Source: Candidatus Planktophila lacus (lineage in GTDB: Bacteria > Pseudomonadota > Gammaproteobacteria > Steroidobacterales > Steroidobacteraceae). Taken from it: 64,000 nt of DNA. The translations under genes were made by a program, and so were the position numbers. Below, piece by piece: positions 1-64,000 of this stretch. Location of the stretch: positions 1 through 64,000 of the forward strand of contig CALQLF020000004.1 of NCBI GenBank assembly GCA_943331345.2, given 5' to 3'. The notes beneath the pieces were generated by a model. It searched no databases and was not told the origin of the DNA. It saw nothing but the letters and a program-made list of their open reading frames with translations. The first letter of the stretch is position 1. Each line of letters begins with the position of its first letter.

Positions 1-1
1 C

Positions 2-1456
2 GCGTGGGTCTATGCCGACGACCAAGGGCTCCGGAGCTACAAGAAGAGCTACACGCCCGACCCGCAGTTGCAGCACGTGCCGGTGGGCGCCGTTGCGCCG
101 CAGAGCGTGGAAGAGGTGCAGGCCATCGTCCGCATCGCCAACCACTACCGCCAACCGCTATGGACGGTGTCGACTGGCAAGAACATGGGCTATGGCTCTG
201 CCACACCGGCGACCCCCGGGCAGATGGTGCTGGACCTGAAGCGGATGAACCGCATCCTTAACGTCGACCCGGACCTGGCCACCGCGTTGGTTGAGCCGGG
301 CGTTACGTACCAGCAGCTGCAGGACTACCTGGACGAGCACAAGATTCCGCTGTGGCTGGACGTGCCGACCATCGGCCCTATCGCTTCCCCAGTGGGCAAC
401 ACGCTGGACCGTGGTGTGGGCTACACGCCCTACGGCGACCACTTCATGTTCCAGTGCGGCATGGAAGTGGTACTGCCGAATGGCGAAGTGATGCGCACCG
501 GCATGGGCAGCATCAAGAACAGCACCACCTGGCAGGCCTTCAAGTGGGGCTATGGCCCCTATGTGGATGGCCTGTTCACCCAGTCCAATTTCGGCATCTG
601 CACGAAGATGGGCATGTGGCTCATGCCGAAGCCGCCTTGCTACAAGCCGTTCATGATTCGCCATGCGGAAATGTCGGACGTCGCTCGTATCGTGGAAGCC
701 ATGCGCCCGCTGCGCGTCGCCAGCCTCATCCCGAACGTCAACCTCATGATGGGCGCGGCCTACCAGTTGGCCATGTTCAATCGTCGTTCCGACGTGTGGC
801 AGGGCGAAGGGTCCGCCACGGACGAAGCCGTGAAGAAGGCGGCGAAGGCGAACGACCTTGGTATGTGGAACACCTACTTCGCGCTGTACGGCACGGACGA
901 GAGCGTGGCCGCCATCGAGCCCATCGTTCGCGGGGCGCTTACCGCCAGCGGCGGCGAAGTGCTCACCGAAAAGGAAATGGGTGGAAACCCGTGGTTCCAC
1001 CACCATGCCACGCTCATGAAGGGTGGCCTGAACCTCGACGAGATTGGCCTCGTGCGTTGGAAGGGCAAGGGCGGCGGTCTCGCTTGGTTTGCGCCGGTGG
1101 CTCCTGCCAAGGGCGAAGAGACGGCACGTCAAACCGCGTTGGCCAAGGAAATTCTCGGCAAGTACGGTTTCGACTACACCGCGGCTTACGCCATCGGCTG
1201 GCGCGAACTGCACCACATCATTGCGCTGCTGTACGACAAGAGTGACCCGGCCGAGGAGCAGAAAGCGGACACCTGCTATCGCGAGATGGTGACGCGCTTC
1301 GGCGAGCAGGGCTGGGCCAGTTACCGCACGGGTGTGCCTTCCATGGATCTCGTGGCGGCGCAGTACGGGCAGGTGAACCGCGACTTCAACAAGCTGCTGA
1401 AGAACGCCATCGATCCGAAGGGCATTCTCGCGCCAGGCAAGTCCGGAATTTATTGA
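2..1456 (+). CDS. VAO/PCMH-family FAD-linked aromatic oxidase, 5' partial
   Basis: The reading frame is open from the left edge, so the N-terminus is missing; the true start lies upstream. About 484 residues are visible. It resembles the vanillyl-alcohol oxidase / p-cresol methylhydroxylase / eugenol hydroxylase family, which oxidises para-substituted phenols through a quinone methide. Family marks are the PP-type FAD domain (TGKNMGYG, then TLDRGVGYTPYGDH), the NGEVMRTGMGSI strand and QSNFGICTKMG. In the C-terminal part RELHHII resembles the segment that in VAO carries the histidine covalently bound to FAD (family knowledge, by recall). The C-terminus ends LAPGKSGIY, typical of the family. 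Its stop shares a base with the next ATG (TGATG), so it is coupled to an alcohol dehydrogenase. The exact substrate cannot be read; an electron-accepting cytochrome subunit would lie outside the window. Confidence 0.88.
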   Translation, partial: AWVYADDQGLRSYKKSYTPDPQLQHVPVGAVAPQSVEEVQAIVRIANHYRQPLWTVSTGKNMGYGSATPATPGQMVLDLKRMNRILNVDPDLATALVEPGVTYQQLQDYLDEHKIPLWLDVPTIGPIASPVGNTLDRGVGYTPYGDHFMFQCGMEVVLPNGEVMRTGMGSIKNSTTWQAFKWGYGPYVDGLFTQSNFGICTKMGMWLMPKPPCYKPFMIRHAEMSDVARIVEAMRPLRVASLIPNVNLMMGAAYQLAMFNRRSDVWQGEGSATDEAVKKAAKANDLGMWNTYFALYGTDESVAAIEPIVRGALTASGGEVLTEKEMGGNPWFHHHATLMKGGLNLDEIGLVRWKGKGGGLAWFAPVAPAKGEETARQTALAKEILGKYGFDYTAAYAIGWRELHHIIALLYDKSDPAEEQKADTCYREMVTRFGEQGWASYRTGVPSMDLVAAQYGQVNRDFNKLLKNAIDPKGILAPGKSGIY

Positions 1457-2457
1457 TGCGTGCTTGCGTGATGCAGGGCCTGCACCAGCCTCTGGCCTTG
1501 GTGAACTTGCCGGACCCGACGCCGGGGCCGGGTGAGGTGGTGGTCAAAGTCGGGCGCTGCGGCATCTGCGGCTCCGACCTGCACATGACTGAAGACCCGG
1601 CATACGGGAAGGGTGCCGGCGATGTGCTGGGGCATGAGTTCGCCGGAGAAGTGGTGGCGCTCGGTGCGGGCGCTACCGGTCTGGTCGAAGGCGACCTCGT
1701 CTCCGTCATTCCGCTGGTGAGCTGCGGGCAGTGTGAAAGCTGCCAGCGTGGCGAACCGGCGTGGTGCAAAGGCTTCGGGCTCCAAGGCGGCGGCTACGCG
1801 GAATACGCGCTGACGCGCCCGAACCAATGCGTGAAGTTGCCGAAGAGCGCGAGCCTGGCCGATGGCGCCATTGTGGAGCCCTTGGCCGTGGCGTTGCATG
1901 GCGTTATCCAGGCGGGTTTGCGCCCCGGGGACCGGGTGTTGGTGCTAGGCGCCGGCCCGATTGGTCTCGCGGTGGCGTTTTGGGCGCGGCGGCAAGGGGC
2001 GGCCTGTGTTGTCGTACAGGACGTGGTGCGGCACCAGGAGGCCCGTGCCTTGACGATGGGCGCGCACGCGTTCGTCGCAGACCCCGCGGACCCGGTCGGT
2101 TCAGCCGAGCGTGCTCTCGGTGGCAAGGCGGATATCGTCTTCGAGTGCGTCGGTATTCCTGGGTTGATAGCCCAAGCGGTGGAACAAGTGCGAAATCGCG
2201 GTACGATTTTGCTGCTCGGTCTTTGTACGCGTCCGGACACCTTCAACAGCTTCGCCATGTTGTCGAAAGAAGTACGCTTGGTCACCTCGGCGTTTTTCAC
2301 GCGTGGTGAATACGAGGCAGCGCTGGATGCGCTGGACCGAGGTGCTGCCGAACCGCGCGCATTGGTGACCGACACGCTCAGTCTGGAGGAAGTGCCGGCC
2401 GGTTTCGAGGCACTGCGCCAACGCACCCACCAGTGCAAGGTGCTCATCGCTCCGTAA
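1456..2457 (+). CDS. Zinc-dependent medium-chain alcohol dehydrogenase
   Basis: This 333-residue protein is an MDR-superfamily NAD(P)-dependent dehydrogenase of the threonine/butanediol dehydrogenase type. Catalytic zinc ligands lie in CGICGSDLH (about residue 36) and GHEFAGEV (about 60). The structural zinc lobe has four cysteines in CGQCESCQRGEPAWC (about 95-110). The Rossmann motif GAGPIG follows near residue 155. The start ATG overlaps the stop of the upstream flavoprotein (TGATG), so the two are probably co-translated. Context suggests it oxidises the aromatic alcohol produced by the flavoenzyme to an aldehyde, but this is inference. The length is normal for the family. Confidence 0.9.
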   Translation: MRACVMQGLHQPLALVNLPDPTPGPGEVVVKVGRCGICGSDLHMTEDPAYGKGAGDVLGHEFAGEVVALGAGATGLVEGDLVSVIPLVSCGQCESCQRGEPAWCKGFGLQGGGYAEYALTRPNQCVKLPKSASLADGAIVEPLAVALHGVIQAGLRPGDRVLVLGAGPIGLAVAFWARRQGAACVVVQDVVRHQEARALTMGAHAFVADPADPVGSAERALGGKADIVFECVGIPGLIAQAVEQVRNRGTILLLGLCTRPDTFNSFAMLSKEVRLVTSAFFTRGEYEAALDALDRGAAEPRALVTDTLSLEEVPAGFEALRQRTHQCKVLIAP

Positions 2458-2601
2458 GCTGGCCCTGGCTGTTCATGAAGCTGCTGGCATAGGCCGGTTT
2501 TAGTAGTGTTGCGGTTCTGCAGGTGCGCCCCCGCACGGAAGAAAATCGCCACCTCCCTATGATGCAAGGCGTGCGGGGCTTCATGCTCCGCCACGCCAAG
2601 G

Positions 2602-3972
2602 ATGGGGTGTGAAGTGCTGCAAAAAGTTGCCGCCAGGCCCGCGGAGTCGGGCCTTTCTCTTTCCTGCTTTCGTTCTTTCGATGAAGCGATTCCCTGGCGC
2701 GAAGCACTGGATGCCATCAACCTCGCCGCACCGCGGCCTGATCCTTTTTCCACCTTCGGTTTTCTCGAGCACTACTACGAGTACGACGAGTACTTTCCCG
2801 GCGGCCAGGGCTTTACCCTGTGGTTGCTGGTGGTATTTCGTGGCCAAGAGCCCATCGGCTATCTGCCGCTGAAACATACGGAAGAGCGCGTTCTCGGGCT
2901 GCAGGCCTCGAAAATTTCGTTTCTGGTATTGCACGACACCGACCGCCCGCATCTCGTGGCGCGAACTACCGACGAACCAGCGGTGGCCAAGGCTTGCTTT
3001 CGCTGGCTGGCAGACCATGGCGCGGACTGGAGCTTGCTGGAATTCCACCAGCAGGAGGCTGGTTCGCCGCTGGCGCAATGGCCAACTGAATTGCCGCGTA
3101 GCCACTACCGGCTGGCGCATTGGGAATGCCATGAGAATTCAACACTGCGGATACGTTGGCCAAACCTCGCTGCTTACTACGCTGAACTGTCACCGAACCT
3201 GCGTGGGTCACTTTCCCGTTTAAGCCGTCGTCTTGGTGAAACAGGGCATACCGAAGTGGTGTCCACCCGGGACCCGGCGTGTTTGCCGGCGCTGTTCGAG
3301 CTCTACCTCGAGGTGGAGGAGCGTAGTTGGAAGGCGAACGTGGGCGTCGGCGTCGGACGCAGTCCCCTGCGCGAGAACTACATGCGGGAACTGATGCGGC
3401 ACCGCAGCCTGTTGGAAATAGATATCAAGATTCTGCTACTCGATGGTGTGGCTGTCTCCGGCATCATGACGGGGGCGTTTGGCGATACGCGCTACTTGTT
3501 GCAGTTGGCCTACGACGCCGCATTGGCGAAGTTGGGGCCGGGCTCGCCCATGTTGGCGCTATGCGTGCGCGATTCCTTGCTCGAAGGCCGTACCGCCTTC
3601 AACTTCCTGAATGGGTTTGCTGTATACAAGACTCGATGGTTGGCTGAAGTTACCCCGACGAGAATCATGCAGTTCTATCGCCGCGGCTCCTTGCCTGACT
3701 GGCGTCGTCGAGTGGGTGACCTCAAGCGGCGTCTGGAACGCCGCCGGGAAAATCAGACGCCGATTTATGGCAACCCGCAACGCATTGCTGCCGAACAGGG
3801 AGGTGACGCCGCCGAGAAGGCTGCGGGCGAGACACCCTGGCAGGCGTGTCCCGCTCGTGCGCAAGCTACTACCGCGGCGCTGCAAGCCGCCGGAGCGGCA
3901 GGCAAGTTGCAAAGACTCGCCGCTGCTGATTGGCTGCGCCTCATGCCGGGGAAACAATTCCGCCCCGATTGA
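2602..3972 (+). CDS. GNAT-fold acyltransferase, CelD/BcsL-like, of the exopolysaccharide locus
   Basis: This 456-residue protein resembles the large GNAT-fold proteins (Acetyltransf_6 type, CelD-like) often found in polysaccharide loci, where they are thought to acylate the glycan or a precursor. Supporting segments are SLSRLSRRLGETG near residue 210, then VEERSWKANVGVG and a GNAT-like half (LLLDGVAVSGIMTGAFGDTRYLLQLAYD...LGPGSPMLALCVRDSL) between about 270 and 330. The C-terminal 80 residues are Arg/Ala-rich and low complexity. The ATG at 2602 has an AAGG immediately before it and no well spaced Shine-Dalgarno, so the start is uncertain. It is convergent with, and overlaps by 32 bases, the flippase gene. 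The acyl donor and acceptor are unknown. Confidence 0.65.
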   Translation: MGCEVLQKVAARPAESGLSLSCFRSFDEAIPWREALDAINLAAPRPDPFSTFGFLEHYYEYDEYFPGGQGFTLWLLVVFRGQEPIGYLPLKHTEERVLGLQASKISFLVLHDTDRPHLVARTTDEPAVAKACFRWLADHGADWSLLEFHQQEAGSPLAQWPTELPRSHYRLAHWECHENSTLRIRWPNLAAYYAELSPNLRGSLSRLSRRLGETGHTEVVSTRDPACLPALFELYLEVEERSWKANVGVGVGRSPLRENYMRELMRHRSLLEIDIKILLLDGVAVSGIMTGAFGDTRYLLQLAYDAALAKLGPGSPMLALCVRDSLLEGRTAFNFLNGFAVYKTRWLAEVTPTRIMQFYRRGSLPDWRRRVGDLKRRLERRRENQTPIYGNPQRIAAEQGGDAAEKAAGETPWQACPARAQATTAALQAAGAAGKLQRLAAADWLRLMPGKQFRPD

Positions 3973-5287
3973 AAGCAGGGCCCTGTCGGACGGCCCGAGT
4001 GACCAGTACTAAAACGCCTACTAATGTAAGGCCCTCGCCAATGACGATGCCAGCCATGGCACCCCGCACATCCGGAAGCCAGGCCATTCCCACCAGGCAG
4101 CCGGCCAGCGAAGTGAGCGTGGCCAAAGCGGTCAGTAATGTCAGTTCGCGATATTGGCCTAGGGCAGTCAGCAGATACCCGATTTGATCGCGTAGGCCCA
4201 TGGAGACATACACGCCGCCCCACGCTAGCAGCAAGCTCTCGGTATGGTCTATGGGGCGGTGGAACAAGAGATGAAACAAAGGTTGCTGCCAGACCCGCAG
4301 CGCCATGACCCATAGGGCCGTGACTGCTCCCATCGCGAGGGAAATGCCGGATAGGCGACGTAACAGGCCTGCTCTGCCAAGTTCCTTGAGCCATCCGGCG
4401 GCGGCTGGGGCGAGCAATCCGCCTAATCCAGACGACAGCAGATTCATCGGCATGAGCATTAAGCGCGTGGCGGCGAGGGCTGCTACCACTGAGGTACCTA
4501 GCGTGGCAGCCACCAGATACAGAAAGCCTTGGGTATAAAGCCAAAAGAGCGCGGCGCCGCTGGTGGACCACAAGGCCAACGGAACGACCTCCTGTAGCAG
4601 GCCCAGTTGACGCCCAGCGGGCAGGACAAGTTGCTGCATTAGCGAACGCTTGAGCAGTTCTCGCGAACCCACAGCACCTAACGCTACTGCCAGCAACACG
4701 ATAGGCGGTGCTAGCCAAGGGGCAAAATGACTCGCCAACAATACGCCGGCTACTGCGAAGAGCGCATAGAGAAAATCTGCTCGGAGGACGTCGTGGGCAC
4801 GACGCAAAGATAGAAGTGCCTGTCGTAGGAACTCTCGTCGCAAGGAGCAGAATCCGACCAGCAAGCTGCACCACAGCACCATGGGCACGGCTAACGGAGA
4901 ATGAGTCACTGCTGTGGCTGTGGTTCCAGCGCCCGAGGTGGCATGAAGGGTAAACACTAGTGCGGCCACGGCAGTTACTCCCGCGGCATAGCGCAGCCAA
5001 TGGCCTTGTTCAGCCAGCAAGCCGCCGACGAGTGAAGCGCGTCCAGAAGCAGGAAGGCTGGGCAGGCGGGTCGCCATGGGCGGGCCAAGAAATGCAGCTT
5101 GCAACGAAATGGCCAGGCCGACCGTGTTCATAGCCAGGACATAGTGCGCATAGGGCTGGGCACCGGCACTGCGCAGTAACAGTAGCCCGATAGTGAAGTT
5201 CGCCGCCGACAATAACCCTTGGGCTGTTACAGCGCTGCCGACATGGGAAACGAAATGGCCTGAGGCCAGCAGTTCCCTGACGTTCAT
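3941..5287 (-). CDS. Polysaccharide flippase (Wzx/MATE-like membrane protein)
   Basis: This 448-residue, strongly hydrophobic protein has about 12 predicted membrane spans spread along its length and the organisation of the oligosaccharide flippase (polysaccharide_synt / MVF-like) superfamily. It would move undecaprenyl-linked repeat units across the inner membrane. The start ATG at 5287 overlaps the stop of the upstream glycosyltransferase by ATGA, so I prefer it to longer in-frame extensions. It is the last gene of the leftward exopolysaccharide operon. Sequence similarity within this class is low, so the call rests on hydrophobicity and position. Confidence 0.78.
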   Translation of the reverse strand: MNVRELLASGHFVSHVGSAVTAQGLLSAANFTIGLLLLRSAGAQPYAHYVLAMNTVGLAISLQAAFLGPPMATRLPSLPASGRASLVGGLLAEQGHWLRYAAGVTAVAALVFTLHATSGAGTTATAVTHSPLAVPMVLWCSLLVGFCSLRREFLRQALLSLRRAHDVLRADFLYALFAVAGVLLASHFAPWLAPPIVLLAVALGAVGSRELLKRSLMQQLVLPAGRQLGLLQEVVPLALWSTSGAALFWLYTQGFLYLVAATLGTSVVAALAATRLMLMPMNLLSSGLGGLLAPAAAGWLKELGRAGLLRRLSGISLAMGAVTALWVMALRVWQQPLFHLLFHRPIDHTESLLLAWGGVYVSMGLRDQIGYLLTALGQYRELTLLTALATLTSLAGCLVGMAWLPDVRGAMAGIVIGEGLTLVGVLVLVTRAVRQGPAFNRGGIVSPA

Positions 5288-6519
5288 GAGGCGATGCGGC
5301 GCGTACGTACCCACGCGGCGTTCTGACCGGGGCGGCAGCGGAGCATGAGCTTCCACAGGGCGAAGCGCGGCGCACTGGCAAGGTCAAGCAGGCCCCGGCT
5401 GCCGGTGCCACTCAATTGCCATCCGCGCGTGACATGTAGGCCAATAGCGGCACTCGCGAGCATGGCGACGAACAAAAAGGCTATGGGGACGAGTGAGCCG
5501 GGTAGCGCCAATAGCCCCGCATAACTGACGGCGCACAGCAGTGCTACGGCGAGCCCGATGGAAGCTAGCGGCGGTACCAACAGGTCCAGTCCCAGGTCCC
5601 ACCTTATTGCACGGGTCGTCGCCGGTGAAGGCGCGAGCAACACGCGGGTGAACGCTTGCGGAAGTGAGCTGCGACCTTGCTCCCAGCGGTTGCGCTGGCT
5701 GGCCACGCCGTTGGCATCGGTGTCCATGCTCGAAAGTACTTGCGCTTCGTCGATGTATTCCACTCGAATACCCGCTAGACCGAGGCGTAGACCATATTCA
5801 ATGTCTTCCGCAAGGCCGTGCGCCGCGTAAGTGACCCGCCGCAGCGCGTCGTGGCTGACACACCAGCCATTGCCGCGTATTCCACAGGACAAGCCTAGGT
5901 TCTCGCGGCCTCGCGAGCGCACCCGATGAAAGGCGCTGTAGGCAATGGTCATCAGTCGATGGCGCGGGCTGCTGTCGGGGTTCAGGACGCCGTGAAATAC
6001 TTGTGCAGCCATGGCACCTGCTGCCGTCCGTTCGGCGAACACCCTGAGTAGGTTTCGGGAAGCGCGTGAGTCAGCGTCCACGACAACGGCGACATCTGCG
6101 AAGTGCTGCGCGAGGCTGACGCTGAAACCCCGCACTAAGGCATAGCCCTTGCCGCGTAGTTCTGGATTGTGGCGCTCCAGTACCAGCGCCCCTGCCTGGC
6201 GTGCATATTCGGCTGTGCCGTCGCTGCAGTTGTCTGCTACCACGATGATTCGGAACTGGTCACGTGGCCAATCTAGTGCGAGCAGGTTGTCTACCACGCC
6301 GGTTATTCCTGCTTCCTCATCATGGGCCGGTACGATGATGTCAAAGCGCAGTTTGGCGCCAGTGTTGGGTGCAGAGGCCATTTCTTCAGGTGCGCGCGAG
6401 AACAGAGTTAGCCCTAGCAGGTAGCTGGCGGCGAATAAGGATGGCACTGCCAGAAGTGTCATGGATAGCCACAACGTCCACTGCAGCCACGTTGACGGGT
6501 CGAAAGCTGCCACAGTCAT
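5284..6519 (-). CDS. Membrane-anchored family 2 glycosyltransferase
   Basis: This 411-residue protein has one N-terminal membrane span (about residues 13-38), a GT2 (GT-A) domain and two or more C-terminal spans. The nucleotide-sugar motifs are DIIVPAHDEE (about 58), VVVADNCSDGT, and the metal-binding VVVDADSR (DxD). The QRNRWEQGR segment (about 255) matches the QxxRW acceptor motif of processive GT2 enzymes such as cellulose and hyaluronan synthases. Start and stop overlap both neighbours by ATGA, indicating tight operon coupling. It probably adds sugars to the lipid-linked exopolysaccharide unit; the sugar cannot be told. Confidence 0.88.
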   Translation of the reverse strand: MTVAAFDPSTWLQWTLWLSMTLLAVPSLFAASYLLGLTLFSRAPEEMASAPNTGAKLRFDIIVPAHDEEAGITGVVDNLLALDWPRDQFRIIVVADNCSDGTAEYARQAGALVLERHNPELRGKGYALVRGFSVSLAQHFADVAVVVDADSRASRNLLRVFAERTAAGAMAAQVFHGVLNPDSSPRHRLMTIAYSAFHRVRSRGRENLGLSCGIRGNGWCVSHDALRRVTYAAHGLAEDIEYGLRLGLAGIRVEYIDEAQVLSSMDTDANGVASQRNRWEQGRSSLPQAFTRVLLAPSPATTRAIRWDLGLDLLVPPLASIGLAVALLCAVSYAGLLALPGSLVPIAFLFVAMLASAAIGLHVTRGWQLSGTGSRGLLDLASAPRFALWKLMLRCRPGQNAAWVRTRRIAS

Positions 6520-7472
6520 GCGCGTGCTCCTGCATATTCCTGATGATGGAGGCCCGCCAGAATGGAGAGCTTGCCGAGGTTGGCAGCGGCGCGGAACAAC
6601 CAATGAGCGCCCAAATGCCGGCCAGCGAGAAGAGTGATTGGTACGAGGGCTCCCGCGAGCAGTGCTTGCAGCAGGGCGCGCAAAAAGAACACGGTGGTGC
6701 TGCGTGGGCTGGTGGGACCATAGCGTCCATGCAGAAAGTGTCTGGCGTGGTCCTGCCCGCCGCGCAGTGCGCGCATCCACAGCCAACGAAAGCGCAGACG
6801 AGAAGGGTCTACTGGCTCCTCTACTTGCGCCTCGTCGCACCACACCAAGCGCGCATCATCGAGTCGCAGCCGGTTGAGCAGATCGCCGTCTTCGCCTCCT
6901 GTCAGACCCAGCGCGGGGTCGAAGGGTCCAACGTGGTGGCGCAGTATTTGCCTCTTCAGCAAGATGTTACCGAAACGTAGACGATTGGCCGGAACCACGG
7001 TGCCGGTCGGCATGCGCGTCCATTCGTGGAAACGGCCACGCTGTACCCATCGCGGCGTTCGCGCGGGAAGCTTGGGTATTACCGGCCCCAGCACACCATC
7101 GGCCGAGTAGCCTTGGGCGCAGTTCAGCAGGAGGGCCAGCCATTGAGGCGGCGCGCGTTCATCGTCATCCACAAAGGCCAGCCAGTCGCCGCGTGCCAAA
7201 TCCACGCAACGGTTGCGTGTGAGGGAGATGTTTTGCTGTGGCTGCAGTGCGTAGACCAGGTCGTAGGGCGTACCACAGTCCTGCCGCGCGGCGACGACTC
7301 GTCTGGCACTCTCCGCAGGGTCGTTGTCTACCACCACGACTTCGTCTGGCAGGCGTTGCTGCAACCGGAGGTCGTCCAGCAATCTCGCCAACTGGCTCGG
7401 CCGCTTGAATGTGGCAATACAGACACTCACGCGATTTTTTGAGGCTCGACTGGTTACGGTCAGGGATTCCAT
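6516..7472 (-). CDS. Family 2 glycosyltransferase
   Basis: This 318-residue protein has a single N-terminal GT2 domain: VSVCIATFKRP at about residue 15, VVVDNDPAE, then LAFVDDDERAPPQWL carrying the acidic metal-binding triplet near residue 100. After the catalytic domain, FFLRALLQALLAGALVPITLL is a likely membrane segment close to the C-terminus. I chose the ATG at 7472 because GT2 homology starts just after it; it overlaps the end of the upstream polymerase gene by 13 bases. It belongs to the same leftward operon as the flippase and chain-length genes. It is probably a cytoplasmic-face sugar transferase of unknown specificity. Confidence 0.87.
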   Translation of the reverse strand: MESLTVTSRASKNRVSVCIATFKRPSQLARLLDDLRLQQRLPDEVVVVDNDPAESARRVVAARQDCGTPYDLVYALQPQQNISLTRNRCVDLARGDWLAFVDDDERAPPQWLALLLNCAQGYSADGVLGPVIPKLPARTPRWVQRGRFHEWTRMPTGTVVPANRLRFGNILLKRQILRHHVGPFDPALGLTGGEDGDLLNRLRLDDARLVWCDEAQVEEPVDPSRLRFRWLWMRALRGGQDHARHFLHGRYGPTSPRSTTVFFLRALLQALLAGALVPITLLAGRHLGAHWLFRAAANLGKLSILAGLHHQEYAGARA

Positions 7473-8818
7473 TGAGCTACCACCGGGACGGGTCCATGTA
7501 GGGCAAGAAATTCCCGTTGCACGCGTTGGCGGGCAAGCGTGAAGGTTGCGACCGAAAGAAAGACGAAATCCACGCTCGTGACGTTGAACCAGTGGCTTTC
7601 GGAGAAATTGGTAAGGGCCTGCTGTAGCCATAGCGCCAGGCATAGCAGCCCTTGTGTCCATTCCCTGGTGCTACAACGGACTGCTTCTCTTACGTACGAG
7701 ACCAAGTAGCCAGACAGGAGCAGTAGGCCGCAGACGCCGAGGTCGTTGGTGACCTCGAGATAGCCGTTGTGGGACGACCCCGGATAGAAGCCCTCCAGAC
7801 GCTTCACGAATACCGCCGATTCTGTGCCGATACCGCGGTTCGGCTCCCAATACGCGCCGTAGCCGCTACCGAACAAGGGCCGTCGTGCGATGTGGTCCCG
7901 GACCAGTTCCCAGATGGCCGTGCGGCCAGTCAGCGAGCCATCTTTGCCTGCCAGCAAGGCAACAGGGGCGGAGAACAGGCTCAACCCTGGCATGGAACTG
8001 ACCGACCCCAGTCCTAGTAGCAGGGTTAGCACTAGCGCTGGACGGGTGACCCAGCGCAGTCGGCTGCGCTTTGCCCCCATCTGCGGGAGGAATGCCACGA
8101 GCAAACCGCAGGTGAACAGCGTGGCGAGCAGCGAAGTGGTGCTACGCGACAGTAGCAAGCAGAGAAAACCGATACCGAAACCAACCCAACTCCGTAGGCG
8201 CGGCGCTTCTCCGGTGACTCCTGCATGGCACCAGAGCAAACAACTGGTGGCGGCCAAACCACCGAGGGCATTTTTGTGACTGGTCAGGCCGCGCCACGCG
8301 CCCACAAGTTCGGCTGAAAGTTCGCGATGAATGGCGTATTCCGGCCAGCCGACTCCGAAAGCGAGGGAAGCCAGCAGAAAACTGGTAAGGAGTGGACGAA
8401 GCACCGATTGCAGGCGTCGTTCGTGCCAGCCGGTACAAACGAAGGCAAATAGGCAAAGCACCAATGTCAGGACGCGCACCAAGCGGCGGGTGGTGAGCGC
8501 GGGGTCGATTGACCAACCAAGGCTTAGCGCGGCCAACAGTAACAAGCCGACGAACCAGAGGTTCAGGTTGGCCAGTACGCGCTGGGCTAAACCTGCACGC
8601 CATAGCACCAAGGCAGTGCTGCTGCCCAGCACCAGCAACCACAGCAAGTGGCCTAATGGGCTACCGCTGCCGTCCAGGCTGCTGGTGGTGACAGTGGGCG
8701 CTGCGAGGCGAGCGTAATCCAAGCCTTCGGGGAGAATCATCAGCAATACCAACAGCGAGAGTACCGCTCTCGCGAGCCGCGCCCATCGTCCGTCCGCTCT
8801 CCACGCTGCCTGCTGCAT
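7460..8818 (-). CDS. O-antigen ligase / polysaccharide polymerase family membrane protein
   Basis: This 452-residue protein has about 10-12 hydrophobic spans and a large loop near the C-terminus, as in the Wzy_C (O-antigen ligase) superfamily. The loop contains the family-type segment GSGYGAYWEPN followed by FYPGSSHNGYLEVTNDLG, where the SHNxYL histidine is the usual conserved residue. In this cluster it most likely polymerises the repeat unit at the periplasmic face rather than ligating to lipid A. A TGAGG Shine-Dalgarno sits 7 bases before the ATG and overlaps the stop of the upstream ATPase gene, so translation is probably coupled. Sequence alone cannot separate ligase from polymerase. Confidence 0.85.
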   Translation of the reverse strand: MQQAAWRADGRWARLARAVLSLLVLLMILPEGLDYARLAAPTVTTSSLDGSGSPLGHLLWLLVLGSSTALVLWRAGLAQRVLANLNLWFVGLLLLAALSLGWSIDPALTTRRLVRVLTLVLCLFAFVCTGWHERRLQSVLRPLLTSFLLASLAFGVGWPEYAIHRELSAELVGAWRGLTSHKNALGGLAATSCLLWCHAGVTGEAPRLRSWVGFGIGFLCLLLSRSTTSLLATLFTCGLLVAFLPQMGAKRSRLRWVTRPALVLTLLLGLGSVSSMPGLSLFSAPVALLAGKDGSLTGRTAIWELVRDHIARRPLFGSGYGAYWEPNRGIGTESAVFVKRLEGFYPGSSHNGYLEVTNDLGVCGLLLLSGYLVSYVREAVRCSTREWTQGLLCLALWLQQALTNFSESHWFNVTSVDFVFLSVATFTLARQRVQREFLALHGPVPVVAQWNP

Positions 8819-8827
8819 CCGCGAGCC

Positions 8828-9457
8828 TCAGAAATGGTTGATGACTGCGCCCATGACCCGAGAGCGGGTAGGGGCCAGACGTCGGAGGGCAGTTCGCAGT
8901 TCGCTGTATCGCGTGTGTCCGCTACGCGTCGCCAGCAAGGTCCGACCCGCGACGTTCGCGATGGCTGCTCCATCAGGCCACTTGGCTAGGGCAGGCGTAT
9001 CGATGACTACGATGCGGTATTCGTCACGCCAGGAAGACATGGCCTCTGCGAAGGCGGGATGACTCAACAAGTCCAGCGGGCGGGTTGGCCGGTCACCGGC
9101 TGTCATGACAGAAAGATTGGGCAGACAGCCTGGCGTATGCAGCAACGGTCGCTCGCCAAACATCAGCAACTGTGCGAGGCCTTGGCGGTTCGGCAGGTCG
9201 AACAACTGGTGTTGGCAGGGGCGGCGCATGTCCGCGTCTACCAATAAGGTGGCGTGTCCTGCCTCTGCGAAGGCGATGGCCAGTTCCGCCGCCAAGGTGG
9301 AGCGCCCTTCGGCCGAACTGGCACTAACGATAGCCACCAGATCGGCATGCTGCGGAGTTTCGCGCCGCAGCATTATTTCGGTTCGAAGTGCCCGAAGGCT
9401 TTCGCTACGTGCGTGTTGGTTCGCGTGGACCGGGAGCAGGGCGACGGCGGTACTCAT
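8828..9457 (-). CDS. EpsG-like chain-length tyrosine-kinase family ATPase
   Basis: This 209-residue protein has the CpsD/CapB/EpsG fold. The P-loop reads SASSAEGRSTLAAELA (about residues 43-58), followed by Walker A' LLVDADMRRP and Walker B IVVIDTPA. The P-loop lysine found in most members (GKS/T) is arginine here (GRS), a pattern I recall from EpsG-type proteins of Methylobacillus-like exopolysaccharide loci. There is no C-terminal tyrosine cluster; the protein ends at AVINHF. It lies directly downstream of the chain-length determinant membrane protein (ATGA overlap), the usual split Wzc arrangement. It probably modulates polymer length; kinase activity is uncertain. Confidence 0.85.
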   Translation of the reverse strand: MSTAVALLPVHANQHARSESLRALRTEIMLRRETPQHADLVAIVSASSAEGRSTLAAELAIAFAEAGHATLLVDADMRRPCQHQLFDLPNRQGLAQLLMFGERPLLHTPGCLPNLSVMTAGDRPTRPLDLLSHPAFAEAMSSWRDEYRIVVIDTPALAKWPDGAAIANVAGRTLLATRSGHTRYSELRTALRRLAPTRSRVMGAVINHF

Positions 9458-10878
9458 GCGCCCATCCACAACGGGGTACCGGCCAGCTCGCCGAGCACCG
9501 GCAAGCCATGATCACGTTCCAAGTCGAAGGCGGTGCGTACACGCCGTGAGGCCAATTCAGCCAGCAAGGGAACCAGCAAGGCCAGACCCAAGGAGCAGAC
9601 TACCCCGAGGGCAGCGAGCCGCCAGCGCGCGCCACCTAGTGGTTCGACCGGTGGTGCGGCCGGGCTCGCCATTTCGATGTTCTTGCGATCTGTCTCAGCA
9701 GCGAATACCACCGCGTCATAGCCTTCCAGCGCTCGCCGATAGACCGTTTGTGCCGATTCCAGCGTCAAGCGCAGTTGTGCTGCCTCGTCGCGTTCTGCGC
9801 CCTCCAGCACCAGCCCATTGCGCTGTCGGTAGACTTCTTCCGTCAGGCTTTTCTCTACTTGTCGTGCTGCTCGCAGCTTGCTTTGCGCATCACCCTGAAC
9901 GGACTGCATGGCTTGGTCGAGTTGTGCTCGCGTGGTCTCGCGTTCCGTGGCAAGGCGGGCGAGTGCTGGGTGCTTCGGCGTGAAGTCGTAGTTCATCTGC
10001 GCCAATTGCGCATCTTGCTGGTCCAGCAGGTTCAGCAGCGTACGGACTTGGTCTGAACCCGCAGCGGCGCCTGCGGGGGTGAGAGCATTACTCGCGCGAG
10101 CTTCAGCCTCGCGCGTAGCGGCCCGTGCCACCGCGAGGCTATTCTCCGCAGCCATCAGTGCCCCCGTCGGTGCTGCGCTGGCGGAATTGATGAGCGCTGT
10201 CCGGCTGCTGAAGGCGGTGAGCTTGCTTTGCGCCTGGTCTACCTTGCGCTTCAATTCGGCCAACTGGGCGTCTTGTCGTGCGGTGCGCTCGCGGGGTGCA
10301 GCGGCGTCGCGTTCTGCCTCGGCAAGGCGGTAGCTGTTCACCAAAGTGTTCGCCACCATTGCGGCTTCTACCGGCGAACTGGCGGTGTAGCTCACATAAA
10401 TGAGTTGCCCACCGTCGCTTGCACGAAAAACAGCCAACTTCTGTGCAATACGCGAGGCGACCCAGTCGTCCAAGGTGCCGCGTGCTGGACGGTAGCCGTT
10501 ACGGTAGTTTTTTCGCTGGGACAGTCCCAGTGCTCGACCGGTTCGCACCAAGACTTCGCGGGTTTGTAGCAAAGCCATCTGCGTCGAGATGTAGCTCCCT
10601 AATTGGCCCATAGGGAGGTCTTCGCCGTTCTGCGGGTCACTGACTGCATAGTTCACGGCGAGTACGGCGGTGGCGGTATAGCTGCGTGGCCACCACTGCA
10701 GGAAAGCCGCACTGCAAGCTAAGCCACCCAGCAGAACCAAAAAAGCCAGCCGCCAGCGGGCGCGGCCTATGGACCAGAGTTGCTGTGGTGTCAGCCCCGG
10801 CGTTGCGAACTCCACCGGCAAAAAGCCGGGAGCTATAGGCAAGGGCGTGGTGCGCATGACGATGGGCTGTTCGTTCAA
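9454..10878 (-). CDS. Chain-length determinant (Wzz/GNVR) protein, EpsF-like
   Basis: This 474-residue inner-membrane protein has one N-terminal span (LAFLVLLGGLACSAAFL, about residues 45-62), a long periplasmic region rich in coiled coil (about 190-380), and a second span (LAALGVVCSLGLALLVPLL) near residue 430. That is the topology of Wzc/GNVR polysaccharide co-polymerases. The start is a TTG: it has a perfect AGGAGG 8 bases upstream, whereas the next in-frame ATG (10857) has none. It opens the leftward operon and pairs with the EpsG-like ATPase. No outer-membrane Wza-type exporter is present in this window. Confidence 0.87.
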   Translation of the reverse strand: MNEQPIVMRTTPLPIAPGFLPVEFATPGLTPQQLWSIGRARWRLAFLVLLGGLACSAAFLQWWPRSYTATAVLAVNYAVSDPQNGEDLPMGQLGSYISTQMALLQTREVLVRTGRALGLSQRKNYRNGYRPARGTLDDWVASRIAQKLAVFRASDGGQLIYVSYTASSPVEAAMVANTLVNSYRLAEAERDAAAPRERTARQDAQLAELKRKVDQAQSKLTAFSSRTALINSASAAPTGALMAAENSLAVARAATREAEARASNALTPAGAAAGSDQVRTLLNLLDQQDAQLAQMNYDFTPKHPALARLATERETTRAQLDQAMQSVQGDAQSKLRAARQVEKSLTEEVYRQRNGLVLEGAERDEAAQLRLTLESAQTVYRRALEGYDAVVFAAETDRKNIEMASPAAPPVEPLGGARWRLAALGVVCSLGLALLVPLLAELASRRVRTAFDLERDHGLPVLGELAGTPLWMGA

Positions 10879-10886
10879 GGCAGGCG

Positions 10887-10892
10887 CCTCCT
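10887..10892 (-). promoter_or_regulatory. Shine-Dalgarno fixing the TTG start of the chain-length gene
   Basis: Read on the minus strand, AGGAGG is followed by eight bases and TTG at 10878. The alternative ATG at 10857 lacks any purine-rich site, so the non-canonical start is favoured. Confidence 0.75.
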
Positions 10893-11152
10893 GAAAATGC
10901 GGGGGCTCCCGCCATGACGTGATGTTCGGTCAGTAGCACTGGGCAGTCCGTGGGGTGCCGTACGCCAGAGGGCCCAACTTTGTCCGGTAGCGGACCGTCA
11001 TTCTTCGGTCGCTTGTCGGCACGTGGCGACGGACAAAACATTGGGTGAGACGTTCCACTCAGAAGCTTGCTATTTCTGCGTTAGTTCCGTGCGTCGCACC
11101 ACCAAGCCTGTGCTCCAGTGAAGTTGCCGGTTAAAGCGGCAAGGTTCAACAC

Positions 11153-11157
11153 GGAGG
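11153..11157 (+). promoter_or_regulatory. Shine-Dalgarno choosing the GH5 start
   Basis: GGAGG lies one base before a first ATG (11159) but 7 bases before the second in-frame ATG (11165). The second is therefore the likely start. Confidence 0.7.
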
Positions 11158-11164
11158 AATGACC

Positions 11165-12727
11165 ATGACGATGACCAAACTTCACCAGTGGTTTGCGGCT
11201 TGCCTATTGGCCGCGGGCTTGGCGGCAACGGGCACACCCGCAGCACAGGCTGCCGGTTACTTCGCACAAGCCGGAAAAATCTATGACCCTTATGGACAGG
11301 AACTCCAGGTTCGCGGCATCAGCCACTTCGGTTTCAGCGGCACCATCTTGCAGCCGCAATACTTGTGGCAAATGGGTTGGAAAGAGCAGATCGCGCAAAT
11401 CAAGGCCTTGGGCTTCAATGCGGTGCGCGTGCCCTATACACCAGCCACGCTTTATACGACCACACCCGTGAACCAGTTGGGCTACCTCGACCCCAACAAG
11501 AACGCCGACTTGATCGGCAAGACGCCGCTGCAGGTGCTGGATTTGTGGATGGCCGAAGCGGACCGACAAGGGCTCTACGTGATGCTCGACATGCACAGTG
11601 TGGTGAAGAGCCGCCTGTATCCGACTTGGTTTGTTGATAACCCGGCGGACTTCCCGCTGGTTTGGAACGGCAAGGCTTACACCCCAGACGATTGGCGGCG
11701 CGACTTGGTGTTTGTTGCCAAGCGTTACGCGTACTTACCGCATTTCTTCGCCCTCGATCTCTACAACGAGCCAAATGGCAAGGTGCGTTGGGCAGCGGGT
11801 GACAAGAACATGACGAACGCAGCCTACTACTGGAAGCCGGCTGCCGAATCTGCGGCAGCAGCGGTATTGGCAGCCAATCCCAATCTCCTCATCTTCGTGC
11901 AGGGAATCAATGGCAACTGGGACGGTATCGAGAATTCCAACATTGCCATGAACTATGGAGAGGATTTGCAGCCGCAGGCGTACCAGCCCTTGGCCATCTC
12001 GGCCAGCAAGTTGGTGTTGTCCCCGCATACCTACGGGCCGGACGTGTACATGAAGTCCAGTTTTTCGGCGGCTAATTTTCCGGCCAACCTGGCACCACAA
12101 TGGGAGGTGTTGTTCGGCAAGCTTTCGCCAGCCCATCCGGTCATCCTCGGTGAGTGGGGCGGCAAGTACGGTACGGGAATCCCGGCGGACACAGCGTGGC
12201 AGAACGCCTTGGTGGACTACCTGATAGCCAAGGGAATGCGCAGCAGTTTCTACTGGTGCTATACGCCCAACAGTGGCGACACCGGCGGCATTCTCGACGA
12301 CTCGTTGAATGTACGGTTGGATAAACTCAAACTGTTGCAGCGCCTCTGGGCGGCGACGGCACCGACCGCCGGTGCGGCTGGAACCACGACGACCAATACC
12401 ACTACTACCAGTACCACTACCGCCACGGCGGCCACCACCACCACGACTGCCACGGCAACCAACAGCCCAGTAGCAACCGCGGCGCCATACATCATGGGCT
12501 TTACGCCAGCCCAAGGACCGGTTGGAACTATAGTGAACGTTTATGGGCGCGGGTTCACCGGTATCTACAGCGTCAAAGTCGGGACGCTACGCGGCGCGCC
12601 GTTCAAAGTCATTAACGACCGCCAGGTGCAGGTGACCATCCCTGCAATGGCCGCGTCTGGTGCGATCGGCTTGTACAACGCCAAAGGCGTGTCGTTCAGC
12701 GCCACGTGGTTCCGCGTTGTCCGTTGA
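11165..12727 (+). CDS. Secreted GH5 endoglucanase-type hydrolase with C-terminal IPT/TIG domain
   Basis: This 520-residue protein begins with a Sec signal peptide (hydrophobic LAAGLAATGTPAAQA, cleavage likely after about residue 28). The glycoside hydrolase family 5 barrel follows, with acid/base Glu in LDLYNEPNG (about residue 205) and nucleophile Glu in VILGEWGG (about 332). A linker made almost only of Thr and Ala (about residues 400-435) leads to an IPT/TIG immunoglobulin-like domain of about 80 residues (PAQGPVGTIVNVYGRGFTG). GH5 covers cellulases, mannanases and others, so specificity is open. It is divergent from the chain-length operon and precedes a GH8 gene, so it probably trims or processes the exopolysaccharide. 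Its start was chosen by Shine-Dalgarno spacing. Confidence 0.88.
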   Translation: MTMTKLHQWFAACLLAAGLAATGTPAAQAAGYFAQAGKIYDPYGQELQVRGISHFGFSGTILQPQYLWQMGWKEQIAQIKALGFNAVRVPYTPATLYTTTPVNQLGYLDPNKNADLIGKTPLQVLDLWMAEADRQGLYVMLDMHSVVKSRLYPTWFVDNPADFPLVWNGKAYTPDDWRRDLVFVAKRYAYLPHFFALDLYNEPNGKVRWAAGDKNMTNAAYYWKPAAESAAAAVLAANPNLLIFVQGINGNWDGIENSNIAMNYGEDLQPQAYQPLAISASKLVLSPHTYGPDVYMKSSFSAANFPANLAPQWEVLFGKLSPAHPVILGEWGGKYGTGIPADTAWQNALVDYLIAKGMRSSFYWCYTPNSGDTGGILDDSLNVRLDKLKLLQRLWAATAPTAGAAGTTTTNTTTTSTTTATAATTTTTATATNSPVATAAPYIMGFTPAQGPVGTIVNVYGRGFTGIYSVKVGTLRGAPFKVINDRQVQVTIPAMAASGAIGLYNAKGVSFSATWFRVVR

Positions 12728-12825
12728 CTCCGTGGTGGTCTCCGCTATTGACTTGATTAGTAGGGAGATGGCGGCCGGTGCGCTGCCGTACAGAAGCGAA
12801 GGCGGGCTGCGGCAAGGGTGGCGAG

Positions 12826-14034
12826 ATGAACGCCATCTTTGCTTGTTTACGCGTGAACCTACTGGGGCGCCTGCTGGGCGCTGCAGTGACCTGCCTCTGC
12901 ATCGCCTGTAGCCCGGCGCCGCCAGCGGTAGTGGTGGATAGCGCCGCGGGTGGATTGTCTTCACAAGGGGTTCTGGCGCTGCCATCGGACTGGGCCAGTT
13001 GGCAGCGTTTTTCGCGTCGGTTCATTACGCTGGAAGGGCGCGTGGTCGACCGTACCTTCGGTGGCAAGACCACCTCGGAAGGACAATCCTACGGATTGTT
13101 CTTCGCTTTGGTCGCAGGCGACCGTCGGCGTTTCGAGAATATCCGGCGTTGGACGTCGGCCGAACTCGCGGGCGGGGATTTGGGTGAACGACTGCCGGGA
13201 TGGCTGTGGGCGCGACGCGACGACGGTACCTGGGGTCTGAAAGATGCCAACTCTGCTGCGGATGCCGACTTGTGGCTGGCTTACACCTTGCTGGAAGCGG
13301 GCCGCTATTGGCAGGAACCACGCTACACAGCGCAAGGACGTGCATTGCTCTCGAGTATTGCTGCACGTGAGGTAGTGGAACTCGACGGTGGTCGCGTCCT
13401 TTTGCTGCCTGCGCCTAGTGGATTTGACCTTGGCGGTGGCCGTTATCGCTTCAACCCAAGTTATCTGCCGGGCTTTCTCTTCCAAGCATTGGCCAATGAC
13501 GACCCCGCGGGGCCATGGGAGCGAGTTTGGGCCACTTATCAGGAATTGGCGCCACAGATGTTTCCGGCAGGCGTTGCGCCGGATCTCTGCATCGTCGATC
13601 GGGATGGCCGGGTTTTCGTGGATCGTGAAACGGCAGCGGTCGGCAGTTACGATGCCATCCGGGTGTACTTGTGGGCGGGTCTTTCGCCGGCAGGGCCCCG
13701 CAGTGTCTTGCCGCTCTTGCACGGTCTCGTTCCGCTGTTGCAGGAATATGGCATGCCCCCTGAAAAATTGGACGCGGTGAGCGGCCGCGCCACCGCAGTG
13801 GCGTACTCGCCCGCAGGTTTTCAGGGGGCGGTACTGCCGTATCTTTCTGCCATGGGGGCCACTGAGTTGCTGGCTGGCCAGCAGCGCCGGGTTGAAGCGC
13901 ATGCTTTGGCCGCACGGATGGGTACCAACACCCAGTACTACGATGAGGTGCTTATCCTGTTCGGCGTTGGGTGGCAGGAACGACGTTACCGATTCGATGA
14001 GGCCGGACATCTAGTCCTGCCGCCGGGACGGTGA
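12826..14034 (+). CDS. GH8 endoglucanase lipoprotein (BcsZ-like)
   Basis: This 402-residue protein has a lipoprotein signal: the hydrophobic segment LLGAAVTCLCIAC gives a lipobox with Cys near residue 28. The GH8 fold is recognised from TTSEGQSYGLFFALVAGD (catalytic Glu) near residue 85 and DANSAADADLWLAY (catalytic Asp) near 140, both matching the BcsZ-type cellulases of bacterial cellulose operons. It probably cleaves beta-1,4-glucan-like stretches during polymer export. A GTG at 12778 would add 16 residues before the signal peptide, so I prefer the ATG at 12826. The 3' end overlaps the convergent WecG-type gene by 83 bases, which is unusually long. Confidence 0.88.
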   Translation: MNAIFACLRVNLLGRLLGAAVTCLCIACSPAPPAVVVDSAAGGLSSQGVLALPSDWASWQRFSRRFITLEGRVVDRTFGGKTTSEGQSYGLFFALVAGDRRRFENIRRWTSAELAGGDLGERLPGWLWARRDDGTWGLKDANSAADADLWLAYTLLEAGRYWQEPRYTAQGRALLSSIAAREVVELDGGRVLLLPAPSGFDLGGGRYRFNPSYLPGFLFQALANDDPAGPWERVWATYQELAPQMFPAGVAPDLCIVDRDGRVFVDRETAAVGSYDAIRVYLWAGLSPAGPRSVLPLLHGLVPLLQEYGMPPEKLDAVSGRATAVAYSPAGFQGAVLPYLSAMGATELLAGQQRRVEAHALAARMGTNTQYYDEVLILFGVGWQERRYRFDEAGHLVLPPGR

Positions 14035-15427
14035 ATAGGCGTTTGCGCGTCACGATGGCGCTGCGTGCCATGACCCCGAACACTCGCGGCCCCCGCCACA
14101 GGTAGCGGGCTGCCAAGCGGCGCGGGTCCTGCAGCAGACGATACAGCCACTCCATGCCACAGCGGCGCATCCATGGAGGCGCTCGTTGTTCCTCGCCGGT
14201 CAGGAAGTTCAGGGAGGCACCTACACATAGCGCCAAGCCACGTGCCTGACCGCGTTGCTTCAGCAATTCCGCGAGACGCTCTTGCTGTGGTGCGCCGACG
14301 GCGAGCAGGCAAAAGCGGAACGGGCTGTGTTGTTCGATGAAATCGAGGCAGGCCTCTACGGCCGCCGGGTCGCGGATGAACCCCATCGGTGGCACGAGTT
14401 GGTGCAGATTGCCGAGGCCATGTCGTTTGCGCAGTTGCTGTGCTTGCGCCGATGTGCCACCAATGATGACCAGTCGGTCCATCGGTGAAATGACCTCCTT
14501 GAACAAGACCGTCGTAAGGTCGCTGCCTGGGCAAACCCGCAGGTATTGCCGCCGCGTCCAGCGTAACCAGTGGGCCAGAAAGCGGCTGTCTAGCAGTACG
14601 AAATCGGCGCTCGCGTAACTCTGGCGGAACGCTGCGTCTTCGTGCAAACGGACTAAGTGGTCAGCGTTGGGTGTCACGACGAATCCATACTTGTCTTCCC
14701 CGAAAGCGGCGGCCAATTGCGTGAACATCGCCAGGTCAAGATCGTCTACCACCAGCCAATCGCCTTCCTTGTCACTGGGGGCGACCATGGCGATGGGCGC
14801 AGACAGATGACGTAATTGGTGACGCAGGCTGTCAGGGCAGTTGTCCTCGAGCGAATGGCGAGCAACCACAATGGCATCCAGCCACTCCCGCTGACCCAGT
14901 TGCAGCAGTTGCTCTACCTCTGCAGCTTGGTTTTCGTCGAACACGCCCAGTACGTGGAACAGATTGTGATGGTGCTGACGCAAGCGCGTGGCAACACCGG
15001 CTACTGCGGTCGGTGGTCCGACTACCACGATGCGCGTAGCGAAATGGCCACGGTGCAGTAGTGCGCGCAAAGTCGCAAACAGGGCACCGTAGACCAGCAA
15101 CGCCCCCGACACGACCCAAATCACGCGCGTCACCGGAATGAGCGGCATGAGAGGTCCTCCGGAAGCGGTGGTGACCATGGGTAGTACCGCCAGCAGCAAC
15201 CCCAGTAAAGCGATCCGTGTGGCTTGCCTGGTCATTAGCCACAAGGTGGAATGGTCACGAAGAGTAGGCGCTACTTGCGGTTGGTATAGCACCACCGCGC
15301 CAACGACCATCGCGATGGGATTGTGCGTGACCAGCGCAATTCCAATAGCACCGAGCAGTGCCAAGGGTAGCGGGAGAATGTCTAGTGCGCGTGCACGCAG
15401 TCGTCGACGGGCAGGAGTCGATGGCAT
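13952..15427 (-). CDS. WecG/TagA/CpsF glycosyltransferase fused to a WbaP/WcaJ-like membrane-Rossmann half
   Basis: The C-terminal part of this 491-residue protein (about 245-440) is a WecG/TagA/CpsF glycosyltransferase: VVTPNADHLVRLHED, RVCPGSDLTTVLF, and GAPQQERLAELL. The first 240 residues are not part of that family. They hold four hydrophobic spans (about 15-34, 35-54, 69-88, 94-120) and then a Rossmann-like domain beginning RIVVVGPPTAVAGVATRL with HVLGVFDEN. That is the layout of the non-catalytic N-terminal half of large polyprenyl-phosphate phosphoglycosyltransferases. The separate small phosphoglycosyltransferase lies 19 bases upstream in the same operon and lacks such a half. Start: ATG with GGAGA nine bases before it. 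It probably transfers the second sugar to the lipid-linked first sugar, at the membrane. Confidence 0.82.
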   Translation of the reverse strand: MPSTPARRRLRARALDILPLPLALLGAIGIALVTHNPIAMVVGAVVLYQPQVAPTLRDHSTLWLMTRQATRIALLGLLLAVLPMVTTASGGPLMPLIPVTRVIWVVSGALLVYGALFATLRALLHRGHFATRIVVVGPPTAVAGVATRLRQHHHNLFHVLGVFDENQAAEVEQLLQLGQREWLDAIVVARHSLEDNCPDSLRHQLRHLSAPIAMVAPSDKEGDWLVVDDLDLAMFTQLAAAFGEDKYGFVVTPNADHLVRLHEDAAFRQSYASADFVLLDSRFLAHWLRWTRRQYLRVCPGSDLTTVLFKEVISPMDRLVIIGGTSAQAQQLRKRHGLGNLHQLVPPMGFIRDPAAVEACLDFIEQHSPFRFCLLAVGAPQQERLAELLKQRGQARGLALCVGASLNFLTGEEQRAPPWMRRCGMEWLYRLLQDPRRLAARYLWRGPRVFGVMARSAIVTRKRLFTVPAAGLDVRPHRIGNVVPATQRRTG

Positions 15428-15446
15428 GGTTGCAGTCTCCGTTTGG

Positions 15447-16139
15447 CTAAAAGGCGTTGGTGCCCTGAACGACGACACGGATGGTCATCAGCAGAATCTT
15501 TAGATCCAGCCAGGGGGACCAGTGCTCGATGTACTCGAGATCGAACTGCACCCGTTGGGCAAGCTCGCCGCAGGTCGTGGTCGCGCCGCGCGAGCCGTGG
15601 ACTTGCGCCCAGCCAGTCATGCCTGGCTTCACCCGATGGCGATGGGCGTAGCGCTGGCTGATCTCGTGGCAGTAGAGGCCTTCGGTCCGCATCTCAACAG
15701 CAAGGGGGCGCGGCCCGACGAGGGACATCTCGCCGCGTAACACGTTCAACAGTTGTGGCAATTCATCGACGCTGCTAGCGCGTAACCAGCGCCCGACGCG
15801 GGTGATGCGCTGGTCGTTGCGTTGGGTCTGCTCCAATGACGCCTGCGGGGTGGTGGACTGCCACGCCATGGTGCGGAATTTGTAGATGTGAAACACCCGG
15901 TTATCCAAGGCATGGCGGCGCTGTCGGTAGAGCAGCGGACCTTGGCTTTCCAGTTTGATGGCCAGTGCAACGAGCAGCAGTAGCGGCGCAATAGCTAGCA
16001 ACAGCAGTGCACTCAAGCCGCGGTCAATCACTTCCTTGAAAACCGCACCCCAACGATCAATCGGACGTCGATCGATCCATTCCACTGCCAATCCATCGAT
16101 GGGTGGCAGCACCTGTTGTCGTGCATAAGTGGTGTTCAT
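15447..16139 (-). CDS. Bacterial sugar transferase (small polyprenyl-phosphate phosphoglycosyltransferase)
   Basis: This 230-residue protein contains only the catalytic domain of the WcaJ/WbaP/PglC family. It has one re-entrant or membrane helix ([19 protein letters not shown], about residues 45-65), then [26 protein letters not shown]-type core, and [13 protein letters not shown]. These enzymes start exopolysaccharide assembly by moving sugar-1-phosphate to undecaprenyl phosphate. The amino-terminal four-span/Rossmann half seen in WcaJ is absent and instead appears on the next gene. Translation is assumed from the ATG at 16139, divergent from the ATP-grasp gene. The sugar is unknown. Confidence 0.9.
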
Positions 16140-16189
16140 GGGGCGCACTTTCCACGGCGCCGCCGCATGGCTCTGTCCCCGCGCGTACT

Positions 16190-16232
16190 GTGTGCGTGGG
16201 CAAACCGAAATTGCAGGTCTCGCTCCGCACAC
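16190..16232. promoter_or_regulatory. Spaced inverted repeat in the divergent intergenic region
   Basis: GTGTGCG (16190-16196) and CGCACAC (16226-16232) are exact inverted copies 29 bases apart, between the phosphoglycosyltransferase and ATP-grasp starts. It could be an operator for both genes; the arms are short and chance is possible. Confidence 0.3.
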
Positions 16233-16239
16233 TGCATTC

Positions 16240-17529
16240 ATGAATATGACATTCAATGAGCGCCGCGCACTCCCGCAAATTCTGGTGTTTGCTACCACCC
16301 GCTGGCAGTTGGCGGCACGTATAGCCATCAACTTCGCGGACTGCGGCTGCCGTGTCGATGCGTTGGTGCCCCGCGGGCATCCGGCGCAGTGTGTCGGGAG
16401 CGTTCGTGAGGTTCATCGTTTCGTGCCGTTGGCCCCCTTGGCTTCTTTGGTGGCGGCCTTGGAGGAAATGCAGCCAGATTTGGTCATTCCCTGCGACGAT
16501 GCCGCGGCACTGTTGCTGCATGCGCTGCACCGTCGTTGCATGGAGCAGTCACCGCCGCTGGACGGGTTGCCTGCCCTGCTGAAGCGATCCTTGGGCAACG
16601 TGGAAGCCTGCGTCGTCGCCGGTTCTCGTTCACGTTTCATGGACTTGGCGCGTGCCAGTGGTGTACGTACGCCACCTTCGGCCAGTGTGGGTTCACTCGA
16701 GGAACTACGCGAGTGGAGCCGTGACCATGCCTTGCCTTTGGTGCTGAAGAGCGATTACAGCTTCGGTGGGCAGGGCGTGGCACTAGCGAAGCAGTGGCCC
16801 GAGGTCGAAGCAGCGTGGGTGGCGCTGAAACGCCGTCCCGGTTTCGGCGAGTCCTGCGTTCGTGCACTGCTGGAACGGGACACTGACCGGTTACGTGATT
16901 GGCGTCGGCCACCAGTCGAGTCGCTCATGGTGCAGGCGGCCATTGACGGACAGCCTGCCAACCGGGCGGTAGCTTGCTGGGAAGGTGAGGTGTTGGCCGG
17001 TGTCAGTGTCGAAGCGCTGCGGACGCAACACGCAACCGGTCCGGCGACGGTGGTGCGCTTCGTCAATAACCCGGAGATGGAAGACACGGCACGCCGCTTG
17101 GTGCGGCAGTTGGGAGTGTCTGGTCTGGTCGGGTTCGATTTCATGGTCGAGGCTGCCACTGGCGCAGCCCACTTAATTGAGATGAACGTGCGCGCTACGC
17201 CGGCTTGCCATCTCCCTAATAGCCATGGCACTGCCTTGACGGCCTCCTTGCTAGCCCGTCTGCGTGGGGAGAGTCCGCCGCGCCTGCGGCCCCGCTTCGC
17301 CTCTGGAATGGTGGTCATGTTTCCCGGTGAGTTCCGTGCCAACCCTTGCAGCCCCTACCTGCAAACGGCCGGCCATGACGTGCCGTGGGAACACCCGGCC
17401 CTGGTGCGCGATGGTCTGGAACCACCTTGGGCAGAACGCGGTTGGCTGGCTCAAGTACGCCGACGTTGGCGCACGTCGCGGGTCAGTGGGCTGCAACGAC
17501 GTGGTTCTGTGCTGGCCGGTTCCAACTGA
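16240..17529 (+). CDS. ATP-grasp domain protein (carboxylate-amine ligase-like)
   Basis: This 429-residue soluble protein has an N-terminal Rossmann-like pre-ATP-grasp domain (VFATTRWQLAARIAINFADCG, LVIPCDDAAALLLHAL). An ATP-grasp core follows: LPLVLKSDYSFGGQGVALA (about 165-185) is the lysine/glycine loop, and GFDFMVEAATGAAHLIEMNVR (about 298-318) carries the metal-binding Glu and Asn. ATP-grasp enzymes couple a carboxylate to an amine or similar nucleophile through an acyl phosphate. No substrate can be assigned. Its stop overlaps the next start (TGATG), and it sits opposite the phosphoglycosyltransferase, so a role in decorating the polysaccharide with an amino acid is plausible but unproven. 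An upstream extension to 16129 would run into the divergent gene, so I used ATG 16240. Confidence 0.78.
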   Translation: MNMTFNERRALPQILVFATTRWQLAARIAINFADCGCRVDALVPRGHPAQCVGSVREVHRFVPLAPLASLVAALEEMQPDLVIPCDDAAALLLHALHRRCMEQSPPLDGLPALLKRSLGNVEACVVAGSRSRFMDLARASGVRTPPSASVGSLEELREWSRDHALPLVLKSDYSFGGQGVALAKQWPEVEAAWVALKRRPGFGESCVRALLERDTDRLRDWRRPPVESLMVQAAIDGQPANRAVACWEGEVLAGVSVEALRTQHATGPATVVRFVNNPEMEDTARRLVRQLGVSGLVGFDFMVEAATGAAHLIEMNVRATPACHLPNSHGTALTASLLARLRGESPPRLRPRFASGMVVMFPGEFRANPCSPYLQTAGHDVPWEHPALVRDGLEPPWAERGWLAQVRRRWRTSRVSGLQRRGSVLAGSN

Positions 17530-18311
17530 TGTCGCGCGGTCATCCCGGCCAACTATTGCCCGAAGACCATCAGGCCTTGCTATTGCGGTTGCCCGCCGAG
17601 GAACGAGCGGTTTTCGTCGCCCGATGTGATTCGGTAGAACTGCTCACGGGCGAGTGCCTCGCCATCGCCGACCAACCGCTGCGTTACGCCTATTTCCCGT
17701 TGGATGCAGTGTGTTCGTTGCTGTCTACGTCATCGCTGGTGGGTCCCGAAGTCGCGCTGGTTGGAAACGAGGGTTTGGTGGGCGCTACGTTGGTGCTTGG
17801 CGTTGCCGCCGCTCCGTTCACCGCTGTGGTTTCCCTCGGTGGGCGGGCTTTGCGCATCAGTGCACCCCGGTTGTGGCGTGAGTTGGCGGCGTCGGTGCGG
17901 TTCGCACAAGTGGTGCGTCAGTATGTTTGGGTCTTGGCTGCGGACCTGGGGCAGGGCAGCGCCTGTGCCGGAAAACACAGCGTGGAGCAGCGTCTGGCGC
18001 GATGGTTATTGATGGCGAGCGAGCGCAAGCGTAGCCCGGCGTTGGCCGTGACTCACATACAGTTGGCTCGTTTGTTGGGGGTTCGGCGCGCAGGCATCAC
18101 GGATGCCCTTCACCACCTTCAGGGGTTGCAGGCCGTGGTGCAACGACGCGGCGGGGTCCAAGTGGTGGAGTCCGCAGCTCTCGGGCAGGCCGCGTGCGCT
18201 TGCAACACCGCGATGGATGCGCGGTATGAGCAGATTTTTGCCCGAACGTCGCCACCGAGCGACAGGTTGTCGTCATTTATTTTCCATAATAATGACAATT
18301 TCATACGTTAA
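17529..18311 (+). CDS. Crp/Fnr-family transcriptional regulator
   Basis: This 260-residue protein has an N-terminal cyclic-nucleotide-binding-like beta domain (LAIADQPLRYAYFPLDAVCSLLS) and a C-terminal winged helix (THIQLARLLGVRRAGITDALHHLQ). The linking helix HSVEQRLARWLLMASER is typical of a widespread subgroup of Crp-like regulators. I see no cysteine cluster of the FNR iron-sulfur type in the N-terminus. The start ATG overlaps the ATP-grasp stop (TGATG). Being at the end of the exopolysaccharide locus, it may control that locus; its ligand is unknown. The coding end is AT-rich compared with neighbours. Confidence 0.87.
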   Translation: MSRGHPGQLLPEDHQALLLRLPAEERAVFVARCDSVELLTGECLAIADQPLRYAYFPLDAVCSLLSTSSLVGPEVALVGNEGLVGATLVLGVAAAPFTAVVSLGGRALRISAPRLWRELAASVRFAQVVRQYVWVLAADLGQGSACAGKHSVEQRLARWLLMASERKRSPALAVTHIQLARLLGVRRAGITDALHHLQGLQAVVQRRGGVQVVESAALGQAACACNTAMDARYEQIFARTSPPSDRLSSFIFHNNDNFIR

Positions 18312-18372
18312 GTAAAATAAAACATTATGGGCTCGTCGCCCGGGGGATTCTCCACCCCAGCAGCGAACACGT

Positions 18373-18393
18373 AACCAGACAAAGCATCTGGTT
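18373..18393 (+). other. Hairpin in the leader of the haloperoxidase-type gene
   Basis: AACCAGA and TCTGGTT form a perfect 7-bp stem with a 7-base loop. A second stem, CTCCGC (18414-18419) with GCGGAG (18426-18431), follows 20 bases later. Both lie in the 153-base gap before the ATG at 18465. Neither has a T-run, so they could be an operator or leader structure rather than a terminator. Confidence 0.35.
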
Positions 18394-18464
18394 CGGGCGC
18401 GGCAAACCAAGGGCTCCGCTGCAAGGCGGAGAAGAAGTAAAAGACGAGACCACAGGGGCAACCC

Positions 18465-19955
18465 ATGAAGCAATTTCAAGTGACGCGCGTCCTGTTCGCA
18501 GGCGCAATGCTGGCCGCTGCCATGCTGCCCGCTACGGCCAGTGCGCATGCCGATGACGTGCTGGCTCGCGCCAACACCGGCGATACCATCAACGTTGAGT
18601 GGAACGCGGTGATGCTTCAGGCCATCCGCGATACCAAGCCGGGCCCGCCGATGACGGCGCGCGCGATTGCTATCGTGCATACCTGCATCTACGACACCTG
18701 GGCGGCTTACGACGCCAAGGCTTCGGGCACGCAGTTCGGTGGCAACCTGCGGCAGCCGCAAGGCGCCCGCACGGCTGCCAACAAGCGTCAGGCCATCAGC
18801 TACGCCGCGTACATGGCGTTGGCCGATCTCTACCCCTCGCAGAAGGCCAAGTTCGCTGCCAAGCTTGCGGCGCTGGGCTACGACACCTCGGCGTCATCGC
18901 TCGGGGCAACGGGCACCAGCACGCCCAGTGGCGTGGCTAACACCGCGTGCGGTGCCGTGCTGGCCTTCCGTCATGCAGACGGTAGCAACCAGCTCGGAAA
19001 AATGACGGGCAGCAGCGGCGCGGCTTACTCGGATTACACCGGCTACCAGCCGGTGAACACGCCGACGCAGTTGAGGGACCCGAACCGTTGGCAGCCGCTG
19101 GAGGTTCCCAATGCGGCGGGCGTGGTGAGCACGCAGAAGTTCATCACGCCGCACTGGATGAAAGTCGCGCCGTTTGCGCTGACCTCGGCTAACCAATTCC
19201 TGCCGCCGCCGCCTGCCATGGTCGGCTCATCGCGATACCAGCAGCAGGCCAAGGCCGTGCTGGACATCAGTGCGAATCTCACCGATCGGCAGAAGGTCAT
19301 CGCCGAATACTGGGCGGACGGTCCGTCCTCCGAGTTGCCCCCAGGCCACTGGACGCTGTTCGCCACGTTCGTGTCGCGCCGTGATGGCCACACCATGGAC
19401 CAAGACAGCAAGATGTTCTTCGCGCTAGGCAACTCCTTGCTGGATGCCAGCATCGCTTGCTGGAGCGCCAAGGTGGTGTACGACTCAGCGCGTCCGGTCA
19501 CCACTATTCGTTACCTGTTCAGCGGCCAACCCGTGCGTGCCTGGAATGGCCCCGGGCAGAACGGCGTGCTCATCGACGGTGCCGATTGGAAGCCTTATCA
19601 GCCGCTTACCTTCCCGACGCCGCCGTTCGCCGAATACACCTCGGGCCACAGCACTTTTAGCCGTGCCGCTGCCACCGTGCTGCGTAACTTTACTGGGAGC
19701 GACCGTTTCGGTTACTCCGCCACCATCGTGGCGGGCAGTTCGCCGGTGGAACCGGGCGTGGTGCCTGCGCAGGACCTGACCCTCTCCTGGAAGACCTTCC
19801 GGGATGCCGCAGACGAGGCGGGCATGTCGCGCCGCTATGGCGGCATCCACTTCGAGGACGGTGACCTCGTCGCTCGCAAGATGGGCGCGCAGATCGGCGA
19901 GCAGGTCTGGCACAAGGCAGAACAGCTTTTTGGTGACAATTCCGACGATCGGTAG
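18465..19955 (+). CDS. Secreted vanadium-dependent haloperoxidase / PAP2-type protein
   Basis: This 496-residue protein has a Sec signal peptide (VLFAGAMLAAAMLPATASAHA, cleavage near residue 29). The C-terminal half contains the vanadate/phosphate pocket of the vanadium haloperoxidase-PAP2 superfamily: KVVYDSARPVT (Lys, Arg), EYTSGHSTFS (Ser-Gly-His) and RRYGGIHFEDGD (Arg, His). The N-terminal motif NVEWNAVMLQAIRDTKPGPP with RAIAIVHTCIYDTWAAYD is typical of bacterial vanadium haloperoxidase-like proteins. It would act in the periplasm, oxidising halides with peroxide, or as a phosphatase; sequence cannot decide. It stands alone between the exopolysaccharide locus and the tRNA. Confidence 0.85.
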   Translation: MKQFQVTRVLFAGAMLAAAMLPATASAHADDVLARANTGDTINVEWNAVMLQAIRDTKPGPPMTARAIAIVHTCIYDTWAAYDAKASGTQFGGNLRQPQGARTAANKRQAISYAAYMALADLYPSQKAKFAAKLAALGYDTSASSLGATGTSTPSGVANTACGAVLAFRHADGSNQLGKMTGSSGAAYSDYTGYQPVNTPTQLRDPNRWQPLEVPNAAGVVSTQKFITPHWMKVAPFALTSANQFLPPPPAMVGSSRYQQQAKAVLDISANLTDRQKVIAEYWADGPSSELPPGHWTLFATFVSRRDGHTMDQDSKMFFALGNSLLDASIACWSAKVVYDSARPVTTIRYLFSGQPVRAWNGPGQNGVLIDGADWKPYQPLTFPTPPFAEYTSGHSTFSRAAATVLRNFTGSDRFGYSATIVAGSSPVEPGVVPAQDLTLSWKTFRDAADEAGMSRRYGGIHFEDGDLVARKMGAQIGEQVWHKAEQLFGDNSDDR

Positions 19956-20045
19956 ACCAATACCGGCACGGAAAACAGTATCGGGGGTTCCCTTGGCCCC
20001 GATCCTGCGGTAGGATTATTGGCTCAGCGGTAAACGCTGCGCTGT

Positions 20046-20122
20046 GCGCCCGTAGCTCAGTTGGATAGAGTACCTGGCTACGAACCAGGTGGTCGGAGGT
20101 TCGAATCCTTCCGGGCGCGCCA
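20046..20122 (+). tRNA. tRNA-Arg (anticodon ACG)
   Basis: A 77-base cloverleaf. The acceptor arms GCGCCCG (20046-20052) and CGGGCGC (20112-20118) pair perfectly. The anticodon stem CCTGG/CCAGG encloses CTACGAA, giving anticodon ACG (20080-20082). The T-arm has GGTTCGAATCC and the CCA tail is encoded (20120-20122). ACG is read as ICG after deamination, decoding CGU/CGC/CGA. Confidence 0.97.
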
Positions 20123-20134
20123 ATCCTGTTCCGC

Positions 20135-20177
20135 AACCCCCTGGTCAGCATTTCTGGTCAGGGGGTTTCCTTTTTTT
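20135..20177 (+). terminator. Rho-independent terminator after tRNA-Arg
   Basis: AACCCCCTG (20135-20143) pairs with CAGGGGGTT (20159-20167), a 9-bp stem, followed by a T-rich tail ending in seven T. Confidence 0.88.
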
Positions 20178-20252
20178 GGGCCGCGGAGCCGTTGTTTGGC
20201 GTGCGTAAAAGCCACGCCTCCACCGCTTCTGCATTCGCGCTAAGCTAAGACC

Positions 20253-20690
20253 ATGGTAGGTAGATTATTTTTGCCGTTGCTGGCGAGCCTGCTGTTGGCC
20301 ATGCAAGGAGTGTCGGCGGCGGCTATGCCGGTAGCACTGCCGCCTGTCGTGGACGCGCAGGTCGTTGCTCATGCTGTCGTTCAGGCTGTCGTTCAGGCTG
20401 TCGTTCAGGCCGTCGTTCCGGTCGTCGACCACACCACTGCGGAGGACACCCTCTCGGAATGCCACCGCGCGGCGTCACACACGGCCAATCCGGCCGTGGA
20501 TAGTTCCAGTTCGGTTCCCGGTAACGCCAGTTGTGGCTGCGACTGCCTCCATGCCATCGCTTTGCCAGTAGCGGCCTTGCCTGCGCTGCGGCCAGTGCTT
20601 ATTCGTTTCGCGGTGGTGGTGCCATCGCTCGCGGGGCCAGTCGTCAATCTCTCGCGGGAACTTCGCCCGCCCATCCCCGCCCAAGGCTGA
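20253..20690 (+). CDS. CopL-like small secreted metal-binding protein
   Basis: This 145-residue protein has a signal peptide (LFLPLLASLLLAMQGVSAAA). The middle is a Val/Ala/Gln repeat, then a Cys/His region (ECHRAASHT; ASCGCDCLHAIALP) and a C-terminus ending RPPIPAQG. The CGCDC-H pattern and the RPPI tail resemble CopL proteins that precede copper-resistance genes in Xanthomonas (family knowledge). It lies upstream of a TolC-like gene and a multicopper oxidase on the same strand, which supports a copper role. A 12-base unit is repeated in the coding sequence (see separate entry). Function as a regulator or periplasmic copper binder is inferred. Confidence 0.6.
   Translation: MVGRLFLPLLASLLLAMQGVSAAAMPVALPPVVDAQVVAHAVVQAVVQAVVQAVVPVVDHTTAEDTLSECHRAASHTANPAVDSSSSVPGNASCGCDCLHAIALPVAALPALRPVLIRFAVVVPSLAGPVVNLSRELRPPIPAQG
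20373..20420 (+). repeat. 12-bp coding tandem repeat in the CopL-like gene
   Basis: Three exact copies of GCTGTCGTTCAG (20373-20384, 20385-20396, 20397-20408) and a degenerate fourth encode repeats of Ala-Val-Val-Gln. Copy number may vary by slippage. Confidence 0.85.
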
Positions 20691-20779
20691 AGTAGCAAGC
20701 ACCCCGCGGCAGTACCCACGGGGTTGGCATGCGTTTTGGTTTCGCGGTACCCCAGGTGCGGCCGCGTTTGGAGCGAAGC

Positions 20780-22141
20780 ATGAAATTTCCTCTTTATGCA
20801 AAGCGTCGCACGCCAGTTGCTTGGCTGGCGCTGACTTTGCTCGGGTCGCTAGGCCTAGCGGGTTGCGCCAGCGTGGCCCCGCGTGAACTGGCGGTGCGCG
20901 CGCAGTTGCCGGCGCAGGCTGTTTGGGCCGCGAGTGCCTGGGGTGGCGCTACGCCAACCGCCCCTGAGGGCCCCGCCGACGATACCCTGACCGCCGATAC
21001 CGCCGTACGCATGGCGTTCACCAGCAGTCCGCATGCCCGGTCTCTGCGCGCGGCGTTTCTCGCCGAGGTGTCGGCCATTGATGCGGCGGCGGCGCCGGGT
21101 GGGCTGCATTTTTCCTGGGCGCGCCTGCGGCCGGCGGATGGTCTGGCCAAACTGGCGCTGGCCCTAAGCGTGCCGCTGGAAGAATGGCTCACGCTCCCGG
21201 GCCGACAACGGCAGGCTTACTGGTCGCGGGCCGCAGCAGCGCAGCGGGCCGCTTTCGCCACGCTGCAATTGGAACGCCATGTCCGTGAGGCTTGGGCTAC
21301 CGCGGTAGCAGCGCAGCGCCGTGCTGCGCTGCTGGCCCGTGCGGCTGAAACCGCAGAGCTGTCAGCCGAACTGGCAACTCGTTACCGGGACGCCGGGAAC
21401 TTGCCGCCGCACGACTGGAATGAACAGCAGCAGGGGGCCGCCGTCGCTTTGACAGCGGCGGCGGAAGCAGGTGTTGCCGCTGCGGAGTCGCGCACGGCGC
21501 TTGCCAATCTACTGGGTGTGCCCAGCACCGACCCGCGGTTGGTCTTGCCACAGGCCTTGCCGTCGCCGCCTGCCATGGAGTCCGCCGATAACGCTCCCGA
21601 TGCGGCGGCGCTCACGGCTGCCTTGAGCCACCGTCTGGATTTGCTGGCAGCGCGTAGTGAAGCGATGGCCCAGCAAGTACATGCGCGGAGCCGCAGCGTC
21701 TGGTCTCGTGTGCCTGCCGTCGCAGCCGGCGTGGAGCGCGAGCGTGAAACCGATGGAACTCGCCTGACGGGGCCATCGATTGACGCGACGTGGTCACCAG
21801 CCGGCAGCGCGGAGGCACGGGGTGTGGCAGCACAGGCCGAATTGGCTGATGCCAATGCCGCCACGCTGGCAGTGGAAGTGGCCAACGAAGTGCGTTTGCG
21901 CGCGCTGGCCTACCGGCGTGCGTTGGATCTCGATGGTCTGCTGGGAACCCATTTGACGCAGTTGCAGGCCGCCAGTGTCACCGCTGCACAACAGCAGCAG
22001 GCATTCATGCTGGCGGGTCCCTTCGACCTGCTGGAGAAGCGCCGGGTAATGGACGAATTGTTTGCCAATGCCGAACAACAGCGTCTGGTCGCATGGTTGG
22101 CCTGGTACGCCTGGCAACAAGCTTCAGGAGTCGCGCTATGA
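20780..22141 (+). CDS. TolC-family outer-membrane efflux lipoprotein
   Basis: This 453-residue protein starts with a lipoprotein signal (LTLLGSLGLAGC; Cys near residue 23). The rest is Ala-rich helical, as in the outer-membrane efflux protein (OEP/TolC) family, with two repeated coiled regions (about 150-240 and 350-440). The start ATG has GGAG six bases upstream. It overlaps the multicopper oxidase start by ATGA, so the two are made together. Known relatives are the outer-membrane partners of heavy-metal RND pumps, yet no RND or membrane-fusion gene is nearby in the window. Its role in copper tolerance is inferred from context. Confidence 0.8.
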   Translation: MKFPLYAKRRTPVAWLALTLLGSLGLAGCASVAPRELAVRAQLPAQAVWAASAWGGATPTAPEGPADDTLTADTAVRMAFTSSPHARSLRAAFLAEVSAIDAAAAPGGLHFSWARLRPADGLAKLALALSVPLEEWLTLPGRQRQAYWSRAAAAQRAAFATLQLERHVREAWATAVAAQRRAALLARAAETAELSAELATRYRDAGNLPPHDWNEQQQGAAVALTAAAEAGVAAAESRTALANLLGVPSTDPRLVLPQALPSPPAMESADNAPDAAALTAALSHRLDLLAARSEAMAQQVHARSRSVWSRVPAVAAGVERERETDGTRLTGPSIDATWSPAGSAEARGVAAQAELADANAATLAVEVANEVRLRALAYRRALDLDGLLGTHLTQLQAASVTAAQQQQAFMLAGPFDLLEKRRVMDELFANAEQQRLVAWLAWYAWQQASGVAL

Positions 22142-23457
22142 AACTTTCCCGACGCCAACTGCTGCAAGGGGGTGGAGCTGCGCTCGCTGGTGTGGTGGCC
22201 ACGCAGGCCAGCGTTGCTGCGGCCCCTTCGCCGCATCCATTAGAGAACTTTCCCGACCCATTGGCACCTGCGGCTCGCAAGGCAGGACAGGCGCCGGTCA
22301 CTACGCTTAACGGTCGCAGTCTGCCGGCGCGCTGGCGCGATGGCGCCCGCGAGTTTCATCTGGTGGCCGAAGAAATCGAGCATGACTTCGCACCCGGACA
22401 AGCCGGTATTACGCGCATCAAGGCTTGGGGCTACAACGGCACCACGCCTGGCCCAACGCTTGAGGCGGTAGAAGGCGAACGGGTGCGTATCTACCTCACC
22501 AACCGTCTACCGGAGCACACCAGTATTCACTGGCACGGCTTGTTGTTGCCGGCGGGCATGGACGGCGTGAGCGGCCTGACGCAGCCGCCTATTCCGCCCG
22601 GCGAAACCTGGGTCTACGAGTTCGAACTGCGCAACCACGGCACGTTCTTCTACCACCCGCATGCGGACGAACTGCTACAGGTCGCCACGGGGATGATGGG
22701 CCTGTTCATCGTGCATCCCCGCGGCGGCGAGGACCGCGTGGACCGTGACTTCGCCATGCTGCTGCACAACTGGTCCGTGCATCCGGGCACGTACCGTCCG
22801 GATCCGTCCGTGATGACTGACTTCAATCTGTGGACTTTCAATTCCACGGTGTTCCCTGCCATCGAACCCATGTTGGTGAAGCGCGGTGAACGGGTACGCA
22901 TCCGTATCGGCAATTTGTCCATGCACGACCATCCTATGCATCTGCATGGATTTCGCTTTTACGTGACAGGTGGCGATGGCGGCCGTTGGCCGCGCCACAC
23001 TTGGCACCCCGAAGTGACTGCGTTGGTAGCGGTAGGGCAGACGCGCGACTTGGAATTCGTGGCGGACGTGAATGGTGACTGGGCCTTCCACTGCCACAAG
23101 GCGCACCACACCATGAACGCCATGGGGCATGACATTCCCAATCCGCTGGGTGTGAAACAGCAAGATTTGGCGGAACGGATTCGCGAAGTGTTGCCTGGTT
23201 ACATGGCGATGGGTGAGCACGGTATGGCGGAGCACCAAGTGCACACCGACATGGGCCACATGGAAGGGCCGGAAAACACCATGCCCATGATGATGGGCGA
23301 GGGCCCCTTCGGGAAACTGGAAATGGGCGGCATGTTTACCGTGGTGAAGGTGCGCGATGACCTACCGAAAGATGGCAGCGACCCCGGGTGGTACCAACAC
23401 CCAAAGGGGACGCAGGTGCGTCGGGTTAGCCAAGACCCGTCGTTTCGCCTGAAGTGA
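22138..23457 (+). CDS. Tat-exported multicopper oxidase (CopA/CueO-like)
   Basis: This 439-residue protein has a twin-arginine signal (SRRQLLQGG at residues 4-12). The four copper-binding motifs of multicopper oxidases are present: [23 protein letters not shown] and [12 protein letters not shown] (type 1 Cys flanked by His, with an axial Met). A Met/His-rich tail follows ([25 protein letters not shown]), typical of Cu(I)-oxidising members. It would oxidise Cu(I) to Cu(II) in the periplasm. An AGGAG Shine-Dalgarno precedes the ATG by 7 bases. At about 440 residues it is shorter than classic CopA. The 3' end overlaps convergent yceH by 32 bases. Confidence 0.92.
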
Positions 23458-24157
23458 CTTCCAGCGCCGCGAGGCGCGCCTCGAGACGCGCCAAACGCGC
23501 CTCCAGACTTGCTTCCAGTTCGCCCATTCTTTCTAGCAACACGGTTGTTTGGGCCATGGCATCCGCGCCGCGCGCAGGGACGGCACCGCCGTGTACGGCA
23601 ACGGGCGCTGGGTCGCCGTTGGCTGCAGCGGCCGCTACCGCTTCGGCATCGTCTCCGAGCAGGTGCGCCCAACGGGCCTCGCGCGCACCGGGTGCGCGGG
23701 GTAGGCGAACTACCAAGGGTCTTTCCTCGCGCGCCGCCAAGCTGTCGAGGGCCTCTTGAACGTCTTCGAGGCCTGCAAACGGGTGAAGCCGATGGCCATG
23801 GGCGCGTAGTTCACCGGGCGTTTGCGGGCCGCGCAGTAGTAATTCGCAGACGATGGCTCGTTCTGCCGCCGTGAACTGCAGTGAACCAAATTCAGTGTTG
23901 CAGAACAACTGTTTGTACTTGGGAACGCGGCTGCCGAAACCGCTACGTTCGAGAACCAGGCGCTGTTTCGCTAACCGGTCTACCACGGCTTGGATTTCAG
24001 TCTCGGCGAGGTTCAGCACGGGCTCCCGGTTGGTCTTCTGGTTGCAACCGGCCGTCAGGGCGTTCACCGATAGTGGATACTGGTCGGGTGTGGTGGTTTC
24101 TTTTTCCAGCAGCACGCCAATAACTCTGGCTTCGCCCGTATCGAGTGCCACTTTCAT
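23426..24157 (-). CDS. yceH: YceH-family (DUF480) protein
   Basis: This 243-residue protein matches the YceH family: it begins with [11 protein letters not shown], followed by [24 protein letters not shown] and [11 protein letters not shown], the two winged-helix-like repeats. The C-terminal 70 residues add an Ala-rich segment and a coiled coil ([22 protein letters not shown]). The molecular role of the family is not established; members are cytoplasmic. Convergent overlap of 32 bases with the multicopper oxidase affects only the last residues of each. Confidence 0.92.
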
Positions 24158-24283
24158 GTTTTCGCATCCCTTTGCTTGCGGCAGACCCGCACACCCCGTA
24201 GTTTACCGCTCCGCCAGTATCCGCCGCTGCGGTTCCCGCACCTGGCGTGACGCTGCGCACACACTTCATTTCTGGACCCAAGC

Positions 24284-26146
<1,863 letters not shown>

Positions 26147-26326
26147 GAGTCCCGGCTGTCGCGACGGATACGACTGACCGTCAGCCAGATGAACCCGCTG
26201 ATGACGCCGATAAGCACCGCCATCAGCACCGCCAACCACCAGTGGAAGCGCCACGCTTCCTGCAAGCCGAAGACGACTCCGATGGGAGTGGTAATAAGCA
26301 ATAACGGTTTGGCTATACGCATCGGT

Positions 26327-27943
26327 TTACTGTGCTCCGTACAAAGCGGCGTCGCGCGCCGTGGTGGGTAGGAATTGTGGTGCTTGCGCAGCATGGGTGG
26401 CTTGTTCGAAGGCATAGGCCAACTGCAGTAGGCCCGCTTCGGCCCACGGCTGGCCAATGAACGACAAGCCCAGTGGCAGGCCATCGCTGAAGGCCATGGG
26501 TAGCGTCAAGGAAGGCCAACCGGCAACGGCAGCAGGTTGGCTGCTGGAGACGCGGACATGGTCGCTGAGGACGGCGTCGGTCTTCCAGGCCGGTGCGTTG
26601 GTGGGTGCCACCAGCGCATCCAAATGTTCGGCGGTGAAGAGTTCGCGCAACCGGGTTTGCGTGGCATCCCGGCCTGCATGCAGCGCTTCCAGATAAGCGC
26701 TGTCCGTCAGTGGGCCTTGTTTGGCGGCCAATTGAAACAGTTCTTGTTCGAAGACCGGCATCGTCGTCGCGCGATGGGCTTCGTTCCAGACAATGAGTTC
26801 CGCCAGCGTGTCGCGGTCCGCCGGCGCGCCGTTGGCTTGCAGCCAGCCCTCCAGATCATGCTTGAATTCGTAGAGCAACACGGCGAACTCCGCGTCGCCT
26901 GTTTTTTCCATCGCTTGTGCTGCGCGGCTTTTGCCGCCCAGCGTTACTTCCACGACGGTGGCGCCTTGTTCACGCAGTTTTGCGAGCGCCGCCGTATAGG
27001 CAGCCTCGACGGCATCATTGCTGCCGGCGCCGCCATAGTCGCGTAGCGCCCCAATCCGCTTGCCGCGCAGCGTGGCGGTAGCGAGCGCGGCGGTGTAATC
27101 CACGCTGCCACCGTCCACTCGCGGCGCTTGCATCACATTCAGCAGCAAGGCCGCGTCGTGCACCGTACGCGTCATGGGGCCGGCCGTATCTTGGCTATGC
27201 GCGATGGGAATGATGCCGGTCCCTTCAATCAACCCCACGGTAGGCTTCAGGCCCACGAGGCCATTCAAGCCGGAAGGGCAGATGATGGAACCATCAGTTT
27301 CGGATCCGACACCGAGCGGTGCGAAGCCAGCAGCAATGGCGACGCCTGTGCCACTCGAAGAGCCGCAGGGGTTGCGGTCCAGTGCATAGGGGTTACGGGT
27401 TTGGCCACCCACACTGCTCCAGCCACTAACGCTATGCGTGCTGCGAAAATTCGCCCATTCGCTCAGGTTGGTTTTGCCGAGGATGATGGCGCCTGCGGCG
27501 CGAAGACGGGCTACGAAAGGCGCGTCGTTGCTGGTCTTGAAGTCCGCCAGCGCCAGCGAACCGGCATGCGTTGGCAGGCCATCAGCGGTGGCGATGTTGG
27601 CTTTTAGTAGTACGGGAACGCCATGCAAGGGGCCACGCAGGTGGCCATTGCGGCGTTCGTTATCCAGTTGCCGCGCCTCCTCGACTGCAGTGGCGTTCAG
27701 ATGCACCACGGCATTCAAATGCGGGCCGGCATCGTCAAGCAGGGCGATGCGTTGCAGCAAGCGCTGCACTTCGGCTTCGCTCGTGGTTTGCCCGGCCGCC
27801 AGTTGCTTCAGTAGCACGGTGGCACCGCAGGTGGCTGCAGTGCACTCGCTATCGCTGGCTGCAGCGGCCGTAGCCGGTAACCAGAGGCTCCCGAGCCATA
27901 GGGCAAGGACGATGCGTAAGCCGTGTGGGTAGGGTCGAGTCAT
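26327..27943 (-). CDS. Secreted amidase-signature hydrolase
   Basis: This 538-residue protein has a Sec signal peptide (IVLALWLGSLWLPATAAAA). The amidase-signature Ser-cisSer-Lys triad is readable: Lys in VPVLLKANIAT (about 110), cis-Ser in NPCGSSSGTG (about 185), and nucleophile Ser in ETDGSIICPSG (about 208). It is longer than GatA because of the leader, and being exported it is not the tRNA amidotransferase. It hydrolyses amide bonds, substrate unknown. A GGAG nine bases upstream supports the ATG. It overlaps the Nudix gene stop by ATGA. Confidence 0.9.
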   Translation of the reverse strand: MTRPYPHGLRIVLALWLGSLWLPATAAAASDSECTAATCGATVLLKQLAAGQTTSEAEVQRLLQRIALLDDAGPHLNAVVHLNATAVEEARQLDNERRNGHLRGPLHGVPVLLKANIATADGLPTHAGSLALADFKTSNDAPFVARLRAAGAIILGKTNLSEWANFRSTHSVSGWSSVGGQTRNPYALDRNPCGSSSGTGVAIAAGFAPLGVGSETDGSIICPSGLNGLVGLKPTVGLIEGTGIIPIAHSQDTAGPMTRTVHDAALLLNVMQAPRVDGGSVDYTAALATATLRGKRIGALRDYGGAGSNDAVEAAYTAALAKLREQGATVVEVTLGGKSRAAQAMEKTGDAEFAVLLYEFKHDLEGWLQANGAPADRDTLAELIVWNEAHRATTMPVFEQELFQLAAKQGPLTDSAYLEALHAGRDATQTRLRELFTAEHLDALVAPTNAPAWKTDAVLSDHVRVSSSQPAAVAGWPSLTLPMAFSDGLPLGLSFIGQPWAEAGLLQLAYAFEQATHAAQAPQFLPTTARDAALYGAQ

Positions 27944-28614
27944 CTCTCTTCGCTCCTATACTGGCGGCGTGTTGACGCCTTTCGCCATGGCATGTGGTAT
28001 TCGTGGATGTCGTAGCCGGTGGCGGCATCAATGCGAATGTAGGCCTCGCCGTCGCGCAGAAAATGCTCGGGCTCTACCAAGGGGGCCGTTCTGGCAGCCG
28101 CTTGTTGGAAGGCGGCGGCGGCAGAACCTGCGGCCGCCAGCCAGCGCAGGTTCAAAACGGTGGGTGGAAGCAGTTCCACTTCTGCACGCTCCAACTTCAG
28201 CAGCATGGCGATGGGTTCTACAAACGCCACCTCGATGATTTCGCTGCCGTCCGCTTGTGGTACGGCGCCGGCGGGTGCCTCACCCAGAAAGAACCACGTA
28301 TCGAACCGACGGGAAGTACCGGCAGGCGCTATCCACCGCGCCAATGGCACCAGTGCGTGCAGGTTGCTCGCGACGTCGAGTTCGATGGCCGCTTCTTCAT
28401 GGGCTTCACGAAGGGCCGCATGGCGCGCGGCGGCCAACGGGTCGTTGCTGACACCGGCGACGGCAGTGTGGTCAGCGGCGTCGATACGGCCACCTGGGAA
28501 CACCCAGTGGTTGGCTCCAAATACCAGCCCTTCGTTGCGCTTGCCCATCAGCACTGAGAAGGGATCGGTCCGCAACAACAGCAGGCTCGCCGATGGAATG
28601 CTCAGGTTGCTCAA
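27940..28614 (-). CDS. Nudix hydrolase
   Basis: About 224 residues. The Nudix region starts at HWVFPGGRID and reaches ARHAALREAHEEAAIEL, fitting REUxEExGU with a long insertion before it. The arrangement resembles the NUDT19/NUDT8-like coenzyme A diphosphatase group, but substrate is unknown. No ATG is available: a TTG at 28614 overlaps the histidine kinase stop (TTGA), while another TTG at 28629 has no Shine-Dalgarno. I used 28614, with low certainty about the exact start. It is followed by the amidase gene through an ATGA overlap. Confidence 0.82.
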   Translation of the reverse strand: MSNLSIPSASLLLLRTDPFSVLMGKRNEGLVFGANHWVFPGGRIDAADHTAVAGVSNDPLAAARHAALREAHEEAAIELDVASNLHALVPLARWIAPAGTSRRFDTWFFLGEAPAGAVPQADGSEIIEVAFVEPIAMLLKLERAEVELLPPTVLNLRWLAAAGSAAAAFQQAAARTAPLVEPEHFLRDGEAYIRIDAATGYDIHEYHMPWRKASTRRQYRSEER

Positions 28615-30080
28615 GAGGTTTCCATCCAATGCGCGTGAGGAGATTCGCCGGCGTTCTTGCGCAGTGCCAGCGACAACAAGACGCGCGTTCCCGTGCGCTC
28701 GGCGCCGGGGCGGGTTTGCAGGAATTCAAGTTCGCCACCGACCATTTGTGCACGGTAACGCATCAGTTGCATACCAAGACCGGTATCGGGATGCCCAGTG
28801 GGTGCCGTTGCCAAGGGCATGCCTTGCCCATCGTCGGTCACTTCCAGTTGTAATAGTCCCGGGAGGCTGTGCAAGCGCACCACTACGGTACTGGCACCAG
28901 AATGTTTTACGGCGTTGCTGAGCGCTTCTTGGGCAATGCGGAACACGTGTACGGCGGCCTCGTCGGTCAAGCCGGCTGGTGCGCCACCGGCCACTTCCAA
29001 CCGACAAACGGGGCGTGGCAAGTGAACGAACTGTCGCAGGAGGCCTTCCAGCGCGATGGGCAGGCCGCCTTGGGAAAGTTCGATGGGGCAAAGGCCGCGG
29101 GCGAGCGTACGTACGCTTTCCAGTGCCGCGCGCTGTAGTTGGTGCAGTTGGTCGATACGGTCCACCAACTCGGGCGCGGCGCGAGCGATGTCGCGCTTCA
29201 ATGCCCCCATCATCATCAGGATGCCGCTTAATTGCTGCCCGATGTCGTCATGCAGGTCACTACCGAGACGTCGCTGTTCGCGCCCGCTGATGTCCAGCAG
29301 TTCCCGTTCCAGTTCCTTCGGGCGAGTGACATCGCGAGTGATGGAAACAAGACCCGTGACCTCGTCGCTATGCGCTTCGCGAAGCAGTGCTTTGGTGGTG
29401 GCGCGCCAGCGCAGGCTGCCATCGCGTTGCGGGTCCGCCCGCTCGCGAAAGACCTCGTTGGCGTCACCCCCTAGCAGGGCTTGGTCCGAGAGGGCTTCAG
29501 CGGCGAGGGCAGGCGGTAGCGGCAAGTCCGAAAGGGGGCGGCCTAGCGCTTCTGCGGCTGTGAAGCGGGCTTCGCGCAACAGGGCGAGATTGGCCATGGT
29601 CAGGCGGCCACGTTCGTCCACGGCATAGATGGCGTCGGGGATGGCATCTACCAACGTTCGTAGCAGACGCCGTTGCGCCTCGAGCGCGCGCTCCGCCTGG
29701 TGTCGCTCCTGTCGCGCCCACATCTCTGTCAGCGCGCGTCGTACCGCCGGCCCCAAGCGTGACAGGCGGCTTTTCAGCACGTAGTCGGTGGCACCGCTTT
29801 TCAGGGTGTCGATAGCCAGTTCTTCGCCGGCGGACCCGGAAACGAAGATGAACGGCACCGTGAGCGTGCGAATGCGCAACAGGTCCAGCGCTTCCAGACC
29901 GTCCAGATCGGGCAGGGTGCGGTCGGCCAGCACCAAGGCTGGCAATTCCTCGTCCAACGCGGCCAACAGCGCGGCGCGACTGGTGAGGGGAACCCAGTCC
30001 ATATCGGGTTGCGTACGCAGCAGTTCGCGGTGCACGCACTCGCTGTCTGCTAGGTTCGCTTCGAGGTGGAAAACGCGCAT
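28611..30080 (-). CDS. Receiver-PAS-histidine kinase (NarX/DegS-type HisKA_3)
   Basis: This 489-residue protein has, in order, an N-terminal response-regulator receiver (phospho-acceptor Asp in LVLADRTLPDLDG; Lys in DYVLK), a PAS domain (about 150-260), a HisKA_3 dimerisation domain with phospho-His in SDLHDDIGQQLSG, and an HATPase domain (EALSNAVKHSG, VTDDGQGM, GLGMQLMRYR). There are no membrane spans, so it is cytoplasmic. The receiver's usual Asp-Asp pair reads LEAN, missing one acidic residue. I chose ATG 30080 (MRVFHLEAN) because GGAG lies five bases before it; 30134 is an alternative. No partner NarL-type regulator is adjacent. Confidence 0.87.
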   Translation of the reverse strand: MRVFHLEANLADSECVHRELLRTQPDMDWVPLTSRAALLAALDEELPALVLADRTLPDLDGLEALDLLRIRTLTVPFIFVSGSAGEELAIDTLKSGATDYVLKSRLSRLGPAVRRALTEMWARQERHQAERALEAQRRLLRTLVDAIPDAIYAVDERGRLTMANLALLREARFTAAEALGRPLSDLPLPPALAAEALSDQALLGGDANEVFRERADPQRDGSLRWRATTKALLREAHSDEVTGLVSITRDVTRPKELERELLDISGREQRRLGSDLHDDIGQQLSGILMMMGALKRDIARAAPELVDRIDQLHQLQRAALESVRTLARGLCPIELSQGGLPIALEGLLRQFVHLPRPVCRLEVAGGAPAGLTDEAAVHVFRIAQEALSNAVKHSGASTVVVRLHSLPGLLQLEVTDDGQGMPLATAPTGHPDTGLGMQLMRYRAQMVGGELEFLQTRPGAERTGTRVLLSLALRKNAGESPHAHWMETS

Positions 30081-30185
30081 CGGGGCTCCGGCCACGGTGG
30101 GAGTGGCCTGCCGTTTCAGTGTAAGCCAATCCATGGGCGCGGCCCCGCCCTATACTTCCGGAATGAACCGCCAATGGACCCACCC

Positions 30186-31307
30186 ATGACCTCTGCCCTC
30201 GGCGCTGGTGCGGCCTTGCGGCCGCCCTTTCTGCGGCCCGATGTGTCGGGCTTGTTCGCCAGCTTGCGAGCGGCGGGTGCCCTCGGTTGCGTGGCCGTGG
30301 TGAGTCACGCCGAGGGTTCAACCTATTCGAAGCCAGGCGCTCTCATGTTGTTTGCTGCTGATGGGCGGCAGGCGGGCTTGCTGAGCGGCGGCTGTCTGGA
30401 AGGCGACTTGGCGGACCGCGCGGCCCGCGTCATGCAGACCGGCCTGCCGGAAGTGGTGCACTACGACGCCCGCGACGTCGAGCAGGACGTTTTGTTCGGG
30501 CTGGCGTTTGGCTGCGAGGGCTTGCTCCGTATCCATTTGCTGCCCCTTGGGACGCAGCAAGGCTATGAGCCGCTGGCCACCTTGGCTGCTGCCACAGCCG
30601 CCGGGCAGGGAGTGGTCTGGGGTCTGTTCACCGCGGGGCCGCGCAACGGGCAAGTGCTGGTGGCAACCGCCGCCTTGCAAGCGCATACGCCGTTGAATGG
30701 TTGGACTTTGCCCGGCGGGCACGCAGCCCTCGCAGGAGGGGTGGCCGCAGGAGTGCCCGGAGGAGTACCCGGGGGCATGGCCGCTGACGAGGAACTTCTG
30801 CTCCTGCGCATGGCCCCTGTGCCGCGGTTGTTGCTGTTGGGCGCCGGCGCCGAAGCGCCAGCGCTGGCGGCTGGGGCTTTGGCGCTAGGGTGGCAGGTCA
30901 CGGTATTGGACCATCGCGCGAGTTGGGCCAGCCCGGCTCGTTTCACGGCTGGGGTAGAGGTTCGCACCTTGGATCCCCGCGAGCCCATCGCGGCAGTGGC
31001 CCCCGCCATGCCGGTCGGCGCAGTTCTGCCAGCCGCTGACGCTGCCGTAGTCATGGCACACCATCTGGAGGTCGATGCCGCTTGGCTGGCTCGCCTCGCC
31101 GAAACGCAAACCCCGTGGATTGGCCTGCTCGGCCCTGCAGCGCGCCGGGGGCGTCTGCTGGCGCGCATCGGTCTGCAGTCGCCGGCCTTTGCCGGGCGCG
31201 TACAGGGCCCGGTGGGCCTGCCCGTGGGCGCACGCACCCCGGAAGAAATTGCTCTGTCCATTCTCGCCGCGGCCCAGCAGGCGGTAGCTGCGCAAGGAAA
31301 CGGCTGA
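30186..31307 (+). CDS. XdhC/CoxI-family protein
   Basis: This 373-residue protein has the N-terminal XdhC/CoxI motif (SGGCLEGDLADRA, about residue 70) and a C-terminal Rossmann domain (LLLLGAGAEAPALAAGALALGWQVTVLDHR region, about 210-235). Family members insert or sulfurate the molybdenum cofactor in xanthine dehydrogenase or CO dehydrogenase. No molybdo-hydroxylase gene is in the window, so its client is unknown. A short Gly/Val/Pro repeat (AGVPGGVPGGMA) lies between the domains. The start at 30186 is tentative; ATG 30174 is in frame. Its stop overlaps the next start (TGATG). Confidence 0.86.
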   Translation: MTSALGAGAALRPPFLRPDVSGLFASLRAAGALGCVAVVSHAEGSTYSKPGALMLFAADGRQAGLLSGGCLEGDLADRAARVMQTGLPEVVHYDARDVEQDVLFGLAFGCEGLLRIHLLPLGTQQGYEPLATLAAATAAGQGVVWGLFTAGPRNGQVLVATAALQAHTPLNGWTLPGGHAALAGGVAAGVPGGVPGGMAADEELLLLRMAPVPRLLLLGAGAEAPALAAGALALGWQVTVLDHRASWASPARFTAGVEVRTLDPREPIAAVAPAMPVGAVLPAADAAVVMAHHLEVDAAWLARLAETQTPWIGLLGPAARRGRLLARIGLQSPAFAGRVQGPVGLPVGARTPEEIALSILAAAQQAVAAQGNG

Positions 31308-31924
31308 TGTCGGTACAAACGCTGTTTCCCACGCAGGTTTACCACGGCGCTCTCATGCGTACCGGTGGCGAGGTGCTGCGCAAGCGCCTCCTGCGCGAGT
31401 GCTTGCAACTGCCCGAGGACGATCTGGCCGGCCAGCGCTGGTCCGCGAAGAACTACCCCGGCGGCTATACCTCCTATGGCTCGGTTTGCCGCTTGCAGAC
31501 GGTTTCGCCCACCTTCGCTGAACTCGAGCGCCGCCTGCGCCGCCATGTGAAGGCTTATGCCAAGGCGCTGCAGTGGGACTTGGGCGGACGCGCGTTGGTA
31601 ATGACCGACTGCTGGGTGAACCTGATGCCGCAGGGCGTGGTGCACAGCTTGCACCTGCACCCGTTATCCGTCGTCAGCGGCACTTACTACGTGCGTACGC
31701 CGCCGCGCTCTTCCGGGTTGAAGTTGGAAGATCCGCGACTGGACCGGTTCATGGCGGCACCGCCGCGCCGCGCCGATGCGGACCGCGAGCACCGCTCCTG
31801 GGTCACTCTGCCCGCGCGGGCGGGCTATCTGAATCTTTTCGAGAGTTGGCTGAGGCACGAAGTGCCTCCCAACCCTGCCGCGAGCGAACGGATTAGCATT
31901 AGCTTCAACTACGCCTGGGCCTAA
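31307..31924 (+). CDS. Putative 2OG-Fe(II) oxygenase-like protein (TIGR02466 type)
   Basis: This 205-residue protein resembles the TIGR02466 family of putative 2-oxoglutarate/iron oxygenases: it starts LFPTQVYHG, has SLHLHPLSVVSGTYYV (candidate metal His) near residue 115 and LFESWLRHEVPPNP with a second His near residue 185. It ends SFNYAWA, as expected. The substrate of the family is not established. Its ATG overlaps the XdhC stop by TGATG, so they form a two-gene unit. Confidence 0.8.
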   Translation: MSVQTLFPTQVYHGALMRTGGEVLRKRLLRECLQLPEDDLAGQRWSAKNYPGGYTSYGSVCRLQTVSPTFAELERRLRRHVKAYAKALQWDLGGRALVMTDCWVNLMPQGVVHSLHLHPLSVVSGTYYVRTPPRSSGLKLEDPRLDRFMAAPPRRADADREHRSWVTLPARAGYLNLFESWLRHEVPPNPAASERISISFNYAWA

Positions 31925-31970
31925 CGGGCTGCCGGGGGACTAGCCGTTGCTCCCAGGGGCTTACCCGGGT

Positions 31971-31988
31971 GGGTTATGAACCCATAAC
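31971..31988 (+). promoter_or_regulatory. Palindrome upstream of cysJ, candidate operator
   Basis: GGGTTATGAACCC (31971-31983) is a palindrome with a 3-base centre, and GTTATG...CATAAC (31973-31988) is an overlapping second one. It lies about 50 bases before the cysJ start. A CysB-type or other sulfur regulator is possible; no consensus match is claimed. Confidence 0.35.
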
Positions 31989-32036
31989 GACTGGAAACTA
32001 TGCCCGTAGGCGGGTGGCCCGTACCATGTGCGGCTT

Positions 32037-33836
32037 ATGTCCCAGAACCCCCTTCCCGCGGCTGTGCCGCTAGACCCCGAGGCGCGTGCCGCACTCGACC
32101 ATTTTGCTGCTCGTCTGAGCCCCGCTGGCCTTTGGTGGGCGGCTGGCTACTTGGCTGGCCTCGCGCAAGCAGGCGGGGCCCCCGCAGGCGCCGCGACTGC
32201 CACGGGCGCTACGGCCGCCGAGGCTGGCGTGCTGGTCCTCACGGCTTCCCAGACCGGTAATGCCCGCCGCTTGGGCGAGAAGCTGCGCGAGGCGCTAGTG
32301 GCCGCTGGCCATATTGTGAAAGTGGTTGCGGCAGCGGATGTGAACGCCAAGCAATTGGTAGCCGCGCGCACGCTCTTTGCCGTGGCCAGTACCCAGGGCG
32401 AAGGTGAGCCGCCCGACGAAGCGCGCGGTCTGTGGGAATTGCTTGCTGGTCGCAAGGCGCCAAAGTTCGCGGACACCGGCTTTGCGGTATTCGGCCTTGG
32501 CGATTCCAGCTACCCGCTGTTTTGCGAGGCTGGCAAGTTTCTTGATGAACGTTTCGCCACGCTTGGTGCGCAGCGGTTGCTGGACCGTATCGACGCGGAC
32601 GTGGAATACGCTGACGAAGCCGACGCTTGGATAGCAGCGGCCGTGGCTGCCGTGCCCGCTCCGGCCGTGCGTGCCGTGGCGCCGACTGCTTTCAGCTTTG
32701 TGCCGGCTGCAGTCCGCGATGCCGACAAGGACCACCCGCGCGAGGTAGGCATTCTCGCCGCGCAGCGTATCGTCGCGCGTCAGGCCGACCGTGCCGTGGT
32801 GCATTACGAGTTGGAGGCGGGCGAGGGCTTTGCTTACGAGCCTGGTGATTCGCTGGGCGTGTGGCCACTGAACCCCACTGCCGTGGTGGCGCGGGTGGCG
32901 GCGCATCTACCTGGCGCTGCGTTGGACGCACCGGTGGTGCGTGGCAAGCACGAACGTCCGCTGGGCGAATGGCTCGGTGAGCAGTTAGAGATAACGCGTC
33001 TGGCGCGGCCATTTCTCGAAGCGCAGGCGGAACGTTCCGGTGCGCCGGAACTTGCCGCCGTGCTGGACAAATCACCGGCCGGCGCAGCGCGCTTGCAGGC
33101 CTTCGTTGCCACCGCCAACGTCGCTGACGTGCTGGAGCGTTTCCCGGTACAGACCGGCCGCGAATGGAACGCGGGCGAACTGCTGGCTGCACTGCGACCA
33201 CTGGCACCGCGGCTGTATTCCATCGCTTCGAGTCGCGCCGCAGTGGGCGAGGAAGTGCACCTGACCATCGCCAGCGTCGATAACGGCGCGGCCTCGGGCC
33301 ATCTGTGGCAGCGCGGCACCGCGGCCAGTGGCAACACTGTGCGCGCCTACCTCGAGCGCAACACGCATTTTCGTTTGCCGGCGGATGCCTCGCAGGACGT
33401 CATCATGATCGGCCCGGGCACGGGCGTGGCGCCATTCCGCGCCTTCGTGCAGGAGCGTGGTGAAACGGGTGCCACTGGCCGCAACTGGCTGTTTTTCGGT
33501 GCGCGCCATTTTGATACTGAGTTCCTCTACCAGTTGGAATGGCAGCAAGCACTTAAGGACGGGCGCTTGAATCGCTTGGACTTGGCTTTCTCGCGTGACC
33601 AAGCCCAGAAGATTTACGTACAGGACCGTTTGCGCGAACAGGCAGCTGACTTGTGGAGTTGGCTGCAAGGCGGCGCCAGCCTCTACGTTTGCGGTGACGC
33701 CACTCGCATGGCGCCCGATGTGCACACCGCGCTGCGTGATACGGCGCAGCAGCAAGGCGGGCTGGATGCCGAGGCCGCGGAAGCGTGGCTTGCGGAACTC
33801 GCCGCCACCAAGCGCTACTTGCGCGATGTTTACTAA
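32037..33836 (+). CDS. cysJ: NADPH-sulfite reductase flavoprotein subunit (alpha)
   Basis: This 599-residue protein has an FMN flavodoxin domain (LTASQTGNARRLGEKL, about 68; STQGEGEPPDEA; FGLGDSSYPLFC), an FAD-binding ferredoxin-reductase domain (PRLYSIASS, about 398) and an NADPH domain (MIGPGTGVAPFRAFVQERG; CGDATRMAPDV). It ends RYLRDVY, like other CysJ proteins. It passes electrons from NADPH to CysI for the six-electron reduction of sulfite to sulfide. The ATG at 32037 lies in frame with a GTG nine bases earlier. It begins the cysJIHG operon. Confidence 0.97.
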   Translation: MSQNPLPAAVPLDPEARAALDHFAARLSPAGLWWAAGYLAGLAQAGGAPAGAATATGATAAEAGVLVLTASQTGNARRLGEKLREALVAAGHIVKVVAAADVNAKQLVAARTLFAVASTQGEGEPPDEARGLWELLAGRKAPKFADTGFAVFGLGDSSYPLFCEAGKFLDERFATLGAQRLLDRIDADVEYADEADAWIAAAVAAVPAPAVRAVAPTAFSFVPAAVRDADKDHPREVGILAAQRIVARQADRAVVHYELEAGEGFAYEPGDSLGVWPLNPTAVVARVAAHLPGAALDAPVVRGKHERPLGEWLGEQLEITRLARPFLEAQAERSGAPELAAVLDKSPAGAARLQAFVATANVADVLERFPVQTGREWNAGELLAALRPLAPRLYSIASSRAAVGEEVHLTIASVDNGAASGHLWQRGTAASGNTVRAYLERNTHFRLPADASQDVIMIGPGTGVAPFRAFVQERGETGATGRNWLFFGARHFDTEFLYQLEWQQALKDGRLNRLDLAFSRDQAQKIYVQDRLREQAADLWSWLQGGASLYVCGDATRMAPDVHTALRDTAQQQGGLDAEAAEAWLAELAATKRYLRDVY

Positions 33837-33846
33837 GGAGCCGGAC

Positions 33847-35544
33847 GTGTCCAAGTCCCCCAACGTCTCTTCTGCGCCGTTGTCGGCCGTCGAAGGCATC
33901 AAGACGCGCAGCCGTGGCTTGCGTGGTTCGCTGGTCGAGAGCTTGGCTAACCCCGTTACTGGTGCTATTGCCGACGACGACACGCAGCTCATCAAGTTCC
34001 ATGGCAGCTACCAGCAGGACGACCGCGACATTCGCGAAGAGCGGCGCCAGCAGAAGTTGGAGCCGGCGTTCAGCTTCATGATTCGTACCCGTCTGCCGGG
34101 TGGTGTGGCCACGCCGCAGCAGTGGCTGGCGCTGGATGCCATCACGCGCGAGTTCGGCAACGGCACGCTGAAGCTGACCACACGCCAGGCCTTCCAAGTT
34201 CATGGTGTAGTGAAGCGGAATTTGCGTGACACCTTCATGGCGATGAACCGCGTGGCCATCGACTGCATCGCCGCTTGCGGCGACGTGAACCGCAATGTCA
34301 TGGCTGGCATCAACCCTACGCAGAGCGCGGTTCATGCGGAGATTCATGCCTATGCGCGTGGTCTTTCGGAGCACTTGTTGCCGCATACGCGTGCTTACCA
34401 TGAGATTTGGCTCGACGGCGAGAAGCTGGTGGGCGAAGTGGGTGAGGCCGAACCGCTTTACGGCGCCACCTACCTGCCGCGCAAGTTCAAGGCCGCCATC
34501 GTGCTGCCGCCGCACAACGATGTAGATATCTACACGCAGGACCTGGGCTTCATTGCCATCGTCGAAAACGGCGAGTTGGTGGGCTTCAACCTCACCGCGG
34601 GGGGTGGCCTCGGGGCCACGCATGGCGAGTCCGCCACGTTCCCGCGTTTGGCGAATGCCATCGGGTACTTGCCGAAGGAGCGTCTGAACGAAGTGGCAGC
34701 AGCGGTGATGACCACCCAGCGTGACTTCGGTGACCGCACCAACCGCAAGCATGCGCGTCTGAAGTACACCATCCAGGACCGCGGCGTGGCGTGGTTCAAG
34801 GAAGAGTTGTTCCGTCGTCTGGGTGGGCCTCTGGCAGCACCGAAGCCGTTCAGTTTCACTACTCGCGGTGACCGCTTCGGTTGGGAGACCGGTGAAGACG
34901 GTCGCTTGCACCTGACGCTGCGTGTGCCGGGTGGACGCATTGTCGATGGTCCTGCAGCCAAGTGGATGGCTGGGCTGCGCGCCTATGCTGAACTGGGGCT
35001 AGGCGAATTGCGGCTCACGCCGAACCAGAATTTGCAGTTGGCGAATATCGCCGAAAGCGAAAAGTCCAAGGTGGATGCGCTCGTGGCGCAATACGGCTTG
35101 GGTATTCATGAAGCCGCCACGCCGGTCGCGCTAGATGCCATCGCCTGCGTGGCGCTCCCGACTTGTGCGCTCGCCATGGCCGAGGCAGAACGTTACATCA
35201 TGGATTTCAGCGCGCGCGTGGATGCCCTCCTGACGAACCATGGATTGGACCGCGAGCGCGTCAGCGTGCGTATTACGGGTTGCCCCAATGGTTGTGGCCG
35301 CCCCTACGTGGCGGAGATTGGCCTCGTGGGCAAGGCGCCCGGGCGCTACAACCTCATGCTGGGCGCCGATGCGCTCGGCACGCGTCTGAACACGCTTTAC
35401 CGCGAGAACCTCGACGAGACCGCCATTCTTGCCGCACTGGACCCGCTCATTGCGGGCTGGGCTGCAGGGCGTCGCGCTGGCGAAACCTTCGGCGACTGGA
35501 CCGTCCGCAATGGCGTGGTGGTACCGCCGGCCGTGGAGGCTTGA
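33847..35544 (+). CDS. cysI: Sulfite reductase hemoprotein subunit (beta)
   Basis: This 565-residue protein has the duplicated sulfite-reductase ferredoxin-like/siroheme fold ([31 protein letters not shown]). The four cysteines that bind the [4Fe-4S] cluster and bridge siroheme are in CVALPTC (about 440) and TGCPNGC (about 480). The start is GTG at 33847, six bases after GGAG, which overlaps the cysJ stop. It forms the alpha8beta4 complex with CysJ. Siroheme comes from cysG two genes downstream. Confidence 0.97.
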
Positions 35545-35549
35545 GCGGC

Positions 35550-36344
35550 GTGAACGCGGTGCCTTCCAACATGGCGGCCAACCCGGTGTCGAGTGTTCCG
35601 GCGCTTGCCGCTGCACCCGCTGGCAATGTGGCCGCCGCGCTTGTTGAGGCGGCACAGCGTGCGGAGCTCTCTGCACAGCTCGAACCGCTCACAGCGGAAC
35701 AGCGCGTGGCTTGGGCCTTGGCAAACTTGCCCGGTCCGCATGTGTTGTCGTCGAGCTTCGGTGCCCAGGCGGCAGTGATGCTGCATCTGGTGGTGTCGCA
35801 GGCGCCGCAGACGCCCGTGGTGGTGGTGGACACGGGGTATCTCTTTCCGGAAACCTACCAGTTCATCGACACGCTGCAAAAACGGCTGAATCTCAATCTG
35901 CAAGTGGCGCGCGCGGAACTAAGCGCCGGCTGGCAGGAGGCTCGCTTTGGTCGCTTGTGGGAGCAGGGTCTCGAGGGCATCGAGACTTACAATCGTATGA
36001 ACAAGGTCGAGCCCATGCGCCGCTTGTTTGACCAAATGGGCGCGCGCACCTGGTTCACGGGGTTGCGGCGTGACCAAGCGGAAAGCCGTTCTGGGGTGGC
36101 TTTCCTTGGTGCGCAGGAAGGCCGCTTCAAAGTGGCGCCTATTGCCGATTGGAGCGACCGTGATGTGGGCATGTACCTGAAACGCCACGGATTGCCTTAC
36201 CACCCCCTGTGGGACAAGGGCTATGTGTCCGTTGGCGATTGGCACACCACGCGGTCGCTCACCGAGGCCGGTTCCGAAGAAGCCACGCGTTTCTTCGGCC
36301 TGAAGCGCGAGTGCGGGCTGCACGAGCCCGACTACTCCATCTAG
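35550..36344 (+). CDS. cysH: Phosphoadenylyl-sulfate (PAPS) reductase
   Basis: This 264-residue protein carries the PP-loop ATP-pyrophosphatase-like core ([16 protein letters not shown]) and [13 protein letters not shown]. The C-terminal catalytic Cys lies in KRECGLH. Only this Cys is present: the CC...CxxC iron-sulfur cluster of APS reductases is absent, so it should use PAPS with thioredoxin or glutaredoxin. I chose GTG 35550 because GGAGG lies ten bases upstream; ATG 35571 is a second option. It supplies sulfite to CysJI. Confidence 0.94.
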
Positions 36345-36353
36345 GTAGCAGCC

Positions 36354-37883
36354 ATGCGTCACTTTCCGCTGTTCCTCGATCTGCAAGGCCGTGACGTTGC
36401 CGTAGTCGGTGGCGGTGAAGTGGCGTTGCGCAAAGTGCAGGCGTTGTTGTCTGCCGGTGCCGTGGTTACGGTGGTGGCGCCGGAATTGCATCCTGCCTTG
36501 GCTGCGCAGTTGGTGCAGCGCACGCAGCAGCCGGTTGCTATTGCTGGACTCGCCCTTTCATCGGGCGCTATGGGCATCCTGCATCATGTTCGTGACGTGC
36601 TGCCTGCGGACCCGGCCGTCATTCTCGCTGCCGACTGGTTCATGCAGGCGTGGCTGGTGGTGGCTGCCACTGACAACGAGGCGGTGAATGCTGCCGTGGC
36701 GGCGGCTGGTGCGCAGGCGCGCAAGTTCGTCAACGTGGTAGACGATTCGGCGAAATGTAGCGCCATCGTGCCCGCCGTCATCGACCGTTCGCCGCTGCTG
36801 GTGGCAGTGTCTACCAGTGGCACCGCGCCCATGTTGGCGCGACGGGTGCGGCGCGATATTGAACTGCTACTAGATGGCGGCCTCGGGCGTTTGGCGCAAT
36901 TTTTCGCGCGCTGGCGCGAATGTGTTACCAGTGCCGTGCCCACACCGGCTCGTCGTCGCGAACTCTACGACCGCTGGATGGACGGCGAAGTGGCGCGTCT
37001 GGTGCAGGCAGGGCGTGAGGACGCTGCTGGTGAAGCCCTGTTGGCCAGCCTCGATTCCGCGGCAAGCATAGCCGCAGACCCTGCGGTCCAAGGCCATGTC
37101 ACGCTGGTGGGCGCAGGCCCCGGCGATGCCGGCTTGTTGACGCTGGCAGGCTTGCAAGCTTTGCAGCGCGCCGATGTCATTCTGGTAGACCGCTTGGTAA
37201 GCGCCGAAGTGCGTGCGCTTGCGCGTCGCGATGCGCTGCAAGTGGAAGTGGGCAAGGAAGGCGGTGGACATTCCGTGACGCAAGACGAAATCCACCGTCT
37301 GCTGCTGCACTACGCCCGCGAAGGTCTGAACGTGGTTCGCCTGAAGGGCGGTGACCCCTTCGTGTTCGGGCGTGGCGGTGAAGAACTGCTCTGCTTGCGG
37401 GCGGCCGGCATTCCCTATGCGGTGGTGCCCGGCGTTACCGCAGCGCTGGCTTGTGCTGCGCAGGCCGGCTTGCCGCTGACGCACCGCGATGTCGCGCGCA
37501 GCGTAAGGTTCGCCACAGCGCATTGTCGCGGCTCGTCGGATGAAACCGACTGGGCGAGTTTGGCGGCCGAAGAAGGCACGTTGGTGCTTTACATGGGCTT
37601 GTCGCAGTCATCGCGTGTGCAGCGCGAACTGCTGGCGCGGGGCCGTTCTACTGCACTGCCCGCGGCCATCATCGAAAACGGTGGACGCCCCGAACAGCGC
37701 GTCGTGCTGACAACGCTAGGCCATCTCGCGGCTGCCGTAAGAGACCTGCAGGTAGGTTCACCGGCACTGCTGGTGCTAGGGCCAGCGGTAGAACTGACGA
37801 AGCAGTTGCACTGGCATGGCACGGCGCCGGTGCTCTATCCGGCGCCGGCAATGGCCACTACGTTGGACGACGCGGCGGCCTGA
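36354..37883 (+). CDS. cysG: Siroheme synthase (trifunctional CysG)
   Basis: This 509-residue protein has an N-terminal NAD-dependent precorrin-2 dehydrogenase/ferrochelatase domain (VVGGGEVALRKVQALL, LVVAATDNEAVN, SPLLVAVSTSGTAPMLAR) and a C-terminal uroporphyrinogen-III C-methyltransferase domain (VGAGPGDAGLLTLAG, RLKGGDPFVFGRGGEE). It makes siroheme for CysI. Compared with E. coli CysG (recalled), there are about 20 extra residues between the NAD fold and the AATD motif. It closes the cysJIHG operon, which explains why sulfite reduction and cofactor supply are co-regulated. Confidence 0.96.
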   Translation: MRHFPLFLDLQGRDVAVVGGGEVALRKVQALLSAGAVVTVVAPELHPALAAQLVQRTQQPVAIAGLALSSGAMGILHHVRDVLPADPAVILAADWFMQAWLVVAATDNEAVNAAVAAAGAQARKFVNVVDDSAKCSAIVPAVIDRSPLLVAVSTSGTAPMLARRVRRDIELLLDGGLGRLAQFFARWRECVTSAVPTPARRRELYDRWMDGEVARLVQAGREDAAGEALLASLDSAASIAADPAVQGHVTLVGAGPGDAGLLTLAGLQALQRADVILVDRLVSAEVRALARRDALQVEVGKEGGGHSVTQDEIHRLLLHYAREGLNVVRLKGGDPFVFGRGGEELLCLRAAGIPYAVVPGVTAALACAAQAGLPLTHRDVARSVRFATAHCRGSSDETDWASLAAEEGTLVLYMGLSQSSRVQRELLARGRSTALPAAIIENGGRPEQRVVLTTLGHLAAAVRDLQVGSPALLVLGPAVELTKQLHWHGTAPVLYPAPAMATTLDDAAA

Positions 37884-37888
37884 CGTCT

Positions 37889-38332
37889 TCAGGGCATGCG
37901 TAGGCGGCCACCGCCGCCGAAGCCACCACCGCCGAAGCCGCCGTCGAAACCACCGCCCATGCCGCCACCCATGCCACCGCCGCCGCCGGCGCCGGGGATG
38001 ACGAGGCCAGAAGCCGCTTCTCGGCGCATCTGCTGAATTTCCTGCATGGTGCGCTCCACGCCAGCCTTGGCGGCTTCCGTGAACGCGGCCGAGGCTTCGG
38101 CGAGCGTTGGGCCCGGCAGATCGAAGCCCACCGGCAGTGCGCCCATGGGCGTCATCACGCTGATCTGGCCGCTGAATTCTACTTCGCGCGCGGGGTCCTG
38201 TTCGCCAGAGGGGAGTACCGGGGTGAGCACGCGAATGGTGCCGATGCGGCGGTCCGTATAGGTGTCTTCGCGGTAGAGGTCATCCGCGTTGAAGGAAGGG
38301 TCGCGTTCGGCGCTGGGGTTGAGTTCCGACAT
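37889..38332 (-). CDS. Small soluble protein with Gly-rich tail, unknown function
   Basis: This 147-residue protein has no signal peptide and no membrane span. The first 110 residues are mixed alpha/beta (DRRIGTIRVLTPVLPSG, ISVMTPMGALPVGFD, then a helix AFTEAAKAGVERTMQEIQQMRRE). The last 35 residues are mainly Gly with Met, Phe and Asp. I do not recognise a named family; similar proteins are annotated as hypothetical in gammaproteobacteria. It is convergent to cysG and directly downstream of the thiamine-type operon in the same direction (32-base gap), so it may be co-transcribed. Confidence 0.72.
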   Translation of the reverse strand: MSELNPSAERDPSFNADDLYREDTYTDRRIGTIRVLTPVLPSGEQDPAREVEFSGQISVMTPMGALPVGFDLPGPTLAEASAAFTEAAKAGVERTMQEIQQMRREAASGLVIPGAGGGGGMGGGMGGGFDGGFGGGGFGGGGRLRMP

Positions 38333-38364
38333 CGGAGGCCTCGGCTACAGTGAAGGGAAGGTGC

Positions 38365-39330
38365 CTAGGATAGCGCAGCGAGGCGCGTCGCCACGCGCCG
38401 TGCTCGCGGCACCTGCGGCCAGGCTGCTCCATGGACGCGCAGCGTCCAGGCAAGCCACAGGGCATCAGCCACGCCGCAGGCCAGCAGCAACTCCTGATGG
38501 CTGATGGTGCGCCCACCCGCTGCCGCGTAGGCAGCCAGCAGAGCCTGCCGCTGTTGTCCTGTCAGGTCATGGCTGGTGGCGAACACGGCGAGGTCGTGTA
38601 CAGGTGCACCGGCGCCGGCGTATTCGAAATCCACCAAGCGCAGCGAACCATCGACCGCCTGCAGGATGTTGCCGGCGTGCGGGTCGGAGTGCACCAGCAC
38701 GGGTGAAGACATACTCGCAGTCCCTGAGTCCACGCTCGTGACTTGCCCGATGCTGGTTGTGGTCGGCTCTGTCGCACGCTCCAATGCGTTCAGCATGGCG
38801 CGGTGTGCGGCATTCTGCAGCGTGTCGTGTTCCGGGAATGGTTCAAGTTCCGCGAGGAGTTGTCGCGTAGCGGTCTTTGGATGTAGTGCGGGTAGTCCAG
38901 AAGGTAAGGGTACGGCGTGCAAGCGCGCGGCGAGCGCAGCGAAGGTTTCGAGACCGCGTCGGGCTTGCCGCCAGCGCCACGGCCGGCCTGGCCACCAGTC
39001 GCTGACCAAGATGCCCAGGGCTTCATCGACGTGCACCAGCGTGGGTGCCAGCCCGGCGGCGGCCGCAGCACGATGAGCCTTGGCCTCAGTGGTCAGGTGC
39101 GTCCCAAGCGCAGTACTGTTTTGGCCCGCAAAGCGGACGAACCAGTGCTGTAGGCCTTCCGGTGTTTCCCCGGTCACCCGCACACGCAGGTTCACTTCTC
39201 CGCCCGCCAGCCCACGCCAGCGCAGCTTGCGTGCCGCCGCCATTGCAGGCGGCAACTCGCTGCCTGCCATCCACGCGCGGAAATCGTCGAGACGCGGATG
39301 CGAAGGGTTCACGGTAGTTGCTTGCGCCAT
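38365..39330 (-). CDS. APH-family kinase, predicted thiamine kinase-like
   Basis: This 321-residue protein has the aminoglycoside phosphotransferase/choline-kinase fold: HSDPHAGNIL is the catalytic loop (HxDxxxxN) near residue 215 and LVDFEYA is the metal-binding motif. The N-lobe includes RFAGQNS and the acidic partner of the ATP Lys. Its start overlaps the PnuC-family gene by 22 bases, in an operon with a TPP riboswitch. So I infer thiamine kinase (thiamine to thiamine phosphate), trapping the imported vitamin. APH proteins also phosphorylate other alcohols, so this is a context-based call. Confidence 0.75.
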   Translation of the reverse strand: MAQATTVNPSHPRLDDFRAWMAGSELPPAMAAARKLRWRGLAGGEVNLRVRVTGETPEGLQHWFVRFAGQNSTALGTHLTTEAKAHRAAAAAGLAPTLVHVDEALGILVSDWWPGRPWRWRQARRGLETFAALAARLHAVPLPSGLPALHPKTATRQLLAELEPFPEHDTLQNAAHRAMLNALERATEPTTTSIGQVTSVDSGTASMSSPVLVHSDPHAGNILQAVDGSLRLVDFEYAGAGAPVHDLAVFATSHDLTGQQRQALLAAYAAAGGRTISHQELLLACGVADALWLAWTLRVHGAAWPQVPRARRVATRLAALS

Positions 39331-39932
39331 TCACGCCAGCCAAGCACAGCCAGCACTGCATAAGCCAGATACAAGCCGGCGGTGGGGTGCAGGTTGGCTT
39401 GCCAGTAAAGCCAAGCGGTAGCCACGTTGATGACCACCCACCAACTCCAGTTGTCGAGCAGTTTGCGGGTGGCCAGCCAAGTGGCCACCAAGCCGCCGGC
39501 GGTGGTGGCAGCTTCTAGCCAAGGCTGCGCTGAGCCGCTAGCGACCAGCAGTTCGTAGCCGACGAGGGTCAGCAATCCGGTGAAGGCGAGGGCGGCTATG
39601 GTGTTGCGCACCCCTAAGCGATGCACCCTCAGCACGGTGGGTGCGGCAGGTTCGGTTGCTGCGTTCTTGGCTGCATCGTGCAACCGCTCGGCGTTCGCGA
39701 CGGCTGGCGCCCGCCGCCACTGCCGCCAGCCCACCACGGCGAGCACTGCGTAAACCACTTGCAACGCGCCCTGCAGCCATAGCCCGGCCACCTGACACAA
39801 CACGCCGTAAGCCAGCGTGGACAGTAGGCCGGCGATCCAGCAGTGGCGCTGCCCGCGAATGGCCAGCACCACGTAGCACAGCCCTGCTACAACAGCGAAG
39901 GCCTCGAGCCAAGTTTGCCAGGTCGTGGGCAT
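39309..39932 (-). CDS. pnuT: PnuC-family vitamin transporter, predicted thiamine permease (PnuT)
   Basis: This 207-residue membrane protein has six to seven predicted spans and the PnuC family motif NWSWWVVINV near residue 160. The start ATG is two bases after the TonB receptor stop. PnuC proteins carry nicotinamide riboside, PnuT proteins thiamine; they look alike. The TPP riboswitch upstream, the TonB receptor and the kinase point to thiamine (PnuT). It is a facilitator, so phosphorylation by the next gene would make uptake one-way. A loop of about 35 residues rich in Ala/Arg (residues 70-110) is unusually long. Confidence 0.8.
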   Translation of the reverse strand: MPTTWQTWLEAFAVVAGLCYVVLAIRGQRHCWIAGLLSTLAYGVLCQVAGLWLQGALQVVYAVLAVVGWRQWRRAPAVANAERLHDAAKNAATEPAAPTVLRVHRLGVRNTIAALAFTGLLTLVGYELLVASGSAQPWLEAATTAGGLVATWLATRKLLDNWSWWVVINVATAWLYWQANLHPTAGLYLAYAVLAVLGWREWRKQLP

Positions 39933-39933
39933 A

Positions 39934-42042
39934 TCAGAACCGCCAGCGCAGCGTCACGCCGCCTTCGCGCGGGTCGCCTAGCTGCGTGTACAGCTTCTCG
40001 GCGAAGTCGGGGGGTTCATTGCCGAAGGAGAAGCCGCGTACCGTGTATTGCCGGTTCAGGGCATTGCGCACATAGAGCCCCGCTTCCAGCTTTTCGCTGC
40101 GCCAACCGGCTTGCAGACCAAGCAGTGAATAAGCGTGCGAGCGGAAGTGTTCTGGCACGTTGCCGAAATAGAACGCATCCATGCCCGTGAAGTCGAGGCG
40201 CGCATGGAAGCCCGCCGGGTTCTGCCAGGCGAGATGCGTGGCGAACTGCCAGCGCGGTGCGTGGGGCGCGTCACGTGTGGGTAGCGCGGTGCCATCGCGA
40301 ACCACGCCGGCCAGTTCTGCGCGCAACAGACCTAGCGACAGGCCAGCTTCCAGTTCTGTCGTGGGGCGCCAGCGCAGGCTCGTCTCCAAGCCACGATGGT
40401 GACCGCTCGCGGCGTTATCCGTGAAGAACACGAAGGTGTTCGGGTCGCCCGCTACCAGTTGTTCGTTCGTGCGAACTTGCAAGTGTTGGCGGCGCAGGTC
40501 GAAGAGTACCGCTTCGGCTTGCCAGCGCTCATCTTCGCTGGAGCGGCGCCAACCTATCTCCAGACCGCGCACGCTTTCCGGGCCAAACTCGCGAAGCCGC
40601 GCAGGCAACTGCGGGCTGGGGTTCACACCGCCCGCCTTGTAGCCCCGCGAGGCGCTGAGCCAAAGCGTGCCGTAATCGCCTGGGCGCGACAGCGTGAAAT
40701 GTCCGCCACTCTGGGTGTTCGTCGGCGAGAGCGTGGTATCGCTGGCCACGAAATCTGCCGCACGACGTTCATGACGCAGACCGAGGCTCGCCTGCCAACC
40801 AGCAGGTAGTGCGGCGTCCACTTGCCCGAACACGGCAGTCGTGTTGGCGCTGTAGCGGCTGGTGCCGGCGAAGTCGCTCGTGAATACATCGGGGTAGACC
40901 GGGTCGGCGTAGATGCCGCCGCTGCGCTCCCTGATGCTCTCGCGCAGTTGTGAATGCCAAGCGCCCACCAACCACGCGAACCGGCGGTCATCCAACAGCG
41001 CCGGTGATTCGAGCCGGGCTTCGAACGTGGTGTTCTGCCGGTCTCGATTCGCCTGGTACGTGTAGTCATAGGTGTAGGGTGCCCAGGAACTGGCGTTACC
41101 CCAGTCTCCGTCGTAGGCATGCACGCTGTGCGAATCGATGTGTGCTGCAGCCAGTGACCACTTCGCTTCGCCCGGCCCCGGCAACAATGCGCGCACGCTG
41201 ATGCCTGTGGCGCGCTGTGCATCGCGGCCGGGTTTATCCGAAAGCGTAGTGCGTGTGTTGTCGATGGCGAAGGCGTCGTAGCGGTTGTCGAGGTCCGCAT
41301 GCAGTACTGTCACGTCGACTTGGTGCTCGTCGTCGTAGTTCCACTGCCAACGCGCTCGTGCCGTGGTTTCGTTGCGGCCATTGGTGTCGTTGCGGCCCAG
41401 AAAGGCATTGCGACGGAAGCCATCGCTGCGCTGTTGCTGCACACCCAAGCGCAAAGCGGAATTCGCGCCGGTGGCTAAGTCGTAGACCGCGCCGGCGCCG
41501 TACGTGCCGGCAGTACCAAGCGTTGCCGATACTTCACCGCTATCGGACCCTTCCGGTGCACGGCTGGAAACATTGATGAGCCCACCGAGGGCATTAGCGC
41601 CATAGCGCGCGCCCTGCGGGCCACGCAGCACTTCAATCTGCCCTACATCGAACAGGGTGGCGACCATGCCGAGGCCACTGAAGTCCATGCCGTCGACCAG
41701 AAAGCCGACGGACGGATTGGGGGCGCCCTCGTACTGTTCCAGTTCGCCGATCCCGCGTACCTGGAAGTAGCGCGGCCGCGAACTCGCGCCGGCGAAGTTC
41801 AAATTGGGCACTTGGGCCATGGCGTCGGCGAAGTGCTGGGCACCCGGTGCTTGCAGGGTGGTTTGGTCGAGCACAACCGCACTGGCGGCGAGCTTGTTGG
41901 CCGGCGTGCGGCGCAGGCTGGCGACAATAATGACTTCGCCTTCCGCGGCTAACACTGGGGTGGGGTTGGCGGCGACTATGGGCGCAGCGAAGGCGCTGAG
42001 CAGGGCCCCGACGATGGCTCTGGATAAACGGAACAAGGACAA
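39934..42042 (-). CDS. TonB-dependent outer-membrane receptor, predicted thiamine receptor
   Basis: This 702-residue protein has a signal peptide (AIVGALLSAFAAPIVAA), a plug domain (VVLDQTTLQ, GPQGARYGANALGGLIN near residue 150) and a beta barrel ending LRWRF, with terminal Phe as expected for BAM recognition. The start is TTG at 42042: GGGAG lies six bases upstream, and no ATG is available. This Shine-Dalgarno lies in a hairpin downstream of the TPP aptamer. Together with PnuT and the kinase this predicts active thiamine import. Confidence 0.88.
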   Translation of the reverse strand: MSLFRLSRAIVGALLSAFAAPIVAANPTPVLAAEGEVIIVASLRRTPANKLAASAVVLDQTTLQAPGAQHFADAMAQVPNLNFAGASSRPRYFQVRGIGELEQYEGAPNPSVGFLVDGMDFSGLGMVATLFDVGQIEVLRGPQGARYGANALGGLINVSSRAPEGSDSGEVSATLGTAGTYGAGAVYDLATGANSALRLGVQQQRSDGFRRNAFLGRNDTNGRNETTARARWQWNYDDEHQVDVTVLHADLDNRYDAFAIDNTRTTLSDKPGRDAQRATGISVRALLPGPGEAKWSLAAAHIDSHSVHAYDGDWGNASSWAPYTYDYTYQANRDRQNTTFEARLESPALLDDRRFAWLVGAWHSQLRESIRERSGGIYADPVYPDVFTSDFAGTSRYSANTTAVFGQVDAALPAGWQASLGLRHERRAADFVASDTTLSPTNTQSGGHFTLSRPGDYGTLWLSASRGYKAGGVNPSPQLPARLREFGPESVRGLEIGWRRSSEDERWQAEAVLFDLRRQHLQVRTNEQLVAGDPNTFVFFTDNAASGHHRGLETSLRWRPTTELEAGLSLGLLRAELAGVVRDGTALPTRDAPHAPRWQFATHLAWQNPAGFHARLDFTGMDAFYFGNVPEHFRSHAYSLLGLQAGWRSEKLEAGLYVRNALNRQYTVRGFSFGNEPPDFAEKLYTQLGDPREGGVTLRWRF

Positions 42043-42045
42043 AGC

Positions 42046-42092
42046 GCTCTCCCGAAACGACAACGCCGGCAATGCCGGCGTTGGGGGAGAGC
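42046..42092 (-). promoter_or_regulatory. Ribosome-binding-site sequester hairpin (riboswitch expression platform)
   Basis: On the minus strand GCTCTCCC (42092-42085) is complementary to GGGAGAGC (42053-42046), the latter holding the Shine-Dalgarno of the TTG start. Between them AACGCCGGC and GCCGGCGTT make a 9-bp stem with a 3-base loop. The masking strand can alternatively pair with the 3' strand of aptamer stem P1 (GGGAAGCAG; two 4-bp blocks, one bulge). Pairings were found by eye. Confidence 0.75.
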
Positions 42093-42122
42093 AAGCCAAC
42101 GGAGGAACCCCGGCGGCTGCAC

Positions 42123-42235
42123 CTGCTTCCCTACGCCGGTGCTAACCGGATCAGGTTCAACGGGTTTGCCGGGGTGCGCTGTGCGCGAACCGACATCTCG
42201 GGCCTTTCCAGGCCACCCCGAGGTACGGGAAGCAG
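42123..42235 (-). promoter_or_regulatory. TPP (thi-box) riboswitch aptamer
   Basis: Read on the minus strand: stem P1 CTGCTTCCC pairs exactly with GGGAAGCAG at the other end, followed by TCGGGGTGGCC, a CCGAGATG close to the family CUGAGAUG, then GTTGAACCTGATCCGG and GGCGTAGGG, the conserved thi-box 3' half. It lies 80 bases upstream of the receptor start. The T of CUGAGA is C here. Confidence 0.93.
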
Positions 42236-42253
42236 TCTAGCGCAATGCGCGCC

Positions 42254-42736
42254 TTAGTGGTGGTGGCCGCCCGGGCCGTGCACGTGGCCGTGCTCGAGTT
42301 CCTCTGCCGAGGCTTCGCGCACTTCCGCAATTTCCACTTCGAAGTGCAGCGTCTGGCCGGCCAGTGGGTGGTTGCCGTCCACGGTAACCATGTCACCGGC
42401 GATGTGCGTGACCACCACCTGACGATGACCGTGTTCGGTTTCAGCATAGAAGCGCATGCCCGGTTCTACCTTGGCGATGCCCTGAAATGCGCGGCGCGGC
42501 ACTTGCTGGATGAGGCCCTTCTCGGGGACGCCATAGCCGTCTTCGGGAGCGACCGTGACTTGCAACTTCTCGCCGGCAGTCTTGCCTTCGAGTTCGCGCT
42601 CGAGGCCGGGGATGAGGTTGCCGTTGCCGTGCAGGTAAGCGAGCGGTTCGGCTGCGCTGGACTGGTCCAGCACCGCACCGCTTGCATCGCGCAGCGTGTA
42701 GATGAGGGAGACGACAACGTTATGCGCAATCTGCAT
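42254..42736 (-). CDS. slyD: FKBP-type peptidyl-prolyl isomerase SlyD
   Basis: This 160-residue protein starts with an FKBP domain (VVSLIYTLRDASGAVLDQS, IPGLERELEG) interrupted by an IF (chaperone) insertion of about residues 70-125, then finishes the FKBP strand (LHFEVEIAEVREA). It ends with a short His-rich metal-binding tail (HGHVHGPGGHHH). It folds proline-containing substrates and can deliver nickel; E. coli SlyD has a longer Cys/His tail. It lies on the minus strand just after the riboswitch, transcribed towards it, so it is an independent gene or read-through partner. Confidence 0.93.
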   Translation of the reverse strand: MQIAHNVVVSLIYTLRDASGAVLDQSSAAEPLAYLHGNGNLIPGLERELEGKTAGEKLQVTVAPEDGYGVPEKGLIQQVPRRAFQGIAKVEPGMRFYAETEHGHRQVVVTHIAGDMVTVDGNHPLAGQTLHFEVEIAEVREASAEELEHGHVHGPGGHHH

Positions 42737-43060
42737 GGGACACCCGGGGGTTAAGGCCGACCGGAAGCTGGACGGCGAGGGCGAATATGATACGCGATGA
42801 CTACGCGAGGGCTGACCGGGAGAAAAAATACGCGACGGTGCCCCCTGTCCGGGGAGGCGGTTGTGTGTCCGCAAGCCATTTCTGCACGTAAGTCCCTGAA
42901 TTCTTTATGTTGCAAAAAGACAACACAATATGAAATATTTTTGAATTACACGGTTTTTGTCATCTTCCCTTAAACTTCGTGCGGTGCAATAGGCGTTACA
43001 GTTCGTGTTGCTTGCCTGCAACGCAGCGTACTTTGTTCAAATTCAAACAGGGAGCCCCCC
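42737..43060. other. Long AT-rich divergent intergenic region
   Basis: This 324-base gap separates SlyD from the Oar-like receptor. The half nearest the receptor (about 42895-42975) is unusually AT-rich. A possible promoter is TTGCAA (42910-42915), 17 bases, AAATAT (42933-42938). The receptor's start has CAGGGAG as Shine-Dalgarno. I see no conserved RNA motif and no coding potential. Confidence 0.4.
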
Positions 43061-46000
43061 ATGTCTGTGCAGTTCCGTCGCTCGGCGCGTCTTGCCGCTG
43101 CCGTTTCCAGTGTCCTTTCCGCGCCGCTCCTTCTCGGTGGTGCCGCGGTTCTGGGCTTCATGCCCGGCCTGGCCCACGCGCAGGAAACCACCGCGCAGAT
43201 TCTCGGCACCATCACCAGCGCTGAAGGCAAGCCCTTGGCCAATGCCAAGGTCACCATCACGCACGTGCCGTCGGGCACGAAGTCGACTTCGACCACGAAC
43301 GATGCTGGCCGCTTCGGCGCTGGCGGCGTGCGCGTCGGTGGTCCGTTCCGCGTGGAAGTGCAGGCGGAAGGCTATGAAGCCCGCACCGTCGACAACGTCT
43401 TCACCAGCCTCGGCCGTCCGTTCTCACTCGGCGTTTCGCTGAAGGCGACGGAAGTGGTCGGCGAAGTGGAAGTGTCCGCGACGCGTGAAAGCGAAGCGCA
43501 GTTCGGTGTCACGGCGGCCTTCTCGGCCCGCCAGATTGCCAACTCGCCCAGCATCAACCGCGACCTGAAGGACGTGGTCCGCAACGACCCGGCCATCTAT
43601 CTCGACCCGCAGAACGGCAACGCCATCTCCATCGCCGGCCAGAACAACCGCTTCAACAGCCTCACCGTCGACGGCGTGAAGCAGAACGACGACTTCGGCC
43701 TGAACGGTTCGGGCTATGCCACCAACCGCTCGCCCATCTCGCTGGATGCGGTGCAGAGCCTGTCGGTGCTCACCTCGCCCTACGATACGCAGTACTCGGG
43801 CTTCCAGGGTGGCGCCATCAACGTCGTCACGAAGTCCGGCACCAACGACTTCCACGGCTCGGCGTACTACTACTACAACGACGACAGCATGGCCGGTTCC
43901 AAGACCAAGGACCGCACCGGGCTGACGCCGTACAAGAGCATCCGGCTCACCTTCGAAGAGAAGAGCTACGGCGCCACCATCGGCGGCCCGATCATCCAAG
44001 ACAAGCTGTTCTTCTTCGCTAACTACGAGAAGTTCGAGCGTACCGCGCCGGTGGACATCGGGCCGGCCGGCTCCAGCCTGCCCACCAAGCTGGTGGCCCC
44101 GACGCAGGCGGAATACGACTCTGTCGTCGCCGCTGCCAAGGCCACCTACAACTTCGACGCTCTCGCTATCCCGAACTCCGTTCCCGAGCAGAGCGAGAAG
44201 ATGTTGGTGAACCTTGACTGGAACATCAACGACAACCACCGCGTGCGCTACAGCTACCAGCGCACCGAGGACTTCGACGTTTCGGGCTACGGCACTAGCG
44301 CCACCAGCCGTTCGTTCGTTTCGCCCTCGCAGTGGTACGAGCGTGGTTACAAGCTCGACCAGCAGGTGGTGCAGGTGTTCTCCACTTGGACCGACGCCTT
44401 CTCGACCGAATTCAAGTATGCCAAGAAGAAGGTGGCGAACCGCCAGGAGCCGCTGGGTGGCGACACCTTCGCGCAGATGACCATCAACGGGTTTGCTAAT
44501 GGCGGCTCCGTGGTCATCGGCCCGGATATCTCGCGCCACGCCAACAAGCTGCGCAACCAGACGGAGCAGTGGAAGCTCAAGGCGAACTACCTGCTCGGCG
44601 ACCACACCCTGTCGGCCGGCCTCGAGCGCGAGACGCTCGACGTGTTCAATATCTTCGTGCAGAACGCGCAGGGTTCGTACATCTTCAACAACCTCGCAGA
44701 CTTCACCAACCGCCGCGCGGCTTCGTTCAGCTACACCAACTCGGTGCTGTCGAACCCGAACAACCCGGATGACGCCGCAGCTCTCTTTGGCTTCACCAAC
44801 ACTGCCCTGTACCTGCAGGACCGTTGGCAAGCCGCGGAAGACCTGCTCGTCACGTACGGCGTGCGCGCTGAACGTTTCACCTCCAGCGATTCGCCGCGTC
44901 CGAACCCGGGCTTCCTGAGCCGCTACGGCTTCAACAGCAACGATACGCTGGATGGTCGCAAGCTCATCAGCCCGCGTATCGGCTTCGAGTGGAACTGGCG
45001 TGAGGACACGCAGGTTCACGGCGGCATCGGCCTGTTCGGTGGTGGTACGCCGAACGTCTGGATCAGCAACAGCTTCAGCAACGACGGTGTCGTGCTGTCC
45101 AGCCAGAGCATCTCTCGTCCCGCCAGCCCGACTGCCGTACTCACACCGCTGCAGTTGGCGGCGCTGAATGACTTCAACGGCTTCGATATTCCGTCCGCCG
45201 TGCAGGCGCAGCAAACGACGCTGGCTGGTGCCGGTACGGTCAACGCCCTGGCCCCGAACTTCAAGATTCCGAGCAGCTGGAAGTACACCTTGGGTGTCGA
45301 CCACGAGACGGACATCCTGGGCTTTGGCAAGGACTGGAAGCTGTCTGCCGAACTGCAGTACACCAAGGTGAAAAATGCCGTGCTCTGGCAGGACCTGCGC
45401 CTCGTGCCGGTCGGCACTCTGCAGGATGGCCGCACGCGCTACAACTACGTGGCGACGGACCGTCCGTATACGGTTAACGCCGCGACGGGCCTGTACACCA
45501 CCACGTCTAACGTGCGTGGCTCGGGCATCAACGACATGCTCCTGACCAACACCAACCAGGGCAAGAGCTCGGTGTTGTCGTTGGAAGCGGCCAAGACTTG
45601 GGATATGCCCTACGGCAAGATCGACTTCTCGCTGGGCTATGCCTACACGCGTGCCAAGGACGTCAGCCCGGCGACTAGCTCCGTTGCCCTGTCGAACTGG
45701 GACAACATGGCCACGTCTGACGTGAACCACCCGGAACTGGCCACTTCGAACTACGAAGTGCGTCATCGCTTCCCGCTGCGCTTGAGCTGGCGCAAGAACC
45801 TGTTCGGCGACAACGAGACTGCCGTGAACCTGTTCATGGAGCGTCGTGCGGGTCTCCCGTTCAGCTTCACGTTCGCGGGCACGGCTTCGGGTCTTACCGG
45901 TACGGCGGCGGACGTGGCCGCGCTGAACGTCTTTGGTGACCCGCGTCAGGACAACCGCTTCCGTCAGCTGTTCTACGTGCCGAACGGCCCGACGGACGTG

Positions 46001-46435
46001 CTGTTCTCCTCTGCCACCGCGACCGGCCTGAACTGGGCGCTGCTGGATACGTGGATTACGGCGAACGGCCTCGACAAGTACCGTGGCAAGATTGCGCCGC
46101 GCAATGCCTTCCGCAGCCCGTGGCTCACCACGGCTGACCTGCAGCTCCGTCAGGAACTGCCGGGCTTCGGCGAAGGGCACAAGGGCGTGCTCACCATCGA
46201 CATCCTGAACTTCGCCAACATGCTCAACAAGAAGTGGGGCAACTATGGCCAGGTCGGGTTCCCGTACACGGTCGCTCCGGTGGGCGTGGAAGGCATCGAT
46301 GCGGCCACGGGCAAGTACATCTACCGTGGTTTGTCGAACGTTGCTGCCACCGGCATCGGCAATGTTGCCCTGAACTCCAACCCGCCCCAGCAGTCGCTGT
46401 GGCGCGTCCAGGTGGGTCTGCGTTACGAGTTCTGA
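43061..46435 (+). CDS. Oar-like TonB-dependent receptor with N-terminal CarboxypepD_reg domain
   Basis: This 1124-residue outer-membrane protein has a signal peptide ending AHA (about residue 40), a carboxypeptidase-regulatory-like beta sandwich (QILGTITSAEGKPLANAKVTI, about 47-130), a plug (RNDPAIYLDPQNG, GFQGGAINVVTKSGTNDFHG) and a long beta barrel whose final residue is Phe (VGLRYEF). Oar-type receptors import or secrete proteins/peptides; in Bacteroidetes and Myxobacteria the family is linked to peptidase substrates. Its codon use is strongly G/C-ending and differs from the neighbouring genes, consistent with high expression. A strong terminator follows it. Confidence 0.93.
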   Translation: MSVQFRRSARLAAAVSSVLSAPLLLGGAAVLGFMPGLAHAQETTAQILGTITSAEGKPLANAKVTITHVPSGTKSTSTTNDAGRFGAGGVRVGGPFRVEVQAEGYEARTVDNVFTSLGRPFSLGVSLKATEVVGEVEVSATRESEAQFGVTAAFSARQIANSPSINRDLKDVVRNDPAIYLDPQNGNAISIAGQNNRFNSLTVDGVKQNDDFGLNGSGYATNRSPISLDAVQSLSVLTSPYDTQYSGFQGGAINVVTKSGTNDFHGSAYYYYNDDSMAGSKTKDRTGLTPYKSIRLTFEEKSYGATIGGPIIQDKLFFFANYEKFERTAPVDIGPAGSSLPTKLVAPTQAEYDSVVAAAKATYNFDALAIPNSVPEQSEKMLVNLDWNINDNHRVRYSYQRTEDFDVSGYGTSATSRSFVSPSQWYERGYKLDQQVVQVFSTWTDAFSTEFKYAKKKVANRQEPLGGDTFAQMTINGFANGGSVVIGPDISRHANKLRNQTEQWKLKANYLLGDHTLSAGLERETLDVFNIFVQNAQGSYIFNNLADFTNRRAASFSYTNSVLSNPNNPDDAAALFGFTNTALYLQDRWQAAEDLLVTYGVRAERFTSSDSPRPNPGFLSRYGFNSNDTLDGRKLISPRIGFEWNWREDTQVHGGIGLFGGGTPNVWISNSFSNDGVVLSSQSISRPASPTAVLTPLQLAALNDFNGFDIPSAVQAQQTTLAGAGTVNALAPNFKIPSSWKYTLGVDHETDILGFGKDWKLSAELQYTKVKNAVLWQDLRLVPVGTLQDGRTRYNYVATDRPYTVNAATGLYTTTSNVRGSGINDMLLTNTNQGKSSVLSLEAAKTWDMPYGKIDFSLGYAYTRAKDVSPATSSVALSNWDNMATSDVNHPELATSNYEVRHRFPLRLSWRKNLFGDNETAVNLFMERRAGLPFSFTFAGTASGLTGTAADVAALNVFGDPRQDNRFRQLFYVPNGPTDVLFSSATATGLNWALLDTWITANGLDKYRGKIAPRNAFRSPWLTTADLQLRQELPGFGEGHKGVLTIDILNFANMLNKKWGNYGQVGFPYTVAPVGVEGIDAATGKYIYRGLSNVAATGIGNVALNSNPPQQSLWRVQVGLRYEF

Positions 46436-46467
46436 TCAGGTTAGTCCAAGCCTTCAGTGCTCAATGC

Positions 46468-46505
46468 AACGGGGGTGGTCCGCAAGGGCCACCCCCGTTT
46501 TCTTT
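46468..46505 (+). terminator. Rho-independent terminator after Oar-like gene
   Basis: AACGGGGGTGG (46468-46478) pairs with CCACCCCCGTT (46489-46499), 11 perfect base pairs, loop of ten, followed by TTTCTTT. Confidence 0.9.
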
Positions 46506-46528
46506 GTAGGAGCGAACTTGCTCGCGAC
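46505..46528 (+). repeat. REP palindrome, variant
   Basis: TGTAGGAGCGAACTTGCTCGCGAC. The core GCGA-ACTT-GCTCGC carries one mismatch from the palindrome. It immediately follows the terminator. Same family as the copies at 48941 and 52734. Confidence 0.75.
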
Positions 46529-46650
46529 TCTTTTTGCACTGCCTCATAAATGCTTCACGCCATCATCACGCCGCGTTCATTGGGTATTGCGAAAGTACGC
46601 CGCCTGTCGTGCCCCGCACGCAGTTCCCCTGTGCTTTCTCGAGGATGAAC

Positions 46651-48936
46651 ATGAACCGTTTTGCTATCCACAAAGACCCTCTCGCTCTTGCCATCGCCGT
46701 GTTGCTGGCTGGTGCTGCTATTGCGCCGCAGGCTCATGCCGCCGAAGCTGCGGCCGACGCCGCCAATGGTGAAGTCACTGAAGTCATCGTTTTCGGTCGC
46801 GGCGAAACGCGCCAAGTGACGCAGTTGACTGCCTCCGATCTGACGCAGATTGCCCCGGGCACGAGCCCCATCAAGGCCATCGAAAAGCTCCCCGGCGTGA
46901 ACTTCCAGTCCGCCGATCCGTTCGGTGCCTACGAGTGGTCTACGCGTATCACTATCCGCGGCTTCAACCAGACGCAGCTCGGCTACACGCTCGATGGTCT
47001 GCCGCTCGGTGACATGAGCTACGGCAACCACAACGGCCTGCATATCAGCCGCGCGATTTCCTCGGAAAACCTTGGCAACGTCACCTTGTCGCAGGGCACG
47101 GGTGCGCTGGGTACTGCGTCCACCAACAACCTCGGTGGCACGTTGCAGTTCCGTTCGCTCGACCCTTCCATGGAAGGTGGCGCGAAGCTGGCGATCACGG
47201 GCGGTAGCGAGAATACGCGTCGCGTGTTCGCTCGCCTCGAGACTGGTGACCTTGGCGATGGCCTGCGCGGCTACGTCTCGTTCACCGACCAAAAGGCTGA
47301 CAAGTGGAAGGGTGTCGGCGAGCAAGCCCAGAAGCAGTTGAACCTGAAGGCGCTGATGCCCGTCGGCAACGGTGGCCAGCTGACGCTGCTGTTCACCGGT
47401 AGCGACCGCGCCGAGCAGGACTACCAGGACCTGTCGTTCGAGATGATTTCGCGTTTGGGTTACGACTGGGACAACATCTCCGGTGACTGGGCGCTGGCCA
47501 AGCAACTCGCCACGGCCTACCAGACTGGTGGTGCCTTCCCGGCCCCCATCACTTCGGTGGACGATGCCTACTTCGACGCCTCGGGCCTGCGCAAGGACCG
47601 TCTCGGCGCTTTGTCGCTGGTGCTGCCGGTGAACGACAACCTTGACCTGAACGCTGCTATTTACCGCCACAAGAATCGCGGTCAGGGCACCTGGTTCACG
47701 CCGTACGTGCCGACCCCGGGTGGCGCTCCTATCTCCGTGCGCACCACGGAATATGGCATCGAGCGCAACGGCCTCACGGGCAGCCTGACGCTGCAAGCGG
47801 GTAGCCATGAATTGAACGCCGGCCTGTGGTTTGAGACGAACGACTTCCATCAGGCGCGTCGCTTCTACGGCCTGAGCGCTGGCGCCACACCGGGCCGCAG
47901 CGCCCAGAACTTCCAGTCCGATGCGTTCTTCACGCAGTGGGAATATCAGTTCAAGACCAAGACGGCGCAGTTTTATGTGCAGGACACGTGGACGCTGGCC
48001 GATTCGCTGAAGGCCAACTTCGGCTTCAAGAGTGTGCAGGTGAAGAACCGCGCGACGCCCATCTCCGCTTCGGGCGGCGCGGTGAACGTGACGAGCGATA
48101 TCGAGGCTCAGGAATCGTTCCTGCCGCAGGCAGGTCTGAACTGGACTCTGTCCGATACGCAGGAAGTGTTCTTCTTGGTGGCGCAGAACATGCGTGCGTT
48201 CGTGGCCGCTGCCACTGGCGCCGCGCCGTTCGCTGCGACGCAGGCTGGCTTTAATGCCATCAAGAACTCGCTGCAACCGGAAACGTCGACGACTGCTGAG
48301 TTGGGTTGGCGCTTCCGCGGTGAAGGCTATGAAGGCGTGGTCTCCGCTTACCGCGTGAAGTTCCAGGACCGCCTGCTAGCTATCAGCACGGGCCCGGGCA
48401 TCGTCGGTGCGCCGGTGGCATTGCAGAACGTCGGTGGCGTGACCACGAACGGCCTCGAGGCCGGCTTGGCCTGGAAGCCGCTGCAAGACTTTAGCGTCTA
48501 TGGCAGCGTGTCGTTCAACCAGTCGGAATACGACAACGATGTGGTTGACGGCAATGGTGGCCGCACGGCGTTGAAGGGCAAGCAGGTGGTGGATGCGCCG
48601 GAGTTTCTGGCGAAGCTGGAAGCCAGCTACGACACCGGCAAGTTCTTCGTGCGCGGCAACGTGAACCACACGGGCAAGCGTTACTACAGCTACCTGAACG
48701 ACGCTTCTGCACCCGCCACCACGCTCGTGGATGCGGCTGCGGGTTACCGCTTCGGTGCCATGGGCTTCGCGAAGGAACTGTCGTTGCAGTTGAACGCCAC
48801 GAACCTGCTCGATAAGCAGTACGTGTCGACCATCGGCTCCAACGGTTTCCCGAACTCGGATGCTACGGGCACCAACCAGACGTTGTTGGCGGGTGCACCG
48901 CGTCAGGTGTTCATCACCATCGACGCCCGCTTCTAA
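46651..48936 (+). CDS. TonB-dependent receptor
   Basis: This 761-residue outer-membrane protein has a signal peptide (LALAIAVLLAGAAIAPQAHA), a TonB-box-like stretch (VTEVIVFGR), a plug domain (IEKLPGVNFQSADPFGAYEWSTRITIRGF residues about 50-80) and a beta barrel, with terminal Phe (ITIDARF). I placed the start at ATG 46651, where GAGG is 6 bases upstream; ATG 46645 touches that site. The substrate is unknown. It follows the Oar-like receptor gene but is separated by a terminator, so it is transcribed independently. Confidence 0.92.
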   Translation: MNRFAIHKDPLALAIAVLLAGAAIAPQAHAAEAAADAANGEVTEVIVFGRGETRQVTQLTASDLTQIAPGTSPIKAIEKLPGVNFQSADPFGAYEWSTRITIRGFNQTQLGYTLDGLPLGDMSYGNHNGLHISRAISSENLGNVTLSQGTGALGTASTNNLGGTLQFRSLDPSMEGGAKLAITGGSENTRRVFARLETGDLGDGLRGYVSFTDQKADKWKGVGEQAQKQLNLKALMPVGNGGQLTLLFTGSDRAEQDYQDLSFEMISRLGYDWDNISGDWALAKQLATAYQTGGAFPAPITSVDDAYFDASGLRKDRLGALSLVLPVNDNLDLNAAIYRHKNRGQGTWFTPYVPTPGGAPISVRTTEYGIERNGLTGSLTLQAGSHELNAGLWFETNDFHQARRFYGLSAGATPGRSAQNFQSDAFFTQWEYQFKTKTAQFYVQDTWTLADSLKANFGFKSVQVKNRATPISASGGAVNVTSDIEAQESFLPQAGLNWTLSDTQEVFFLVAQNMRAFVAAATGAAPFAATQAGFNAIKNSLQPETSTTAELGWRFRGEGYEGVVSAYRVKFQDRLLAISTGPGIVGAPVALQNVGGVTTNGLEAGLAWKPLQDFSVYGSVSFNQSEYDNDVVDGNGGRTALKGKQVVDAPEFLAKLEASYDTGKFFVRGNVNHTGKRYYSYLNDASAPATTLVDAAAGYRFGAMGFAKELSLQLNATNLLDKQYVSTIGSNGFPNSDATGTNQTLLAGAPRQVFITIDARF

Positions 48937-48940
48937 GAAG

Positions 48941-48963
48941 TCGGGAGCAAGCTCCCTCCCACA
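48941..48963 (+). repeat. REP palindrome
   Basis: TCGGGAGCAAGCTCCCTCCC, then ACA. Core GGGAGC-AA-GCTCCC is a perfect palindrome. First of four copies in this gap. Confidence 0.85.
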
Positions 48964-48976
48964 GGGGAGGGAGCTT

Positions 48977-48999
48977 TCGGGAGCAAGCTCCCTCCTACA
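48977..48999 (+). repeat. REP palindrome
   Basis: TCGGGAGCAAGCTCCCTCCT, then ACA, the same orientation as the copy at 48941 and differing by one base. Confidence 0.85.
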
Positions 49000-49014
49000 T
49001 TGGAATTTGCCTCT

Positions 49015-49039
49015 TGTAGGAGCGAGCTTGCTCGCGACC
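49015..49039 (+). repeat. REP palindrome, inverted orientation
   Basis: TGTAGGAGCGAGCTTGCTCG, then CGACC. It reads as the reverse orientation of its neighbours, with core GCGAGC-TT-GCTCGC. Confidence 0.85.
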
Positions 49040-49040
49040 G

Positions 49041-49063
49041 TCGGCAGCAAGCTCCCTCCTACA
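49041..49063 (+). repeat. REP palindrome
   Basis: TCGGCAGCAAGCTCCCTCCT, then ACA. One C breaks the left arm. Last copy before the acs stop. Confidence 0.8.
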
Positions 49064-49077
49064 GGGGAGGGGGCTAG

Positions 49078-51015
49078 TCAGTCGCCGCGGTGCTCGATGA
49101 GGTTCTGGACCACGGCAGGGTCAGCGAGCGTCGAGATGTCGCCCAAGCTGTCGAGTTCGTTCGCGGCTATCTTGCGCAGAATGCGTCGCATGATTTTGCC
49201 GGACCGCGTCTTTGGCAAGCAAGGTGCCCACTGAATGACATCGGGTGCAGCGATGGGACCAATAATCTGTCTTACTGTGGCACGCAGTTCCTGTCGCAGT
49301 TGTTCACTAGACCCGATACCCGCTTTCAGGGTGACATAGGCATAAATGCCTTGCCCCTTGATCTCGTGCGGGTAGCCCACGACGGCGGCTTCCGCCACGG
49401 AGTGGTGCGCAACCAGCGCGCTTTCCACTTCCGCCGTACCCATTCGGTGGCCAGACACATTGATGACGTCATCCACGCGACCGGTAATCCACCAATAGCC
49501 GTCTTCGTCGCGACGCGCGCCGTCACCGGTGAAGTACGTGCCCGGATAAGTCTTGAAATAGGTATCGATGAAGCGCTGGTGATCGCCGAACACGCTGCGC
49601 ATCTGTCCGGGCCAACTGTCGAGCAGCACCAAGTTGCCCTCGGCGGCGCCTTCCACTACCTGTCCCGCGCAGTCCATGAGTGCAGGGATGATGCCCGGCA
49701 TCGGGCGCGTTGCCGAACCCGGCTTCAAGGCAGTGGCACCGGGTAGCGGCGAGATAAGCACGCCGCCGGTTTCCGTTTGCCACCAAGTGTCCACGATGGG
49801 GCACCGATGGTCGCCGACCACGCGGTGGTACCACTCCCAAGCTTCCGGGTTGATGGGTTCGCCGACGCTGCCCAGCAAACGCAAGCTCGTGCGCCGGTGC
49901 TTGGTGACGAACTCGTCACCCTCGCGCATCAACGCACGGATGGCAGTGGGCGCTGTGTAGAAGATGGTCACTTGGTGTTTGTCGATGACTTCCCAGCAAC
50001 GCCCGGCATCGGGGTAGTTCGGTACGCCCTCGAACATCAGCGTGGTGGCACCGTTCGACAGCGGGCCATAGACCACATAGCTGTGGCCTGTCACCCAGCC
50101 GACGTCGGCGGTGCACCAGAAGACGTCGCTGGGGCGGTGGTCGAACACTTCACGGAATGTGTGGTTCACATAGACCAGATAGCCGCCGGTGGTGTGCAGC
50201 ACGCCCTTCGGCTTGCCGGTGCTCCCCGAGGTGTAGAGGATGAAAAGTGGGTCTTCCGCATCCATCACTTCCGGCTCGCACCAGCTGGGTGCTGAGTCCA
50301 TCAGGTCCTCATAGTGCACATCGCGCAGAGCGTTCCAGTGCACATGCCCGCCGGTGCGGCGTACCACCACCACACGTTGCACGCACGCGGTGCTTGGGTC
50401 CTGCAGCGCGATGTCGAGGTTTGCCTTCAGCGGCACCTTGCGGCCACCGCGCAGGCCTTCATCGGCAGTGATGACGAGCGTGGAACCGCAGTCGGCAATG
50501 CGATTGATGAGGGACTCCGGAGAGAAGCCGCCGAATACGATGCTGTGTACCGCACCAATGCGGGTACAGGCCAGCATGGCCACGGCCGCTTCGGGAATCA
50601 TCGGCAGGTAGAGGGTAACGCGATCGCCCTTCTTCACGCCCAGTTGCCGCAGGCCGGCGGCAAAGCGGTTCACCTGAACGTAGAGTTCGCCGTAGGTGAT
50701 GACGCGGCTGTCGCTGGGGTCGTCCCCTTCCCAGATGATGGCGGCCGTGTTGCGATGCGTCGCCAATTGCCGGTCCAAGCAGTTGGTGGAAACGTTCAGT
50801 TGGCCATCCGCAAACCAGCGGATATGGAAGTCTTCCAGCGCGAAGCTGGTGTCCTTCACTTGCGTATACGGCTTCATCCAGTCGATTTGCTTGCCTATCT
50901 CGCCCCAGTAGCCAGCCGGGTCTTCCAAGCTGCGCGCATAGGCGGCGGCGTAGCCGGCCTCGGTAGTGGTGGTCAGGCCGGCGAAACCGGCAGGAACGGG
51001 GTAGAGAGTGCTCAT
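49078..51015 (-). CDS. acs: Acetyl-CoA synthetase
   Basis: This 645-residue protein belongs to the ANL family. The P-loop [18 protein letters not shown] (about 263-280), the acyl site motif [10 protein letters not shown], the hinge and [20 protein letters not shown], and the C-terminal [14 protein letters not shown] with catalytic, acetylation-regulated Lys are all present. It makes acetyl-CoA from acetate, ATP and CoA. It is divergent from an MHS transporter with only 64 bases between starts, suggesting shared regulation of acetate-like substrates. The stop lies directly after the REP cluster. Confidence 0.97.
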
Positions 51016-51079
51016 GCGGACGGTCCAAGGTAAGCTGCGTACCCACAGATTCTAACGCACACTCTCAAGGGACCCCGCC

Positions 51080-52738
51080 ATGGCCCAGCTTCCTGCCGCT
51101 AACGGTATCGACCGCGCCCACCGCCGCGTCATTTTTGCCTCCAGCCTGGGCACGGTTTTCGAGTGGTACGACTTCTACCTGTACGGGTCGCTAGCGGCGC
51201 TCATCTCCAAGCAGTTCTTCTCGGGCGTGAACGAGACCACGGGCTTCATCTTTGCCTTGCTGGCCTTTGCCGCCGGCTTCTTCGTGCGGCCCTTCGGTGC
51301 ACTGGTGTTCGGGCGTCTTGGGGATTTGATGGGGCGCAAGCACACCTTCCTCATCACCATTGTCATCATGGGCAGCTCCACCTTTTTGGTGGGCTGTTTG
51401 CCGAGCTATCAGTCCATCGGCGTGGCCGCCCCTATCGCCTTGGTGGTGCTGCGTCTGCTGCAGGGTTTGGCGCTAGGCGGCGAATACGGCGGCGCAGCCA
51501 CCTACGTGGCCGAGCATGCCCCGGAAGGTCGTCGGGGCTTTTATACGAGCTGGATTCAAACCACGGCGACCTTGGGCCTGTTCTTGTCGCTGCTGGTCAT
51601 CTTGGGTTGCCGCATGGCTACCGGGGACGACTTCGAGAAATGGGGCTGGCGCATTCCGTTTCTGTTGTCGTCGGTCCTGCTGGCCGTGTCGGTCTATATC
51701 CGCTTACAACTCCATGAATCCCCCGTATTTCAGAGCATGAAGGACGAGGGCACATTGTCGAAGGCTCCGCTGACGGAAGCCTTGGGCGAATGGAGTAACT
51801 TGAAGTTGGTGCTGCTCGCGCTGTTCGGCGCCACGGCGGGGCAGGCCGTGGTGTGGTACGGCGGACAGTTCTATGCGCTGTTCTTCATCGAAAAAATTCT
51901 GCAGGTGGCCTCCACGCAAGCCAACCTCATCGTGGCGGCAGCGCTGCTGTTGGGGACGCCCCTGTTCGTGGTGTTCGGTTCGCTTTCGGACCGTATTGGC
52001 CGTAAGCGCATCGTGTTGGCTGGCATGGTGCTGGCAGCGATTACCTACTTCCCCGTGTTCAAGGGCATCACGCATTACGCCAACCCGGCGTTGGAGGCAG
52101 CAGTGGCCGCCCATCCGGTAACTGTCATTGCGGACCCTGCTGATTGCAGCTTCCAGTTCGATCCGGTGGGCAAAAAGACCTTTAGCGAAAGTTGTGATGT
52201 AGCCAAGACGGCGCTGGCCAAGGCTGGTGTGCCGTACTTGAACGAGGCCGCGCCCGCAGGCACGGTCGCCAGCGTCCGCATCGGCGTGGGCAGCGATGCC
52301 GTCGTGGTGCCTTCGTTCCGTGGTGAGGCCATGCCGAAGGCCGACTTCAAGCCGGCAGCGGAAGCGTTTGGCACTGCGCTTAAGCAGGAACTGAAGGCGG
52401 CGGGCTACCCGGGCAAGGCAGACTTGGCACAAGTGAACTACGCGATGGTGGTGGCGTTGTGCACTTGGCTGATGGTGTTGGTGGCCATGGTGTATGGGCC
52501 CATTGCTGCTTGGCTGGTGGAGTTGTTCCCGGCGCGCGTTCGCTACACCAGCATGTCCTTGCCGTATCACTTGGGTAACGGCTGGTTCGGCGGTTTCTTG
52601 CCCACTATCTCGTTCGCGTTGGTGGCGGCTTCCGGCAATATTTATCAGGGCTTGTGGTATCCCATCATCGTCGCCGCTGTCACGGCCGTCATTGGTGCCT
52701 TCGCGCTGCAGGAAACCCACCGCAGCCGTGTGCTGTAG
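51080..52738 (+). CDS. MHS-family (MFS) symporter with large inserted loop
   Basis: This 552-residue membrane protein has the metabolite:H+ symporter signature (EWYDFYLYG, GRLGDLMGRKHTF, LQGLALGGEYGGAATYVAEH) and about 12 spans. Between predicted spans 8 and 9, about residues 335-455 form a soluble insertion of around 120 residues with two cysteines (ADCSFQF...ESCDV), not typical of the ProP/ShiA-like members I know. It starts at ATG 51080, divergent from acs, so short-chain carboxylate uptake is plausible. Its TAG stop lies inside a REP element. Confidence 0.85.
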   Translation: MAQLPAANGIDRAHRRVIFASSLGTVFEWYDFYLYGSLAALISKQFFSGVNETTGFIFALLAFAAGFFVRPFGALVFGRLGDLMGRKHTFLITIVIMGSSTFLVGCLPSYQSIGVAAPIALVVLRLLQGLALGGEYGGAATYVAEHAPEGRRGFYTSWIQTTATLGLFLSLLVILGCRMATGDDFEKWGWRIPFLLSSVLLAVSVYIRLQLHESPVFQSMKDEGTLSKAPLTEALGEWSNLKLVLLALFGATAGQAVVWYGGQFYALFFIEKILQVASTQANLIVAAALLLGTPLFVVFGSLSDRIGRKRIVLAGMVLAAITYFPVFKGITHYANPALEAAVAAHPVTVIADPADCSFQFDPVGKKTFSESCDVAKTALAKAGVPYLNEAAPAGTVASVRIGVGSDAVVVPSFRGEAMPKADFKPAAEAFGTALKQELKAAGYPGKADLAQVNYAMVVALCTWLMVLVAMVYGPIAAWLVELFPARVRYTSMSLPYHLGNGWFGGFLPTISFALVAASGNIYQGLWYPIIVAAVTAVIGAFALQETHRSRVL

Positions 52739-52759
52739 GAGGGAGCTTGCTCCCGACCA
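52734..52759 (+). repeat. REP palindrome overlapping the MHS stop codon
   Basis: TGTAGGAGGGAGCTTGCTCC, then CGACCA. Its TAG (52736-52738) is the stop of the transporter gene. Confidence 0.85.
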
Positions 52760-52769
52760 CTTTGGCTCT

Positions 52770-52795
52770 TGTAGGAGGGAGCTTGCTCCCGACCA
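52770..52795 (+). repeat. REP palindrome, second tandem copy
   Basis: Identical over 26 bases to the copy at 52734, separated by 10 bases. Confidence 0.85.
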
Positions 52796-52810
52796 TTGCG
52801 CAAGCCGCGC

Positions 52811-54373
52811 CTACGGCTGTTGCAGCGCCCAGCGCACTACGGAGTCGTTGATGGCCACGCCGGGACCGGACTGAGCACCGGGGGTGTTAACGATGGATAC
52901 CACCACCAGCGTACGGCCGCCGCTGCTACGCACATAGCCTGCCAATGCCGAAACGCCATTCAGCGTACCGGTCTTCATGCGCACGCGACCGTCTTCGGTT
53001 TCCTTGAAGCGGTTGCGCAGCGTGCCGTCCTGCCCACCAAGCGGGAGACCCGCTTGGAATTCCGCGGAGTAGGGGCTACGCCAAGCATCTTGTAGCAGTT
53101 GGGCCATGCTGCCTGCGGCAATGCGCGTGATGCGCGACAAGCCTGACCCGTTGTCGATCACGAGTTCCGGGAAGATGAGTCCGCGGTCGACGAGGAAGTC
53201 ATAAACCACCTGTTCGCCGTTCTGCACGGTGGCAGGCGCGCCATAGCGTTCCGCGCCTAGCGTCAGGATGAGGGTGCGCGTCATGGGGTTGCTGCTGTGC
53301 TTCAGCAGTTCGTAAAGCGCGGTCGCCAGCGGCAGCGAGTCATATTCCACCAGCAGGCGCGAACCGGGCGGCTTGGGCTCCTGGCGAAGGGCGCCGTTGA
53401 ACGTACCACCGGACTGTCGCCATAGCGTTACAAATGTTCCATAGGCGAACTCGGTCGGCTTCATGATGACCCGCTCGAATCGCGCCGGGCCGCAGCGCCG
53501 CGACAGATGGCCGGCCACGGTGAGTTGCGTTGCGCTATCGCCGGGGCCGCCGAAGCGCACCATGCTGCCGCCACTGCGGCAACTGCTACGCGAGAGGCGC
53601 ACCTTGTTCACGATACGCAGGTTGTCCGGCGCGGGGTCAACGGTGATGACCGCACTGCCACCGCCGGGCGCCACGGTAATTTCCGCGGCATGCTGGTGAA
53701 CCAGCAAGGCGTCGGGAATGACGTTGTAGGTTTTGAAGCCGCGGCCATCGAAGTCGTTCGGCTCCGCATCGGGTGGTGCGAAGTAATTGGTATCGACGAT
53801 GATGTCGCCGTCAATCTGCTCGATGCCGCGGTTGCGCAGTTCTTGCACGAAGCGCCACCAGCGTTCGATGGACAGTGTGGGGTCTCCGCCGCCTTGCAGT
53901 ACGAGGTCTCCTTTGAGGCGCCCCCCGACTACCGGGCCGGCCGCCCAAGCGCGTGTGGTCCAGGTGTAGTTCGGGCCTAGCAGGCTTAGCGCGGCGTACG
54001 CAGACACCACCTTCATGGTGCTGGCGGGGCTGCGTGGTACTTCAGGGTTGTGCTCCAGCAGTACTTCGCCGCTGGCGGCGTCGCGCACCACGAAGCTGAC
54101 CGCCGAGCGCGGTACCCGTTGTCCGCGCAGCACGTTGAAGATGCGTGGCGGTAGTCCGTTGATCCAAGGTGGGTCCGCGGGGACGGCCGGGGGGAAGGGG
54201 TCGACCACCGCTGCGGCGGCCGCAGACGGCGGCAGGGCACCTGATAGCACTGCCTGGGCGCTGGCATAAGCCAGAGGCAGCAGGCAGGCCACGAGGCTGG
54301 CCAACAGGCCGGCCACAAGGCGCATGGCGAGACGGACGGACGGGCGTCGCTTGAGCAGGGCGGGGGCGGTCAT
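52811..54373 (-). CDS. dacB: D-alanyl-D-alanine carboxypeptidase/endopeptidase (PBP4)
   Basis: This 520-residue periplasmic protein has a hydrophobic leader (LAMRLVAGLLASLVACLLPLAYA) and the three penicillin-binding motifs of class C PBPs: STMK (Ser nucleophile and Lys, about 115), SSN in KHSSNPMTR (about 360) and KTG in MKTGTLNGVSALAG (about 480). The long insertion between the SxxK and SxN motifs matches PBP4. It trims or cleaves peptidoglycan cross-links. It is transcribed divergently from the Deg protease with about 130 bases between. Confidence 0.93.
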   Translation of the reverse strand: MTAPALLKRRPSVRLAMRLVAGLLASLVACLLPLAYASAQAVLSGALPPSAAAAAVVDPFPPAVPADPPWINGLPPRIFNVLRGQRVPRSAVSFVVRDAASGEVLLEHNPEVPRSPASTMKVVSAYAALSLLGPNYTWTTRAWAAGPVVGGRLKGDLVLQGGGDPTLSIERWWRFVQELRNRGIEQIDGDIIVDTNYFAPPDAEPNDFDGRGFKTYNVIPDALLVHQHAAEITVAPGGGSAVITVDPAPDNLRIVNKVRLSRSSCRSGGSMVRFGGPGDSATQLTVAGHLSRRCGPARFERVIMKPTEFAYGTFVTLWRQSGGTFNGALRQEPKPPGSRLLVEYDSLPLATALYELLKHSSNPMTRTLILTLGAERYGAPATVQNGEQVVYDFLVDRGLIFPELVIDNGSGLSRITRIAAGSMAQLLQDAWRSPYSAEFQAGLPLGGQDGTLRNRFKETEDGRVRMKTGTLNGVSALAGYVRSSGGRTLVVVSIVNTPGAQSGPGVAINDSVVRWALQQP

Positions 54374-54503
54374 TGCGCGCTATCTTAGCGGTGCGCGTGC
54401 AACTTTTTCGCCCGTTTTGCGTCGGAGCAGAAAAGCCCTTGCAAGCGCTGCCCTAAGGTCCCATGTCCGCCGGGTACGCTGCCACTGAAGCCGAGTGACC
54501 AAC

Positions 54504-55949
54504 ATGCTTGAAACCCGCTCTCTCCCCGTTCGTTTGCTGCCGGTGGCCGCGGCAGTTTTACTGTGCTCGCTTGCGTTGACTGGCTGCCAGCGCTCCAGCG
54601 ACGGACCGGCCAGTTCGCCAGCACCCGCGGTGGTGCCCGTGGCCATGCCTTCCGCGGGCCTTCCCGATTTCGCGGGGCTTGTCGCGCGCGTTGGGCCGGC
54701 CGTCGTCAATATCACCAGCATCACGCCGGGTACCGAAGTCACAGGGAATGTAGAGGAGGAAGGCCCCTTCGGCGACTTCTTCAAGCGCTTCGGCATGCCG
54801 CGGCCGCACTTTGAAACTCCTCCGCAGCGCGGCGAGGGTTCTGGCTTCATCATCGACGCCAACGGCATCATCCTTACCAACGCGCATGTCGTCGGTAGTG
54901 GCACGGAAGTGACCGTACGCCTTACCGACCGCCGCGAATTCACTGCCAAGGTGGTGGGCCTCGACAAGCGCACGGACGTGGCGGTATTGCGCATTGCGGC
55001 CAAGGGTCTGCCGACCGTGAAAATAGGCAACCCGGACGCCCTGCTGCCCGGGCAATGGGTGTTGGCCATTGGTTCGCCGTTCGGTTTCGACAACAGCGTT
55101 ACGGCGGGCATCGTCAGCGCCAAAGCCCGTGCGCTGCCTGATGAAAACTTTACGCCCTTCATTCAGACAGACGTAGCGGTGAACCCCGGCAACTCCGGTG
55201 GCCCCCTGTTCAATCTGGCCGGCGAGGTAGTGGGCATCAACTCGCAAATCTACAGCCGCACGGGCGGCTACATGGGGCTGTCGTTCGCCATCCCCATCGA
55301 CCTCGTGGTCTATGTGAAAGACCAACTGCTCGCTACCGGTAAGGTGCAGCGTGGTCGTATCGGCGTCACCATTCAGGAAGTGGACCAGCAGTTGGCGGAC
55401 AGCTTCGGGCTGGACCGTCCGCATGGCGCCTTGGTGAGTGGCGTCGAAGAGGGCGCGCCGGCAGACAAGGCTGGCGTGGTGGCTGGCGATGTCATCACGG
55501 GGCTGGAAGGCGTGGCCATCGACCGGTCGAGCGAACTGCCCGCCCGGGTTTCGCGCTTGAAACCGGGCACTACTGTCACGCTGGAAGTATGGCGCGACCG
55601 TTCCCGGCGAAACGTGAAGCTGACCATTGGCGAACTCGACGAGCCCGCGGCGAAGGTGGCCAAGGTTGGCAAGCAGGCCCGTGGCGGTCGACTGGGGCTG
55701 GCCGTGCGCGCGCTGACGGCGGACGAACGCAAGGCGCGTCAGGTGGCTGGCGGCGTATTGGTGGAGGAAGTGGCAGGGCCTGCGGCTGAGGCCGGCTTGG
55801 AACCGGGCGACATTGTGCTGGGCGTGAATGGTAAGCGTATCAATGCGCCCGAACAGTTGCGCGATGCCGCCGCCGGCGGCAAGTCCGTGGCGCTGTTGGT
55901 ACAACGCGGGGACACGCAGTTGTTCGTTGCGCTGCGCCCGGCGCCCTAG
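54504..55949 (+). CDS. Do/HtrA-family serine protease, lipoprotein form
   Basis: This 481-residue protein has a lipobox (LLCSLALTGC, Cys near residue 28). The trypsin-like triad is His in TNAHVVG (about 140), Asp in KRTDVAVLRI (about 170) and Ser in VNPGNSGGPL (about 245). Two PDZ domains follow (about 290-370 and 395-475). That makes it a DegP/DegQ-like periplasmic protease, but anchored as a lipoprotein rather than soluble. I chose ATG 54504; a GTG nine bases earlier is also in frame. It is 21 bases upstream of the first SUMF1 gene, same strand, so likely a three-gene operon. Confidence 0.92.
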   Translation: MLETRSLPVRLLPVAAAVLLCSLALTGCQRSSDGPASSPAPAVVPVAMPSAGLPDFAGLVARVGPAVVNITSITPGTEVTGNVEEEGPFGDFFKRFGMPRPHFETPPQRGEGSGFIIDANGIILTNAHVVGSGTEVTVRLTDRREFTAKVVGLDKRTDVAVLRIAAKGLPTVKIGNPDALLPGQWVLAIGSPFGFDNSVTAGIVSAKARALPDENFTPFIQTDVAVNPGNSGGPLFNLAGEVVGINSQIYSRTGGYMGLSFAIPIDLVVYVKDQLLATGKVQRGRIGVTIQEVDQQLADSFGLDRPHGALVSGVEEGAPADKAGVVAGDVITGLEGVAIDRSSELPARVSRLKPGTTVTLEVWRDRSRRNVKLTIGELDEPAAKVAKVGKQARGGRLGLAVRALTADERKARQVAGGVLVEEVAGPAAEAGLEPGDIVLGVNGKRINAPEQLRDAAAGGKSVALLVQRGDTQLFVALRPAP

Positions 55950-55970
55950 CGGTTTCGGTAGACTGGCACC

Positions 55971-56966
55971 ATGTCGCTGTATCGGTCCCTGCCGTTCCGT
56001 TGGTTCCTGCGCCAAGGCTGCTTCACCGGCGCCATGGCTGGGCTGTGGTTGGCGGGTTCATTAGCGTTGCTGGGTGCGGTTCCGGGGTTCCTGCCGGTGG
56101 CCGCTGCCGCCGATGTACGCGCCGCGGCGCCGGGTACGTTCTTCCGCGATTGCCCCGACTGCCCCGAGATGGTGGTGCTGCCATCCGGTACGTTCGTGAT
56201 GGGAACGCCTGGCGAGGCGGTGCCTGGCTCGCTGGTAGTGAAGGTGCCGCATGCTTTCGCGTTGGGTCGCCGTGAAGTCACGCGAGGCGAGTACGCGAAG
56301 TTCATTGCCGAAGCCGCTTATGAACCGAAGCCCGGCTGCCGTTCGCTGGATGTTGGTGCGGCACGCTACCGGCAGGACCGCACGCGCAGCTGGCAAAACC
56401 CCTTGGTGCCTGCGATACCAGAAGATAGTCATCCGGTCAGTTGTGTGTCTTTTGCCGATGCGCAGGTCTATGTGCAATGGCTGGCCCGCAAGACGGGCAA
56501 AGCCTACCGTCTGCCTAGCGAAGGCGAATGGGAATATGCCGCGCGCGCTGGCAGCTCTACGCTGCGACCGTGGGGCGATGAAGCGGCGCTGGGCTGTGCC
56601 GAAGCTAACGGCTACGACCTAGTGGCTGAAGAGGTTTTGCATCTCGGTCAAATGTCGGTTCCTTGTCGCGATGGATTCAGCGATGTCGCGCCCGTGGGCC
56701 GCTTCCACGCCAACGCGTTCGGTCTGCAGGACTTGCTCGGCAACGTGGCGGAATGGACGCTCGATTGCCTGACGGACAACTACACCGGCCGCGCCGAAGA
56801 CGTGCGGCCTTGGGTGTGGGTGGGCGGTTGCACGCAGCATGTGGTGCGTGGTGGTGCGTGGAATTCACCGGCTGCTGCCTTGCGCAGCGCAGCGCGTAGC
56901 GGCGCCGATGCTAACGAGCGCAACGATGCGCTAGGCTTTCGCGTGGCGCAGGAGTTGGACAAGTGA
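55971..56966 (+). CDS. SUMF1-fold protein (copy 1), probably not a formylglycine-generating enzyme
   Basis: This 331-residue protein has a long N-terminal hydrophobic segment (GAMAGLWLAGSLALLGAVPGFL), then RDCPDCPEMVVLPSGTF and the FGE-sulfatase core (YRLPSEGEWEYAARAG, LLGNVAEWTLDC, RGGAWN). In true FGE a Cys-x4-Cys pair follows the RGGSW motif (family knowledge); here it reads NSPAAALRS with no Cys. So it should lack oxidase activity and may be a binding or structural domain in the periplasm. It overlaps the next gene by GTGA. Confidence 0.87.
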   Translation: MSLYRSLPFRWFLRQGCFTGAMAGLWLAGSLALLGAVPGFLPVAAAADVRAAAPGTFFRDCPDCPEMVVLPSGTFVMGTPGEAVPGSLVVKVPHAFALGRREVTRGEYAKFIAEAAYEPKPGCRSLDVGAARYRQDRTRSWQNPLVPAIPEDSHPVSCVSFADAQVYVQWLARKTGKAYRLPSEGEWEYAARAGSSTLRPWGDEAALGCAEANGYDLVAEEVLHLGQMSVPCRDGFSDVAPVGRFHANAFGLQDLLGNVAEWTLDCLTDNYTGRAEDVRPWVWVGGCTQHVVRGGAWNSPAAALRSAARSGADANERNDALGFRVAQELDK

Positions 56967-57949
56967 CCGCGTTGTCTAGGCTGGCCTTGGTGTTGGCTGG
57001 TTTTCTGGCGTTCAGCGCGTTCGCTCAGGTGCCCGCAACGGTCCCGGCGGTTGAAGTGCTCCCGTCTGGCCAAGTACGCGACTGTCCCGACTGTCCCTTG
57101 ATGGTGACTGTGCCGGCGGGCGAGTTCCGTTATGGCACGCCGCCCGAAGCACACGAAGCAGACCCGGCCACGGGCGAAACACCGGCTTGGCCTGTGGCGC
57201 TCGCGAAGCCGTTCTTGTTGTCGCGTAGTGAAGTGACGGTAGCGCAATACCGTGCCTTCGCCACCGCCACACAGCACACGGTGGAAGCCCGTTGCCAAGC
57301 CTTCGCTGGTGGCTGGGTAGTGGAAGATGGTATGGACTGGCAGACCGCTGGCGAGGCTACGTTGGCTGCTGCATCGCCAGATTTGCCTGTCACTTGTGTT
57401 TCCTGGGATGACGCGCGTGCCTATGTGGAATGGCTGAGCACGACCACGGGCCAGAAGTACCGCTTGCCCAGCGAACTGGAATGGGAATACGCCGCGCGTG
57501 CGGGCAGTGCTGCCGCGCGCAGTTTCTCGGGCCGCGATGCCATGGCTGAGCAGTGGGATGCCACGCTTTGCGACAACGCCAACGTGCTGGACCAGGACGC
57601 CATCGAGTCTTACCCGCCGCGCCTACTGGGGCGCTGGCAGGCCAACTGCCGCGATGGTGTGGCTGGCCTTGCGATGCCGGGGCGCTTTCAGCCGAATGCC
57701 TTCGACTTGGTGGACCTGCTCGGTAACGCTCGCGAATGGGTGCAGGACTGCCAGACCACCAGTCGCACAGGTGCGCCGCTGGATGGCCGTGCATGGGAGT
57801 GGTCCGGCTGCACGCTGCGTGGCATTCGTGGTGGTTCGTTCCTCTCGTCGCCGGCGGCTGTACGCAGCGCGGCACGCGAACGTGCGGCGGCTTCGCTACG
57901 CGCCTTCGACCTCGGGTTCCGTGTGGCGCGCGAAGCGGTAAAGCCTTAA
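56963..57949 (+). CDS. SUMF1-fold protein (copy 2), tandem paralogue
   Basis: This 328-residue protein has a Sec signal peptide (LALVLAGFLAFSAFA), then VRDCPDCPLMVTVPAGEF, YRLPSELEWEYAARAG, LLGNAREWVQDC and RGGSFLSSPAAVRS. As in the previous gene, the FGE cysteine pair after RGGS is missing. The two share the same order of motifs and probably arose by duplication. The GTG start overlaps the previous stop. It is secreted, with the Deg protease upstream, so a role in envelope quality control is possible but unproven. Confidence 0.87.
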   Translation: MTALSRLALVLAGFLAFSAFAQVPATVPAVEVLPSGQVRDCPDCPLMVTVPAGEFRYGTPPEAHEADPATGETPAWPVALAKPFLLSRSEVTVAQYRAFATATQHTVEARCQAFAGGWVVEDGMDWQTAGEATLAAASPDLPVTCVSWDDARAYVEWLSTTTGQKYRLPSELEWEYAARAGSAAARSFSGRDAMAEQWDATLCDNANVLDQDAIESYPPRLLGRWQANCRDGVAGLAMPGRFQPNAFDLVDLLGNAREWVQDCQTTSRTGAPLDGRAWEWSGCTLRGIRGGSFLSSPAAVRSAARERAAASLRAFDLGFRVAREAVKP

Positions 57950-57990
57950 GAAATTGGCTTCGCCTGCGATAGGCTTCTTGGTGCTGCCGG

Positions 57991-58007
57991 TAACGCCTCC
58001 GGCGTTA
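57991..58007. terminator. Short hairpin between convergent SUMF1 and MATE genes
   Basis: TAACGCC and GGCGTTA form a 7-bp stem with loop TCC. It overlaps the MATE stop codon and lacks a T-run, so terminator function is weak. Confidence 0.3.
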
Positions 58008-59450
58008 TAACTTGATCTTCCGCCAAGCGCCCGAACGCCAACGCCAGTACATGGTGCTGCCTAGCACCACGATGTAGCCCACGATGGAATACCAAGCGCC
58101 CATCGTGCCGAGCCCGAATGCCGGCAGGAAATCCACCAAGCCTTCGCCGGGTGCGAAGGTGAGCATATGCGTGGCGGGCACCCACAAGCCCCACGAGATG
58201 ATGGCCACGAGAATAGCCGGAACGCGCGCATCGCCGGCGCCGCGTAGGCAGAAGCTGCTACCGAAGTTGAAGCCGTCGAAGGTTTGATAAATGGCCGAGA
58301 GCCACAGCACCTTGGTGCCTAGAGCAATGACTGCCGCGGCATTGGGTGAACTGGCATTCACGAACGCCGGCATGAGCCAGGGCCCGAGCACGGCAGTGAG
58401 CACGCCCACGGTGCCCATGTAGCCGGCGGTGATGCGAATGGTGAGCGTCCCCAGCCTTTCCGCCCAGTCCGGGTGCCCGGCGCCGATGGCTTGACCCACC
58501 AGCGTGGTGCCGGCAGAAGCCAGCCCCAAGCCCGGCAAGTACGCCAGCGAAGTGAGCATGAACGCCACCTGCGTGGCCGCGCCGCCCACCTCGCCCGTGC
58601 GCGTGATGAACAACGTGAACAGGGACGCGCCGAGCAAGTCCGCGCCGGCGACGAAGCCCATGGGCAGGCCTACCGTGAAGTGGCGCTTCAGTGCAGCGAA
58701 GTGCGGCCGCCAGCCGCTACGCGTGCGGTAGTGGCGTTCGTACTTCTCTCCCAGCAGCCAAGCCAGTGCCAGTGCTAGCCCCAAGGCCTGCGCCAGGTTC
58801 GTGGCCCAAGCACTGCCTGCCACGCCTAGCCCGAAGGTGAACATGAGCACCGGGTTCAGCGCGGCGTTGGCCACCATTGTGATACCCGTGACCACCAGCG
58901 TACGACGGGTTTCGCCAATGCCATTGAAGAACCCTAGGGCTGCCCACAACGCCAGCCCGAGCGGTTGGCCCAGCATGCGTGGTAGCCAGTAGGCGTCGGC
59001 AGCTGCGGCTACTGGCTGCGGCAAGCCGAAGGGCGACAGCAACAGCGGCGACGCAAAGGCCAGCAGCACGAATAGCGGCAGCGTGGCGGCGGAGGACCAA
59101 ATGCCGGCCCAGGCGCTGCGCCCAGCGGCGGCGCGGTCGCCGGCGCCCTGTTCTTGTGCGGCGAAGGTCTGCACGCACATGGCCACGCCGCCCACTACCA
59201 GCGTAATGGCCAGCAGCAGCCAGTGGATGGCACCCACGCCCGCGGTGGCCGTGGGGGAGATGCGTGAGATGAACCAGGTGTCTGTCAGCCCCAGCACGGC
59301 CTGCAGCGTGTTATTCAGCACCAGTGGCCAGGCCAGCACGAAGAACGCCGCCAAGTCCACCCGGCGGCGCCCGGCCCAGTCCACGCGCGAAGCGGGGAGG
59401 GTGGCAGGGCCGGTTTCGGTGGCGGGTGGTGGCGTGGGGGCGCTGGGCAT
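58005..59450 (-). CDS. MATE-family multidrug/organic cation exporter
   Basis: This 481-residue protein has 12 predicted spans and the two-lobe MATE repeat (lobe one WPLVLNNTLQAVLGLTDTWFIS; lobe two FTVGLPMGFVAGADLLGASLF). The length and cation-antiporter topology match NorM/DinF-type members. It would export drugs or metabolites using Na+ or H+. It is divergent from the FNR-type reductase. The ATG at 59450 leaves a Pro/Ala-rich N-terminal tail of about 30 residues. Confidence 0.9.
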   Translation of the reverse strand: MPSAPTPPPATETGPATLPASRVDWAGRRRVDLAAFFVLAWPLVLNNTLQAVLGLTDTWFISRISPTATAGVGAIHWLLLAITLVVGGVAMCVQTFAAQEQGAGDRAAAGRSAWAGIWSSAATLPLFVLLAFASPLLLSPFGLPQPVAAAADAYWLPRMLGQPLGLALWAALGFFNGIGETRRTLVVTGITMVANAALNPVLMFTFGLGVAGSAWATNLAQALGLALALAWLLGEKYERHYRTRSGWRPHFAALKRHFTVGLPMGFVAGADLLGASLFTLFITRTGEVGGAATQVAFMLTSLAYLPGLGLASAGTTLVGQAIGAGHPDWAERLGTLTIRITAGYMGTVGVLTAVLGPWLMPAFVNASSPNAAAVIALGTKVLWLSAIYQTFDGFNFGSSFCLRGAGDARVPAILVAIISWGLWVPATHMLTFAPGEGLVDFLPAFGLGTMGAWYSIVGYIVVLGSTMYWRWRSGAWRKIKL

Positions 59451-59541
59451 CCGCGGAAGCCTAGCAGGGTTGTGTGGCAGCGAGCTTGCGGTCCGACCTA
59501 ACTGCTAAAATAGCTGCTTACCTTCATTGCGGACCCCGCCC

Positions 59542-60576
59542 ATGAGCACTGTCATCGTCACCGAAGCCGTCATCATCGGCGCCGGCCCCTGCGGGCTGTT
59601 CCAGATCTTCGAACTGGGTCTGCTGGGTATGAAAGCCCATATCATCGATTCGCTGAAAACGACCGGAGGCCAGTGCACGGAGCTGTATCCGGACAAGCCT
59701 ATCTACGACATTCCAGCGCTACCGGTGTGCGGTGCGCAGGAACTGGTGGACCGCCTTCTCCAGCAGGGCAAGCCGTTCAACCCGCAGTTCCACTTGGGCG
59801 AGGAAGTGGTAGAAGTGCAGCGCCGTGAATGCGGCCGTCGGTTCAAGGTCGTCACTAGCGCGGGCACCGAGTTCGACACGGGCGCCGTCATCATTGCCGG
59901 TGGCGTGGGTTCGTTTCAGCCGCGCCGCCTCATGGTGGATGGCGTGGAGGCCTTCGAAGGCAAGCAAGTGCACTACCGCGTTCGCGATGCCCAGCAGTAC
60001 CACGGCCAGCACTTGGTTATTTGCGGCGGCGGCGACTCTGCGCTCGACTGGGCTTTGGATTTTTCCGGCAAGGCGGCGAGCGTTACGCTCATCCATCGCC
60101 GCGCCGAGTTCCGCGCGGCGCCCGCTTCCGTGGCGCGCATGCGCGAACTGGAAGCCGCAGGCCAACTGAAGTTCATCGAAGGCACTATCCAGACGCTGCA
60201 GTCCACGGACGGTACGCTCACTGGCGCCACGGTGAAGGCCGCGGACGGCACGCAGCCAGAACTGCGCGTGGACCAAGTGTTTGCGTTCTTCGGTCTGCAG
60301 CCGAAGCTGGGCCCCATTGCGAACTGGGGTCTCGCCATGGAGCGCAAGGCGCTGAACGTGGACACCGAGAAGTTCCAGACCAGCGAGCCGGGCATCTTCG
60401 CCGTGGGTGACATCAACACCTATCCCGGCAAGAAGAAGCTCATTCTTTCGGGCTTCCATGAGGCGGCGCTGGCGGCGTTTGCCGTGCAGAACTGGCTCTA
60501 CCCGGAAAAGAAGCAGTTCTTGCAGTACACCACCACGAGCCCGGTGATGCAGAAGCGCCTCGGCGTCGCCGAGTAA
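59542..60576 (+). CDS. TrxR-like ferredoxin/flavodoxin-NADP+ reductase
   Basis: This 344-residue protein has an FAD dinucleotide-binding motif ([14 protein letters not shown], about 12), the type-specific [17 protein letters not shown] (about 49-65), an NADP-binding motif ([12 protein letters not shown], about 160) and [27 protein letters not shown] near 290-315. It lacks the CxxC disulfide of thioredoxin reductase, so it belongs to the YumC-type FNR group. It would reduce ferredoxin or flavodoxin using NADPH. The ATG at 59542 fits the alignment; upstream in-frame TTG is less likely. Confidence 0.9.
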
Positions 60577-60584
60577 AGGCGGCT

Positions 60585-60605
60585 GCGCCGGCTTCGAGCC
60601 GGCGC
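60585..60605. terminator. Strong GC hairpin between convergent genes
   Basis: GCGCCGGC and GCCGGCGC pair over 8 bases with loop TTCGA. No T-run follows on either strand, so it may be a bidirectional stop of weak type or just a structure. Confidence 0.35.
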
Positions 60606-60629
60606 TTCACTCGCCAAGTTCCGCTGGCG

Positions 60630-61115
60630 TTATTCCGCCAGCAGTTTGTCGATGTCGGCCTTCAAGGAAGCGGGTGTGGTGGTTGACGCATAGCGCTCCA
60701 CCACGCGGCCATCTTTCGCCACGAGGAACTTCGTGAAGTTCCACTTCACGGCCTCCGTGCCCAGCACGCCCGGTGCGCCTGCCTTCAGGAAGCCATAGAC
60801 CGGGTGCGCGTTCGGGCCATTCACTTCCACTTTCGCAAATAGCGGAAAGCTGACGGGGTAGGTGAGGCTGCAGAACTGCCGGATGTCCTCGGCGCTGCCT
60901 GGTTCCTGCGCGCCGAATTGGTTGCAGGGAAAGCCCACCACCGCGAGGCCCTTCGGGCCGTATTCCTTCCAGAGCGCTTCCAGGCCCGTGTATTGCGGCG
61001 TGAAGCCGCACTTGCTGGCCACGTTCACTACCAGTACCACCTGCCCGCGGAAGTCCGCGAGGCTGCGAGGCTGGCCTTCGAGCGTGTCGGCGGTGAAGTC
61101 GTGCAGGGTGGGCAT
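60630..61115 (-). CDS. Glutathione peroxidase family protein
   Basis: This 161-residue protein has the GPx fold: the peroxidatic residue is Cys in VNVASKCGFTPQ (about residue 36), with Gln in FPCNQFGAQEPG (about 70) and Trp in KWNFTKFLV (about 125). It is a Cys-type enzyme, and most bacterial ones use thioredoxin. There is no signal peptide, so it is cytoplasmic. The ATG at 61115 has GGAG six bases upstream. It is divergent from TesB with about 60 bases between. Confidence 0.93.
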   Translation of the reverse strand: MPTLHDFTADTLEGQPRSLADFRGQVVLVVNVASKCGFTPQYTGLEALWKEYGPKGLAVVGFPCNQFGAQEPGSAEDIRQFCSLTYPVSFPLFAKVEVNGPNAHPVYGFLKAGAPGVLGTEAVKWNFTKFLVAKDGRVVERYASTTTPASLKADIDKLLAE

Positions 61116-61176
61116 GGTGGCTCCGGGAAAAGGGGGGTTGCCCCAGTCTGCCACCAGTGCGCGGTATAGTGGAACC

Positions 61177-62064
61177 ATGGACGCAAGATTGACTGAACTG
61201 CTGCACCTGCTGGACCTCGAGCGCCTCGAGGTGGACCTGTTTCGCGGTGAGAGCCGCGACATCGGCAGCCCGCAGGTGTTCGGCGGGCAAGTGCTGGGAC
61301 AGGCGGTAGTGGCCGCTACGCGTACCGTCGAAACCGGCCGCGAACTGCATTCGTTGCATGCTTATTTTCTGCGCCGCGGCGACTTCAGCGCGCCCATCGT
61401 CTACCAGGTAGACCGTTCCCTGGACGGCAGCAGCTTTTCCAACCGGCGCGTCGTGGCCATTCAGCACGGCAAGCAGATCTTCCACTTGTCGTCGTCGTTT
61501 CAGGTGCCCGAAGTGGGCAACGAACACGGCTTGAAGATGCCGGAAGTGCCTCCGCCGGAAAGCCTGCCCACGCAGGAAGAACTGTTGGCGCCCATGCTCG
61601 ACCAAGTGTCGCCGCGCGTGCGTGCGTTCTTCGAGCGGCGTCGGCCGTTTGAGTTTCGCCCGGTGGAACCGCCGAAGTACCTTGAGCCTGAAGCGCGCGA
61701 GCCGCGCAGGCATGTGTGGATTCGCGCCGTGGACCGCGTACCGCTCGACGAAACGCTGCAGCGCCCACTGCTGGCGTATGTGTCGGACTACCACCTGCTG
61801 GAAACGGCATTACTGCCGCATGCTGGTACTTTTCTCGACCGCCAGATGGCCAGCATCGACCATGCCATGTGGTTCCACGACCACTTGGACGTGAGCGACT
61901 GGTTCCTCTACGTGCTGGGCAGCCCGAATGCTTCAGGCGCGCGCGGCTTGGCCAGCGGTACGGTGTTCAGCCGCGACGGCCGCCACGTGGCGACCGTGGG
62001 GCAGGAGGGGCTGATGCGGCAGCGTACAACTCACAGTCCCACGAGCGGCCCCGCACACGGGTGA
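61177..62064 (+). CDS. tesB: Acyl-CoA thioesterase II
   Basis: This 295-residue protein has the double hot-dog fold: VFGGQVLGQAVVAA (about 33), HSLHAYFLRRGD, the catalytic Asp in YVSDYHLL (about 203), Thr/Ser region MASIDHAMWFH (about 227), and Gln in TVGQEGLMR (about 277). It hydrolyses acyl-CoAs. The C-terminal tail of about 15 residues (after LMR) is coded by DNA shared with the convergent GNAT gene, an overlap of 98 bases. This is consistent with stop-codon loss and extension of one or both genes. Confidence 0.93.
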   Translation: MDARLTELLHLLDLERLEVDLFRGESRDIGSPQVFGGQVLGQAVVAATRTVETGRELHSLHAYFLRRGDFSAPIVYQVDRSLDGSSFSNRRVVAIQHGKQIFHLSSSFQVPEVGNEHGLKMPEVPPPESLPTQEELLAPMLDQVSPRVRAFFERRRPFEFRPVEPPKYLEPEAREPRRHVWIRAVDRVPLDETLQRPLLAYVSDYHLLETALLPHAGTFLDRQMASIDHAMWFHDHLDVSDWFLYVLGSPNASGARGLASGTVFSRDGRHVATVGQEGLMRQRTTHSPTSGPAHG

Positions 62065-62632
62065 ACTTCGGCAGGCTGGCTTCCCATTGGAAGCCGGCCC
62101 GCTGCAGCACCTTGGCCGAGGCGCGATGGTCTTTGGCGATAATCGCTTCCACGCGTTGCAGACCCAGCGGTTCCCACGCGGCGCGCAGCAAGTGCTGCAC
62201 CAGTTCCGTGGCATAGCCATGGCCCCAGCGGTTGGCCGCCAGCACGTAGCCCAGTTCGGCCGTGCGTGGGTGGCCGCGTTTCACGTCTGCCGCCGTAGTG
62301 GTAACCACTAGGCCGCACAAGCCGGCGAAGCTGCCGGTGCGCCGGACTTCCACTACCAGTTCATAGACACGCCGTTGCCGCCCTTGCTGCGCTTTCAGTA
62401 GCCGCTTTACATGGTTCACGGTGGCGGTGTGGCCGTAGGGCCAGAAGGGCATCTGCGCGGTGACGCGTGGGTCCGCATAGAGCCCTTCGAGCAGCACTAT
62501 TTCAGCGGCGGCATCTGCGCTGCGCAGGTCGCGCAGGCGCAGGCGCGGCGTTAGCAGCGGCAGCGACAGCAGTGTTGGCGTGGTGCGGATGCGCGTTCCG
62601 GTGGAAGCCGTAGGCTCAGCCGGCCTCGGCAT
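61967..62632 (-). CDS. GNAT acetyltransferase, RimJ/RimL-like
   Basis: This 221-residue protein has the GNAT fold: LLTPRLRLRDLR (about 28), ELGYVLAANRWGHGYATEL (motif A acetyl-CoA loop, about 127-145), ASAKVLQRAGF (about 172) and ELYAAAS at the end of the fold. It probably acetylates an amine of a protein N-terminus or small molecule. The last 20 residues are Pro/Arg-rich and lie in the DNA shared with tesB, so they are dispensable in appearance. Its start overlaps the APC permease stop by 17 bases. Confidence 0.87.
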   Translation of the reverse strand: MPRPAEPTASTGTRIRTTPTLLSLPLLTPRLRLRDLRSADAAAEIVLLEGLYADPRVTAQMPFWPYGHTATVNHVKRLLKAQQGRQRRVYELVVEVRRTGSFAGLCGLVVTTTAADVKRGHPRTAELGYVLAANRWGHGYATELVQHLLRAAWEPLGLQRVEAIIAKDHRASAKVLQRAGFQWEASLPKFTRVRGRSWDCELYAAASAPPAPRSPRGGRRG

Positions 62633-63962
62633 GGCTTCGCGTCACCCGCTTCCAGATGAAGTAGACCGGAATGCCCAGCAGCGTGAGGCCGATGTTCATG
62701 CCGGTGCTGACGGGGCTGGTGATGAGCGCATTGCCGAGAATGAGGAACGTGGCGGCGACGAACGCGGCCGGCACCACCGGGTAGCCGAACGTGCGGTACG
62801 GGCGCGGCTGGTCCGGGCGCTTGCGGCGCAGCACGATGACGCCGGCCACGGCCAGTGCGTAGAACGGCCACAGGCCGAGAACGAACGTGGCAGCGAGTTG
62901 GTCGAATTCCTGCCGCCAGGCATACAAGCAAGCGATGACCCCCGACAGCACCACCGCGCGCGCCGGTGTACCGAAGCGTGGATGGATGACGCCGATGCTG
63001 CGGAAGAACAGGCCGTCGCGGCCCATGGCGAAGAACACGCGCGGGTCCGTGAGGCCTAGCGCCGAAACGGCGCCGAACGTGGACACCATGACGAGGATGG
63101 AGATGGCCTGCCGTGCCGTGTTGCCGCCAATGCTCTGGGCAGCATCGCCGGCGACCAGCTTCGAGGCCTTCACTGCGTCCAGTGGTAGCGCGTACAGATA
63201 CGCGGCATTGATGAGCATGTAGAGCACCACTACGATGCTGACGCCCACCAGCAAGGCGATGGGCAGCGAACGACCCGGGTCTTTGACTTCACCCGACAGC
63301 GCGCAGAACGGGCCCACGCCATCGTAGGCCCACAGCACCGCCACCAGCACCGTGCCGAAGCCCGCAATGCTGGTGGGACGCCAATCGATGGGCGCGGCCA
63401 GTGCGCCATCACTGCCCTTGGCGAGCAGGAACAGCGCCAAGGCCAAACCGAACAGCGCTAGCGCCTTGGCTACCGTGGTGGCGCTTTGCACGCGGGAACT
63501 GAATGTTACGGACAAGGCGTTGGTGACCGTGACCACCGCGATGATAGCGATGGTGATGGGGTACTCGTGGTCGTGGCCTGGGTCAACGCCCAGCATGGGG
63601 GCGGCGTAGCGCGAGAAGATGGCGGCAATGCCCGCCCAACCCGCGGGCGCGAAAAGCAGGAAGATCCAGCCGAACAGGAAGGCCATCATCGGGCCGAAGG
63701 CTTCGCGCAGGTACACATACGTGCCGCCGGCGCTGGGGAACATGGCGGAGAGTTCGGCCATGCTCCAGGCCAGGCACAGCGTGATGAGACCGCCGGTGAG
63801 CCAGGCCAGTGCCATGGCGCCCACCGTGCCGACGCCGTTGGCGATTTCTGCCGTGACCCCGAAGATGCCGCTACCGATGATGGCACCAACAACGACGGCG
63901 GCCGCCGAGAATACGCCGAGGCGGCGGGGGAGTTGGTCGGACGTCAGCGACTTGGAATCCAT
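62616..63962 (-). CDS. APC-family amino acid permease
   Basis: This 448-residue membrane protein has about 12 spans and the APC substrate-loop motif GAIIGSGIFGV in the first span (residues about 26-36). Later segments (VAVLWAYDGVGPFCALSGEVKDPGRSLP) fit the y+LAT/basic amino acid-permease group. It likely moves an amino acid by proton coupling or exchange; the specificity is unknown. The 5' end is intact within the window, 38 bases from the right edge. Confidence 0.9.
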   Translation of the reverse strand: MDSKSLTSDQLPRRLGVFSAAAVVVGAIIGSGIFGVTAEIANGVGTVGAMALAWLTGGLITLCLAWSMAELSAMFPSAGGTYVYLREAFGPMMAFLFGWIFLLFAPAGWAGIAAIFSRYAAPMLGVDPGHDHEYPITIAIIAVVTVTNALSVTFSSRVQSATTVAKALALFGLALALFLLAKGSDGALAAPIDWRPTSIAGFGTVLVAVLWAYDGVGPFCALSGEVKDPGRSLPIALLVGVSIVVVLYMLINAAYLYALPLDAVKASKLVAGDAAQSIGGNTARQAISILVMVSTFGAVSALGLTDPRVFFAMGRDGLFFRSIGVIHPRFGTPARAVVLSGVIACLYAWRQEFDQLAATFVLGLWPFYALAVAGVIVLRRKRPDQPRPYRTFGYPVVPAAFVAATFLILGNALITSPVSTGMNIGLTLLGIPVYFIWKRVTRSHAEAG

Positions 63963-64000
63963 GCGGGCCTCGCGGGCGTAGAGCGTTGGGAACTAGCGTT

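Follow-up and report, generated by a model that had tools for sequence, protein, structure and literature searches.

A TPP riboswitch leader ahead of a TonB-dependent receptor operon and a candidate strand exchange at its Shine-Dalgarno sequence

How can a TPP aptamer control translation when the start codon of the regulated gene lies beyond a long inserted hairpin? The question is raised by the minus strand of the window, the 64,000-nucleotide stretch of DNA analyzed here, which carries the only TPP riboswitch found in its genome (RF00059 match of 64.8 bits against a gathering threshold of 54.3; Rfam), an aptamer that the earlier note had already recognized and that direct reading also supports. 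Located 3' of the aptamer on the same strand are tightly packed or overlapping genes for a receptor, a transporter and a kinase (Table 1). The position of the aptamer 5' of thiamine-related genes is shared by relatives, and homologues of the receptor stand behind a TPP aptamer throughout the family. The context suggests that the substrate of the kinase is possibly thiamine. Among four genomes of the genus (G000, G015, G035, and G052, three of them close or near-identical and G015 divergent), ThiC was not detected and no ThiG exceeded the cutoff, the one sub-threshold ThiG match being in the window's genome. The genus is predicted from these searches to be a thiamine auxotroph and, because ThiC is undetectable and ThiG absent above the cutoff, the operon is probably the organism's route of thiamine uptake and salvage. 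TPP-controlled operons of an outer-membrane receptor and PnuT are known from Bacteroidetes as OMthi-pnuT-tnr3 (PMC5613172). The present locus resembles them in placing a TPP riboswitch before a TonB-dependent outer-membrane receptor and PnuT, but differs in its APH-type kinase in Tnr3's place, in its phylum, and in the apparent lack of ThiC in the genus (PMC5613172). A second TonB-type receptor, divergently oriented (43061-46435, plus strand) and with an N-terminal CarboxypepD_reg, is apparently unrelated to the riboswitch.

Table 1. Coordinates of the leader elements and operon genes in the window.
Feature	Position	Strand	Basis or remark
Predicted sigma-70 -10 box TAGACT	42234..42239	-	Position relative to aptamer conserved in relatives
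CTGCTTCCC, the "P1 5' strand" of the earlier note	42227..42235	-	Overlaps -10 box and discriminator
TPP aptamer	42119..42226	-	Rfam span 42111-42230; RF00059; MFE from 42226; CCU/AGG association across relatives
Aptamer 3' half CCGGCGU.A.GGGAAGCA, target of the anti-aptamer strand	42124..42139	-	15-bp duplex
Linker hairpin between aptamer and mask	42094..42118	-	MFE
Switching strand: mask CUUGCUCUCCC and inner 5' arm CAACGCCGGC; partner is aptamer 3' half or SD arm	42074..42095	-	
Inner hairpin CAACGCCGGC-AUU-GCCGGCGUUG	42061..42083	-	In G015, a compensatory double change from A-U to C-G
GGGAGAGC, Shine-Dalgarno and mask partner	42046..42053	-	Reading, shuffles, cross-genome folds
TonB-dependent receptor, TTG start 42042 (alternative TTG 42036)	39934..42042	-	PF07715 Plug 1.2e-15
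PnuC/PnuT-type inner-membrane transporter	39309..39932	-	PF04973 1.5e-41
APH-type kinase, possibly thiamine kinase	38365..39330	-	PF01636 1.8e-18

In TPP riboswitches, a sequestor and antisequestor form the standard translational OFF design (PMC2258182), and direct translation attenuation, in which the Shine-Dalgarno (SD) lies within the aptamer core, has also been described (Barrick and Breaker 2007, PMC2258182). Among 109 loci with an alignable receptor homologue, three of them from other phyla, an in-frame start codon follows right after the aptamer in 89 and is absent in 20, these labels being mechanical, in that a few direct loci (e.g., L150, L171, L175) also have a downstream sequestor and two others (L117, L130) count as direct only via a TTG. 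In the direct type (e.g., L004, L022, L024, L053) an AGGGAG or GGAGG of the aptamer core precedes the start by 4-9 nt and can serve as the SD, a likeness to direct translation attenuation (PMC2258182), and the directly following starts at the 89 loci would fit an SD located in that core. By contrast, the genus of the window has an inserted platform that places the SD outside the aptamer; in the window no start in the receptor frame occurs just after the aptamer, which does not fit direct attenuation. On the receptor tree the direct and non-direct labels require nine changes, of which at least six are forced by well-supported branches.

The same survey returned several further arrangements. In seven loci (L106, L112, L124, L138, L149, L151, L074) the aptamer directly precedes a small protein beginning M-R-(A/S/T)-A-V-(E/D)-I-S-M-Y-P-L, possibly a thiamine-binding (YkoF-like) protein. 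L049 has a 19-codon ORF running from just after the aptamer to a stop that falls a few bases short of the receptor ATG, where translational coupling is possible. In L005 the gene directly behind the TPP aptamer is PnuT-like, and the locus gave no match to the receptor. Two contigs (L155, L161) of a MAG titled "Janthinobacterium lividum" (HRS-ES2-bin-225), a name that may be wrong, carry the genus's receptor with identities of 95% and 81%. Marine MAGs titled Neomarinimicrobiota and Dehalococcoidia (L157, L158, L160) hold receptor relatives of about 30% identity, with the aptamer and then the start directly.

The anatomy of the leader depends on where its RNA begins. When the transcript is taken from 42226, the minimum-free-energy (MFE) structure consists of the canonical aptamer P1-P5, the linker hairpin and the mask-to-SD hairpin, and P1, formed by GUACCU (42226-42221) and AGGUGC (42124-42119), closes the junction. 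In the divergent G015 (L035), a CGCG..CGCG complementarity of different sequence is read where the window has the linker hairpin. The predicted transcription start, about 42226, places the first base in GUACCU, the 5' strand of P1. Among relatives, a 5' CCU is tied to a 3' AGG (79/6 versus 2/37 in a contingency test, the p-value being overstated because the sequences are related). A longest-stem permutation test gives only z = 2.3 for this P1, a low value because the stem is nearly invariant, and the CCU/AGG contingency is the clearer test. The promoter points to the same start: in about 150 leaders aligned on the aptamer, a TANNNT hexamer lies at a near-fixed distance 5' of the invariant aptamer GGGG. 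It is found 10-16 nt upstream of the GGGG in 86/121 leaders of the TBDR (receptor) type and in 31/39 of the thiC type, whereas control bins of equal size give 0-7. The box reads TAAACT, TAAACT, and TACACT in three congeners. A TTGACA-like -35 at a spacing of 16-18 nt from TANNNT is present in 71 of these 117 relatives; in the window itself a clear -35 was not seen, its own being poor on reading.

The earlier note had instead drawn P1 as a pairing of CTGCTTCCC (42235-42227) with GGGAAGCAG (42131-42123). The letters are indeed exactly complementary, and the MFE shows this stem in place of the canonical one when the promoter strand is included in the fold. However, CTGCTTCCC is probably not transcribed, since it begins inside the -10 box and covers the discriminator, and pairing of this type shows no excess over permutation among relatives; the real P1 is GUACCU/AGGUGC.

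Downstream of the aptamer, the 8-bp complementarity that had been noted between GCTCTCCC (42092-42085) and GGGAGAGC (42053-42046) is exact on reading, and the proposed TTG start at 42042 is present. Folding, which the earlier note had suggested as a check on this helix, places a stable hairpin in the MFE; the 83-nt fold of the mask and SD region has z = -4.15, and 0/200 dinucleotide shuffles are as stable. The mask-to-SD hairpin is predicted in all four genus genomes (-33.2, -34.4, -33.2, and -33.6 kcal/mol). The core CUCUCC/GGAGAG is found in the window, G052 and G015, while G035 has a changed mask, in which pairing survives a U-to-G substitution through a slip of one base in register. No compensatory pair occurs inside this core among the four genomes; as far as the letters go, direct covariation evidence covers the inner stem and not the mask:SD core. 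A chance origin of the platform is ruled out by the shuffles together with its retention across genomes, and the inner hairpin is not a dispersed repeat or common terminator motif, its exact palindrome occurring at one site in the genome.

The inner hairpin could also be read as a weak intrinsic terminator, with control partly or wholly transcriptional, given that its 10 GC-rich base pairs are followed by UCGUUUCG and the whole hairpin, by reading, by CUUUGUCCUUGUU. However, the U-tracts after the hairpins are interrupted, and the hairpin ends at the SD with the start codon immediately after it. A terminator scan made no call at the inner hairpin, and transcriptional control of this kind is unlikely.

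The canonical aptamer and the mask:SD helix coexist in the MFE, so that the SD is paired while the aptamer is folded; this supports the TPP-OFF logic put forward earlier, and translational control of the operon in this sense is likely. Opening the SD in the full-length RNA would cost 10.6, 10.5, 10.5, and 8.4 kcal/mol over the four genus genomes, and its probability of being unpaired is about 0.001 in three of them and 0.167 in G035. The identical calculation gives 3.4, 4.8, and 4.8 kcal/mol for E. coli thiM, tbpA, and thiC (probabilities of about 0.36-0.41) and 1.1-5.4 kcal/mol for eight direct-type relatives. Once the SD has been transcribed, the equilibrium fold is OFF with or without TPP. 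The expectation that translation is on without TPP does not hold as it was worded, and any ON state would, in these folds, have to be kinetic or co-transcriptional, because the full-length equilibrium hides the SD even without TPP.

So stable a hairpin might be opened by translation itself. An upstream ORF (GTG 42122, after the aptamer-core AGGGA) reads through the hairpin and beyond TTG 42042, and its GTG occupies the position of the gene's own start in relatives; the platform would then be locked OFF until a ribosome on this ORF melts it, and TPP would hide the upstream SD as in the direct relatives. Against this, the genus conserves neither frame nor stop (in G035 the loss of one base shifts the frame), other relatives of the sequestor type do not retain the starts or stops, and the conservation of AGGUGC is already accounted for by P1. 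With frames, starts, and stops all varying, the ORF was rejected as a conserved coupling element, and ribosome-driven opening has a low probability.

A second pairing of the mask provides the candidate for a switch during transcription. The earlier note had seen the mask pair with the 3' strand of the P1 it named, in two 4-bp blocks with one bulge. This 4+4 bp pairing with GGGAAGCA exists but is incomplete, as it belongs to a longer complementarity in which mask and inner 5' arm combined (CUUGCUCUCCCCCAACGCCGGC) match CCGGCGU (42139-42133) and GGGAAGCA over 15 bp (-25.2 kcal/mol in the window). Competition between aptamer and mask survives in the form that the mask can pair with the aptamer 3' strand, although the P1 originally named was wrong. 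The 15-bp alternative, which would disrupt the aptamer and is mutually exclusive with it, occurs in all four genus genomes at -24.1 to -25.4 kcal/mol; shuffled arms are equally stable in 6, 43, 8, and 1 of 2000 trials each (6/2000 in the window), three of the four genomes not being independent. Correspondingly, the SD arm GCCGGCGUUG...GGGAGAGC resembles CCGGCGUAGGGA-AGC of the aptamer. In length-by-length folds of the ligand-free RNA, which are equilibrium folds of truncated RNAs and not a kinetic simulation, the mask:aptamer pairing prevails at lengths of about 154-160 nt in three genomes and of 165-171 nt in G015, yields when the inner hairpin has been completed, and no longer appears once the SD is present. 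Trapping in the anti-aptamer state is unproven, because the findpath barriers out of it (6.6-22 kcal/mol, upper bounds) are scattered without clear pattern.

Dual complementarity of the mask is also found outside the genus. A CCGGATC-like segment of at least 6 nt, complementary to the aptamer GATCCGG, is present in 17 of the 19 sequestor-type leaders scanned, most individual matches not being significant against shuffles. Judged by complementarity, a mask able to pair also with the aptamer would recur in these leaders, by a different strand. In L038, L170, L172, L046, and further leaders of the sequestor type, the CCGGATC mask is complementary to an SD arm as well as to GATCCGG; in several thiC-type leaders the mask takes the form CTGGATC.

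The aptamer, the mask:SD helix and the alternative duplex are present in sequence and computation and are conserved in the genus; beyond them we infer that TPP binds, that it acts as an OFF signal, that the decision is kinetic, and which start codon is used. The RNA would begin at about 42226 with the 5' strand of P1. Once the nascent aptamer has bound TPP, its 3' half (CCGGCGU..GGGAAGC) would stay committed to P1, P4, P5, and the junction, and the switching strand, left free, would fold onto the SD arm, mask GGGAGAG and repress translation from TTG 42042. If TPP is absent, the switching strand would first pair with the aptamer 3' half over 15 bp and disrupt the aptamer, and the SD may be briefly open to a ribosome as it emerges. 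A decision during transcription is suggested because the final hairpin is so stable, and it is the most likely account, one that has also been argued for E. coli tbpA (PMC11487190). On balance, the riboswitch probably shuts off translation of the thiamine-uptake operon by a choice made kinetically as the RNA is transcribed.

A switch at equilibrium, in which a 9-bp P1 of CTGCTTCCC and GGGAAGCAG competes with the 4+4 bp mask pairing, could draw on the complementary letters and on the fold that includes the promoter strand; it is very improbable, as this stem would place CTGCTTCCC over the conserved -10 box, would consume the P4 GG and junction GA of the aptamer core, has no excess over permutation among relatives, and conflicts with a full-length leader that is OFF at equilibrium. 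Blocked translation may in turn lead to Rho action or mRNA decay, as has been reported for E. coli thiM, thiC, and tbpA (PMC11487190); such an effect would supplement SD masking and not replace it, and is hardly to be expected as the main level of regulation.

The closest parallels to the favored reading, a TPP-OFF switch decided during transcription, are E. coli tbpA (thiB) and thiM, which likewise combine a TPP aptamer, translational OFF control, and competition between the aptamer 3' strand and an SD-masking element (PMC11487190); an anti-P1 has been demonstrated for tbpA (PMC11487190). Unlike in those leaders, the switching strand of the window also supplies one side of an inner hairpin rich in GC, the SD arm looks like the aptamer 3' half, and the SD is closed far more tightly (8-11 versus 3-5 kcal/mol). 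A further and more tentative possibility is that the SD arm mimics the aptamer 3' half, with one strand exchanged between the aptamer and the ribosome site in a kinetic switch, and that this platform is one of several replacements of the commoner SD-inside-aptamer design before the same orthologous receptor.

Both the TPP riboswitch class and the sequestor design were already known, and no earlier description of this leader was found in the open-access literature; what is new is the correction to the anatomy, the candidate strand-exchange design, and the set of leaders for comparison. For the organism, the operon is probably the sole TPP-controlled one in a genus that seems unable to make thiamine. 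For the family, about 110 orthologous receptor leaders, mostly with a direct platform and in a smaller share with inserted sequestors of at least two kinds, would allow the evolution of expression platforms to be studied while the regulated gene stays constant. If the reading as strand exchange and replacement is true, they form a natural series in which the turnover of expression platforms can be followed.
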